A model generated the notes under the pieces. That model did not search any database, was not told the DNA's origin, and saw only the letters and a program-made list of their open reading frames with translations. The translations under genes were made by a program, and so were the position numbers. Positions 1-35,697 of a stretch of DNA of 35,697 nt are shown one piece after another; positions within the stretch are counted from its first letter, which is position 1, and each line of letters begins with the position of its first letter. The stretch is from a virus. The stretch spans positions 1 to 35,697 of IMG/VR virus record IMGVR_UViG_3300017987_000216; one strand, written 5' to 3'.

Positions 1-138
1 CGGGGGGGACGACGCACGCCAGGAAGGACCCGACAGGGGGGGCATACCCGCACGGAATCCCAGTGCATCCCGACGGGGCCGCATTGTTACCCGACCGCGT
101 CCCGGTCAGGTCCCCGGCAGGGACGTGGCAGGGCCCCT

Positions 139-188
139 ACAGAACAGAACATGACCCAACATAACGGGACGGAACGGAACAGAACCGG
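139..188. repeat. 5-bp-phased AC repeat array
   Basis: The dinucleotide AC recurs every 5 bp from 139 to 184, giving ten successive pentamers such as ACAGA, ACATG, ACCCA, ACATA, ACGGG, ACGGA. The same 5-bp phase with ACGGT/ACGGA units occurs at 5046-5130 inside the initiator gene. Such phasing could reflect cooperative protein binding along the helix or simple slippage. No function is shown. Confidence 0.55.
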
Positions 189-285
189 GCCGCCCTGGTC
201 CGCACCGGGCCGGTTTTGTTTTCTTGTTCGCGCTAACAGAGGGCGCTTTGAATCGCGGCAAACGGGACACGGCGGCCGCACTTGT

Positions 286-332
286 ACGGAATCATAATCC
301 GCGTGTCGGGGGTTCGAGTCCCTCCACCGCTA
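286..332 (+). other. 3' half of a tRNA gene (CAU anticodon), probable attachment site
   Basis: The segment folds as the 3' half of a tRNA. It has an anticodon arm of four to five pairs around loop ATCATAA (anticodon CAU, so Met-type or Ile2-type), a 5-nt variable loop, a T arm GGGGG-TTCGAGT-CCCTC, then acceptor strand CACCGCT and discriminator A at 332. The standard spacing makes chance unlikely. The matching 5' acceptor strand (AGCGGTG) and a D arm are not found upstream, so this is not a complete gene. Phage integrases commonly use the anticodon-to-3'-end part of tRNA genes as attachment sites, and a tyrosine integrase lies 1.6 kb downstream. It is therefore best read as attP, or as one prophage att end. 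No second copy was noticed in the window. Confidence 0.65.
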
Positions 333-408
333 ATTTATTGGCCACGGTGTCCGTTTTCGGACGGCACTTTGTCCAGTCCTAACGACATCGAGAATAAAGG
401 CGAAGACC

Positions 409-618
409 ATGGCAACGGACCGCGACAAGGAATTCCAGGCCATCCAGTTGCAGTTGATGTGCGTCATTGCTGGCAATCTCTCAGTGATCGCGAAAGCGAC
501 CGCCGCAACGTCGGACCGAGGAAGCCTAAGCGAAGAAGCAGAGAAAATATCGCAGGAAGGTTTCGCCGCCGCACTTCGCGCCCTGAATTGGTCACAAGAA
601 CACGACAACGAAGATTGA
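409..618 (+). CDS. Small hypothetical protein (69 aa)
   Basis: A 69-residue soluble protein with no family I recognise. It begins MATDRDKEFQ, is probably mostly helical (QAIQLQLMCVIAGNLSVIAK, then a Glu/Ala-rich second half) and ends in the acidic tail EHDNED. The ATG at 409 follows a purine-rich AAAGGCGAAG. The stop codon overlaps the ATG of the next small gene (TGATG at 616-620), which implies translational coupling. It is the first gene of the left, plus-strand early module. Its position, size and codon use support a real gene; its role is unknown. Confidence 0.55.
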   Translation: MATDRDKEFQAIQLQLMCVIAGNLSVIAKATAATSDRGSLSEEAEKISQEGFAAALRALNWSQEHDNED

Positions 619-746
619 TGGACACCAAAACGAACCCGAACAGCCGGCCGCTGTTCAGTAGTTGTTCGGCATGCGGACAGTCTATCCGCATACCGAACCG
701 GAAAAGGCCGAACCGTCAACGACTGACAACGCCAAACGATATTTGA
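618..746 (+). CDS. Tiny CxxC protein (42 aa)
   Basis: A 42-residue basic peptide coupled to the preceding gene by a TGATG overlap. Its centre reads CSACGQSIRIPNRKRP. A single CxxC knuckle followed by basic residues looks like half of a zinc ribbon and could bind metal as a dimer or bind nucleic acid. Only one Cys pair is visible, so metal binding is an inference. The short length limits confidence, but the exact stop/start overlap supports translation. Confidence 0.4.
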   Translation: MDTKTNPNSRPLFSSCSACGQSIRIPNRKRPNRQRLTTPNDI

Positions 747-799
747 CGGCCGCAGAATGGTCTGCAGTCGTGTTCAGTATTTCAGGTAGAGGCTGAATC

Positions 800-1231
800 G
801 TGTCTGAACAGATGCCAGTCCGACCAAATCCGAAACCGCTGTTGCTTGGCTGTCTATTGCCTGTTTGCCTGGCGGTTGGTGGTTGCTGGTTCTTCTTGCC
901 TGCAAAACCCAACGAACCGCCAGCGGAATATGGCACAGCTTCGCAAGCTGAAAAGGACAATCGAAGCAAGCAAATCACCGATCTGAAGACGAACGGCGTT
1001 TTGCTGAAATTCACAATCAGTACAAACCGCCGCAGTGCAGAACTGTTTGTGTTGCCGCCGTTCAAACTGCTGAACATCGACGAGAAGGCCGCAATTCTCC
1101 GTTTGTCCTACTTCCACATTTTCCAATTGTCAGAGCGGGTCACTAGCTACCCCGCTGAATTGTTTGTCCTGGACGGAATCAACGGCGAGTGGATCGACAC
1201 CGTAGACATCGATCGCCGTGGGTTTCACTGA
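800..1231 (+). CDS. Membrane-anchored or lipoprotein-like hypothetical protein (143 aa)
   Basis: The protein has a short basic N-terminus, one hydrophobic stretch (about residues 14-34) ending AVGGCWFF, and a soluble remainder of about 105 residues. The VGGC could be a loose lipobox at Cys29; otherwise it is a single membrane anchor with the rest outside the inner membrane. The domain after the anchor (FTISTNRRSAELFVLPPF onward) is not one I recognise. The chosen start is GTG 800, preceded by AGAGG; ATG 812 is an alternative. In temperate phages an envelope protein beside the repressor often alters the lysogen surface or excludes other phages. That role is only a positional suggestion here. 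Confidence 0.55.
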   Translation: MSEQMPVRPNPKPLLLGCLLPVCLAVGGCWFFLPAKPNEPPAEYGTASQAEKDNRSKQITDLKTNGVLLKFTISTNRRSAELFVLPPFKLLNIDEKAAILRLSYFHIFQLSERVTSYPAELFVLDGINGEWIDTVDIDRRGFH

Positions 1232-1265
1232 CGCCCAACCTTCCGCACTTTCAACAAACTTCCTT

Positions 1266-1283
1266 CGTACAGTATTGCATACG
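1266..1283. promoter_or_regulatory. Putative operator O1 over the XRE gene's ribosome binding site
   Basis: The 18-mer CGTACAGTATTGCATACG has self-complementary CGTA/TACG ends and abuts the GGAG ribosome binding site of the XRE gene. It matches about 14 of 18 bases of the arms of the inverted pair at 1538-1581. Three related copies bracketing an HTH gene are what an autorepressor's operators look like. Binding is inferred. Confidence 0.5.
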
Positions 1284-1294
1284 GAGCTAAAACA

Positions 1295-1525
1295 GTGAAA
1301 CATACCGCCATGAAGCGATTTATTGACAACGTGAAGACGATCATGGAATCACGCGGCCTAACTGTTCAAGAGGTTGCAGACTCCTGCGGAATGCGCCGCC
1401 CAAACCTCAGCGTCATATTGAACGGACGCGAAGGCGTAACGCTCGATCGTGCTGAGCGCATTGCCGAAGCACTCGACGTCGATCTGTCGGATTTGATTAG
1501 CAAACACCCGCTTGTCACCAGTTGA
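1295..1525 (+). CDS. XRE/Cro-CI family transcriptional regulator (76 aa)
   Basis: A single-domain helix-turn-helix DNA-binding protein. The pattern IMESRGLTVQEVADSCGMRRPNLSVILNGREGVTLDRAERIAEALDVDLSDLI matches the five-helix Cro/CI fold almost end to end, with the recognition helix at about MRRPNLSVILNG. At 76 residues it is nearly all HTH and lacks a CI-type peptidase or dimerisation domain, so it is closer to Cro or C-proteins. GTG 1295 follows GGAG; ATG 1310 is an alternative. A putative operator sits on its ribosome binding site and an inverted pair of similar sites lies just after its stop. It probably represses itself and perhaps the downstream integrase. Confidence 0.85.
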   Translation: MKHTAMKRFIDNVKTIMESRGLTVQEVADSCGMRRPNLSVILNGREGVTLDRAERIAEALDVDLSDLISKHPLVTS

Positions 1526-1537
1526 TCGAAAAAATAC

Positions 1538-1581
1538 CGTACTGAATCCCATACGCGGGTTGACGTATGGCATTCAGTACG
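1538..1581. promoter_or_regulatory. Inverted pair of operator-like 18-mers
   Basis: CGTACTGAATCCCATACG (1538-1555) and CGTATGGCATTCAGTACG (1564-1581) are inverted repeats with one mismatch in 18 bp and an 8-base spacer. Each arm resembles the site at 1266-1283. As RNA it would be a strong hairpin, but no U-run follows, which argues for a DNA-binding site rather than a terminator. TTGACG at 1560-1565 could be a -35 box buried in the pair, with only a weak -10. Confidence 0.55.
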
Positions 1582-1616
1582 CCACACTCCGCCCCCGCTG
1601 GCGGATTGATTCAACG

Positions 1617-1653
1617 CAGGCCGTCAGCTGAACCAGCTGGCGGCCTGTTTGCG
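1617..1653 (+). terminator. Rho-independent terminator-like hairpin
   Basis: CAGGCCGTCAGCTG (1617-1630) pairs with CAGCTGGCGGCCTG (1634-1647) across a 3-base loop. All 14 pairs form with one G-U. TTTGCGTTT follows. It would end transcripts coming from the XRE gene before the integrase leader. Confidence 0.6.
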
Positions 1654-1926
1654 TTTGCGATCACCGCCGCCAGCGTTGCGACGGAGTCGAAAGCGTGAAC
1701 CAGTCCAGGAAGCACAAACCGCACGACCAGCACCACCCGCAAAGTCAGCGGGCGGCCCACGGGAGTCGCGTTGCGTTCCATATTGGTCAGCGCTGTAAAC
1801 CGCTTACGGGTCCACAATTGGCCCGGCAGTGTGGAAAAACACTTTCCGCACGGATGCCCCGGGGACGACGCCCCCGGGTTGTTTGGGCACGACTGGCCCG
1901 GCCGTACCGTCAGAAAGGACTACGCC

Positions 1927-3090
1927 ATGATCGATTTCACGCAACAAGCGACCGCAGCCAGTTCCCTGAGCGAATTCTACGACTGGATTCAGCCCGAACT
2001 GCAGGCCCTGAACGCCGCCAAAACGCTCACCGCACACCGGGAATTTCTCAGCCACTGGATTCGCACCACCGGCGACCCGCCCCTGAATCAGATCAGTCGG
2101 GACGATTTGCAGATGTTCCGCGACGGGTTGCTGAACGGTACCTGGCAGAACAAACGCGGCCAAACGGTCAACGGCGTTTCGCCCCGCACGTTTCAGAAGC
2201 ACCACGGCACCTATCGGCAGTTGATGAAAGCGGCGCAGACTGTCGGCCTGATCGAATCGGTGCCGCAATTGTTCGTCACTCGCAAATCGGCGTTGACGCC
2301 CAGCGAAGCGGCCACCACGACCAAACCCGTTCGCGACATCATCGGGCCGGAAGAAATGCGGCGACTGTACCACGGGGCCGCGTTGTCGACTTGGCCGCTG
2401 AGATACCCGTCGGTGAATCCGCCGATACGAGGCCGACGATTCGGGCCGGACGAACGCGTGTTGCGTTGGCGAGCGGCTATCTATTTCGGCTGGTTGTACG
2501 GCGTTCGAATCAGCGACGCCTGCACATTGTCGGCCGACTGTTTCGACTTCACGCCACACGAACACGCGCCGCACGGCATGCTGGTATTCGCCCCGTGGAA
2601 AATTCGGCGCAAAGGCCGGTTGCAGGGTTTGCCACTGACCGCCACGGCCGCCGCGTTGGTCCGACGAATCACGCGCGGCCCGCGTTGCTTGTTCTGGTTC
2701 CTGCACGAAAACCGGGCCGGTTGCTGGAACAGCAGAAGGAAACGCTGGGAAAGCGGACATATCAAAGCGCTGCAGCTCGAAATCTGCGCGTCGCAGGGAA
2801 TCATCCCGACCACCGGGCCGAAGTCGCTCACACGTTCCGTCAAACAGCGGCGCGACGCGTTGCCCGGTTTGACGTACCACGTTTTCCGGCAGACGGCTGT
2901 CACTCAGTACAACGATTTTGCCACCAGCAGCGGCAGAGCGTTGGGCGACTATATCGTCGGGCATTCGTCTGGCACGGTCGCCGGCGAATCGTACGACAAG
3001 CCAGACGCGGCTGTTTGGCGAGCCATCGAAGCCCGCGACCGCGACCAGTTGCCGGAATGCTGGCGCGGACTGTTTGCCAATTTGAACTAA
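1927..3090 (+). CDS. int: Tyrosine recombinase / phage integrase (387 aa)
   Basis: Site-specific recombinase expected to integrate and excise the phage at its attachment site. The C-terminal catalytic domain shows the full residue set: Arg194 in LYGVRISDACTL, His318 and Arg321 in HVFRQTA, His346 in VGHSSG, and nucleophile Tyr356 in GESYDK, ten residues after His346. The N-terminal 120-150 residues fit a SAM-like core-binding domain (KTLTAHREFLSHWIRTT, then FQKHHGTYRQLMKAAQ). ATG 1927 is chosen because AGAAAGGA precedes it by 8 nt. The frame is open upstream, but that part reads as GC-rich leader. It is the likely partner of the tRNA-half attachment site at 286-332. The alternative is the second recombinase at 6858. 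Confidence 0.9.
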   Translation: MIDFTQQATAASSLSEFYDWIQPELQALNAAKTLTAHREFLSHWIRTTGDPPLNQISRDDLQMFRDGLLNGTWQNKRGQTVNGVSPRTFQKHHGTYRQLMKAAQTVGLIESVPQLFVTRKSALTPSEAATTTKPVRDIIGPEEMRRLYHGAALSTWPLRYPSVNPPIRGRRFGPDERVLRWRAAIYFGWLYGVRISDACTLSADCFDFTPHEHAPHGMLVFAPWKIRRKGRLQGLPLTATAAALVRRITRGPRCLFWFLHENRAGCWNSRRKRWESGHIKALQLEICASQGIIPTTGPKSLTRSVKQRRDALPGLTYHVFRQTAVTQYNDFATSSGRALGDYIVGHSSGTVAGESYDKPDAAVWRAIEARDRDQLPECWRGLFANLN

Positions 3091-3117
3091 CCGCACGGAA
3101 AGCGGTTTGCAGGGATG

Positions 3118-3200
3118 CCATCACCAGGGGCACGGTTGCCCCGTTTTCAATTCTCGCCGCCGGGATGTTCCCGGCACTCTCAGCGGGTCGGCGTTTTGTC
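3118..3200 (+). terminator. Terminator-like hairpins after the integrase
   Basis: GGGGCACGGTTGCCCC followed by GTTTTC (about 3127-3149) is a compact hairpin plus T-run. A second one, GCCGGGATGTTCCCGGC, follows at about 3160-3176. The first fits an intrinsic terminator for the integrase transcript; the second may belong to the leader of the next small gene. Confidence 0.55.
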
Positions 3201-3245
3201 TCAGCGCCGGCCCGTGTTTCGTTTCGATCCTGAAAGGATTCTTCC

Positions 3246-3515
3246 ATGATGATCAATGCCGAACGCTTCGACCATGTTCAACAGCTCATGCAGCGGTTGC
3301 CGCGTTTTTCGTGGTCGCTGCATGTGACTTCCGTCGGCTGGTCGTGCCGAATTTCGCACGACGCCACCTTGTGGGTGTACGTGTCGCCGGTGTTTGAACG
3401 AGTCGACCAGGCGGTCGAACACTTCAACGACAACGGCGAAGCCATCATCGAACGACAGCTGGCAAACTTTCACCCGGCTGTCGTCGATTCGCCCATTCCC
3501 GTGCCCGCCGTTTAG
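3246..3515 (+). CDS. Small hypothetical protein (89 aa)
   Basis: An 89-residue protein with a mixed alpha/beta look (RFSWSLHVTSVGWSCRISHDATLWVYVSPVF, then a helix FERVDQAVEHFNDNGEAIIERQL). I do not recognise the family. ATG 3246 follows GAAAGGA by 8 nt, the same leader type used by the integrase and the CsrA-like gene. It is the first of a run of small same-strand genes leading to the replication initiator. Codon use matches its neighbours. Confidence 0.65.
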   Translation: MMINAERFDHVQQLMQRLPRFSWSLHVTSVGWSCRISHDATLWVYVSPVFERVDQAVEHFNDNGEAIIERQLANFHPAVVDSPIPVPAV

Positions 3516-3563
3516 TTCATTCCCGCGCACGACTGCGCACCACCCACCCCGAAAGGATGCACA

Positions 3564-3887
3564 ATGCTTGTTCTGTCCCGCCACAAATCTCAGTCGATCA
3601 GTCTGGCCGACGGCCTGGTCGATGTGACCGTTGTCGAAACCCGCCCCGAAACCGTTCGCCTGGGAATAACGGCCCCGCGTTCGGTTCCCATTGTCCGTAC
3701 CGAACTGGCCGCCCGGCAGCACACCGCCGGCGATCCGGGCCGCTTCGTGTCGGCGGCCGAATGGCAGATCCTGCAACAGTTGGTCGCGACCGCAATCAAC
3801 GTCCAGCCGCGCAACGACCCGACGTTCATGTCCGAATTCCAGTTCAGTCTGGCCGACGCCTGTCGAGTCATGGACGCGCACCGATGA
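3564..3887 (+). CDS. csrA: CsrA-like RNA-binding regulator with C-terminal extension (107 aa)
   Basis: Residues 1-48 match CsrA/RsmA: MLVLSRHKSQSISLADG, then VRLGITAPRSVPIVRTEL. The residues important for RNA contact in known CsrA proteins are present: Leu4, Arg6 and an Arg at 45 (Arg44 of E. coli CsrA). CsrA dimers bind GGA motifs, often over ribosome binding sites, and control translation or mRNA stability. Normal CsrA is about 60-70 residues; this one has roughly 50 extra residues (AARQHTAGDPGRF... then SEFQFSLADACRVMDAHR), which may bind a partner or hold the dimer. ATG 3564 follows GAAAGGATG. The gene overlaps the next by 4 nt. Many genes here have GAAAGGA leaders, so the protein could regulate phage mRNAs, host mRNAs, or both (inference). 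Confidence 0.85.
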   Translation: MLVLSRHKSQSISLADGLVDVTVVETRPETVRLGITAPRSVPIVRTELAARQHTAGDPGRFVSAAEWQILQQLVATAINVQPRNDPTFMSEFQFSLADACRVMDAHR

Positions 3888-4216
3888 ATCGCGACGACCT
3901 GCCGTTGTCGGCGTATATCACCCCCACGGTCGAAAACGCACGCCGGGTTCTGGATGTCCTCGACCCGGTCTTCGACCGCGACCCGCTGCCGGAGTATGCG
4001 ACGCGTTCGCTGCGCTGGCAGCTGGTGAAACTACGAAACGCGCTGGACGGGGCGACCAGCGCCGTGCATTGGTTCGTCGGTCCCGACGCCGACCTGGCGG
4101 CCGCCGACCATGCGGATACCCTGCCGTGGTTGTTGCCGATGATTCAGCGCGCCCGCCGACACGATGCCGAACTCATTTCCAAACAGGACGGGAACCACCG
4201 CAATGAATCTCGATGA
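3884..4216 (+). CDS. Hypothetical protein (110 aa)
   Basis: Starts at the ATG inside an ATGA overlap with the CsrA-like gene's stop, so the two are translationally coupled. The protein looks helical and soluble: TVENARRVLDVLDPVFDRDPLPEYATRSLRWQLVKLRNALDGATSAVHWFVGPDADLAAADHADTLPWLLPMIQRARRHD. No family is recognised. Because it is coupled to CsrA it could be a partner of it, as FliW is for bacterial CsrA, but nothing in the sequence resembles FliW. The last 14 bases overlap the next gene. Confidence 0.65.
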   Translation: MNRDDLPLSAYITPTVENARRVLDVLDPVFDRDPLPEYATRSLRWQLVKLRNALDGATSAVHWFVGPDADLAAADHADTLPWLLPMIQRARRHDAELISKQDGNHRNESR

Positions 4217-4484
4217 TATGAGCGCAGCTGCTGACGGGGACGGGGTAGTTTACTTCGTGTTGCCGCCGCCGACCGGACGAGGCTACACGATGCGGCTTTT
4301 CGGCACCCACGGACCACGCGGCAACATCATTCGCCGAAACGTCATCACGGGCACGTCGCTGGTCGCCTTCGATCGTGCGGCCGTGCGGCGAGCGTGTGCA
4401 AAACTTCTCGCCGCCCGCCGCCGCTTCGACGACTTCCAGCGCAACCCGCAACCATGCCACGAACTGCAGGAAAAAAAATCATGA
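4203..4484 (+). CDS. Hypothetical protein (93 aa)
   Basis: Starts at ATG 4203, overlapping the previous gene's end by 14 nt. It begins MNLDDMSAAADG, has a beta-rich middle (GVVYFVLPPPTGRGYTMRLFGTHGPRGNIIRRNVITGTSLVAFDRAAV) and ends with a basic helix (RRACAKLLAARRRFDDFQ). No family is recognised. The stop TGA overlaps ATG 4481, a possible start of the replication gene, so the whole block from 3564 to 5898 is compact and probably co-transcribed. Confidence 0.6.
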   Translation: MNLDDMSAAADGDGVVYFVLPPPTGRGYTMRLFGTHGPRGNIIRRNVITGTSLVAFDRAAVRRACAKLLAARRRFDDFQRNPQPCHELQEKKS

Positions 4485-4519
4485 TCGATTCAACACTTCC
4501 CCGAAAGGAAACAACGACC

Positions 4520-5644
4520 ATGGAACCGGACGACCTGACCGCCGACTGGTTTGATTCGCATGTGCTGAGCGTCGCGAAATTCGACAGCGTGTTTATCAAA
4601 TCCGACTCGCGCAAAATCATGTCGAGAGACAAACAACTGCCGTGGGTATCGCTTCCCACCGGGTTCGAATCGCGTGGATACAATGACCTGGTCGATTCGT
4701 TTGATTGTTGGAAAGCGCAGGCTATTGGTAACTGTTTCAACGCGTTCGTCAATATGTCCACCAACCCGCCCGACTACGGTCAGTTGTCGCACAGCAACGG
4801 AGAACCGTTCAGCCTGTCGTATATGTGCCGTCGAGCCCAATTGGTGCCCGACTTGATTCAGCAAACGGTCGCCTGGGCGGTCAAAGCCGGATGGTTGATT
4901 GTCACGCCGGTCCTGTCCACAGCTGACGAAACGAGTCATCCCGACAGCGCCCCGACAGCGCCCCGACACCATCCCGACAGCGCCCCGACACCATCCCGAC
5001 ACCATCCCGACAGCGCCCCGACACCATCCCGACACCATCCCGCCTACGGTACGGTACGGTACGATACGATACACAACGGTACGGTACGGAACGGTACGGT
5101 ACGAGGAGAACCGAACCGAACCGAACCGAACGATTGTTTTGAGTCTCTCATCAGTCAGTCAGACAAGCTGCAGAAGCTGCAGTCGGTCACGCTCGACCCC
5201 GGGACGGCGAAACCGTTCGTTGGAAGCTGCGTGGCTGGCTTCACGACATCGGACGTGACGGACCGCGACAACGACTACTGGCTGACCTGGTACCGCAGAC
5301 AAACCGTTTCCGATTCGCCGATTCTGTCCGGCCGCAATCGGGCCGAACTGGCAATCGTGCTGGCGTTACTATCGGCGGTGCGCCGCCGAAAATGCAAAAC
5401 GACGAAGGTCGCGACGTTCGTCTATCAGCTCACACACGACAAAATCGGCATGATCAGCGAAAGCGACATCGAACGGGCCGTCGCGGCCGTGTCGAAACTG
5501 CTGGACGCCGCCCCGCCACCGGCCGCCCCACCCCAACCCCCGCCGTCGGCCAGCCGTCTACCCGAACCGACGGCCACAGCAAACGCCGGCCCCACGTTCG
5601 CGGAACGGCGAGCCCGACGCAGGAAACGAAAGGCGACCGCATGA
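4520..5644 (+). CDS. Putative replication initiator (lambda O-like arrangement) with internal iterons
   Basis: A protein of about 374 residues in three parts. The N-terminal 125 or so residues look like a winged-helix domain (LPWVSLPTGFESRGYNDLVDSF, a helical stretch, then QTVAWAVKAGWLIVTPV), as in phage primosome or initiator proteins. Then comes a low-complexity insert whose DNA is the repeat array 4940-5130, translating as repeats of HPDSAPTPSRH. A second helical domain follows (DNDYWLTWYRRQTV onward) and finally a Pro-rich, basic tail. Lambda O likewise carries origin iterons in the middle of its gene, so this is probably the initiator with the origin inside it. Family assignment is by architecture only. 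ATG 4520 follows CCCGAAAGGAA; ATG 4481, with AGGA and an ATGA overlap, is a good alternative that adds 13 residues. No helicase loader was seen nearby. Confidence 0.6.
   Translation: MEPDDLTADWFDSHVLSVAKFDSVFIKSDSRKIMSRDKQLPWVSLPTGFESRGYNDLVDSFDCWKAQAIGNCFNAFVNMSTNPPDYGQLSHSNGEPFSLSYMCRRAQLVPDLIQQTVAWAVKAGWLIVTPVLSTADETSHPDSAPTAPRHHPDSAPTPSRHHPDSAPTPSRHHPAYGTVRYDTIHNGTVRNGTVRGEPNRTEPNDCFESLISQSDKLQKLQSVTLDPGTAKPFVGSCVAGFTTSDVTDRDNDYWLTWYRRQTVSDSPILSGRNRAELAIVLALLSAVRRRKCKTTKVATFVYQLTHDKIGMISESDIERAVAAVSKLLDAAPPPAAPPQPPPSASRLPEPTATANAGPTFAERRARRRKRKATA
4940..5038. repeat. Nine tandem 11-bp iterons (candidate replication origin)
   Basis: Nine head-to-tail copies of CCCGACASCRY lie without gaps from 4940 to 5038. 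They alternate between CCCGACAGCGC (copies 1, 2, 4, 7) and CCCGACACCAT (copies 3, 5, 6, 8, 9). Eleven bp is close to one helical turn, so bound proteins would line one face of the DNA. Three units make 33 bp, so the repeat also encodes an 11-residue repeat in the initiator. This fits initiator-binding iterons inside the initiator gene. Confidence 0.75.
5046..5130. repeat. 5-bp-phased ACGGT/CCGAA array next to the iterons
   Basis: Seventeen pentamers run in register from 5046. Seven are ACGGT, with single-base or two-base variants (ACGAT, ACGGA, ACACA, ACGAG, GAGAA), and the last four are CCGAA. The array directly follows the 11-bp iterons and is the least GC-rich part of this stretch. It could be the strand-opening part of the origin or a second binding array. 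A similar 5-bp phase occurs at 139-188. Confidence 0.7.
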
Positions 5645-5898
5645 ACGATTCGACACAAACCTGCGACGGCTGCACGCATTATGACCCCCGGCACCACGAA
5701 TGCCGCGAATTGTTGGGCCGTCTGGCGTGCGAACCGTGCCGCGAATTGTGGTATGCCGTGAACGGCTTCGAATGTCCGGCGTGTGGGGACCGCTGCCGAA
5801 ACCTGAATCTGGCGGACGTCTCAGCGGGCCGCCCGAAACAGTGCCCCGGCTTCGAACACAAACCCAAAGAACCCGCGACACAACCGTCGCTCTTTTAA
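5641..5898 (+). CDS. Cys-rich zinc-finger-like protein (85 aa)
   Basis: Its ATG overlaps the initiator's stop (ATGA), so the two are coupled. Four CxxC or CxxxC-type pairs are visible: Cys8/Cys11, Cys30/Cys33, Cys45/Cys48 and nearby Cys21 and Cys52 (CDGCTHYD, CEPCRELW, CPACGDRC). This suggests a small zinc-binding protein with one or two ribbons. Small zinc proteins next to phage replication genes often bind DNA or protein, but no specific family is evident. The C-terminus (FEHKPKEPATQPSLF) looks disordered and resembles the short sliding-clamp-binding tails that end in SLF (speculative). Confidence 0.65.
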   Translation: MNDSTQTCDGCTHYDPRHHECRELLGRLACEPCRELWYAVNGFECPACGDRCRNLNLADVSAGRPKQCPGFEHKPKEPATQPSLF

Positions 5899-6066
5899 CG
5901 CTTCGGATCAACTAAGGAGAAAACAGAAATGGCCTGTGAGAAACATGGTGGGTTGTATCACACGAATTGCTTGGCATGTGACAGAGATGTTGCATCCGAT
6001 TGTTCCGGTGCGGATGACCGGCAATCGGATGTGGAGCGTAGCGAAAATCCGAAGCGTTCCGGCGAC
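5897..6066 (+). repeat. Palindromic mobile-like repeat, copy 1 (extends in-frame into a gene)
   Basis: Two linked repeat parts. AACGCTTCGGATCAACT (5897-5913) sits just after the previous stop. A 78-bp block at 5989-6066 differs from the block at 6545-6622 by one base. Inside the block CATCCGATTG (5993-6002) pairs with CAATCGGATG (6022-6031). ATCCGAAGCGTT (6047-6058) is the exact inverse of AACGCTTCGGAT (5897-5908), spanning the ribosome binding site and start of the gene at 5929. The transcript could therefore fold over its own start. Confidence 0.75.
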
Positions 6067-6453
6067 ATCCGGGTGAGACGCTTCGCGGGTTTTACTGATG
6101 AGCATCTGTCGCATGTGTACTCAGACATCATGTATGAATTAAGGTATAGACGGCAACGTGACAAGCGAGAACCGATGTCAGATAACCAAGGCGAACAAGT
6201 GGCTGATTTAGCCGCGCCCCGTTCAGCCGGCGCAGAGGCGGCGGAGTTGACTGAACTATACAAGGTGTTTCGTCGCAACATGGAAGCTGCGGAACGTCAG
6301 GGTGACGAGACTGACTCAGAGTCAATTTCGATCATTAAGACGATGGAGGCCAATATCTGGAACCGAGCAGCGTCACAAGTCCGTTTTTCGATGTCTCGCG
6401 TTTTAGCCGCCGGTGCTTCTCGTGTAGGAACACGAGAGGCCGAAGCCGGCTGA
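5929..6453 (+). CDS. Hypothetical protein with palindromic-repeat insert (174 aa)
   Basis: ATG 5929 follows TAAGGAGA. The N-terminus MACEKHGGLYHTNCLACDRD has three Cys and may bind metal. Residues about 21-46 (VASDCSGADDRQSDVERSENP and on) are encoded by the 78-bp repeat and reappear in the next gene, which is otherwise unrelated. The rest is charged and helical (ELTELYKVFRRNMEAAERQ... IIKTMEANIWNRAASQVRFSMSRVLAAG). No family is recognised. A hairpin CTCGTGT-AGGA-ACACGAG lies in the last codons (6419-6436). Codon use is less G/C-biased at third positions than in neighbouring genes, which hints at separate acquisition. Confidence 0.6.
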   Translation: MACEKHGGLYHTNCLACDRDVASDCSGADDRQSDVERSENPKRSGDIRVRRFAGFTDEHLSHVYSDIMYELRYRRQRDKREPMSDNQGEQVADLAAPRSAGAEAAELTELYKVFRRNMEAAERQGDETDSESISIIKTMEANIWNRAASQVRFSMSRVLAAGASRVGTREAEAG

Positions 6454-6622
6454 ACGCTTCGGATCAACTGGAGGAATCATGAACGACGTATTTGTAACTG
6501 GTTGTCAGTGGTGCCAGAGTTCGCCCTGCGAATGCAACAAGTCAGTTGCATCCGATTGTTCCGGTGCGGATGACCGGCAATCGGATGTGGAGCGTAGCGG
6601 AAATCCGAAGCGTTCCGGCGAC
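6453..6622 (+). repeat. Palindromic mobile-like repeat, copy 2
   Basis: Second copy of the arrangement at 5897-6066. AACGCTTCGGATCAACT (6453-6469) lies just before the ribosome binding site of the gene at 6479. The 78-bp block (6545-6622) is in frame in that gene. The two blocks are 77/78 identical, and the 12-bp inverted arms (6453-6464 with 6603-6614) are conserved. Such conservation between unrelated genes suggests recent spread or selection on RNA or DNA structure. Confidence 0.75.
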
Positions 6623-6757
6623 AACTGGCTAGACTCGGCAATTCATGAGATTCGGGAAGAAATGGGACAACTCAAAGCCGCATTGGTTTACCTGGAGGGG
6701 ATTCGGAAGAGTCGTTGCCGATCAAGCAATCTAGCAGAGGTCACTGAGGGACAGTGA
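6479..6757 (+). CDS. Hypothetical protein with palindromic-repeat insert (92 aa)
   Basis: ATG 6479 follows TGGAGG. The N-terminus MNDVFVTGCQWCQSSPCECNK has four Cys in CxxC and CxC spacing. The middle (residues about 22-49) is the repeat-encoded segment shared with the gene at 5929. The C-terminal part (IHEIREEMGQLKAALVYLEGIRKSR) is a likely coiled coil. No family is recognised. The two host proteins share a Cys-rich N-terminus but little else, so the shared middle is best explained by the inserted repeat. Confidence 0.6.
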   Translation: MNDVFVTGCQWCQSSPCECNKSVASDCSGADDRQSDVERSGNPKRSGDNWLDSAIHEIREEMGQLKAALVYLEGIRKSRCRSSNLAEVTEGQ

Positions 6758-6857
6758 CACTCCGTCGCCGGAACTTGTTTTTAGTGCGCGCTGGCCGGAG
6801 TGGGCGCGCTTTGTAATTACGCGACGGACGCGCGACACAATCGCGAAAGGGTCCGTT

Positions 6858-7847
6858 GTGGCTTTGAATTCTCAGCTTCTCGATCAGATCGGCGTCGTTT
6901 GCCGGCGCAAAGGACGGGCGCGCAGCACCTACAAAACGTACCGCCATTGGTGCGAACAGTATCTGCGCTGGCTTCGCAAACCCGACGGCACATGGACGCA
7001 TCCCAAAGACACGGCCGAACCGGAAGTGACCGGCTGGCTGACCGAACTGGCCAACCGCCGGAACGTGTCGCCCACGTCTCAAAATGTCGCCTTTCAGTCC
7101 GTGCTGTTCCTGTTTCGCGAAGTGATCGGCCGCGAATTGCACAACGTCCAGGCATTGCGAGCGAAACGGCCGCAACGAATCCCGACCGTGCTGTCCGTGC
7201 CGGAAGTCTCGCGACTGCTGGCAGAACTCAAAGGACGCGACCGCATTATCGGCCAGTTGCTGTACGGCTGCGGTATGCGCATCGGGGAAGCCGTTAGCCT
7301 GCGAATCAAAGATATCGACACAGACAGCCGACAGATTGTGATTCGCCAGGCCAAAGGAGCAAAGGACCGCGCCGTCGGCATGCCGTCCGCATTGCAGGAA
7401 CCATTGACGCACCAAATCGAAACCGCCGCCGCGTTGCATCGGCAGGACGTCGACGCCGGAACCAATCGCGTCGAACTGCCCTACAGTTACGGCCGCAAGT
7501 CGCCGACCGCCGCCGGTTCGCTGGCGTGGTTCTGGCTGTTCCCCAGTCATAAACTCAGCCGCCACCCCGTCGAGAAATGGATCGGACGCTATCACATTGA
7601 CAAAGGGAATTTCGCGCGTTCGATGAGACTGGCTGGACGGCGGGCCGGCATTCACAAACACTGCAACACGCATTGCCTGCGGCACAGCTACGCGACGCAT
7701 TCATTGAATCAGGGCGTCGACATTCGCAGCCTGCAGAAGTTGCTCGGACACAACGACGTCCGCACGACCATGATCTACACGCACGTTGAACTGGCAGGAG
7801 CCACCAGCGAACAAAGCCCGCTCGATCGGCTCCCCAACGCATCATAG
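6858..7847 (+). CDS. Integron-integrase-like tyrosine recombinase (329 aa)
   Basis: Second tyrosine recombinase, closer to the XerC/IntI group. Catalytic residues are visible: Arg141 in GCGMRIGEAVSL, His272 and Arg275 in HCLRHSYATH, His298 in LLGHNDV and Tyr307 in TTMIYTHV. Between the boxes it has an insertion with LAWFWLFPSHKLSRHPVEKWIGRYHID, like the extra region that marks IntI proteins (WQWVFPS... RRHH). The N-terminal 90 residues fit a core-binding domain (STYKTYRHWCEQYLRWLR). The GTG start at 6858 follows GCGAAAGGG. No attC-like cassette array was seen beside it. It may be a second integration or excision enzyme, a dimer resolvase, or a captured IntI. The gene is convergent with the late operon. 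Confidence 0.88.
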   Translation: MALNSQLLDQIGVVCRRKGRARSTYKTYRHWCEQYLRWLRKPDGTWTHPKDTAEPEVTGWLTELANRRNVSPTSQNVAFQSVLFLFREVIGRELHNVQALRAKRPQRIPTVLSVPEVSRLLAELKGRDRIIGQLLYGCGMRIGEAVSLRIKDIDTDSRQIVIRQAKGAKDRAVGMPSALQEPLTHQIETAAALHRQDVDAGTNRVELPYSYGRKSPTAAGSLAWFWLFPSHKLSRHPVEKWIGRYHIDKGNFARSMRLAGRRAGIHKHCNTHCLRHSYATHSLNQGVDIRSLQKLLGHNDVRTTMIYTHVELAGATSEQSPLDRLPNAS

Positions 7848-7852
7848 CCCCG

Positions 7853-8140
7853 TCAACCCGGGTCGGTGGCGTTCAAATCCCGCACCGCTTCCCGCAGTTG
7901 TTCATACTGCAGAGTCTGACGTTCGATCAGCCGTTCCAAGGTCGACTGGTGCCGAATCGTGGCCAACGAAATCCAGCCCGCCCAGCCAGTAATCGCCACC
8001 GCTGCCAACGCCCAGCCGGCCCAGCGGATGCGTTGCAGGTCCGCCAGTGTCGATTCGTTCGTCGGATGATTCGCCGCCGGCGCAGTCGCCGGCCCCGTGG
8101 GAAACGCCACGGTCGGCTGGTGGTGGTTCGGTGGTGCCAT
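7853..8140 (-). CDS. Small single-helix membrane protein (95 aa)
   Basis: Last gene of the minus-strand late operon. It has a disordered Pro/Ala/His-rich N-terminus, one transmembrane helix at about residues 39-62 (WAGWALAAVAITGWAGWISLATI), then a charged coiled-coil-like tail (STLERLIERQTLQYEQLREAV). The ATG follows AAGGACG. One helix with a coiled-coil tail at the end of the tail module is compatible with a spanin- or holin-like lysis protein. No specific family is recognised, so this is only a suggestion from size, topology and place. Confidence 0.65.
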   Translation of the reverse strand: MAPPNHHQPTVAFPTGPATAPAANHPTNESTLADLQRIRWAGWALAAVAITGWAGWISLATIRHQSTLERLIERQTLQYEQLREAVRDLNATDPG

Positions 8141-8191
8141 GATCGCTTCGTCCTTGCAACGCCGGCCCCCGCCGGCTGGTGTTGTCGTGTC

Positions 8192-10468
8192 CTACGCTTC
8201 CACGTCCAGGCGTGACAGTTCGGGAATCTGGAACGTGCTGCCAGACATCGGTATGTCTTTTACAACCGGCGTCCCGCTGCCCGCCTGGAAACTGTATTGT
8301 GCCCCGCGAATGAAACCGGCGATCGCCAGATTTCCGCCGCCGCTGCTGATGCCGGTCAACGGCTTTTCGTCCCGCACGTAGCCATCGTCGCCCGTGCCGG
8401 CCACATAGGTGCCGGTCACGGTCACCCCGTCTTCGGCGATGCCCGCTTCGTCGTGCACAAATCCAAGCCCCGTGATCGTGTTCGGCGGGTTGTTCGTCAC
8501 CGACACCGTCAACGGCATTTCGTACGCGGCCGGAGTCGCCGCCCCCGTGACGACCAGCGTGCCGTCGTAGAACGTGTGACCGGCCGCCGTCGCGTACACG
8601 TTGTACGTGGCCGCGTCCAGCTTCGGGTACACCTTGCCGGAACCGTCGGTCGTCAGTGCGATGTCGTCGAAGCCCGATCGAGTGATCCGCACCTTCGCCC
8701 CGACGATCGCCGCCGCAGGGATTTCGTCGTTGACAAACGTCAGGTCGACGGCAAACGCCCCGCCACCGTCCGCCGCCACAATCGCCGCCAGTTGATCCGT
8801 TGCGTCGACCGTTTCAATCTGCGTCACGTCCACCTTTGGCAACGCCGTATTCGTCGGAACGGTCGCCGTGCCGTCCAGTTCCAGCCGGTGCCGAACCTGC
8901 GCCACGTCGGTCGGTGACCAAGGCGAACCCGCCGTTGCGACGGATTCCGGAATCGTGTGCGTGGAACGGGAGTATTGAGTCGTCACCGCGTTTTCGGTCG
9001 CGTCGATGCGGAAGATCAGTTGCTCAGTCGCGTGTGCGTTGTCCACGGTGTAGTCGACGTAGTAAATCCCGGTCGATCCGGTTTCCTTAGTGACGGTGCC
9101 GCGATTTGAGGAACGGTCGGTTCCGGTCTGGTTTTCCACGGACACCACCGGCACAGCGTCCAGGTCTTCGGCCTGATGTTGCTCGTTGTAGGCGTAGATC
9201 CAGACTCGATAGTCCGTCGAACCTGTGTCGGGCACTAGCATTGGTTCAGGTAGGCTGATCGTCACGCGTTGGGCCTGCGTGATGTTGGTCACGTCGCCCT
9301 GAGTGGCAATCGTGCCGGACACGGGCAGACGGCTGTTGAGATCTTCCAGCACTTGCCCGACTGATCCTGCCGCGTTGCCCGCGACCAGTTCCGCGACCAG
9401 TGAAGCCGTCACCGTGACCGGGGCGACCTGGACGAACGTCACCGCGCCGGCTGAGTTGTCCGCAATTTCGATGCCCGGACCATAGTACACGATGCCGCCG
9501 GTGCAGTTGGCGTTGATCGTCAGTGTGCCCACGCCGGTGACGTATGCAGACTGCGAAACGCTGGCCCCCAGATTCCGCAGTTCGCAATCGCCCGACCAAC
9601 CGTGCAGCGAAATCGACGCGCTGGTATAGCTCGCAAAGTCCAGCACCAACGGCGCAGTTGGTGATCCGCATTCCATCAGCGTGATATCACCGGGCGTAGT
9701 CAGAGTCACCGTACCGCTGAGTACGCAGCGCCGCGCGACAGACGCGGACAACGCTGACGGCTGCACCGTGCAATCAACAAACCGGCACCCGGTTGTCGCC
9801 GTCGCTGTGCCGGTGATGTCGAGCGTACGGAACGTGCAATCAGTCGCGGAGTTACTGTCCAGGTTGATTGTGACCCCGCCCGACCCTGCAATGTCCAGAT
9901 TCGCCAGGCCGGTCGTGACCGTCAGAGCCACACTGCCCACCGCTCGAATACGATTGATTCCGGTCGTGCCGGACAGAGTCACTGCTGCGGCCAGTGTGGA
10001 AACGGGATTGCTGACCGTGCCGTCCACACCAACGACTGTATTCGTGTTCGCTGCGTCTGTGTCGACCCAGATGGCCCCGGCATGATAACCGAGTTTCGCC
10101 ACGTCAGACGCGACCGAATCGACTGACGTCTGCGTCGACAGTGTCGCAAGCGTGGCCGGCAAAGTCGTACCCGTGTCCGTGGCAATGCTGCCGATTGTAT
10201 TGGAATCCGGCCTGCCCGCGTAAACGCCCGCTGCAGCCCCAATCCAGCGTCGGGCCTTTGCAATAAAGTTCCCGCTGCTGTCCGCCAGCAAAACAACATA
10301 GTCTCCCGCCGGTGCCGTCGCCACAGTGCCGTAGTAGCTGGCTTTGTTATTGATGTACTCGGACGCTGTGATGGTCTCGACGGCTGTGTCAGAACCAATC
10401 TGAAACAGCTTAATCGTCGCGCCCGTTAGCCCGGTAATGTTCGTGTCGATCGAAACGGTAATCGCCAT
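8192..10468 (-). CDS. Large tail fibre / receptor-binding candidate (758 aa)
   Basis: A 758-residue Thr/Ala/Val/Gly-rich protein, the last large structural gene. The N-terminal 60 or so residues form a beta-rich domain (ITVSIDTNITGLTGATIKLF). The middle (about 125-350) has short repeated strands with Ser/Thr/Asp turns (RIRAVGSVALTVTTGLANLD, GCRFVDCTVQPSALS), as in right-handed beta-helix fibres. After about 540 there are Ig-like or carboxypeptidase-regulatory-like repeats (GAKVRITRSGFDDIALTTDGSGKVYPKLDAATYNVYATAAGHTFY). These shapes are typical of adsorption proteins that bind sugars or surface proteins. Family membership was not tested. It lies downstream of the tail-tip genes, where fibres usually lie. 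Confidence 0.65.
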   Translation of the reverse strand: MAITVSIDTNITGLTGATIKLFQIGSDTAVETITASEYINNKASYYGTVATAPAGDYVVLLADSSGNFIAKARRWIGAAAGVYAGRPDSNTIGSIATDTGTTLPATLATLSTQTSVDSVASDVAKLGYHAGAIWVDTDAANTNTVVGVDGTVSNPVSTLAAAVTLSGTTGINRIRAVGSVALTVTTGLANLDIAGSGGVTINLDSNSATDCTFRTLDITGTATATTGCRFVDCTVQPSALSASVARRCVLSGTVTLTTPGDITLMECGSPTAPLVLDFASYTSASISLHGWSGDCELRNLGASVSQSAYVTGVGTLTINANCTGGIVYYGPGIEIADNSAGAVTFVQVAPVTVTASLVAELVAGNAAGSVGQVLEDLNSRLPVSGTIATQGDVTNITQAQRVTISLPEPMLVPDTGSTDYRVWIYAYNEQHQAEDLDAVPVVSVENQTGTDRSSNRGTVTKETGSTGIYYVDYTVDNAHATEQLIFRIDATENAVTTQYSRSTHTIPESVATAGSPWSPTDVAQVRHRLELDGTATVPTNTALPKVDVTQIETVDATDQLAAIVAADGGGAFAVDLTFVNDEIPAAAIVGAKVRITRSGFDDIALTTDGSGKVYPKLDAATYNVYATAAGHTFYDGTLVVTGAATPAAYEMPLTVSVTNNPPNTITGLGFVHDEAGIAEDGVTVTGTYVAGTGDDGYVRDEKPLTGISSGGGNLAIAGFIRGAQYSFQAGSGTPVVKDIPMSGSTFQIPELSRLDVEA

Positions 10469-10479
10469 GATGTGCCACC

Positions 10480-11142
10480 CTATGCGTTTGCTCGAAGTCG
10501 TTCAGCCAGCGTGTTTTCCACCGTCAGCGCGTACGCCGCTGCGCCGACGGAATACTGTCCGGTTATGTCAAAGTCCTGGTCGATTGTCAGGTTAATTGCA
10601 GAACCGGAACCGATCGCCGCGACTGTCGCGACGTCCCCGGCTTCTGTCTCATAAATCAGTTCTGCGAACCCTCGCACGGTCGACGAGGCCGCCGCGTCGT
10701 TCAGCGTGATTGATCCGCGCAGGATGAGCGGCTTAGACGTCGCGCCGTCTGCGTCACCAGACGGAACAGCCACCGAAACAATGAGTATGCCTGCCAGCTT
10801 GACGCGAAACGTCAGGGTCTCGGCGGCGCTCGCGTGCCCCTGATGGTTGCCCGCCATAAAAAAACGCAACGTGTCGCCCTTCTCCGGACTGGCCAGCGTC
10901 AGCGAACCTTCATAGTCCTGTGCGGTCGTCGTGTCGTAGATTGTCTGTTCAGTCGATCCGCTCAAAACGAACTGATCCGTGCCCACGAACATCGACCGAT
11001 TCGCGAACGGTGACAGGCCCAGCAAGGTCAGTGTTTGCGCCGCTGTCAGCGCTTCCATTGCCCCGGTGCCTGCAGTGACTCGCCCCGCTATCGTACTGGA
11101 CGGAAAGTTCCTGATTCCAGTGTGATCAATTGCTCCAATCAT
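10480..11142 (-). CDS. Hypothetical tail-tip/virion protein (220 aa)
   Basis: A 220-residue beta-rich protein with alternating polar and hydrophobic residues (TLTFRVKLAGILIVSVAVPSG, SITLNDAAASSTVRGFAELIYE), as in virion decoration or tail-tip proteins. The phrase DAAASSTVRGFAELIYET resembles the segment NATASSTVRYGVLLTHTD of the upstream gene, so the two may be related. Its ATG overlaps the upstream stop by 4 nt (11139-11142), so it is translationally coupled. No named family is recognised. Confidence 0.65.
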   Translation of the reverse strand: MIGAIDHTGIRNFPSSTIAGRVTAGTGAMEALTAAQTLTLLGLSPFANRSMFVGTDQFVLSGSTEQTIYDTTTAQDYEGSLTLASPEKGDTLRFFMAGNHQGHASAAETLTFRVKLAGILIVSVAVPSGDADGATSKPLILRGSITLNDAAASSTVRGFAELIYETEAGDVATVAAIGSGSAINLTIDQDFDITGQYSVGAAAYALTVENTLAERLRANA

Positions 11143-12362
11143 GCCGCCACGTCCATTCGTTCAAAGGTACACACCGCACAGCGTAAACGGGCACCGCTAG
11201 CGATTGACGTCGTTTTTGCGGACAGTTCAATGGTGGGTGTGGTGGTGAAATCGATCGCCCCCACGCTGCCGCACTTCAGCACGCGTTGCGTTACGTCTGC
11301 CGCGTCCGTGTGTGTCAGCAGTACGCCGTATCGCACGGTCGAACTGGCCGTTGCGTTGTTCGCCACGACAAAACAATCCAGAGTCCAGCCGCGATTGTTC
11401 AGCGGTGACACACCCCCGAAGTTATTCGACTGCAGGGAGAACACACCCACGCCGCCAATTGTCAGCTTCCAGGTGTAAGTGATCGACGTTCCACCGGGGT
11501 CGACGTCGCCGCCCGCCATGATTCGCCACCCGCTGCCGTCTGCGACGTCCGGCGATGTCTTGGCACCGATCGCTTCGCCGGTCGTGTCACTGATCACATT
11601 CGTTTCTGCCGTGCTCGGCCCGGTGATCACCACGTCAGACGTAGGTGTCGCGGCAATCTGTGACGACGGATCAAGATGAACGCCCAGAATTTGCCTGGCT
11701 TCTGCGGGCGTTAGCTCCGTGCCTGGCTGATCAGGGTATATGCCATTTCCCAGCAATCGACCGCTGCTGAACCGTGTGGCGCGATAGTCATATCCACCCA
11801 GCATCGGGTCGGCGTCTGCCCCGAACCCCGTGCCCGTTCCGCCGCCACCGCCGCCACCGCCCGGCGTATACGTCACGGACAATTCCAGGTCGGCTACGTA
11901 GGCGAACACGGTGGAACTCGTGTCGTTTTCGTACGGCGTGATTGACAGCTTGTGGCCCGTCCAGGACGTGGCCGTGTTCGTGCCGGTGATACTCAGCGTG
12001 CCGGTCAGCGTCACGAACGACGCTGACGTCATGGCGCGTTCGGCCATTTCCGCGATCACCGTGACGCCGTCACTTTCCAACACACGAATGATAAATCCCG
12101 GCGCCGGGCTTTGCTTCGTGCTGTTCAGGTCGACTCGGATCGAATAGTCGATACTGTCCGCGCCGCCGGTTGGAAAGTCGCCTGGCAGACTGGACCCACC
12201 AAACACAATCGCCCCGCCGGATACGTCGACAGAACAGTAGGTCGCATCGTCGAACCCGGGGAATCCGTCGCTGCACTTGTCCCAATAAAATCCGCTGGAC
12301 GGATTCCGGAACCAGCCGGTCGTGACGACGTCCGAAGACGGGCGAGTGAAAAAACTACTCAC
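11139..12362 (-). CDS. Hypothetical tail-tip protein with polyglycine linker (407 aa)
   Basis: Starts at GTG 12362, overlapping the upstream stop (GTGA). The N-terminal about 170 residues look like a jelly-roll or carbohydrate-binding type domain (FWYRNP-like aromatic start, DYSIRVDLNSTKQSPAPGFIIRVLESD, LSITPYENDTSSTVFAYVADLELSVTYTP). A run of eight Gly and GTGTG forms a flexible hinge. A second beta-rich domain follows (from about 225) ending with CAVCTFERMDVAA. Two domains joined by a Gly hinge suit an exposed tail-tip or adsorption role. No family is recognised and the domain call is by appearance. Confidence 0.65.
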   Translation of the reverse strand: MSSFFTRPSSDVVTTGWFRNPSSGFYWDKCSDGFPGFDDATYCSVDVSGGAIVFGGSSLPGDFPTGGADSIDYSIRVDLNSTKQSPAPGFIIRVLESDGVTVIAEMAERAMTSASFVTLTGTLSITGTNTATSWTGHKLSITPYENDTSSTVFAYVADLELSVTYTPGGGGGGGGTGTGFGADADPMLGGYDYRATRFSSGRLLGNGIYPDQPGTELTPAEARQILGVHLDPSSQIAATPTSDVVITGPSTAETNVISDTTGEAIGAKTSPDVADGSGWRIMAGGDVDPGGTSITYTWKLTIGGVGVFSLQSNNFGGVSPLNNRGWTLDCFVVANNATASSTVRYGVLLTHTDAADVTQRVLKCGSVGAIDFTTTPTIELSAKTTSIASGARLRCAVCTFERMDVAA

Positions 12363-12838
12363 GATGGCCCGCCTTTCCGCCTACGTCGACGCCGTCTGCG
12401 TTTCGCGTCCGCTTTCGCCTGCAAACGTCGGTCTTCCGCCAGACGTGCCGTGCGCCGCTGCTGCCGCTTCGCTTTGCGTTGCTCGTGCCGATCACAGCGG
12501 GCTGATTTCTGCTGCAACACTCGGTCGAGTGATTTCCGGTACAGTCGTTGAGCCGGCTTGTGTGTGCCGACAAACTGGTCCCGGTAGTATTGCATCATGT
12601 GGTCAGCCGCTTCGACGCTCATTTCCAGTTCGCACGAATAGCCGATCAGTTGCCCGCTGGAATCATGCACTTCATCGACCAGCATGGACGCGGCAGGCAG
12701 GTCTTTTCCTTGAGTCAGATAGTACGCCCGCGATTCTTCCCGCGCCGCGTCGATGCGAGCGACGGGCACGAACACGGCAATCGTGGTGGTGATCGTTTCC
12801 GAAACGGTGGGTTGAGTGTTACGCGGGCGACGTGTCAC
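12359..12838 (-). CDS. Hypothetical tail-module protein with very basic C-terminus (159 aa)
   Basis: Start is GTG 12838, in a GTGA overlap with the upstream stop and preceded by GGAAAGG. Residues 1-95 form a soluble domain (PTVSETITTTIAVFVPVARIDAAREESRAYY, LVDEVHDSSGQLIGYSCELEMSVEAADHMMQYYRDQF). The last 60 residues are strongly basic (RKAKRQQRRTARL, then runs of Arg ending KGGPS), probably disordered. Such an Arg-rich tail could contact nucleic acid or acidic partners. Codon use across the basic tail is the same strand-typical pattern, so it is likely translated. No family is recognised. Confidence 0.6.
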   Translation of the reverse strand: MTRRPRNTQPTVSETITTTIAVFVPVARIDAAREESRAYYLTQGKDLPAASMLVDEVHDSSGQLIGYSCELEMSVEAADHMMQYYRDQFVGTHKPAQRLYRKSLDRVLQQKSARCDRHEQRKAKRQQRRTARLAEDRRLQAKADAKRRRRRRRRKGGPS

Positions 12839-13218
12839 GGTTTCGCCTTTCCGTAGTTTACGCGTTGATTCCAGTCTTCCTGGCGTTCGGGGCAGCCGCA
12901 ATCTTCGCCGACCACCGCCTGCACGCGTTCTTTCGTGATGCCCACGGCCGCCAGTCCTTTCGCCACCGTGTCGCCCAGTCCGCGAGACACCACAGGAGCG
13001 GCCGCCTGCGGTTCCCAGCGGTGCGGGCATTCGCTGCAGACGTGCAGCTGCTGGCCCACGGCCCCCGCGTCGATCCCCGGGTTACCCGACAGGATCGCCG
13101 CGAACGATTCCACCGTCGGCGTGCAGGCCGCCGCCGGCACCGCCTGGCAATCGCATGCGAACACCGGCTGGCAACAGCTGGTCGATTCGCCCCGAAATTT
13201 GCACGCGTTATCCGTCAT
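12835..13218 (-). CDS. Cys-rich small protein of the tail module (127 aa)
   Basis: ATG 13218 is set by GGAGGCGTTTTG upstream and a TGATG overlap with the preceding gene's stop. The protein has many Cys: CCQPVFACDC near the N-terminus, CSECPHRW in the middle and CGCPE near the end, arranged as metal-binding knuckles. Another section (LGDTVAKGLAAVGITKERVQAVVGEDCGC) resembles a short helical repeat. It follows three large Cys-rich paralogues, so disulphide- or metal-rich proteins form a block here. Function is unknown; a structural role in the tail tip is the simplest reading. Confidence 0.65.
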   Translation of the reverse strand: MTDNACKFRGESTSCCQPVFACDCQAVPAAACTPTVESFAAILSGNPGIDAGAVGQQLHVCSECPHRWEPQAAAPVVSRGLGDTVAKGLAAVGITKERVQAVVGEDCGCPERQEDWNQRVNYGKAKP

Positions 13219-14411
13219 CAAAACGCCTCCAGAGTGAATTGATACGTGCCGCCGCCGGCATAGTTCACAATCTGCACGTTCGCACCGAACGGCGTGAAGT
13301 CGGCGTCGGCCCATTCCGCAACCGGCGCATAGGTTTCGGTACAGGGGGCACGGTAAGGCAGGTTCCCCACGTTCCCACAACCGAAACCGACTGTCGCCGA
13401 ATACCAGATGCGCCACAATTTCGTGTCAGGGCAAAACTTCAACTGATACTCACCTGCCTGGCAGTCAGCAAAACGCCATTCACAGGGATACGTCCCGTAA
13501 TACTCCAGAACGCCCGTGTCGTCGAAGAACCCCTGACCCGTGTCGATATCCTGTTCCGTGAATCGCCAGCGGAGCGGCAGTACGTCGCTGTGCTGCGACC
13601 CCCCAAAACAATTCGACACCAGATAACGGCGCGCAGGAGTCAAACAAACTTCCTCCCCGCAAATCGTGCAGGCCCGGTCGTGGATCGGCGTTGCCCCTTC
13701 GTCGATGTCGAACCGTTGAGCGCACCAGCGGTCAGCATCGAACGCGTTTCGAGTGTAACGGGCGACCATGCCTTCGACCGAATGTTCGGCCGTCAACACG
13801 CCGCCGGGCGTCAGCGACCACGACAACGTGCTTTCGTCTCCACAGTCGACCGCGTCGCTCGTCCATTCATCCGCGTCGGGGTCGCGTGTGAGAACCCCAG
13901 CGCCGGTCCCGCAGCACGACAACGATGGCCCGGCCAGTTGGTACGTCACGGGTTCCAGTCCATCGCCCCAGTCGTACGCCGGCCAGTCGTCGGATTCGTA
14001 ACAGCCGCAGCACGTCGACGCCGGCGTGCCGCTGCTGGTCGTGTCGGTCGAACTGCCGGTGCCCGGCTGCAGCACCACCAGCCCCAGATTCCCCACGATT
14101 TCCGCGAACAGCCGCGTCGGTTCGTCGCCGCTGCCGGCCGCAATCGCCGCCGCCGTGATCTTCCGCACGTCCACGGGTTGCACAAACGCCCATTCGCTGC
14201 CGTTCCACGTCACTTGCCGGGCGGCGTGCGGTTTGTAGTCGTCTTCCGGCAGGTCGGTCAGCAGTTCCACCACCACACCCCGGGCGGCCGTCGCATCATC
14301 CCGCTGGCCCGCCGTCCCGCCGCTCACCGTGCCCAGCACGATGCCCGTCGCTTTGTTGATATCCCGCGCTTGCTCCCGCCCGAAACCGTAAACCGTGTTA
14401 TCGTTCGTCAT
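13218..14411 (-). CDS. Cys-rich tail-associated paralogue C (397 aa)
   Basis: Third of three tandem paralogues in transcription order. The N-terminal about 105 residues are nearly shared with the other two (YGFGREQARDINKATGIVLGTV, RKITAAAIAAGSGDEPTRLF). Then come a Thr/Ser-rich linker and CCGCYE, where the conserved Cys-rich part begins. The C-terminal 200 residues are divergent (WRFTEQDIDTGQGFFDDTG...). The N-terminal part is probably the virion-anchoring piece and the C-terminal part a variable exposed domain, as in duplicated adsorption or tail-tip proteins. No family name can be given. Stop/ATG overlap with the next gene shows coupling. Confidence 0.7.
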   Translation of the reverse strand: MTNDNTVYGFGREQARDINKATGIVLGTVSGGTAGQRDDATAARGVVVELLTDLPEDDYKPHAARQVTWNGSEWAFVQPVDVRKITAAAIAAGSGDEPTRLFAEIVGNLGLVVLQPGTGSSTDTTSSGTPASTCCGCYESDDWPAYDWGDGLEPVTYQLAGPSLSCCGTGAGVLTRDPDADEWTSDAVDCGDESTLSWSLTPGGVLTAEHSVEGMVARYTRNAFDADRWCAQRFDIDEGATPIHDRACTICGEEVCLTPARRYLVSNCFGGSQHSDVLPLRWRFTEQDIDTGQGFFDDTGVLEYYGTYPCEWRFADCQAGEYQLKFCPDTKLWRIWYSATVGFGCGNVGNLPYRAPCTETYAPVAEWADADFTPFGANVQIVNYAGGGTYQFTLEAF

Positions 14412-15740
14412 TCAACCGCCCCCCAGAAACACGGGAACAATTGTCACCGCACCGCCAAACGTCGTGGCGGGCGGTCCGAACCCGTCCGGGTCGGAAATGA
14501 CAGAATGCGAATAACCCAGCTGCAGCGGGTTGTCGGTTTCAACACAGGGATACTGGCCGACAGCGTAGGCCGTGTTCGTGAAGAAGTGCCGCGCATAGCC
14601 GTTTTCGTAACTGTATTTGAACACCACGGACAATTCGCTGAAGTCCACGATTTGCATCGCGTCGTTCACTTTGCCCAGGTACAGCGCCGCATGAAACGGC
14701 CCCGTGAAAATGTTGATTGGCGTCGCAAACTGCCCGGTGTTGTGGTCCCAAACAACGTCATAATGATTCAACGGGTCCTTCCGGCACCCAGCACCGGGCA
14801 AACCCTGAGACGCCACCAGCGTCGTGCCGTTGAAAAATTCGGCCGCCGGCCCGTTCGCCCCGCTATACCGTAACTCATACGCCCCCGAATGTTCCAGATT
14901 CACGCAGGCCGGACACCCGAACAGCGTCTGCGGTTCCCCGTTCGCCGGGACGACGCAGACTTCGGGCGCACAAACCACGCAGTCGCGGCCGTGTCGCGGC
15001 GTCGTGCTTTCGTCCAGTAGAAACCGCTGAGCGCAAAGACTGTCCAACGCGTCCGGCGCGACCGTGTACCGTGCCAGCAGTCCGTCGGTCTGATGTGTGA
15101 TCGTCAGCACGCCGTCGGGCGTCAGCCTCCAATCGGTCAGCCCGTGGTCAACATCGCCCACGTTGATACACGCCACGTCGGACGCGACCCAGTCGCCCGC
15201 GTCCAGTTCCTGCCGTTCCAGAATCGGATTCGTCACAAGGGAACAGCATTCGAGAGACACGCCGGAAACACTGCGCAGATACGGCTGGCCGGAATACGTT
15301 TGGTAGTCGGTTTCTTCGTAGCAGCCACAACAGCCCGTCGTCACCGTCGCACCCGGCGCGTCGGTCGTGGTCGTGGTCGTTTCCCCGGCGGGCGGTTGGC
15401 TGACCACCAGCCCCAGATTCCCCACAGGATTCGCGAACAGCCGCGTCGGGTCGTCGGCGCTGCCGGCCGCAATCGCCGCCGCCGTGATCTTCCGCACGTC
15501 CACGGGTTGCACAAACGCCCATTCGCTGCCGTTCCAGTTCACCTGCCGGGCGGCGTGCGGTTTGTAATCGTCGGCCGGCAGCTCCGTAATCAGTTCCACC
15601 ACAATCGAACGCGCCGCCGTGGCCGTTTCCCGCACCCCCGCACGACCCCCGCCGACCGTGCCCAGCACGATGCCCGTCGCTTTGCTGATATCCCGCGCTT
15701 GCTCCAGCCCGAAACCGTACGCCGTGTTGCTGTCAGTCAT
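14412..15740 (-). CDS. Cys-rich tail-associated paralogue B (442 aa)
   Basis: Second paralogue, with the same N-terminal domain (YGFGLEQARDISKATGIVLGTV, NGSEWAFVQPVDVRKITAAAIAAGS), a Thr-rich linker (ETTTTTTDAPG) and CCGCYEE. Paired Cys positions similar to the neighbours follow (CVVCAPEVC, LFGCPACVNLEHSGAYELRYSG). The C-terminal domain differs (YLGKVNDAMQIVDFSELSVVF onward). The block GCPACVNL...YELRYSG-NGPAAEFFNGTTLV is shared with copy A (GCQICTDN...YEVVVSGMDGPVADYFNGATLV), so A and B are closer to each other than to C. The late position suggests an exposed tail component. Confidence 0.7.
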   Translation of the reverse strand: MTDSNTAYGFGLEQARDISKATGIVLGTVGGGRAGVRETATAARSIVVELITELPADDYKPHAARQVNWNGSEWAFVQPVDVRKITAAAIAAGSADDPTRLFANPVGNLGLVVSQPPAGETTTTTTDAPGATVTTGCCGCYEETDYQTYSGQPYLRSVSGVSLECCSLVTNPILERQELDAGDWVASDVACINVGDVDHGLTDWRLTPDGVLTITHQTDGLLARYTVAPDALDSLCAQRFLLDESTTPRHGRDCVVCAPEVCVVPANGEPQTLFGCPACVNLEHSGAYELRYSGANGPAAEFFNGTTLVASQGLPGAGCRKDPLNHYDVVWDHNTGQFATPINIFTGPFHAALYLGKVNDAMQIVDFSELSVVFKYSYENGYARHFFTNTAYAVGQYPCVETDNPLQLGYSHSVISDPDGFGPPATTFGGAVTIVPVFLGGG

Positions 15741-17065
15741 GCGTCCAGCCCCACGCTAACGGGTCGAAGGATCACCGAATCCGGGAACGTCGTCGGCGGC
15801 GGAGTCGGGTTTGTCGGCTGGTTGTTGGCAATCGCCGTCAGCGGAAATTCGATTTCGTCGGCCAGACACGGATGTTCCGTGCCCATGAACAGTTGATAGC
15901 TGGCTTCCATTAAATTCGAAAACCCGGTCGCGTGGTATGTATACGTGAGATATACAGCCATGTTGGCCTGGCCGCCGTTGCCCGTGCCGTTCAGAGCCAT
16001 CCAGATGTGCCCCCCAAACTGCGGCGAAACGACTTCAAAGTCGATAATGTCTGGGTCTGGGTTGACGTAGTGAACGACTGAACGCGGCACGTACGGAAAC
16101 CGCCGGCATTCGTAATACCCCTGACCGCCCAATAACTGCGTTACCAACGTGGCCCCGTTGAAATAATCAGCGACCGGCCCGTCCATTCCACTGACAACCA
16201 CCTCATACGCTTTCGCCGCCTGGTTGTCTGTGCAGATCTGACACCCGGAAACAATTTCCGGCGGGTCGTCCAGCGGGTACGGCGTCACGCACGCCTGCTC
16301 GCCACAAACCACACAATCGCGACGCAACGCGGCGGCCGTGCGGTCGAACCGCAAATTGCAAAACAGGTCGACGCCCGCGTCGTACGTGTTGCGATCAAAC
16401 TGGGCGACCTGGCCGAATTCCGAATGTGTGGCCGTCAGCGTTTCAACGCCCGGGTCCAGTTGCCACAGAATCGTAGCCCCGTCTGCACAGCCCTGCACAG
16501 CTTCCCACTGCACACCGTTCGGAATCGCCCGCTGCAGGTCCAGATATCCCGCTTCGTTGGCGCAACACGCCAACGAAACCCCGGACACGCGAAACACGCG
16601 AGGCAGGTTTTCGCCGTCGTAGTTGTAATAGTTGACCGTTTCCGGGTCGTTACACCCGCAACAGTCCCCGGATGTGCCACCGATCACCGTGGTCGACGGT
16701 TCGCCCGCCGGTTCGCCCACACACCACCCCAGATTCGCAATCGGTCGAGCTTTCAGCCGCGTCGGGTCGTCGGCGCTGCCGGCCGCAATCGCCGCCGCCG
16801 TGATCTTCCGCACCGGAACCGGACGCGTCGACACCGGCACCCATTCGCTGCCGTTCCACGTCACTTGCCGGGCGTCGTGCAGTTCGTAATCGTCGGCCGG
16901 GAGCTCCGCCAGCAGTTCCACCACAATCGAACGCGCCGCCGTGGCCGTTTCCCGCACCCCCGCACGCCCCCCGCCGACCGTGCCCAGTACGATGCCCGTC
17001 GCTTTGTTGATATCCCGCGCTTGCTCCAGCCCGAAACCGTACGCCGTGTTGCTGTCGCCCGTCAT
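15737..17065 (-). CDS. Cys-rich tail-associated paralogue A (442 aa)
   Basis: First of the three in transcription order. Its stop overlaps the start of copy B by 4 nt. It shares the N-terminal domain (SNTAYGFGLEQARDINKATG... RKITAAAIAAGSADDPTRLKARPIANLGW), then a short linker and CCGCND. The paired-Cys section CVVCGEQAC/CQICTDNQ matches copy B. The C-terminal domain (IWMALNGTGNGGQANMAVYLTYTYHATGF) is beta-rich. A 38-bp stretch encoding part of the shared domain is identical in all three copies (16776-16813, 15460-15497, 14131-14168), which points to recent duplication or gene conversion. The function in the virion is not known. Confidence 0.7.
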   Translation of the reverse strand: MTGDSNTAYGFGLEQARDINKATGIVLGTVGGGRAGVRETATAARSIVVELLAELPADDYELHDARQVTWNGSEWVPVSTRPVPVRKITAAAIAAGSADDPTRLKARPIANLGWCVGEPAGEPSTTVIGGTSGDCCGCNDPETVNYYNYDGENLPRVFRVSGVSLACCANEAGYLDLQRAIPNGVQWEAVQGCADGATILWQLDPGVETLTATHSEFGQVAQFDRNTYDAGVDLFCNLRFDRTAAALRRDCVVCGEQACVTPYPLDDPPEIVSGCQICTDNQAAKAYEVVVSGMDGPVADYFNGATLVTQLLGGQGYYECRRFPYVPRSVVHYVNPDPDIIDFEVVSPQFGGHIWMALNGTGNGGQANMAVYLTYTYHATGFSNLMEASYQLFMGTEHPCLADEIEFPLTAIANNQPTNPTPPPTTFPDSVILRPVSVGLDA

Positions 17066-17068
17066 GCG

Positions 17069-18286
17069 TCAGGCCCCCGTGTAGTCGGTTTTCGGACCCG
17101 GCAGCGGCAGCTGACTCCAGTCGGCTTCGCTTTGAATTTCCAGATAATTGAACAACGCCCCCGCTCCCGCCAACACCACCGGCACCCGCGAAAAACTGAA
17201 CGGAGTTTTCCCATTGATCTGACAGCTGGTCGGGCCCAACACTTTGACAATACGATACGACGCGTTGCCGTCATGCAACGGAGTTCCCGCCGTTTGCTTA
17301 AACGTCAGCATCGACCCTTCGTGCGAGTCTTCCAGCACGCCGGCCGACAGTGTCACAATCGACGGGTCGGGCCGAACGCTCATTGATGCCGTGCCAATCG
17401 CGCCGTTGGAAAACGTCGGCACCGTCGATTCACCGTGCTGGTTCAACCACACTTCATTGCTGACGTGCTGTCCCGTGTGGTCGGTGATGCGTTCGCGTTC
17501 GACTTTCTTCAGGTTGTCGTCGGCTTCGTCCGTGTACGCGTCGAAATCCACGTTCACCCAGTCCGTCAGCCCGCCGTTTCCGTCGTCGGCCCGCGTATAG
17601 TATTGCAGCTCATGCAATCCCTGATTCGGCAGCAGTCGGCCGTAGCCCTTCCGGTCGTGATGGATTTCAAAACGCGTTTCGTAGTAATACGTGCCGAACG
17701 ATTCCGATTCATTTTCCGGCAGCACCAGATTCTTCATCCACAACGTCCGCGGCGCGTACGATTCTCCAAATATCCAGACCGTGTTCGCGTTGACCGTGTT
17801 GTTGTACGACCGCAGACCAATCGGCCACAACGTCGACCGATACGTGACCGGGATGATTTCGTTGTTCCCGACTTTCGTCAGCCCGCCGTAAATGTCGCCC
17901 GCCGTGTTGACCGCCGGTTGACCGTCCACGTCATAGAAGCAAGGTTCTTCGACATCCACCGAACGCAGGCCGCCCGTCACCACCTGCAACAGCGGGTCGT
18001 CTTCCGCTTCTTCCAGTTGCTCGGTCGACCATTTGATCGTCAGAAACCAGGTGAACGTATCTTCCCACGGTTTCAACCCGCGCGTTCGGCAGGTCGCTTC
18101 ACTGTCGTAGCCCAACGTCGAAACGTGAGGCACCGGCATGGCCGGGTCGATCAGTAGTTCCGGCTGCGTCATCGCCCCGTCGACGGTCAGCATGTGACGC
18201 GTCGTGTACGTTTTGTGCCCGCGTTCGTCCTGGCTGAACGGCGGTTGTTCGCCGTCCAGATCGGTGACGTCGATAATAGACGGCAT
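17069..18286 (-). CDS. Conserved-looking tail protein after the tape measure (405 aa)
   Basis: A 405-residue protein directly downstream of the tape measure gene and 3 nt upstream of the paralogue block. It is rich in beta-type sequence and aromatic residues (TWFLTIKWSTEQLEEAEDD, GRSYNNTVNANTVWIFGESY-like segments, GYGRLLPNQGLHELQYYTRADDGNGG). By position it should be a distal-tail or hub/baseplate-type protein, since siphoviruses usually place the distal tail protein next. I cannot identify a hallmark motif, so this is a positional call. ATG 18286 is preceded by GAAAGTGGGG in the end of the tape-measure gene. Confidence 0.6.
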   Translation of the reverse strand: MPSIIDVTDLDGEQPPFSQDERGHKTYTTRHMLTVDGAMTQPELLIDPAMPVPHVSTLGYDSEATCRTRGLKPWEDTFTWFLTIKWSTEQLEEAEDDPLLQVVTGGLRSVDVEEPCFYDVDGQPAVNTAGDIYGGLTKVGNNEIIPVTYRSTLWPIGLRSYNNTVNANTVWIFGESYAPRTLWMKNLVLPENESESFGTYYYETRFEIHHDRKGYGRLLPNQGLHELQYYTRADDGNGGLTDWVNVDFDAYTDEADDNLKKVERERITDHTGQHVSNEVWLNQHGESTVPTFSNGAIGTASMSVRPDPSIVTLSAGVLEDSHEGSMLTFKQTAGTPLHDGNASYRIVKVLGPTSCQINGKTPFSFSRVPVVLAGAGALFNYLEIQSEADWSQLPLPGPKTDYTGA

Positions 18287-18287
18287 G

Positions 18288-20726
18288 TTATGGCCCCACT
18301 TTCGCCAGTTGACCGCGCCGCGCGTTGACCGCGATCAGTTCCCGCGCGTTTTCGTTGAATTCGATCAGCTGCTGCAGCTGGCGTTCGCTGATGTCTTCGC
18401 GGCCGTTGATCAGATCGACAATCAGTTGTGATCCTTCCACGGTTCGCACGTCAGACGTGGGACGGCTGCCGCCGTTGATTCGCTGAGCGTCCTGTCCGGC
18501 CAGTTCGATTTGTCGGGCGTGCAGTCGTTCCAGTTCGCGCCGATAGGTTTCCTCGTCCAGCAACGGCGTGTTCGTTTCCGGGTCGATGGCTTTGCGCAGT
18601 TCTTCCAGTTCCGACAGTTCCAGCTGCAGACGTTCTTCGGCGGTCGTGTTCTGGTCTTTCACCTGGTCGGCTTTCGTCCGCAGGTCAGACACCCGCCGCT
18701 GTTCGGCCTGTTCGCGTTCGCGGGCCGCCTTCGTCAGTTCGTCCTGCTGTTTCAGCAGTTCGTCCCGCGTGTCCCTCAGTTCCGCATAGCGGGCGACCAC
18801 GTCTTCCGGCACGCCTTGTTCGAGCATATCCCGCAGCGCCTGCTGAGCTTCCGTGGCGGTGCCCGTCAGGCGGTCGATTTCGTCCTGCAGGTCGTCTATC
18901 CGACCGATGGCCCCCGTGGCCTGATCGATGATTGACAATTGCAGTTCCGCCCGTACGGCCGAATCGACCGGCTGTTCGAGCAACGCGAACGCCGCGTCGA
19001 CTTCCAACAGCTTGCGCTGCAGCTGTTCGGCCGATGGAATCGCCTGTTGCAGCATATCGGCCACCCGGTCGGCGGCCGCCTGGTCGACGTTCCCGCCCAG
19101 CAGTGCCAGTTCCTGCAGAGCGTCCCCAGCGGCCGCCACACGCAACGCCCGTTCGGTTTCCCCGCGTACACTGGCCACCGTCACCGCCAGCCGCTGCAGC
19201 GATACGTCGGCCTTCAGAATCGATTCCGTGCCCGTCACCGACAGATCGGGCCCGCCGTCGATGCCTTTCAGCGTGTCGTCCAGCGACTTTAGAGTCGCAT
19301 TCGCTTCGTCCGTGGCTTCTGCCGCTTGCTTGGCTTCTGCAGCGGACGATTCCAGAGCTTTCGAAATTCCATAGACCGCACCAGCCGCCAAAACCGCACC
19401 GGCCGCCAGCACGGGCCAGCCCACCCCCGAAAGAGCCAACAGGACCGCTTGCGCCGCCGCCGCCGCTTTCACGGCCACGCCGTAACCAATCACGGCGAGT
19501 GCCGCCACTTTCATGATCGCACCGACCGCCACCAGGGCACCGCCCACCGTGACCAGTGTCAGACCAATGGCCCCCAGAATCGTGACCAGTGTCCGGTTCC
19601 GTTGGATGAATCCCGCCACGACACCGCTGGCCGTGGCAATACCGTCGGCCAAACCGGCGACCGGCCCTTCGACCGCTTCGCCCAACGCGATGCCCACGCC
19701 TTCCACCGCCGACAGCATCCGCCGCAGCGAACCGCCGATGCCGCTGTCCATTTGATCGGCCACGTCGGCCGCCGCGTTTTCCCAGCCTTCAATGTCCGCC
19801 TGCAGATCGTTAAACGCCCCGCCGGCCGCCCCGGCCAGCTTCAGCGCCGCCGCCGATCCTCGACCGAACAGTTCTTCGAATATCCCCAGCCGTTCCGCGC
19901 TGCCCAGTCCGTCGGTTTGTTTCGCGATGTCTTCAATAATGCCCGACATCGGTCGCATGTCGCCGGCCGCGTCGGCCACCGCCACGCCCAGCCCTTCCAC
20001 CTTCTTGCGGATGTTGCCGTCGGCCAGATTCTTATAAGCGCGAGCCAACGCCGTGCCGGCCAGCGAACCCCGAATGCCGTTGTTCGCCAGAATCCCCACG
20101 GCGGCCGCCGTTTCCTGCAGACTGGCCCCCGCTTCAAACGCAATCGGCGCGACCGGCTTCAACGCTTCGGCCAGATCTTCCATCCCCTGCGCGCTGCTGT
20201 TCACCGTGGCCGTCAGCGTGTCGGCCACTTCCTGAGAATCTTCCGCCGTCTTGCCAAACTGCGCCAACGTCGACGCCATAATTTCGGCGGCCCGGGGCAG
20301 TTCGGTTCCACTGGCCCGCGCCAGATTCAACGTGTGTTCCGTCGCCTGGTCGATCGACTTCGGATCGAATCCCGCCCGCCCCAGCTCGGCCATGGCCCCG
20401 GCCACCTGCGCCGCCGTGAACGATGTCGTCCGGCCCAGCTGTTTCGCCTTCTCGTTCAGCATGTCGAATTCGTCGGCCGTCGCCTGAGTGACCGCCTGCA
20501 CTTCTTTCATGCGATCCGAAAACGGCACGAACACCGCCAGCGCTGCCACGAAGGGCAACAGCACGACCGAACCCATTCGCACCATGTCGGCCCCGATTTG
20601 CCGCATCGTGGCCCCGGTCGCCTTCAGCCGGGCCTGTAGGCCCTTGAGTTTGGCGTTCATTTCCGCATCGTCCAGAAACATCCGGACGAACGCGCGGCCC
20701 GCTTCGACTCCGCTTCGTGATGCCAT
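18288..20726 (-). CDS. Phage tail tape measure protein (812 aa)
   Basis: Sets the tail length and helps DNA entry. The N-terminal third matches the TP901-type tape measure region: PFSDRMKEVQAVTQATADEFDMLNEKAKQLGRTTSFTAAQVAGAMAELGRAGFDPKSI and SLQETAAAVGILANNGIRGSLAGTALA are typical. Residues about 380-470 hold two hydrophobic stretches (TILGAIGLTLVTVGGALVAV and AGAVLAAGAVYG), as in tape measures that insert in the membrane. The last 300 residues are charged and coiled-coil-like (DELLKQQDELTKAAREREQAEQRRV). At the usual about 0.15 nm per residue, 812 residues suggest a tail near 120 nm (established relationship, not measured). Its place after the tail chaperones supports the call. Confidence 0.92.
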   Translation of the reverse strand: MASRSGVEAGRAFVRMFLDDAEMNAKLKGLQARLKATGATMRQIGADMVRMGSVVLLPFVAALAVFVPFSDRMKEVQAVTQATADEFDMLNEKAKQLGRTTSFTAAQVAGAMAELGRAGFDPKSIDQATEHTLNLARASGTELPRAAEIMASTLAQFGKTAEDSQEVADTLTATVNSSAQGMEDLAEALKPVAPIAFEAGASLQETAAAVGILANNGIRGSLAGTALARAYKNLADGNIRKKVEGLGVAVADAAGDMRPMSGIIEDIAKQTDGLGSAERLGIFEELFGRGSAAALKLAGAAGGAFNDLQADIEGWENAAADVADQMDSGIGGSLRRMLSAVEGVGIALGEAVEGPVAGLADGIATASGVVAGFIQRNRTLVTILGAIGLTLVTVGGALVAVGAIMKVAALAVIGYGVAVKAAAAAQAVLLALSGVGWPVLAAGAVLAAGAVYGISKALESSAAEAKQAAEATDEANATLKSLDDTLKGIDGGPDLSVTGTESILKADVSLQRLAVTVASVRGETERALRVAAAGDALQELALLGGNVDQAAADRVADMLQQAIPSAEQLQRKLLEVDAAFALLEQPVDSAVRAELQLSIIDQATGAIGRIDDLQDEIDRLTGTATEAQQALRDMLEQGVPEDVVARYAELRDTRDELLKQQDELTKAAREREQAEQRRVSDLRTKADQVKDQNTTAEERLQLELSELEELRKAIDPETNTPLLDEETYRRELERLHARQIELAGQDAQRINGGSRPTSDVRTVEGSQLIVDLINGREDISERQLQQLIEFNENARELIAVNARRGQLAKVGP

Positions 20727-20732
20727 GGGCGG

Positions 20733-20933
20733 TTACAATCCCACGAACGTCGACACCAGATCGGCGACAATCGCCTTTCCGTCCCGTTGCGGCCGTTCGT
20801 ATTCCCGCAGCGGGTTCAGTTGATCAGGATGGACATTGCCGCCCCACATATTCGACAGGTCAGCCCGTAGCGCGCTGGTTTGGTCCCATCGGTCACGCCG
20901 CACGGCCCGCGCCATCGCGTGCAGCTGCCGCAA
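20733..20933 (-). CDS. Probable -1 frameshift partner of the tail assembly chaperone (66 aa or longer)
   Basis: A short frame between the chaperone and the tape measure. Its frame is -1 to the chaperone and stays open upstream across the chaperone's stop, reading FHRDPELTLRQLHAMARAVRRDRWDQTSALRADLSNMWGG. That style (LTLRQL...RRDRWDQTSALRADLSN) is typical of the second, frameshifted part of siphovirus tail chaperones (as lambda G-T). Translation could instead start at the TTG at 20933, just after the TGA. No textbook slippery heptamer is obvious; GCGGGGGCT at 21018-21026 (minus strand) is a weak candidate. The listed coordinates cover only the part from the TTG. Confidence 0.65.
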   Translation of the reverse strand: MRQLHAMARAVRRDRWDQTSALRADLSNMWGGNVHPDQLNPLREYERPQRDGKAIVADLVSTFVGL

Positions 20934-20935
20934 CG

Positions 20936-21466
20936 TCAGTTCGGGGTCGCGATGGAAGACTGCAGCGGGTCCACAGCCCGCAGATCCGGCAAGCTCCCAG
21001 ACAACTGCCCATGAATAGCCCCCGCAATCATCCGTTCGAATTCCGGACTGTTCACGATGTCCGTCGTTTTCTGGTCCAGATCCATCAGGGCCCGGTCCGT
21101 GATTTCGCGAGCCAGTTCGATGCCGTGCTGCAGCGCCGGTCGGGCTCGGCTGGGGAAAAAATCAATCAGCGCTTCTGCCACGGCTGTCGTGGCCGCGTCC
21201 AAAACGTCCAGGTCGAACCCGTCCGCGAATTGTTCTTCGCCGATGTTGTGTTCTTTCGCCTGGTCTTCGCACAGCCACCACAGCACGCGGCCGCACAGCG
21301 CCACGTCTTCCGCCATTTCAATCAACGCGTTGCGGGCCGACTGCACACGCGACGTGTCGACGAAATCGATCACGCCGTCGGATAATTCTTTGATGCGGTT
21401 GGCCGTATAGAGACCAATCCGGATGGTCCATTCTCGGCCGTCCCGGTCGGTGAATGTTCGCGCCAT
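20936..21466 (-). CDS. Tail assembly chaperone (lambda G-like position, 176 aa)
   Basis: Begins MARTFTDRDGREWTIRIGLYTANRIKEL, the usual opening of this class of small tail chaperones (a short beta hairpin then helices). The rest is helical and acidic (ALIEMAEDVALCGRVLWWLCEDQAKEHNIGEEQFADGFDLDVLDAATTAVAEALIDFF). It sits between the tail tube and the tape measure, where the chaperone that coats the tape measure before tail assembly is normally encoded. A second frame (20733-20933) probably extends it by -1 frameshifting. The family call rests on order and N-terminal style. Confidence 0.72.
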   Translation of the reverse strand: MARTFTDRDGREWTIRIGLYTANRIKELSDGVIDFVDTSRVQSARNALIEMAEDVALCGRVLWWLCEDQAKEHNIGEEQFADGFDLDVLDAATTAVAEALIDFFPSRARPALQHGIELAREITDRALMDLDQKTTDIVNSPEFERMIAGAIHGQLSGSLPDLRAVDPLQSSIATPN

Positions 21467-21533
21467 GGGTTTGCCTTCGTGCTGGGGTCCGTTCGCTGCG
21501 AATCGTGGAACGCGAGCAAACCGCCGCAGCGAT

Positions 21534-21758
21534 TCAGGCGTCGCCGCTGTCCGTCTGTTTCTTCGGCGGCAGATTGATGGCCGAACTGTTGGCGGTCGGG
21601 TCGCCCGCAGCTTTCGCTTGTTCCCGCCGTTTCATCGTGTCGTCCTCGTCCTTCGTACGCCGGTGGGCGACTTCGATTTCGCGGACCGACCCGTCGGCCA
21701 TTTCGAACCGCTGTTTCGACTTGCGTGTGACGGTCTTCATTTCCGATTGAGCGTTCAT
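21534..21758 (-). CDS. Small charged protein between tail tube and chaperone (74 aa)
   Basis: A 74-residue, very polar protein: MNAQSEMKTVTRKSKQRFEMADGSVREIEVAHRRTKDEDDTMKRREQAKAAGD with a disordered tail ending KKQTDSGDA. The ATG at 21758 follows CAGGA. No family is recognised. Its place, one gene before the chaperone, would suit an accessory tail-assembly factor. Codon use fits the operon, but the size limits confidence. Confidence 0.5.
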   Translation of the reverse strand: MNAQSEMKTVTRKSKQRFEMADGSVREIEVAHRRTKDEDDTMKRREQAKAAGDPTANSSAINLPPKKQTDSGDA

Positions 21759-21831
21759 TGTTGCATTCCTGAATGCAGGTGATTGTGGTGTCGCTGCTGT
21801 TGTGGAACGCGAGCGATTCCGCCGGCGGACG

Positions 21832-22287
21832 TTACACCGCCGCGACGGTGACTTCCGCCGGGGCGAATGTCGATTTCGCGGACGGTTCGAGGACCACTTT
21901 GCGGGCGCTGCTGTCTTCCAGTCCCTGCGTCTGGCTGAATTCCGTCACCACGACATCCATTTGCATGCCGACCGAATCGGTTCCACTGGCCGGCACAGGG
22001 CCGTCCATCGCCAGTACACCGATATAGCTGTTGTCGCTGGCTTCGAAATTTGCCAGCAACGCCTGGTACAGCGTGTTACTCGGTTCATGCGTCAGCGTCA
22101 GTTCGATCGATTCCACCCGTAGCCCGGTCAGCTTCCGTTCGACTTTCGACGCCCGGTTTTTCACGCTGGTCGTGTTCTTCTTCCGGTTGATATTGCAATC
22201 TTCGACGATGTCAAGAATCGCGTTCGTGCCCTGACCGACGCCCGCCGTGTCAATATAGAAATTCATGTTCAGGCCGTTGTTAGCCAT
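21832..22287 (-). CDS. Major tail tube protein (151 aa)
   Basis: Forms the hexameric rings of the non-contractile tail tube. The pattern NMNFYIDTAGVGQGTNAILDIVEDCNINRKKNTTSVKNRASKVERKLTGLRVESIELTLTHEPSNTLYQAL is typical of siphovirus tail tube proteins: an N-terminal beta strand, a loop region with Lys, then ESIELT...HEP strands. The second half (YIGVLAMDGPVPASGTDSVGMQMDVVVTEFSQTQGLED) continues the tube fold. At 151 residues it is in the normal range. It precedes the chaperones and tape measure in the order expected. Confidence 0.82.
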   Translation of the reverse strand: MANNGLNMNFYIDTAGVGQGTNAILDIVEDCNINRKKNTTSVKNRASKVERKLTGLRVESIELTLTHEPSNTLYQALLANFEASDNSYIGVLAMDGPVPASGTDSVGMQMDVVVTEFSQTQGLEDSSARKVVLEPSAKSTFAPAEVTVAAV

Positions 22288-22336
22288 GGTCGTGCCCCTT
22301 CGTTGAATGTTGCCCCGACGACCGCCGGTGCAGAAG

Positions 22337-22828
22337 TCATTTGATTGCGTCCGCCCACCAGCCCGCCATCAGCGGTTCGGCTTTCCGACCGGCCGGTCCC
22401 ATGAACGGGCGCGGCTTAATGCGCCCGCTACCGTGTTCCAGTTTGTGCGCTATGCCCGTTTTGGCCCGTTCCGGTCCGATCACCACGTCGCCCCGTTCGG
22501 CGTCGGCCGAATACACCAGTTGACGTTTCAGCGCACTGTCCGACGAATGGATCAGCGGCGGCCGTCCCGGTTTCGATGTCTTTTCGGGATACGGTGCCGG
22601 CACTTCCAGCCCCCGCCGTTCCCGGATTTGATTCCATGCGACCCAGCGGTCGAGTTGCTCGTCCGACAATGTGGTTTCGGTGCGGTGCCGCTTGGCCCGT
22701 TTGAGCGATCGGCGCGCCACCTTGCGCGTATAGCCGCCGACGCGATTCAGCCAGCGGCGTGTGGCCGTCAGTGCCGACCGCTGCAGCTGTTTGGTCTTGT
22801 CGATGAACGAGAGGTCGAACGAGATCAT
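22337..22828 (-). CDS. Head-tail joining/tail completion protein, HK97 gp10-like (163 aa)
   Basis: ATG 22828 lies in an ATGA overlap with the upstream stop and follows AAAGGGGG. The frame is open further upstream, but that part is out of place. The protein is basic and helical at the start (TKQLQRSALTATRRWLNRVGGYTRKVARRSLKRAKRH), then GRPPLIHSSDSALKRQLVYSADAERGDVVIGPERAKTGIAHKLEHGS, and ends GRIKPRPFMGPAGRKAEPLMAGWW. The GIAHKLEHG...PRPFMGPA pattern is typical of HK97 gp10-type neck or tail completion proteins (AxxxExGt...aRPFl.PA). It fits between the coat gene and the tail tube. Confidence 0.75.
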   Translation of the reverse strand: MISFDLSFIDKTKQLQRSALTATRRWLNRVGGYTRKVARRSLKRAKRHRTETTLSDEQLDRWVAWNQIRERRGLEVPAPYPEKTSKPGRPPLIHSSDSALKRQLVYSADAERGDVVIGPERAKTGIAHKLEHGSGRIKPRPFMGPAGRKAEPLMAGWWADAIK

Positions 22829-23250
22829 TTCAACCCCCTTTGATACGTGACCGACAACACGCTGAAAAAAACCGCCTGCTGTTTCAGATGGTCGTCCGAA
22901 TACAACGGGTCGAAATCGGCGGCCGTCAGGTCGTGACCGTCCAGCAGCGTCATCGATTCGTCGACAAACGACTGCACGGCGTCGACCAGATTCAGACACG
23001 GCAGCAACGCCGCTTCGTCGGTCCCCGTCAGTTGTTTGATCAGTCCCACGTCGAACGACACGTCGCGGCGACTTTTGCGGCGGTTGCGCGTCCCACGCAC
23101 CAGAGACACCGGCACCAGCCAGCAGTGCCAGCCCGTGCCCATCGATTTGCGGTCGATGCGCGGGTCCGCTTTGATCACGGGCGTGATCGTTTCCCCAAAG
23201 TCGTGCGCGTTGATCGCATCCTTAGCCGCTGTCAACAGGTCGCCCATCAT
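22825..23250 (-). CDS. Neck/tail-terminator-like protein (141 aa)
   Basis: A 141-residue protein with a style seen in tail terminator or minor neck proteins: MMGDLLTAAKDAINAHDFGETITPVIKADPRIDRKSMGTGWHCWLVPVSLVRGTRNRRKSRRDVSFDVGLIKQL then VDAVQSFVDESMTLLDG. Domain: a short helix, beta strands and a final helix, as in phage lambda gpU-type folds. It overlaps both neighbours by 4 nt, so all neck genes are coupled. The specific family is not certain. The order relative to gp10 and the coat protein supports a neck role. Confidence 0.65.
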   Translation of the reverse strand: MMGDLLTAAKDAINAHDFGETITPVIKADPRIDRKSMGTGWHCWLVPVSLVRGTRNRRKSRRDVSFDVGLIKQLTGTDEAALLPCLNLVDAVQSFVDESMTLLDGHDLTAADFDPLYSDDHLKQQAVFFSVLSVTYQRGLK

Positions 23251-23642
23251 GCGGACACCTCCGACAGCAGCTTCGAAAACAACCGCACCACCGACCGGCC
23301 GCCCCGGTCATGCGCTCGACTGATAATTTCATCCGGCCCAAACGGCTGCAGGTCGTACGTGTAGACAATGCCGCCCACCGTTCGCGTGATCGTGTCGAAC
23401 CGCGCCGGAATAATCACGGCGTTCAGGTCGTCCACCAGTTGAGCCACCGGCACCAGCCAGTCGACCGATTCACTGATCACCACCACACCGCCCTGGCCGA
23501 ACCCTTTCCACGCCGTTTGTCCCTGAATCACTCCCGTCAGCGTCACGTCGAAGTCGCCCGACCGCGCATACTGCACCGACACGCCCGCCACTGTCGCAGC
23601 AGTCGTTCGAGTCGATCCAATGGCAGATCCAAACAACCCCAT
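23247..23642 (-). CDS. Head-tail stopper/connector-like protein (131 aa)
   Basis: Overlaps the next neck gene by 4 nt and follows the coat gene. The sequence is beta-rich with small residues (SGDFDVTLTGVIQGQTAWKGFGQGGVVVISESVDWLVPVAQL), followed by NAVIIPARFDTITRTVGGIVYTYDLQPFGPDEII. This is the usual pattern of head-tail stopper proteins, which carry a 'GD.I...G..Y.V....D' beta core. I cannot see a clean motif, so the call is by order and appearance. Confidence 0.65.
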   Translation of the reverse strand: MGLFGSAIGSTRTTAATVAGVSVQYARSGDFDVTLTGVIQGQTAWKGFGQGGVVVISESVDWLVPVAQLVDDLNAVIIPARFDTITRTVGGIVYTYDLQPFGPDEIISRAHDRGGRSVVRLFSKLLSEVSA

Positions 23643-23711
23643 TCATTCCGTCCGTTCGGTTTCAAAGAACGCCGGAACCGTGGCCGGTCCCGGCGTCGTT
23701 CCGTGCGTCCA

Positions 23712-24659
23712 TTACGCCAGCAGAGCTTCCGTATCCAGAATCGAATCGGTGATCGACAACGGGACGTTGTGCGATTCCGTCGGAAACGGTGCCGGCGCGC
23801 CGGTCGTCGTGGTCGCCGTGCGCGACTGCTGCAGCTGACGCTGACTTCGTCGAGACAACGCGGCCCGCAGATACGGCCGGTTTTCCGCCGGTATCTTCTC
23901 GATCGCCTGCGCGATCAAGTCGTCGGTCAGACCCTTGCCGCTGTCGGCCGTCAGGTTCGCGATTCGAACGACATCATTCGCCGAACCAATCTGGAAGCCC
24001 AGATATCCAGACGCCGCCGTGTAGAGCATCGGCAGAGTCCCCGTCGCACCCGCCACGCGTTGCACGACCGGATCTTCGACTTCGATGTTGCCATCGTTTC
24101 CGCCGACCACCTGCACGCCGCTGTCGTCCGGCTTGACACAGTACAGCCAGACCGAACTGGCCGTGCCGATCGTGGTTCCGCCGGCGTCTACGACCATGCT
24201 GTCGGCCAGGCCGTTATAGCCCGCGTTGTCGCCCAGACCGGCGAATCCGCCACTGTCGCCGCCGGTGCCGGTCCCATACCAGATTTGACGTTCCGCCGTG
24301 AACATCGCCTGGCGAATGTGCCGCATGAGTTCCTTCTGCAGATACGCGTCGCGGCCGTGCTTGTACGACTTGGCCAGTTCGATGTCGACAGCGAACGAAC
24401 AGTCGAGAATCTGCAGGTTGATGGTCACCAGCGTGTCGGTCGACTTCGTGTTTTCGCGACCGTCACCGACGGCACGGAACCCGACGACAGGCGCGGCGGT
24501 TTCCTTCGTGTACTTGTGCACGGTGCCGTTGCTGGCTTCGCCGGCCGGCAGAGATGCCAGCACGGGCGCTTTGTTCAGCAGGTCGGAAACGTCCAGATCG
24601 GCCAGATTGTGGTCGTTGATCAGGACCAAATCGGCCAGGGTCTTAAATGCGTCAGCCAT
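23712..24659 (-). CDS. Major capsid protein (315 aa)
   Basis: Builds the icosahedral head. The N-terminus MADAFKTLADLVLINDHNLADLDVSDLLNKAPVLASLPAG is a typical coat N-arm, followed by a Gly/Thr-rich core and helix MRHIRQAMFTAERQIWYGTGTGGDSGGFAGL (the 'spine' region in HK97-fold coats). A C-terminal section ends RRSQRQLQQSRTATTTTGAPAPFPTESHNVPLSITDSILDTE, where the Leu-Gln-Asn/Ser-style coat C-terminal motif sits. Size and position just after the protease/scaffold gene fit. AGGGGA precedes ATG 24659. No lambda D-like decoration gene is evident next to it. Confidence 0.85.
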   Translation of the reverse strand: MADAFKTLADLVLINDHNLADLDVSDLLNKAPVLASLPAGEASNGTVHKYTKETAAPVVGFRAVGDGRENTKSTDTLVTINLQILDCSFAVDIELAKSYKHGRDAYLQKELMRHIRQAMFTAERQIWYGTGTGGDSGGFAGLGDNAGYNGLADSMVVDAGGTTIGTASSVWLYCVKPDDSGVQVVGGNDGNIEVEDPVVQRVAGATGTLPMLYTAASGYLGFQIGSANDVVRIANLTADSGKGLTDDLIAQAIEKIPAENRPYLRAALSRRSQRQLQQSRTATTTTGAPAPFPTESHNVPLSITDSILDTEALLA

Positions 24660-24793
24660 GAGTGTGAATTCCCCTTGATTGAAAATCGGGGCGCGGCTTC
24701 AATGGCTGGTGATAGGGCAGCTTGATGGCTCGCGCCGTTGAGTTGTTTGGCCGTCGCGGCGTTGGCGCGTCGCGGCGGTTTCTTCTGTCGGTC
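24660..24793. other. Gap between coat and protease genes
   Basis: A 134-base stretch without a supportable gene on either strand. The coat gene's ribosome binding site lies at its left edge. No clear hairpin or promoter was noted. It is slightly longer than other gaps in the operon and could hold a promoter or terminator that I cannot recognise. Confidence 0.45.
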
Positions 24794-25867
24794 TTATTCC
24801 GCTGTCTTGCGGACGGCGTGGCCGCCGCTGAACAGCTTCGCTTTCTTCGGGGCGTCGCCATCGGCCGGGTTGTCGCCGTTCAATGGTGCCCCCTGGCCGC
24901 TGTCTTCGCCGAATTGCTTCAGCTTGTCCGTGGCCGCTTTCAATTCCGCGTCGCGTTCCGTCAGCTGTTCGCGCAGCTGTTTGGCTTCGTCTTCGGACAC
25001 GGTCGCGCGATGGTCCGCAAACTGCAGTCGTGCGGCGTCGAATGACAAACCGGCCTGCAGGTACTCCATCGCCTTCGCGCCAAAGGCGTCGTTGAATTGC
25101 TTCAAGGTGTCGGGCGTGATCGTGCCCGCCGGAACCGCCGCCGCGCTGGACTGCGGTTCAGTCGCGGACGTGTCCGCGTGTTGTTTGCTGTCGTCGGCCG
25201 CGTGGGGGGCGTCGTTCGTGTTGGTTTCTTTCGACACGGTGGTTTTCTCCGTTGGTTGAGTAAAGACACGGACCGACGGCATGTCGTCCGCGTCCGAAAA
25301 CTGAGTTTCTGTCGCAGCGTCCGCCCCATAGGGACAAACCGCCGCCGCCCGCAGCGGCCACTTGCGAGCCACATAGCCCGGGCCGTCAAACTGCCGGCCG
25401 TTCACTTCCGTCGTCACGTCTTCCGGAATCCATTCCAGTTCGGTGCCGTCGCCGATCCAGTCCAGACTGGCTTCGTACGGCATGCCGGCCTTGCCGCGCT
25501 TATGCACCTGGTCGGCTCGGTCGTTTTCTTCCAGCACAATCAGCGACCCGGACAGCTGCAGCCCGTCGTCCGTCACTTCGAACGAATCAGCGAAGCCCAG
25601 TTCGGCCGTTTCGTCGTGCCGCCAATCGATCGGGCAGCGGTCTTTGCGCAGTTGCATGCCGTCGAAGTCGTGGACAATGCGGCCCCAATACCAATGTTCG
25701 ATCGGTTCGGCCGAACGGGCCACCATGCGAAACGGTCGCAATTCGGGCGAATCGTCCGACCCGTCCATGAATTGCATCGGGCCACACGTCAGCTGAAACG
25801 CCCCACGCGGAGCGTCGGCCGTGGCGTTGGTCGTCGGTGGTCGCGGCTGTCCGTGTTCCGTCGTCAT
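24794..25867 (-). CDS. Prohead protease with C-terminal scaffold domain (357 aa)
   Basis: Processes the prohead during assembly. Residues about 50-190 match the U35/HK97-type protease pattern: WRHDETAELGFADSFEVTDDGLQLSGSLIVLEENDRADQV (catalytic His in WRHDE), then KRGKAGMPYEASLDW (Ser in the S-L/I turn) and a final strand (AAVCPYGADAATET). After a Ser/Thr/Ala-rich linker (residues about 205-270) comes a charged coiled-coil (FADHRATVSEDEAKQLREQLTERDAELKAATDKLKQF), the usual scaffold part. Fusion of protease and scaffold in one gene recalls lambda C/Nu3. It overlaps the portal gene by 4 nt. Confidence 0.82.
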   Translation of the reverse strand: MTTEHGQPRPPTTNATADAPRGAFQLTCGPMQFMDGSDDSPELRPFRMVARSAEPIEHWYWGRIVHDFDGMQLRKDRCPIDWRHDETAELGFADSFEVTDDGLQLSGSLIVLEENDRADQVHKRGKAGMPYEASLDWIGDGTELEWIPEDVTTEVNGRQFDGPGYVARKWPLRAAAVCPYGADAATETQFSDADDMPSVRVFTQPTEKTTVSKETNTNDAPHAADDSKQHADTSATEPQSSAAAVPAGTITPDTLKQFNDAFGAKAMEYLQAGLSFDAARLQFADHRATVSEDEAKQLREQLTERDAELKAATDKLKQFGEDSGQGAPLNGDNPADGDAPKKAKLFSGGHAVRKTAE

Positions 25868-27366
25868 GCGTGCGAGTCCCCTGGCAGGTCCGCGTCGAAC
25901 GACAACGACAGCGGCAGCTTGTTGTTATTGAAGGCCAGCGTAATGCCGTCGGCCTGCGCTTGTTTCATTTGAGCGGCAATCGTGGCGATGTTGTCCCGCC
26001 AGATGCCCAGCCCGCGTTCGTCGCAAATCTGCTGAAAGTCTTTCAGCCCCGCCGCCGCCGCCATCAGGTCGGTCGTGAGTTCTTCCTGCGGTTTCCACCA
26101 GGGGATTCCGCGCGGAACCCATTTCCAGCGAAGGTCGGCCACGCCCATCGACGACGGCAACACCAGTTCGCCCGTTCCGTTGAACGACGCCGGCAGCAGC
26201 CAGCGACGCAAGCGGAACAGCGTGTAGCGGCGGTGCAGTTCCAGCTGGTCTTCGCGTTTCGACTGGCACGCCCGCTCGTATTGGATCCAGGCGGCCCGGC
26301 TGCCGAAGAAATTCGTGTGTGCTTCGTCGAAGAAGTTAAACGGCAGGTCCAGCGCTTTGATGGCAATCGCGATCGACAGCTGCAGAAAGTCCTGCGTCTG
26401 ACTCGACGGGTTCTTCGACTGCAGCAGTTCCAGCCCTTCCCCGACGTCCAGATCGAAACCGCGAATTCCCTGGCCGATTTCGTAGCCCGCCCGCCCGTTT
26501 TCGTCGTCCGCTGGCAATTGGCCGTTCTCGTCCGCCCCGGTCAGCGTCAGGTCGTCGCCCAGATCGGCGGCCCCCGAATCACGCGTGAACGCCACGCCGA
26601 ATACCTGGTCGAGCTTCACTTTGCTTTGAATCAGGTCGCGCGTTTCGTAGATGTCTCGAAATTCGTTCAACGCCCCGGCGATCGGCGACACGCCGCGCAC
26701 CTGGTCAAACCGGCCTTCGAAACAGCCCAGCAGCATTAACTGGCTGGCCCGCACCACGCGTTCGCGGATGGTGTTGTCTTTCAGTCGTTCGGTCAGCCCG
26801 TAGGCCAGCGCCCGCCGGCCCGGGCCGACTTTAACGCCGTTCGTCCATTGCTTCGCGTCGCGGCGTTTCTGTCGCGGCGTCCGAATGCCGTTCGATTCCA
26901 CGCCCTGCAGATGCCCCGACCGCAGCTGCAGCAGACCGCAATCGCCGTCCAGAATCTTCCGCACTTCGGCCAGTCGCCGCATGCGGTTCCACGAATGCCG
27001 CCCGCCTACGTCGCAGTGTTCCGGCCGGCTGTCGCGTTCCATCAGCGCCCGCAGGTCGTTGTTCAGTCCTTCGTCGGCGTTGCACGGCTGAAAATCGAAC
27101 AGCGTGGTGTAGTCCAGGTGACGCCGCACGGCCCACGCGAACAACACCGCGTTGCGGTGCAGATCCATCGCGTTGCCGGCCAGCCGGTCGCGTTTGCGTT
27201 CCGTAAGAACCTGATCTTCGGAACGAATCCGGCCCGACACCGACCGACGTTTGCCAGCCGGGTTCAGTGCTTCATAGCTCGCGCTGCTGGCCACTGTCGA
27301 TTCACCCGTGATGAATTGGCGAGCGGCCGCCGGGGCCGATTGCAGACCGTTGACGGTGGGAAACAT
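25864..27366 (-). CDS. Lambda-type portal protein (500 aa)
   Basis: Forms the dodecameric DNA channel at one head vertex. Motifs typical of the lambda-B/Phage_portal_2 family are visible: ALVFAWAVRRHLDYTTLFDF-like region (NAVLFAWAVRRHLDYTTLFDFQP), QLRSGHLQGVESNGIRTP, then FDQVRGVSPIAGALNEFRDIYETRDLIQSKVKLDQVFGVAF. The C-terminal half carries AIKALDLPFNFFDEAHTNFFGSRAAWIQYERACQ. Length (500) is normal. Its first base overlaps the gpW-like gene's stop. Lambda-type portals are found with GpA-like terminases, as here. Confidence 0.85.
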   Translation of the reverse strand: MFPTVNGLQSAPAAARQFITGESTVASSASYEALNPAGKRRSVSGRIRSEDQVLTERKRDRLAGNAMDLHRNAVLFAWAVRRHLDYTTLFDFQPCNADEGLNNDLRALMERDSRPEHCDVGGRHSWNRMRRLAEVRKILDGDCGLLQLRSGHLQGVESNGIRTPRQKRRDAKQWTNGVKVGPGRRALAYGLTERLKDNTIRERVVRASQLMLLGCFEGRFDQVRGVSPIAGALNEFRDIYETRDLIQSKVKLDQVFGVAFTRDSGAADLGDDLTLTGADENGQLPADDENGRAGYEIGQGIRGFDLDVGEGLELLQSKNPSSQTQDFLQLSIAIAIKALDLPFNFFDEAHTNFFGSRAAWIQYERACQSKREDQLELHRRYTLFRLRRWLLPASFNGTGELVLPSSMGVADLRWKWVPRGIPWWKPQEELTTDLMAAAAGLKDFQQICDERGLGIWRDNIATIAAQMKQAQADGITLAFNNNKLPLSLSFDADLPGDSHA

Positions 27367-27587
27367 TAACGCGTCCCCATCGTCAGGTTGAACGCTCGAC
27401 GACGACGCGGCACCAGTTGCAGAGCTTCCTGCAGCCGGCGGCGTTCGCGTCGCAGTTCAACAAGATCCACCGTCACGGTCACGCCGTCGATCACGGTGGT
27501 CGTTGCCCCCGTGGCCAGATGCGTTTCGATTTCATCCAACCGGGTTTGCATTTCCTGCGTGGTTGCCATGGCTGAACGGTTCGCCAT
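27366..27587 (-). CDS. gpW-like head-tail joining protein (73 aa)
   Basis: A 73-residue protein between large terminase and portal, the position of lambda W. The sequence MATTQEMQTRLDEIETHLATGATTTVIDGVTVTVDLVELRRERRRLQEAL follows the gpW pattern: helix, short beta hairpin (TTVIDGVTVTVD), helix. gpW closes the filled head. ATG 27587 is used; ATG 27569, six codons later, gives the exact gpW length and is equally possible. No clear ribosome binding site favours either. Confidence 0.75.
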   Translation of the reverse strand: MANRSAMATTQEMQTRLDEIETHLATGATTTVIDGVTVTVDLVELRRERRRLQEALQLVPRRRRAFNLTMGTR

Positions 27588-27638
27588 CGGGTCGCGAATT
27601 CAAAGAGAATCCGCCGCCGGAAATGCCCAAACTGCATT

Positions 27639-27926
27639 TCAGGGTACGAATTCGTGACGTTTGGCCGTGATCGGTTGGCCACACGCCCCGCAGTTCGCCG
27701 CCCAGAACACCACCGCCCCAAACGCCCGACCGTCCGGCAGCCGGCCCGACCCTTCGACCCGCCGTTCGATGCGTTTGCGGTTTTTCTTGTCCACCGGGGC
27801 CGCCGTGGCCCCACAGTGAGGACACGGCGACGGCGTGCAATCCACCACCGGCCGGTCGGCCGTCTTCGCCCCTTTCGGGCGGCCCGCTTTCGCTGCTGTG
27901 CCCGTCGTCGTTTTCTTCTTCGCCAT
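27639..27926 (-). CDS. Small zinc-ribbon protein (95 aa)
   Basis: ATG 27926 follows GGGGAAGGCAAGG. A basic N-terminus (MAKKKTTTGTAAKAGRPKGAKTADRP) precedes a zinc ribbon with two Cys pairs, CPHCG and CGACG, about 44 residues apart. The last residues (QPITAKRHEFVP) complete the strand. The basic arm plus ribbon suggests DNA or RNA binding, perhaps packaging-related because it lies between terminase and gpW. Lambda has no gene here, so it is an accessory. Family not recognised. Confidence 0.7.
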   Translation of the reverse strand: MAKKKTTTGTAAKAGRPKGAKTADRPVVDCTPSPCPHCGATAAPVDKKNRKRIERRVEGSGRLPDGRAFGAVVFWAANCGACGQPITAKRHEFVP

Positions 27927-27972
27927 CGCCTTGCCTTCCCCGAAAACTGAACCCTGAAAACTGAAAACTGCC

Positions 27973-30492
27973 CTACAACAACCCACCACCCCGACGCCGA
28001 CGTTTCCGGCGACGGTTTGGCACCGTGGGCACCACGTTGGCCGGAGTGTCACAGCCGCGAAAGGATGCCCCCGCCAACAGGTCGACCGTGTTGTCGAACC
28101 AGTGATTGTCCTGCGGAAGTTGTTTGAACTGGTACACCGTGCGGCCCTTACCTTCCGTCCGCACCGCGAATTCGGCTTTCTGGTGTTCCGCGAATCCCTG
28201 ATGATCGCCGCCGCTGAACAACGTCAGGCAGCCCGGTTCGCCCGGACTGGTCGCCCAGCGATCATGTGTTTCCGTCTTCCAGTAGTTGGTGTCAATGTTC
28301 AGCCGGGGCGCGTCGTTGCGAGTCTTTCGCGGCGGCTGATAGCAGTTATTCCCAGCGACCGACCCGTCGGGCAGTTTTCGATCCCCGAACGGCGTGTCGC
28401 TGGCGTTCACGCCAAACCCACGGCACAGCATCACGCGGTTGCGGTACTGCGGTTTCCGCACCAGCTCCAGCGCGGCCCCGTTCACTACAGACAACTTGTG
28501 ACCGCAGTCAATCAGCAGCAGGTCGATTTCGTATTCGGTTGTTTCGTCTTCGCCCAGCCAGCTGCGGTCCAGATGCCCCCGGCAATGAGTCAACAACGCG
28601 TCGCGAATGGCCCCGTCGAGCCCCAAACGCGGATGTGCCCGCTGCATGGTGCGCCGTGCTTCGACTTTCTGAAAGTAGCGTTGATTCTGTTCCGGGTACG
28701 TGCCGTAATCGATCAAACCCGCTGAACCGTCGTCGCCGATCGCACCGATCGCCCAATACAAAACATCATCGTGGACGTCGACGTGTTCGATCAGTCGCCG
28801 CGTTTGCACCTGCACTTGAGGCACCACGCCCCGCGTCAGAGGATGGCATTTCTGTTCGATTTCTTTAGCACTCAGCCAGGCCTTGTCAGACGAATGAGCG
28901 GCTTCCGGTTCGTTCTGCAGTTCGGACGCGAATGCACGCGGCTTGATCAACAGCCATTCCATTGCGTGTTGAATGGCCGAAATTTCCCGCACGTCGATTT
29001 TTCGTTTGCCGACTTGCTTTTGTTTCTGACGATACCGGGCCGCCCAGCTCACACGCGCCCCGGCGTCCATCGCTTTGCGGTTCTTCTTATAGAACGCCGT
29101 CGCCTTGCGGATGTCGCGATACGTGCGCAACGACTGCCGTCGGATTTCTTTGTATTGTTCCCACAGGTCCAAATCGTCGGGCGGCGATATCAAAAACTTC
29201 TTTCTGATCCCGTTCCAGTCCGGGTTGAGATCCACATTCAGCAGCTGGTCCGCCCCGTCATCCGGATAGATCACCGTCACCGTGGCCAGCATCGCCAGCC
29301 CTTCGTCGGGCCCCGCCATGCCGGCGACATCCGCTTCGATGATGTCCAGCCGCGTTTGCACCTGGTCGGGCGACTTCGCACTTTCACGCGTCTGGAAGTC
29401 GTCCAGCAATACCACCGTCGGCCGGATGATTTCGCCGGTTTCCAGAGTGTGTTGAGGCCCACGACTGACGGCCCCCGTGATCCCCCCGACCATGAGAATC
29501 GCCCCACTGGATTCGCTGCCGTCGATCGTCGGGAAAATCAGTTCGTCTTTGCCCCACTGAATCGCCGTCGGCACGCCGCCGCACGTCTGGCCCGCCTGGC
29601 GGTTGCGGATGCCCTGCAGACAACGCACGGGAAAACAGATTTCCGGGAAGTCTTCCAGCAACAGGTCGTTCGTTTCGAATTCTTTCCGCAGCCCCCCCAG
29701 CGCTTTGCGGGCCTTCGGATCAGTCGCCGCAATCAGCACGCCGAACCGATGGTGTCCGTACGACACGGCCCACGCCAGTGCCCGAATCACGATTGTCGTT
29801 TTGCCCGTGCCGCGTGGCATGCCGATGGCCAGCTGGCCGCCGTACAGCAAAATCGTTTGCAACGCGTCGATCAGTTCCAGGTGATCGTCGGACCAGCCCA
29901 GCCGCACCGCATTGGGCGTGTAGGTTTCCAGGTACAACCGCAGGTCGAACCGGCACGATTCGCGGCGGACCCCATCGACCACCGACGGAATCTTGCCGAT
30001 TTCTCGCCGCGCCGCCGTGATCCGACGCTGATATTCGGCCGACCGTTGGCGCTGCCGATCACCGGCCGCGTCAGGCGTCGCTGCCGTGCGGTCCGTGGCG
30101 TCCGCCGACCTCGTCGCTGGCTTCGCCGCTTTCCTGCGTACGGGTTTCTTCGATGGTTTCGTTGTGGCCGCCCCAGAACCGCCAATAGAAACTGTCCGCG
30201 TGCGCTTGCGCCGCTTCGTCGCTGGCGTCGTCGCTTTCGTTCTGGCTTTCTTCTTCGCCGCTTTCTTCTTTCTGCCGACTGATTTCGTCACAGTAGTTTT
30301 GCAGGAACCACAGCAGGATGCCGAAGCCCGTTTCGTTTTCTTCGCGGTCTTCTTCTTCTTCGCGGGCCGCTTCTTTGCCGCGCAACGCGTCCCGGATGTC
30401 GTCCGTTTCTTCAAGCCATCGCTGGAAGACGGCGAACCCGACCGGCAGGTCGTCGCCGCTGGTTTCTTCTTCGCTGGTTTCTTCTTCGCCAT
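27973..30492 (-). CDS. Terminase large subunit, GpA-like (start uncertain)
   Basis: ATP-driven packaging motor with nuclease. Walker A is GMPRGTGKTT (about 29792-29825) and Walker B is TVVLLDDFQ. Nuclease signs are EIDLLLIDCGHKL and the C-terminal DNHWFDNTVDLLAG, typical of GpA-like terminases. The conserved part starts at about RREIGKIPSVVDGVRRE (near 30015). The only in-frame ATG lies at 30492 and adds about 140 Lys-rich residues, encoded by the same DNA that carries a better-looking Glu-rich gene in another frame (30071-30496). The true start may therefore be a non-ATG codon near 30000-30070, or the two frames may be joined by a +1 shift at the UGA-C at 30071, or a one-base error may be present. 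Basic residues close the C-terminus (RRRKRRRRGGGLL). Confidence 0.88.
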   Translation of the reverse strand: MAKKKPAKKKPAATTCRSGSPSSSDGLKKRTTSGTRCAAKKRPAKKKKTAKKTKRASASCCGSCKTTVTKSVGRKKKAAKKKARTKATTPATKRRKRTRTVSIGGSGAATTKPSKKPVRRKAAKPATRSADATDRTAATPDAAGDRQRQRSAEYQRRITAARREIGKIPSVVDGVRRESCRFDLRLYLETYTPNAVRLGWSDDHLELIDALQTILLYGGQLAIGMPRGTGKTTIVIRALAWAVSYGHHRFGVLIAATDPKARKALGGLRKEFETNDLLLEDFPEICFPVRCLQGIRNRQAGQTCGGVPTAIQWGKDELIFPTIDGSESSGAILMVGGITGAVSRGPQHTLETGEIIRPTVVLLDDFQTRESAKSPDQVQTRLDIIEADVAGMAGPDEGLAMLATVTVIYPDDGADQLLNVDLNPDWNGIRKKFLISPPDDLDLWEQYKEIRRQSLRTYRDIRKATAFYKKNRKAMDAGARVSWAARYRQKQKQVGKRKIDVREISAIQHAMEWLLIKPRAFASELQNEPEAAHSSDKAWLSAKEIEQKCHPLTRGVVPQVQVQTRRLIEHVDVHDDVLYWAIGAIGDDGSAGLIDYGTYPEQNQRYFQKVEARRTMQRAHPRLGLDGAIRDALLTHCRGHLDRSWLGEDETTEYEIDLLLIDCGHKLSVVNGAALELVRKPQYRNRVMLCRGFGVNASDTPFGDRKLPDGSVAGNNCYQPPRKTRNDAPRLNIDTNYWKTETHDRWATSPGEPGCLTLFSGGDHQGFAEHQKAEFAVRTEGKGRTVYQFKQLPQDNHWFDNTVDLLAGASFRGCDTPANVVPTVPNRRRKRRRRGGGLL

Positions 30493-30496
30493 TCAT
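30071..30496 (-). CDS. Acidic protein at the small-terminase position (141 aa)
   Basis: Starts at ATG 30496, four bases before the overlapping terminase-frame ATG. Composition: runs of GAA (MNGEEETSEEETSGDD), then DLPVGFAVFQRWLEETDDIRDALRGKE, then EENETGFGILLWFLQNYCDEIS, and a polar tail. Third codon positions are mostly G or C apart from the Glu GAA codons, as in other genes of the window, and globular stretches such as GFGILLWFLQNYC support translation. The Lys-rich alternative frame is less typical. It sits just upstream of the large terminase, as lambda Nu1 does, but I see no helix-turn-helix, so a small-terminase role is only positional. Its stop context (GCC TGA C) is discussed in the findings. 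Confidence 0.6.
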   Translation of the reverse strand: MNGEEETSEEETSGDDLPVGFAVFQRWLEETDDIRDALRGKEAAREEEEDREENETGFGILLWFLQNYCDEISRQKEESGEEESQNESDDASDEAAQAHADSFYWRFWGGHNETIEETRTQESGEASDEVGGRHGPHGSDA

Positions 30497-30519
30497 GCGC
30501 CGCCCAATACCCACACGAC

Positions 30520-30549
30520 GGGCCGGGATTTGCCAACAAACCCCGGCCC
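30520..30549. other. GC-rich hairpin before the packaging genes
   Basis: GGGCCGGG (30520-30527) and CCCGGCCC (30542-30549) form a perfect 8-bp stem with a 14-base loop. It lies after the stop of the 30566 gene on the minus strand. It may attenuate or process the late transcript, or be part of a packaging site, since lambda places cos just before its terminase genes. Nothing more specific is visible. Confidence 0.45.
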
Positions 30550-30565
30550 CGCCCGTTGCCGTCGC

Positions 30566-31393
30566 TTAGATGATCGGATCAAGCGCCGAACCGTCCGCCC
30601 CGCCGATGCCGGTCGTGGGCGCGTCCGCAGGTCCGCGTGCCCCCGCGAAATTGTCCTGCTGAGTGACCGGGAACCGGGCCAGATTCGGCAAAATCAGATT
30701 CGCCGGTATGCCCCGCAGAAATCCCTGCAGGTCGTCTTCCGTAAACCGTTCACGCACTTTGCCGGGGTCGTCCAGCGATTCAATCCGCACGATGTGATCC
30801 TGCGGCGCGTACGCGTTGTAATGGTCCGCCGTGAAACGGAACGCGTCGTTGTCGTACACGTCGGGCGACAGCCCCAGCAGTTCACCCGCCAGCAAACTGC
30901 GCACTTCGCGGAAGTAGGACCAGATATCCGACGCCAGTTCCGTCGTGATCGTCAGTTCCAGATTGTTGTCGCTGTGCTGATAGATGTTGGTCAACGCAAT
31001 CATCGTCAGGTTGTTGTATTCTCGCAGCCAGCGATTGTTCACAATCGGCCCGGCGAAATACGGCACCGGGTGGATTTGCCACGGCGTCGCCGATGGCACC
31101 CCGTGCCCGCCTTCCAGTCGAGTCGCATTGGCGGCTTTCGCCCGGTTCAACAATACCGCCTGAATGCGGTTGAGTATTTTGCCCAGACGTTCCACCGTGT
31201 TGCGGCTGACATACTGCCGCCGCATCGCGTCAACGTGCGTCATCACGTACAGCTGCACGACGCCGATTTCGTCCGCCAGTCCGTGCAAAGGTGCGTTTTG
31301 CGTAAACGGGTTGTCGCCGAAATTCGGCACACCGAACCCCAGTTCGGCCCACGGTTCCACGTTGTAAATCAATACTTGATCAGTTCCGAACAT
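30566..31393 (-). CDS. Hypothetical protein upstream of the terminase (275 aa)
   Basis: A 275-residue soluble-looking protein with no family I recognise. It begins MFGTDQVLIYNVEPWAELGFGVPNFGDNPFTQNAPLHGLADEI and has a helical middle (RQYVSRNTVERLGKILNRIQAVLLNRAKAAN). The end carries LDDPGKVRERFTEDDLQGFLRGIPANLILPNLARFPVTQQDN. It is separated from the acidic gene by the hairpin gap. In lambda-like orders this place holds lysis genes or accessory late proteins. Its style does not suggest an enzyme. Codon use matches the late operon. Confidence 0.65.
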   Translation of the reverse strand: MFGTDQVLIYNVEPWAELGFGVPNFGDNPFTQNAPLHGLADEIGVVQLYVMTHVDAMRRQYVSRNTVERLGKILNRIQAVLLNRAKAANATRLEGGHGVPSATPWQIHPVPYFAGPIVNNRWLREYNNLTMIALTNIYQHSDNNLELTITTELASDIWSYFREVRSLLAGELLGLSPDVYDNDAFRFTADHYNAYAPQDHIVRIESLDDPGKVRERFTEDDLQGFLRGIPANLILPNLARFPVTQQDNFAGARGPADAPTTGIGGADGSALDPII

Positions 31394-31404
31394 AGCTTTG
31401 CCTT

Positions 31405-33141
31405 TCAGTCGTCCCAGATGCCGGGGCGAGGTTCATTTTGTGGTCGAGTCGCCACGCGGCGGCCCCGTATCAATTCACCGGCCAGGTGTTCAATCTGTTT
31501 CACGACATCCACAATTCCGGGCCGGTCCGATTTGTAGGTTGCCGCCATCCGCCGCAGCGCTTCTTTGTACGCTTCGCCGGTCGTGTCCGTGTCCTGGACG
31601 ATGTAATGGTTTTCCGTCGTGCGGCGAGGTTCGTCCGGAAGTCGCACCACCGTTTCGACGGGCGGCGGACCCGCTGACAGGTCCCGCCGCCGTCGTTTTC
31701 GTTCACGCCAGCGCCCCAACAGGAACCCGGCCACCGACAACGCGAGCGAACCGGGAATCGCAATTTCAGGGGCAGCAATCGCCAGCGTCAGGCGAGCCAA
31801 ACGGCCCGCCCATGACACGCCCCTGGAACGTGCGGCGGCGCTTTCGTCGCCTGCGTTAGTCGATTCGCTGCTGCTCGCCGGCGGCGGCGGTTGTGCCGTT
31901 TGTTCCGGGGCGTCGAGTTCCGCCGCCTGTTTCGATTGTTGCAGTTGTTCCAGTTGCCCCGCCAGTTCCCGCGCCCGTTGTTCGGCCGCCGTGGCTCGCT
32001 GTTCCATTTCCGCCAGCCGCTGGTCGATTTCCGCCCCAGCGTCGGGCGGTTCCGGAACCCGCGCGGGCGCTGGCACCGGCTCGGCCTGGCGGTCGCCACT
32101 GCCGGCCGACGACACCAACGCCACGAGATCGGCATACAACCGGCGGCGGTCCGTGAATCCCTGCACCGTGTCGGATTGTCCCCGCCATTCCACCACGAAT
32201 GCCGGGTAGCCCGTCACGTTCCGTTCGTCGCACCAGTGCCGATGGCTTGGCCCGTCGACGTGTTTGATGCAGAATCGCCGCTCCAACGCCGCTCGAAATC
32301 GATCGTCGGTCGAAAACGCCTGGTCGAACGCGCGACAGCGACCGCACCACGTCGCCCCGACCACGTACAACGTCGGACGGTCGCACGTTGGCACGGTGGG
32401 GCGGTCAACGTCCGACGGAGTCGCACGCGAAACCACCCACCTGCGAAAATCCCGCTCGACGTCGATCAGGCCCGTGCCGTAATGTTGGCGAAAGACGGAG
32501 TCCCAGCCGCCCTGTTGTGCCGTCTGCAGCAGTTGCACAAATTGTTCGGGCCCCGACTGCTGCACCAGATATTCGGTCAGGCCGTAGCCTTCCGCGTAGA
32601 AATCCAGCGTGGCCCCCGCTCCGGTGGGATAATCCCGGGCGGCCGTCAAACTCGACAGCGGAATATAACGGCCGCCGCTCACCACACGCCGCAGGCGGTC
32701 CCAGTACAGCTGTTTTTCGGCCCGGTGTTCGCACAGCGTGGCCGCGCCTTCGTCCGCCCAACGTGGCACCGGCTGCCGAAAATGGCTGGCGAAAATCGTG
32801 TGATTCACTTCGTGCGGGATCACCGAATCCAGAATGCGTTGTTCGGTCCCGCGAACATTCATGCCCACGATATGCACCGTTCGGCCCACAAACGCGAAAT
32901 TCGTGGAACCGCTGGCACCCATCGACCCGACCGTGACCTGAATCGAACACGGACGCGACCAGTGCGGCAGCGTTTTCCCCAGCCAGTACACGGCCAGCCG
33001 TTCGCGCTGGTTTTCAGCCGCTTCCGCCACCGCGCGAGCGTCCGCCGCCGTCGTCGCCGTCGCCGCAAAATTGCGAGTCGAAAACGTGGCACCGTCGGCC
33101 ACGCCGACCAGCACGAACAGACACAACATCACGTTTCGCAT
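31405..33141 (-). CDS. Secreted/membrane metallopeptidase-thioredoxin fusion (578 aa)
   Basis: ATG 33141 follows GCGAAAGG. Parts in order: a signal peptide (MRNVMLCLFVLVGVADG, about 1-18); a gluzincin-type zinc peptidase domain with HEVNH (His110, Glu111, His114) and WADEG (Glu131, likely third zinc ligand); a thioredoxin-like domain with ATWCGRC (Cys266, Cys269) and GYPAFVV (cis-Pro loop); a Gln/Glu-rich coiled coil (about 365-410); a hydrophobic stretch (about 450-478, EIAIPGSLALSVAGFLLG); a basic, then polar tail. If the N-terminal half is exported, the peptidase and thioredoxin face outside and the basic tail faces the cytoplasm. Both active sites look intact. Similar peptidase domains occur in planctomycetes. 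A role in crossing or remodelling the envelope at lysis or infection is inferred from location next to the nuclease and NlpC/P60-like genes. Confidence 0.82.
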   Translation of the reverse strand: MRNVMLCLFVLVGVADGATFSTRNFAATATTAADARAVAEAAENQRERLAVYWLGKTLPHWSRPCSIQVTVGSMGASGSTNFAFVGRTVHIVGMNVRGTEQRILDSVIPHEVNHTIFASHFRQPVPRWADEGAATLCEHRAEKQLYWDRLRRVVSGGRYIPLSSLTAARDYPTGAGATLDFYAEGYGLTEYLVQQSGPEQFVQLLQTAQQGGWDSVFRQHYGTGLIDVERDFRRWVVSRATPSDVDRPTVPTCDRPTLYVVGATWCGRCRAFDQAFSTDDRFRAALERRFCIKHVDGPSHRHWCDERNVTGYPAFVVEWRGQSDTVQGFTDRRRLYADLVALVSSAGSGDRQAEPVPAPARVPEPPDAGAEIDQRLAEMEQRATAAEQRARELAGQLEQLQQSKQAAELDAPEQTAQPPPPASSSESTNAGDESAAARSRGVSWAGRLARLTLAIAAPEIAIPGSLALSVAGFLLGRWRERKRRRRDLSAGPPPVETVVRLPDEPRRTTENHYIVQDTDTTGEAYKEALRRMAATYKSDRPGIVDVVKQIEHLAGELIRGRRVATRPQNEPRPGIWDD

Positions 33142-33311
33142 ACGCAACGGCCTTTCGCTTTGCACACTTTCCATTTCCGCCCGCTGCCGCAGCCACACAG
33201 CCGGTTGCGGGCCGACCGAATCGGTTTGGTCACCGGCACGCCCGCGAAAATGCCCGCGAACCGCGACGGTTTCTCAGCGGCCGCCGGCCCGCGTTTCAAT
33301 CGTTTCGACAT
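33129..33311 (-). CDS. Small SEC-C-motif-like zinc protein (60 aa)
   Basis: A 60-residue basic peptide ending in a SEC-C-like zinc motif: LCGCGSGRKWKVCKAKGRCVC. The usual SEC-C pattern is CxCGSGxKxKxC(C/H). Here Cys39, Cys41 and Cys50 fit, but the fourth ligand after Cys50 is Lys. Cys56 or Cys58 may take its place. SEC-C motifs bind zinc and mediate contacts (as at the SecA C-terminus with SecB). Its 3' end overlaps the start of the metallopeptidase gene by 13 nt. Real translation is supported by the motif and codon use. Confidence 0.65.
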   Translation of the reverse strand: MSKRLKRGPAAAEKPSRFAGIFAGVPVTKPIRSARNRLCGCGSGRKWKVCKAKGRCVCET

Positions 33312-33329
33312 CGGCGTCCCATGTGTTCG

Positions 33330-33851
33330 TCAGAAGGATTGTTTCGTTTTCGTGGCCAGTCCCGCCCGCACCATTTGTTCACTCAGTGAGCGATCCGACG
33401 GCGTGCCGTGATCCAATGTCCACGCATGCCCCAGCACGCGGCCGAACGTCAGCGAATCTTCCAGCGACATTCGCAACGGAATCTGCACCCGGATCGGCCG
33501 TTCGTCGACCAGTTGGATCAGTCGTTCCCGCGACCGTTCGCCCCGCCGCTTTTCGTCCGCGTCCTTCGTGTGGATTTCCGGGGCCCAACAATCAATCAAC
33601 CGCACGCGATACCGATGTCGCGATTCGCAGATAATCGTATCCCCGTCGATCACTCGCACGACGACCGCGTCGAGTGTCAAACCCGGCGTCGGACACGAGG
33701 ACACCGGCGCGACGGGGGCCGCTTCGGCGCGGCGCACGTTGACCAGTTGCCCCGGCCACGCCATCGACATCAGCGACCACACGACCAGCGTCAGCACCAC
33801 CGCCACCGTCAGTTTTCGTTGCCAGTTCCAGTGTTCGTTCAGCGGTTCCAT
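33330..33851 (-). CDS. Membrane-anchored thermonuclease (SNase)-like protein (173 aa)
   Basis: Resembles staphylococcal nuclease: VVVRVIDGDTIIC (Asp69, Asp71, Thr72), RYRVRLIDCWAPEI (Arg84, Glu92) and LTFGRVLGHAW (Arg138) are the expected catalytic and metal-binding residues, all present. A single transmembrane helix (about 14-33, LTVAVVLTLVVWSLMSMAW) precedes the domain, so the nuclease would be tethered outside the cytoplasmic membrane. It could degrade host or competitor DNA during lysis or entry, or act as superinfection defence (inference). It is a Ca-dependent nuclease family. Placed between the SEC-C peptide and the NlpC/P60-like gene in the same operon. Confidence 0.85.
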   Translation of the reverse strand: MEPLNEHWNWQRKLTVAVVLTLVVWSLMSMAWPGQLVNVRRAEAAPVAPVSSCPTPGLTLDAVVVRVIDGDTIICESRHRYRVRLIDCWAPEIHTKDADEKRRGERSRERLIQLVDERPIRVQIPLRMSLEDSLTFGRVLGHAWTLDHGTPSDRSLSEQMVRAGLATKTKQSF

Positions 33852-33854
33852 TGG

Positions 33855-34532
33855 TTACGTCCCATAGTCTCGAAGGTGTTTGTAGGTCCCCTGCCGAACC
33901 AGTGTTCGCAGAAGTCGCCCCGGGTTGAACCGGGCCGGGTTGCTGCGATTCATCAGGCAGCACCGCTGCAGCACCGCTGCCACCAGTTCGCTACAGAACA
34001 GCGATTCGATATCCGCCCGGCTGCACGGCAGATACGGCAGCACCCGCAAACCGGAAAATGCCGCGCCGGTCGTGTCGTAACTGGCCGCCGGTTTCGTTTC
34101 ATCGCCGACCCATGAATACAGAATGCGCCGCAGGTTGGCTTGTTCCAGAGCGTCCAGGGCGTCGATGTCGGTCAGCCGGTACTGCACCACACGACCGCCC
34201 GGTCGCAGATAGTCGGCGATGCGGTCTTCGATGGTATGCACCTGCACCCCGTGAACGACCCGCCCCGCTTCCAGACACAAACGGCGAGCCATCGAAGTCG
34301 ATTCGAACCAGTACGTGCGGTCATGGTCTGGCGCGTAACGCGTACACGCGATCGCAACGTGAGACGGCGACCACTTGAGCCCGGCCGGGGCCGTCAGCCA
34401 GCTGGTCAAACTGGTTTCCAGACTGATGCCTTTCGACATCCAGTCGGCCCCCCAACAGGCGAACACGTCGGCCGGTCGTGTGTCGATCGACTGCCGCAGC
34501 TGCTGCGGAATATCGGTCCGCCCGCTGGTCAT
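33855..34532 (-). CDS. Permuted NlpC/P60-like (YiiX-type) enzyme (225 aa)
   Basis: Starts at ATG 34532, overlapping the upstream stop (ATGA). The order of motifs is His58 in SHVAIA, Glu78 in WFESTS and Cys180 in LFCSELVAAV, i.e. His-Glu-Cys. This is the circularly permuted NlpC/P60 papain-like arrangement, in contrast to the Cys-His order of normal NlpC/P60 enzymes. Members hydrolyse or transfer amide or lipid bonds, often cell-wall or lipid linked. It is the best candidate here for an endolysin-like or envelope-modifying enzyme, although no cell-wall binding domain or signal peptide is visible. Many planctomycetes have atypical cell walls, so the substrate is open. Confidence 0.8.
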   Translation of the reverse strand: MTSGRTDIPQQLRQSIDTRPADVFACWGADWMSKGISLETSLTSWLTAPAGLKWSPSHVAIACTRYAPDHDRTYWFESTSMARRLCLEAGRVVHGVQVHTIEDRIADYLRPGGRVVQYRLTDIDALDALEQANLRRILYSWVGDETKPAASYDTTGAAFSGLRVLPYLPCSRADIESLFCSELVAAVLQRCCLMNRSNPARFNPGRLLRTLVRQGTYKHLRDYGT

Positions 34533-35095
34533 GCCGCTGCCTTTGCTTCGATAGCTTCGGTATAGGTTTTCAGCGTGCGATTGAGCGGGCGGACTGTCCA
34601 GACCGAACCGGCTATGCGCAGTTCGGCGATGTTCTTCAGGTTGTACTGACGAGGTTCGACAACCGCCTGCAGGCCCTGCCGGGCGTGTTTGTCTTTCGCC
34701 GGCAGCCACGGGGCCACGTCGGCCGGGTCCAACACTTCCAGCCGGTCGGTTTGAATGTAGAACCAGCGGGCCGATTGAATCTTGATCCACAAATACAGTT
34801 TGCGGCCCCGACCCTTCCCCAGCTGCCGCAGCGGCGTGCCTTTGATCCGAAACGTCGTGCCGTTCTGTTTCACTTTGAAGTCGGTCGGCTTGCGTTCGCG
34901 TTTCCGCTGCCGGTTCACCGTCCGGGCATAGTCCCAGTTGATCGGCCCGCTGATGTTCGCCAGCTTCGCCACGGGCCCCAGATCGTTGCCCCGTTTCAGC
35001 AGTCCCGGGTCGGTGATCGTCGTCACGCCCACGAATTCGGTTTTCTTCCGACGACGCAAACGGCGGCCCAGTTCGTTCACAGTGATTGACGCCAT
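34529..35095 (-). CDS. Hypothetical protein, first late gene (188 aa)
   Basis: Chosen start ATG 35095 (MASITVNELGRRLRRRKK) with GGGGCCGGAAT upstream; ATG 35140 or 35176 are alternatives that add residues of less typical style. The protein is basic with a beta-rich centre (TEFVGVTTITDPGLLKRGNDLGPVAKLANISGPINWDYARTVNRQRKRERKPTDFKVKQNGTTFRIKG) and ends RPLNRTLKTYTEAIEAKAAA. Not recognised. It may bind nucleic acid given its charge. The stop is coupled to the NlpC/P60-like gene by a 4-nt overlap, so the late operon starts here on the available sequence. Confidence 0.6.
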   Translation of the reverse strand: MASITVNELGRRLRRRKKTEFVGVTTITDPGLLKRGNDLGPVAKLANISGPINWDYARTVNRQRKRERKPTDFKVKQNGTTFRIKGTPLRQLGKGRGRKLYLWIKIQSARWFYIQTDRLEVLDPADVAPWLPAKDKHARQGLQAVVEPRQYNLKNIAELRIAGSVWTVRPLNRTLKTYTEAIEAKAAA

Positions 35096-35207
35096 GGATT
35101 CCGGCCCCGACAATAAAGCGGCCCCGACCGGCGCTGGCATGGAGCCACACGACCGGCCGGAGAACTCGCGTTCCACGGCGGGCAGTGTTCCACCCTAGCC
35201 CGTCCGC

Positions 35208-35453
35208 GTGTCAAGAACGAAAGCGCAATCGATGGTAATGCAGGCCGACGGACCGACGGACGAACCACGAAACGAAACGCTCGCGGGGCAGTTCACCCGC
35301 ACCGAAAAATGGGCCATCCGGCGAGCCACCGCCCGACGCGGCCGCCACTGCGGACGTTCGATCAGCGCCGTATTGCGGAATCTGATCTGCCCCCGCAAAC
35401 TGGCCCAGCTCCTGAAAGACGACGCCGACATCCAATCCAGCCGCAACAACTAA
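35208..35453 (+). CDS. Putative ribbon-helix-helix DNA-binding protein (81 aa)
   Basis: The only plus-strand gene at the right end, divergent from the late operon. The centre ETLAGQFTRTEKWAIRRATARRGRHCGRSISAVLRNLI fits a ribbon-helix-helix (CopG/Arc-like) pattern: a strand, helix starting TEKWAIRRA, then a turn (RGR) and SISAVLRNLI. GTG 35208 is listed; ATG 35232 or 35238 are equally possible as starts, and no clear ribosome binding site decides. It could regulate the divergent late promoter. Repeats nearby (35467-35660) would be natural targets. Low-to-moderate confidence because of size. Confidence 0.45.
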   Translation: MSRTKAQSMVMQADGPTDEPRNETLAGQFTRTEKWAIRRATARRGRHCGRSISAVLRNLICPRKLAQLLKDDADIQSSRNN

Positions 35454-35466
35454 CGGCCGCCCATTT

Positions 35467-35574
35467 GGCCCGCCCATCGGTACACACCGGGAAACGCCAA
35501 GCCAGACTGGCCAGCAAATTTGCAGCCGGAATCTATGCGGCTGCAGTACACATTCGGCCCGCCGATCGGTACAC
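35467..35574. repeat. Two 19-bp direct repeats flanking a hairpin
   Basis: GGCCCGCCCATCGGTACAC (35467-35485) and GGCCCGCCGATCGGTACAC (35556-35574) match at 18 of 19 bases. Between them TGCAGCCG (35521-35528) and CGGCTGCA (35538-35545) form an 8-bp stem with a 9-base loop. GTACAC also follows the hairpin. Possibly regulator-binding or recombination sites. Confidence 0.6.
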
Positions 35575-35620
35575 GTTCCAGCAGCGGCGCGAACCCGTCA
35601 CAGTTCAATCCTGCGCCCCG

Positions 35621-35660
35621 GTTACCCGCAGTTACCCGCAGTTACCCGCAGTTACCCGGG
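35621..35660. repeat. Tandem 10-bp repeats GTTACCCGCA
   Basis: Three perfect copies of GTTACCCGCA (35621-35650) and a fourth, GTTACCCGGG (35651-35660), are in direct tandem. The 10-bp period is one helical turn, as in operator or iteron arrays. Confidence 0.75.
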
Positions 35661-35697
35661 CCCGCCGGGCGAAAGAAAGTCTGTAAACAAGTAAGGC

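Follow-up and report, generated by a model that had tools for sequence, protein, structure and literature searches.

Ordered repeat arrays within a probable replication initiator gene of an uncultured temperate phage suggest an embedded origin

Introduction

Two adjoining arrays of direct repeats, built of 11-bp and 5-bp units, lie in the middle of an early gene of the viral record IMGVR_UViG_3300017987_000216, and the question arises as to whether they mark an origin of replication embedded in the gene of its own initiator. Origins located in initiator genes are known from a few model phages. The window, i.e., the whole stretch of DNA that was analysed, comprises 35,697 bases, and its genes fit a temperate tailed phage. 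The structural genes include those of a lambda-type portal (PF05136), a major capsid protein, a head protease and a gpA-type large terminase; the window also encodes a Cro/CI-type HTH protein and two tyrosine recombinases. An earlier note on this DNA had proposed that the gene encodes an initiator and harbours the origin, and comparative evidence makes this the best reading. Judged from the sequence, the gene is likely to encode an initiator and to contain the origin, in which the iterons would bind the initiator and the short array would serve for opening or loading.

Results

General features of the window

The features discussed below are listed in Table 1. One of the two tyrosine recombinases is of the integron type, with 41–44% identity to integron integrases, including IntI1 and IntI3, which is unusual in a phage. 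The 3′ end of a tRNA or tmRNA located ahead of the recombinase genes is likely to be the attachment site. Three similar adjoining genes with cysteine-rich stretches probably encode duplicated structural or adhesion proteins, and one further gene combines two dissimilar domains in a single phage protein.

Table 1. Positions of the features in the window; protein parts are given in residues.
Feature	Position	Strand	Details
Second pentamer array	139–187	+	Non-coding, NAC-phased, ~10 units, phase as in the gene
tRNA or tmRNA 3′ end	307–324, probably ~280–332	+	T-arm; weak Rfam tmRNA match
Second tyrosine recombinase	1927–3090		
Probable replication initiator gene, early	4520–5644	+	ATG ORF, ‘gaaagga’ RBS, 374 codons
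Protein, N-terminal part	residues 1–136		
Protein, repeat linker	residues 140–204		
Protein, C-terminal part	residues 205–374		
Iteron array	4937–5042	+	Nine gapless 11-bp units (4937–5035) and a partial tenth to 5042
Short array, first part	5045–5103	+	TACGG-type pentamers, single phase
Short array, second part	5108–5131	+	GAACC pentamers, 4.8 copies
Low-stability segment, candidate opening region	5132–5181	.	Directly after the arrays
Integron-type tyrosine recombinase	6858–7847	+	
Three similar adjoining genes	13218–17065	−	CCGCYE-type stretches
Phage protein gene	31405–33198	−	Peptidase MA-like and thioredoxin-like domains
10-bp tandem repeat	35621–35658	+	GTTACCCGCA x3.8, right end

Repeat arrays inside the gene

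The 11-bp and pentamer repeats are real. The earlier note had described nine gapless 11-bp copies followed by about 17 pentamers in the middle of the gene, and the coordinates, the TRF analysis and the shuffle scores all agree with this description. Lag scores in the gene are 42 for the 5-bp period, 54.5 for the 11-bp period and 65.5 for the 33-bp period, while the maxima found in 200 codon-block shuffles over the whole window were 13.5 and 12 for the 5-bp and 11-bp periods, respectively. The 11-mers are of two kinds, CATCCCGACAS and CGCCCCGACAS, and TRF resolves the iteron array into 9.4 copies of an 11-bp period and also into a higher-order unit of 33 bp, present in 3.2 copies with 95% identity. 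The 33-bp period translates as the 11-residue protein repeat HHPDSAPTPSR; the DNA repeats do, as was claimed, set a repeat in the protein. The ~17 pentamers of the short array share one phase, with an imperfect junction between the TACGG-type and GAACC parts.

The direct repeats occupy coding sequence between two protein parts of one early gene, and a region of low stability is present, weakly, beside the iterons on the C-terminal side. The nearest-neighbour stability of the segment following the arrays falls in the lowest 1.3% of the genome's 50-bp windows, which is a weak effect, and the GC content in the 60 bp 3′ of the arrays is 0.50 versus 0.60 for the gene. Two observations count against the reading of the gene as an initiator with an embedded origin: the GC content of the pentamers (0.56) is only slightly lower than that of the gene, and GC skew gives no clear signal at the array site.

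Repeats of this kind might also have arisen by recent slippage in a tolerant linker, being functionless and marking no origin. The near-identity of the 3.2 copies of the 33-bp unit suggests recent duplication; linkers show disorder and little constraint, and codon usage is poorer in the repeats than in the rest of the gene.

The second pentamer array is relevant here. The pattern (ACNNN)x8 occurs at two sites only in the window, 139–185 and 5046–5102, both on the plus strand, and was not matched in 100 shuffles. The only 5-bp array scoring at least 11 outside the gene in the whole window is found at 164–185. Pentamers of this phase are thus also present outside coding sequence, which slippage in a protein linker leaves unexplained; the phase is a feature of the DNA, not of the protein. 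By analogy, the array may be a candidate second origin-like site. A search with a position matrix revealed no significant second iteron cluster outside the gene; scattered iteron-like words are present at ~43–94. If the contig ends join, the 10-bp tandem repeats of the right end would precede the second pentamer array.

The encoded protein and its neighbours

Close homologues of the protein were found neither in IMG/VR (searched with the whole gene, the N-terminal part and the C-terminal part) nor in INPHARED, PLSDB and the fetched loci. Pfam, PHROG, phmmer and hhalign comparisons of the protein yielded no match, and neither of its halves could be matched to the initiator families compared; both results count against the initiator and origin reading. 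In particular, Lin1244_N, HTH_36, DUF1376 and Phage_rep_org_N gave no profile, phmmer or hhalign match in the N-terminal part, and the DnaT/gpO-like C-terminal domain (alignment A2; FWxxYPxKxGKxxAxxAW...TWLNxxRWEDE) is absent, with an hhalign probability of 0.3%. A likeness of the N-terminal part to the protein of locus L211 (hhalign E 0.045, probability 1.2%) was dropped, as BLASTP did not confirm it.

The apparent winged-helix N-terminal domain of the earlier note found no backing in these profile, phmmer and hhalign searches. Both AlphaFold predictions have a pLDDT of 37–38; the predicted order of elements (H63–81, H99–105, H110–122 and a strand) is compatible with a winged helix and carries no weight at that confidence.

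Among the neighbouring genes tested, none was recognised as a helicase or loader of the DnaB, DnaC or DnaI type, which also counts against an initiator with its origin, and such a neighbour is not obligatory, as none is present beside the Renna12 initiator. Genome scans with the portal and with a terminase alignment yielded no host relative, and an integrase scan yielded no relative of the early region.

The lack of a homologue and of a recognised helicase gene alongside would suit a different protein, namely an early DNA-binding regulator or a partition-type protein, whose operator or centromere site would be formed by the repeats; centromere-like sites are also iteron arrays. However, the genes tested included none recognisable as ParA- or ParM-like, and the two-array layout occurs chiefly inside initiator genes, as described below, so that a regulator or partition protein is regarded as very unlikely.

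Repeats in phage initiator genes

The gene-first sample consisted of 72 non-redundant initiator genes from INPHARED and IMG/VR. Nearly all were chosen by their C-terminal domain because selection by repeats was to be avoided; two members, L008 and L016, were derived from the repeat scans. The controls were 233 other ORFs of at least 180 aa from the same loci, and significance was set at the 1% codon-shuffle level. Significant direct repeats were detected in 63 of the 72 initiators and in 14 of the 233 control ORFs (Fisher 3e-41), and short arrays with a period of 5, 6 or 7 bp in 41/72 and 2/233, respectively. The sample leans to Pseudomonas-type C-terminal domains and only near-duplicates were removed before counting, so kinship may inflate these counts.

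Both types of array are present in 17 genes, and the long-period array comes first in all 17. None of 360 shuffled genes contained either array above the threshold. Long periods were 10, 11, 21 or 22 bp in 27 of 39 cases, near multiples of the helical turn. The short period was 5 bp in 15 genes, 6 bp in 17 and 7 bp in 9. As 6- and 7-bp arrays are also common, the proposal of the earlier note that 5 bp corresponds to half a helical turn lacks general support. The short array usually ends ~10–15 codons before the C-terminal domain, and its GC content is below that of its own gene in 93% of cases, with a mean gap of 16 points. The N-terminal domains, which include HTH_36, DUF1376 and Lin1244_N, form many groups unlinked at BLASTP 1e-4, and the layout is therefore not confined to a single domain family.

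The two-array layout is found chiefly within initiator genes, with one control ORF as an exception. Of 14 whole phage records, 11 have their strongest array with a period of 5, 6, 7, 10, 11, 21 or 22 bp in the initiator; among the 10 records that were picked regardless of repeats, the number is 7. It is because the two-array linker is elsewhere specific to initiator genes that the window gene is assigned a probable initiator function. We infer that its product would act as an initiator and bind the 11-bp units, and that the short array would serve in opening or loading. As to relatives keeping repeats with different units, for which the earlier note suggested a search, no homologue of the window protein was found; the same layout with unrelated units is present in other phage initiators.

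Search by repeats

In IMG/VR, exact matches to TACGGx5 were retrieved from a single locus, L008. Its array is located inside a gene matching a PHROG replication initiation protein (phrog_1408, 2e-13); longer iterons precede the array and a DnaB helicase gene lies directly downstream. A relaxed scan for TACNNx6 found at least 120 loci, many of them intergenic. Among the matches listed, arrays in credible genes of at least 200 aa were mostly in initiator genes: the array ORFs of L016, L038, L066, L073, L074/L084 and L082 match initiator or replisome-organiser PHROGs (weakly for L082, 0.0012), and those of L089, L102, L105 and L127 are initiator-like by reading. The array-spanning ORF of L072 (at least 200 aa) had no match, and the array ORFs of L042, L063 and L096 look spurious.

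Two of the loci have peculiarities of their own. The initiator-like gene of L102 (3361–4482, minus strand) contains an apparent HNH-type insertion between its N-terminal part and the pentamer linker. In L092, a TACNN array lies at the 5′ end of an MCM-like helicase frame (438–2555, minus strand), before the likely start codon; origins of archaeal viruses may likewise be marked by pentamer arrays.

Selection on DNA and on protein

Synonymous-codon identity, calculated in 12-codon windows, peaks in or beside the array in three initiator families, reaching 0.97, 0.96 and 0.87; the immediate flanks of the arrays are raised too. Elsewhere in these families, it is roughly 0.35–0.81, 0.49–0.86 and 0.40–0.78, respectively. 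This peak is unexplained by slippage, as are the initiator-specific recurrence of the repeats, their unrelated units and their single order; functionless expansion is therefore considered highly improbable.

The same data bear on the suggestion that selection acts on the peptides encoded by the repeats, e.g., because they form a proline-rich docking segment, a suggestion to which the 11-residue repeat encoded by the 33-bp period lends some support. Yet in 36 of the 63 initiators with significant repeats, the period (5, 7, 10, 11 or 22 bp) is not a multiple of three, so that all frames are read, and the peptides encoded by the arrays differ completely between phages. Together with the constraint on synonymous sites, this makes selection of the peptides extremely unlikely.

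Discussion

The preferred reading, that of an initiator gene with an embedded origin, suggests the following mechanism. The 11-bp iterons would align initiator molecules along one helix face. Strand opening and the positioning of the helicase or its loader would take place at the 5-bp array and the less stable segment that follows it on the C-terminal side. The repeat-encoded part of the protein would be a tolerant flexible linker and, owing to this tolerance, the DNA sequence would be free for selection as DNA. One stretch of DNA can thus be both a protein–DNA recognition site and a disordered protein linker.

The arrays may also represent a general, unnamed design of tailed-phage origins, in which helix-phased iterons in the initiator linker (10–11 or 21–22 bp) are always followed, in the direction of the C-terminal domain, by a short array with a period of 5, 6 or 7 bp as an element of its own; the chances of this are put at somewhat less than even. 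In such a design, the sequence of the short array would be freely replaced between phages with its phasing kept, and some phages would have a second copy of the short array in non-coding DNA. The short array might, e.g., set the register of a protein filament that assembles on the strand once opened, a role comparable to that of the DnaA-trio. A DnaT-like filament setting a 5-nt register was considered and dropped, since DnaT binds 2 nt, and DnaA and RecA 3 nt, per subunit (PMC4132743). The question raised is what reads the 5–7-bp register, and whether it is read in double- or single-stranded DNA.

The novelty seen by the earlier note in repeats that set the initiator's own linker does not hold, as such repeats are already known from the O protein of Stx phages (PMC7466680). 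What does seem undescribed is the ordered two-array rule; no description of it was found in the openly readable literature searched, and an earlier description is possible. The two-array signature would locate origins and initiators in uncultured phages that, as here, have no recognisable replication gene.

Comparison with known systems

In lambda and Stx phages, as proposed for the window, iterons are located in the middle of the initiator gene (O), with the opening region toward the C-terminus. The lambda/Stx origin differs in that its iterons, four to six in number, are 18 bp long and separated by spacers, and in that its opening region is A-rich. In lambda O, the iterons are followed by an A-rich stretch without a strong short-period array, which counts against the proposed origin. 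Extra iterons of Stx phages lengthen O by 13 residues (PMC7466680).

The bacterial oriC contains a short phased motif beside the initiator boxes, the DnaA-trio or DnaD element, which is recognised in its single-stranded form as the origin opens (PMC10201434, PMC5043065). The short array of phages is similar in being a short phased motif beside putative initiator sites; the oriC elements differ in that they are 3-nt or TnnT motifs, are non-coding and are read by DnaA or DnaD.

Origins within initiator genes are known in phages SPP1, TP901-1 and Tuc2009 (PMC6316719, PMC8965321). SPP1 has an origin with direct repeats in gene 38 and a second similar site elsewhere (oriL, oriR) (PMC6316719). Compared by description only, its intragenic initiator origin and its second site resemble those proposed for the window, where the non-coding pentamer array might be the second site.

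The lactococcal phages provide the closest parallels in layout. Direct repeats within the genes of Tuc2009 Rep and TP901-1 ORF13 were reported to be bound by the respective gene products and to function as origins (PMC8965321), and the database record of Tuc2009 carries the note ‘contains origin of replication’. TP901-1 has two arrays with a 15-bp period. No protein homology of the window gene to the r1t and Tuc2009 replisome organisers was detectable in the searches made, the repeat units differ and the lactococcal hosts are AT-rich. The genes of these organisers (r1t ORF11 and Tuc2009 Rep2009) nevertheless share the layout of the window gene, with a 5-bp-phased array directly after the iterons: 22/11-bp units (CAACCA) and then AGGAT and AGGTT pentamers in Tuc2009 rep, 11-bp units (GGAACC) and then AGATA and AGAAT pentamers in r1t orf11. 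As far as sequence comparison can tell, the same long-then-short order is shared by many unrelated phages, among them lactococcal ones with an experimentally mapped origin.

Follow-up and report, generated by a model that had tools for sequence, protein, structure and literature searches.

Why do two neighbouring small genes of a phage, coding for unrelated proteins, begin with nearly the same palindromic DNA? The window, a 35.7-kb viral contig analysed at its full length (35,697 nucleotides; IMG/VR record IMGVR_UViG_3300017987_000216), codes for a terminase, a portal protein, a head protease, and head and tape-measure proteins, as well as for a phage-type integrase (1771-3090). Sequence comparison confirmed what a preliminary description of this DNA had reported, namely that two small genes share a 78-bp block (5989-6066 and 6545-6622; 77/78 identical, one mismatch) and an upstream 17-bp repeat, AACGCTTCGGATCAACT (5897-5913 and 6453-6469). 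Both inverted pairs claimed for each copy were located as well: the exact 12-bp pair AACGCTTCGGAT/ATCCGAAGCGTT at 5897-5908/6047-6058 in copy 1 and at 6453-6464/6603-6614 in copy 2, where it extends to 13 bp, and the internal 10-bp pair CATCCGATTG/CAATCGGATG at 5993-6002/6022-6031 and 6549-6558/6578-6587, respectively. A perfect inverted arm of at least 12 bp did not appear in any of 500 dinucleotide-preserving shuffles of the element. Compared with shuffled sequences, the bottom-strand DNA fold of 5890-6072 has a z-score of -3.7, and RNA folding of the two copies, as proposed in the preliminary description, gave z-scores of -2.3 and -2.6. Conservation begins exactly at AAC in both copies, the A of which also forms part of the stop codon of the preceding ORF. 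The spacers between the 17-mer and the block are unlike in the two copies, each containing a Shine-Dalgarno sequence, an ATG and an in-frame Cys-rich stretch. Similarity between the bodies of ORF 1 and ORF 2 was undetectable at both protein and DNA level; the proteins are thus otherwise different, as had been noted, and a simple whole-length duplication is ruled out.

A likely answer lies in the next gene after the repeats. Its product scores 343.2 bits against TIGR02249, the NCBI curated model (cut-off 265), also matches Pfam PF00589, and is therefore an integron integrase (IntI). Judging from the sequence, the two palindromes are probably attC sites belonging to a small integron in the genome of a tailed phage, with the Shine-Dalgarno sequence and ATG within each of them starting the ORF of the next cassette (Table 1). 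We read 5897-6058 and 6453-6614 as attC because IntI adjoins them and because a third copy of the element (L029, see below) sits in a bounded attC array. For site 1, this agrees with the complementarity of R'' and R' and with the coincidence of the conservation edges with core sites. The assignment leans on L029 and on a second phage, L026, the window array being too short for a stand-alone call; taken by itself, the inner stem score (8.5 in copy 1, 10.5 in copy 2 and 11.5 in L029) is not outstanding compared with the rest of the window, and the inner attC alone, folded as single-stranded DNA, has no significant z-score. No attI was recognised in the window by eye. The nearest relative of the window IntI, with 58% identity, is encoded in L026, a phage record that likewise codes for terminase, portal and head proteins. 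When the two were placed in a tree together with 30 planctomycete IntI sequences, they formed a separate lineage on a long branch, and a profile search for further phage IntI retrieved a few weaker relatives, none of them with a linked attC array. Both phage genes (window 6858-7847, L026 8001-8987) are about 40% identical to planctomycete IntI and lie just downstream of their own cassettes, in the same direction.

Table 1. Coordinates of the features assigned to the putative window integron and of the L026 ORFs predicted to start within attC sites
Feature	Position	Strand	Remarks
attC-like site 1	5897..6058	+	162 nt, from R'' AACGC at 5897 to outer R' GCGTT at 6058; putative embedded translation start
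R''/L'' half AACGCTTCGGATCAACT	5897..5913	+	overlaps stop TAA of upstream ORF (5896-5898)
Shine-Dalgarno AAGGAG (5914-5919) and ATG (5929-5931) within attC 1	5914..5931	+	
Inner L'/R' half TGTTGCATCCGATTGTT	5988..6004	+	L' pairs with TCGGATCAAC, one extra base; R' TTGTT
54-nt in-frame insert	6005..6058	+	one arm and loop of the 10-bp hairpin; ends in outer R' half ATCCGAAGCGTT
ORF 1, 174 aa	5929..6453	+	predicted start inside attC 1; core site at about codon 43; fills cassette 1
attC-like site 2	6453..6614	+	anatomy as in site 1
Shine-Dalgarno GGAGG (6470-6474) and ATG (6479-6481) within attC 2	6470..6481	+	
ORF 2, 92 aa	6479..6757	+	predicted start inside attC 2; core site at about codon 45; runs into cassette 2
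Cassette 2	6612..6774	+	start GTTCCGGCGAC (outer R'); end R'' GTCGCCGGAAC at 6764-6774, 11-bp boundary palindrome
Integron integrase gene (IntI)	6858..7847	+	TIGR02249, Pfam PF00589; downstream of cassettes, co-directional
L026 ORF	from 1317		predicted start in attC 1213-1376; crosses core
L026 ORF	from 4305		predicted start in attC 4247-4362; crosses core
L026 ORF	from 7479		predicted start in attC 7418-7534; crosses core

Across the public collections searched, the element was found outside the window in IMG/VR only, in two records (L003 and L004) of one phage region with terminase, portal and tail genes, which supplies the further copy that the preliminary description had proposed to look for by a genome search with the 78-bp block. 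Scans of viral contigs with an exact 38-mer and a 20-mer core returned L003/L004 only, the block gave nothing beyond short chance matches in 392 Planctomycetota genomes, the GTDB contig collection, phages and plasmids yielded no element, and Rfam had no match to it. Matches to the 17-mer (17 in genome contigs and L005 in viral contigs) were discarded as chance, the block being absent from them; the pattern CAACAGAGGCGATTGTT, derived from L026 attC sites, matched elsewhere a RecT-like gene and unrelated DNA, and had no match in the 392 genomes. The third copy (L003/L029) consists of 17-mer, spacer and block as in the window, follows a methyltransferase cassette and lies within a phage array of ordinary attC sites. 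This array is CALIN-like, so labelled because no integron integrase passes the cut-off in the L003 and L004 records. The copy starts exactly at an R'' core, where it overlaps a stop codon, and its other edge is an R' core, the bases after which are the reverse complement of the R'' of the following cassette; such edges are the signature of a cassette boundary.

The element has the same order in the window and in L029: R''/L'', AACGCTTCGGATCAACT, and then L'/R', AGTTGCATCCGATTGTT, with one extra base. The inner pair TCGGATCAACT/AGTTGCATCCGA displays the complementary L''/L' halves and extrahelical bases expected of an attC site, with an additional C separating AAC from TTGTT, and its R', TTGTT, agrees with the grammar of the neighbouring attC sites; TTGTT is also the R' in all 12 attC sites upstream of intI in L026. 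The inner R' is followed by 54 nt more, which end in a second, perfectly complementary half, ATCCGAAGCGTT. Unusually, the 12-bp R stem of the outer pair is perfect and lacks the unpaired spacer normally present at its centre. The 54-nt insert resembles a micro-cassette (TTCCGGT...ACCGGCAA, TCGGAT...ATCCGA) or else a hairpin inserted at this place. With attC sites located by a home-made scan, boundaries were tested by comparing the bases after GTT at a cassette's start with the reverse complement of those before AAC at its end. Links of this kind numbered 10 on the coding versus 0 on the other strand in L026, and 7 versus 0 in L029. Beyond the GTT of the outer R', the match extends over 8 bases in window cassette 2 and in L029 and over 10 at L026 1376, against 4, 4 and 1 (L026 1213-1376) beyond that of the inner R'. 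Because the palindrome is longer there, the outer GCGTT appears the likelier boundary and the inner TTGTT was set aside, although which R' is used is uncertain. Boundary palindromes are thus found in window cassette 2, in L029 and in L026. In cassette 1 (6058-6453) the palindrome is absent (1 base), the test failing at both R'; one guess is that the start of this cassette was gene-converted from site 2. The TGA stop of ORF 1 overlaps the R'' of attC 2. The L026 array itself (381-7809; 12 attC sites) belongs to a 45.8-kb phage and includes a DNA methyltransferase cassette. It contains a second site with two R' candidates, at 1213-1376, where the 14 bases that open R''/L'', AACGCCTCGGTCAA, are matched by a perfect complement lying 150 nt downstream, past an ordinary inner attC end.

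This anatomy bears on two readings that do without an integron. Rickettsia palindromic elements lie in frame within genes, to which they add a peptide and a fold at once, and the preliminary description had likened the element to them. On such a reading, an RPE- or MITE-like coding palindrome would have inserted in frame into two genes. The element does fold well, and its 54-nt part (6005-6058) is in frame, contributes to a hairpin and lies between the copies of a 6-bp direct repeat, ATCCGA; an insertion of this type could have been the origin of the insert within attC. As an account of the whole element, we nevertheless regard it as very unlikely: the outer edges are integron cores with boundary palindromes at the element's end, no element-free homologue was found, nor any homologue of the ORF bodies at all, and no more copies exist in the window, the 392 Planctomycetota genomes, phages or plasmids. 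Unlike the Rickettsia elements, it has the edges and neighbours of an integron, and no insertion of it into otherwise conserved genes was observed. Hence a mobile-type palindrome adding a peptide and a fold survives from the earlier comparison; its insertion into pre-existing genes is unsupported, the edges being cores and IntI adjoining. Nor is the element a dispersed multicopy family in this genome, with two copies in the record, one in another phage (seen in two records) and none elsewhere in the collections searched. Alternatively, the repeats might be the conserved 5' ends of a small gene family, left by duplication or gene conversion and forming a regulatory mRNA stem across the ribosome binding site. 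The stem brackets the start region in the RNA folds, and cassette 2 and the L029 ORF have starts and C-terminal ends in common, the two cassettes resembling each other at both start and end. Such a family, however, should not have unrelated bodies in ORF 1 and ORF 2, at protein as well as DNA level, nor unrelated start-codon spacers between flanks that are 17/17 and 77/78 identical, and it leaves unexplained the complementarity of the pre-AAC bases to cassette starts, all of which makes it extremely improbable.

Returning to the integron, an unusual trait of these attC sites is the translation start that they seem to contain. An ATG preceded by a Shine-Dalgarno sequence (AAGGAG in window site 1, GGAGG in site 2 and AGGAG in L029) stands between the two halves, and from it no stop codon interrupts the frame, which crosses the core site and extends as far as the next cassette's end. 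The stretches from ATG to block are unrelated among these three copies and encode 3-4 Cys each in 20, 22 and 22 codons, in frame. Three attC sites of L026, unrelated in sequence to those of the window, also carry a Shine-Dalgarno sequence and an ATG, with an ORF through the core. A bacterial case was found in an array of at least nine attC sites on a Planctomycetota chromosome (L110, genome G311): on the reverse strand (4585-4886), an attC of canonical length (84 nt) holds AAGGA and an ATG whose ORF (MTDTKSDAECSAACDC, then STDG...) extends across the core and terminates at the R'' that follows. The start-bearing share is 2/2 in the window, 1/4 in L029 and 3 of about 12 in L026, versus 1 (that of L110) among the roughly 55 linked attC sites sampled at planctomycete loci; such sites are rare in the planctomycete loci sampled and common in the phage arrays. 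No start-bearing read-through attC turned up on the control strand of the surveyed loci. The core is read in the same phase in three of the four attC families.

From the integrase, core sites and boundary palindromes we infer recombination of these sites by IntI, and from the Shine-Dalgarno/ATG pairs and open frames a translation start inside attC. R''/L'' (the 17-mer) and L'/R' (in the 78-bp block) would fold on the bottom strand, which would let the neighbouring IntI cleave at the R' core and mobilise the cassettes. Translation would start inside the attC of one cassette and continue without a stop through the core into the next, which would gain a start plus about 45 N-terminal residues, made up of the variable Cys-rich stretch and the nearly fixed VASDCSGADDRQSDVERSGNPKRSGD. 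Under the integron reading, the element's fold would be the one that single-stranded DNA adopts for recombination; in mRNA, this pairing may influence ribosomes too, an effect known from attC hairpins (PMC8876359). The sites could instead be real attC sites whose embedded ATG ORFs are incidental, or short leaders acting by termination-reinitiation, with the proteins starting inside the cassettes. Short attC ORFs and the attI1 ORF-11/ORF-18 that aid downstream translation have been described (PMC8876359), and ORF 1, ORF 2 and the L029 ORF do have internal ATGs. Yet the frames are open from attC to cassette stop in 6/6 phage cases and in the bacterial one, a Shine-Dalgarno sequence precedes the attC ATG in every case, the three differing spacers of the window family all remain in frame and Cys-rich, and the cassette after L026 1213-1376 has no in-frame internal ATG or GTG, only a late TTG. 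On balance, we find incidental or leader ORFs unlikely.

Integrons in phages, the ORF-11 of attI1 and short attC-internal ORFs have all been described before. Qi et al. 2023 (PMC9892861) described phage integrons and CALINs (in Vibrio, E. coli P1 and Shewanella cases) with IntI and attC arrays, methyltransferase cassettes and some attC sites recombined by IntI1. The window likewise combines IntI and attC in a phage, but its IntI belongs, with that of L026, to a separate phage lineage and lies downstream of the array and co-directional with it, and its attC sites carry a start codon. ORF-11/ORF-18 have their Shine-Dalgarno sequence and ATG in attI1 and overlap the recombination point; they end within the 5' end of the cassette, work by coupling and serve the first cassette only (PMC8876359). 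In contrast, the window start sits in attC and its ORF would be the cassette's own reading frame. Short attC ORFs share initiation inside attC, followed in their case by termination and reinitiation (PMC8876359, section 3.2), whereas the window ORF would form the N-terminus of the next cassette's protein. In blaGES-1/aacA4 fused cassettes, attC is lost, the cassettes are inseparable at that point, and expression is joint, from upstream signals (PMC4670013); two cassette pieces would be expressed together in the window as well, with attC kept. In the open-licence literature, we found no description of an attC supplying the start and N-terminus of the next cassette. The earlier remark that the element has no name thus fails if it is an attC site, and holds for an attC carrying a translation start, which is unnamed.

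More tentatively, and with somewhat more doubt than confidence, we suggest that start-bearing attC sites form a class in phage integrons and at least one planctomycete integron, and that integrons use them to assemble chimeric proteins combinatorially. The ribosome binding site and N-terminal segment of such an attC, the latter often Cys-rich and perhaps zinc-binding, would be joined in frame to whichever start-less cassette comes next. In the usual view, cassettes are self-contained genes with a purely recombinational 3' attC. If attC does provide the next cassette's start and N-terminus, starts as well as boundaries are placed wrongly by gene callers and integron finders, and shuffling could give integrons a way to make fusion proteins. 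In addition, the finding suggests that phages have an IntI lineage of their own, with its own cassette arrays.

Several other features were observed along the way. A cassette at L003 2500-2760 has a seemingly tRNA-like sequence and no long ORF. Upstream of the window element, a long ORF (4394-5644) includes, at 4926-5112, 11-bp tandem repeats CATCCCGACA/CGCCCCGACA and, after them, 10-bp repeats ACGGTACGGT; together these may be an iteron region of the origin type. The minus strand of 13218-17065 carries three tandem paralogous genes of about 1.3 kb each, the start regions of which are 60-84% identical (300-nt repeat D1). Finally, a short tandem repeat, CCGCAGTTAC, lies at 35616-35655, close to the contig end.
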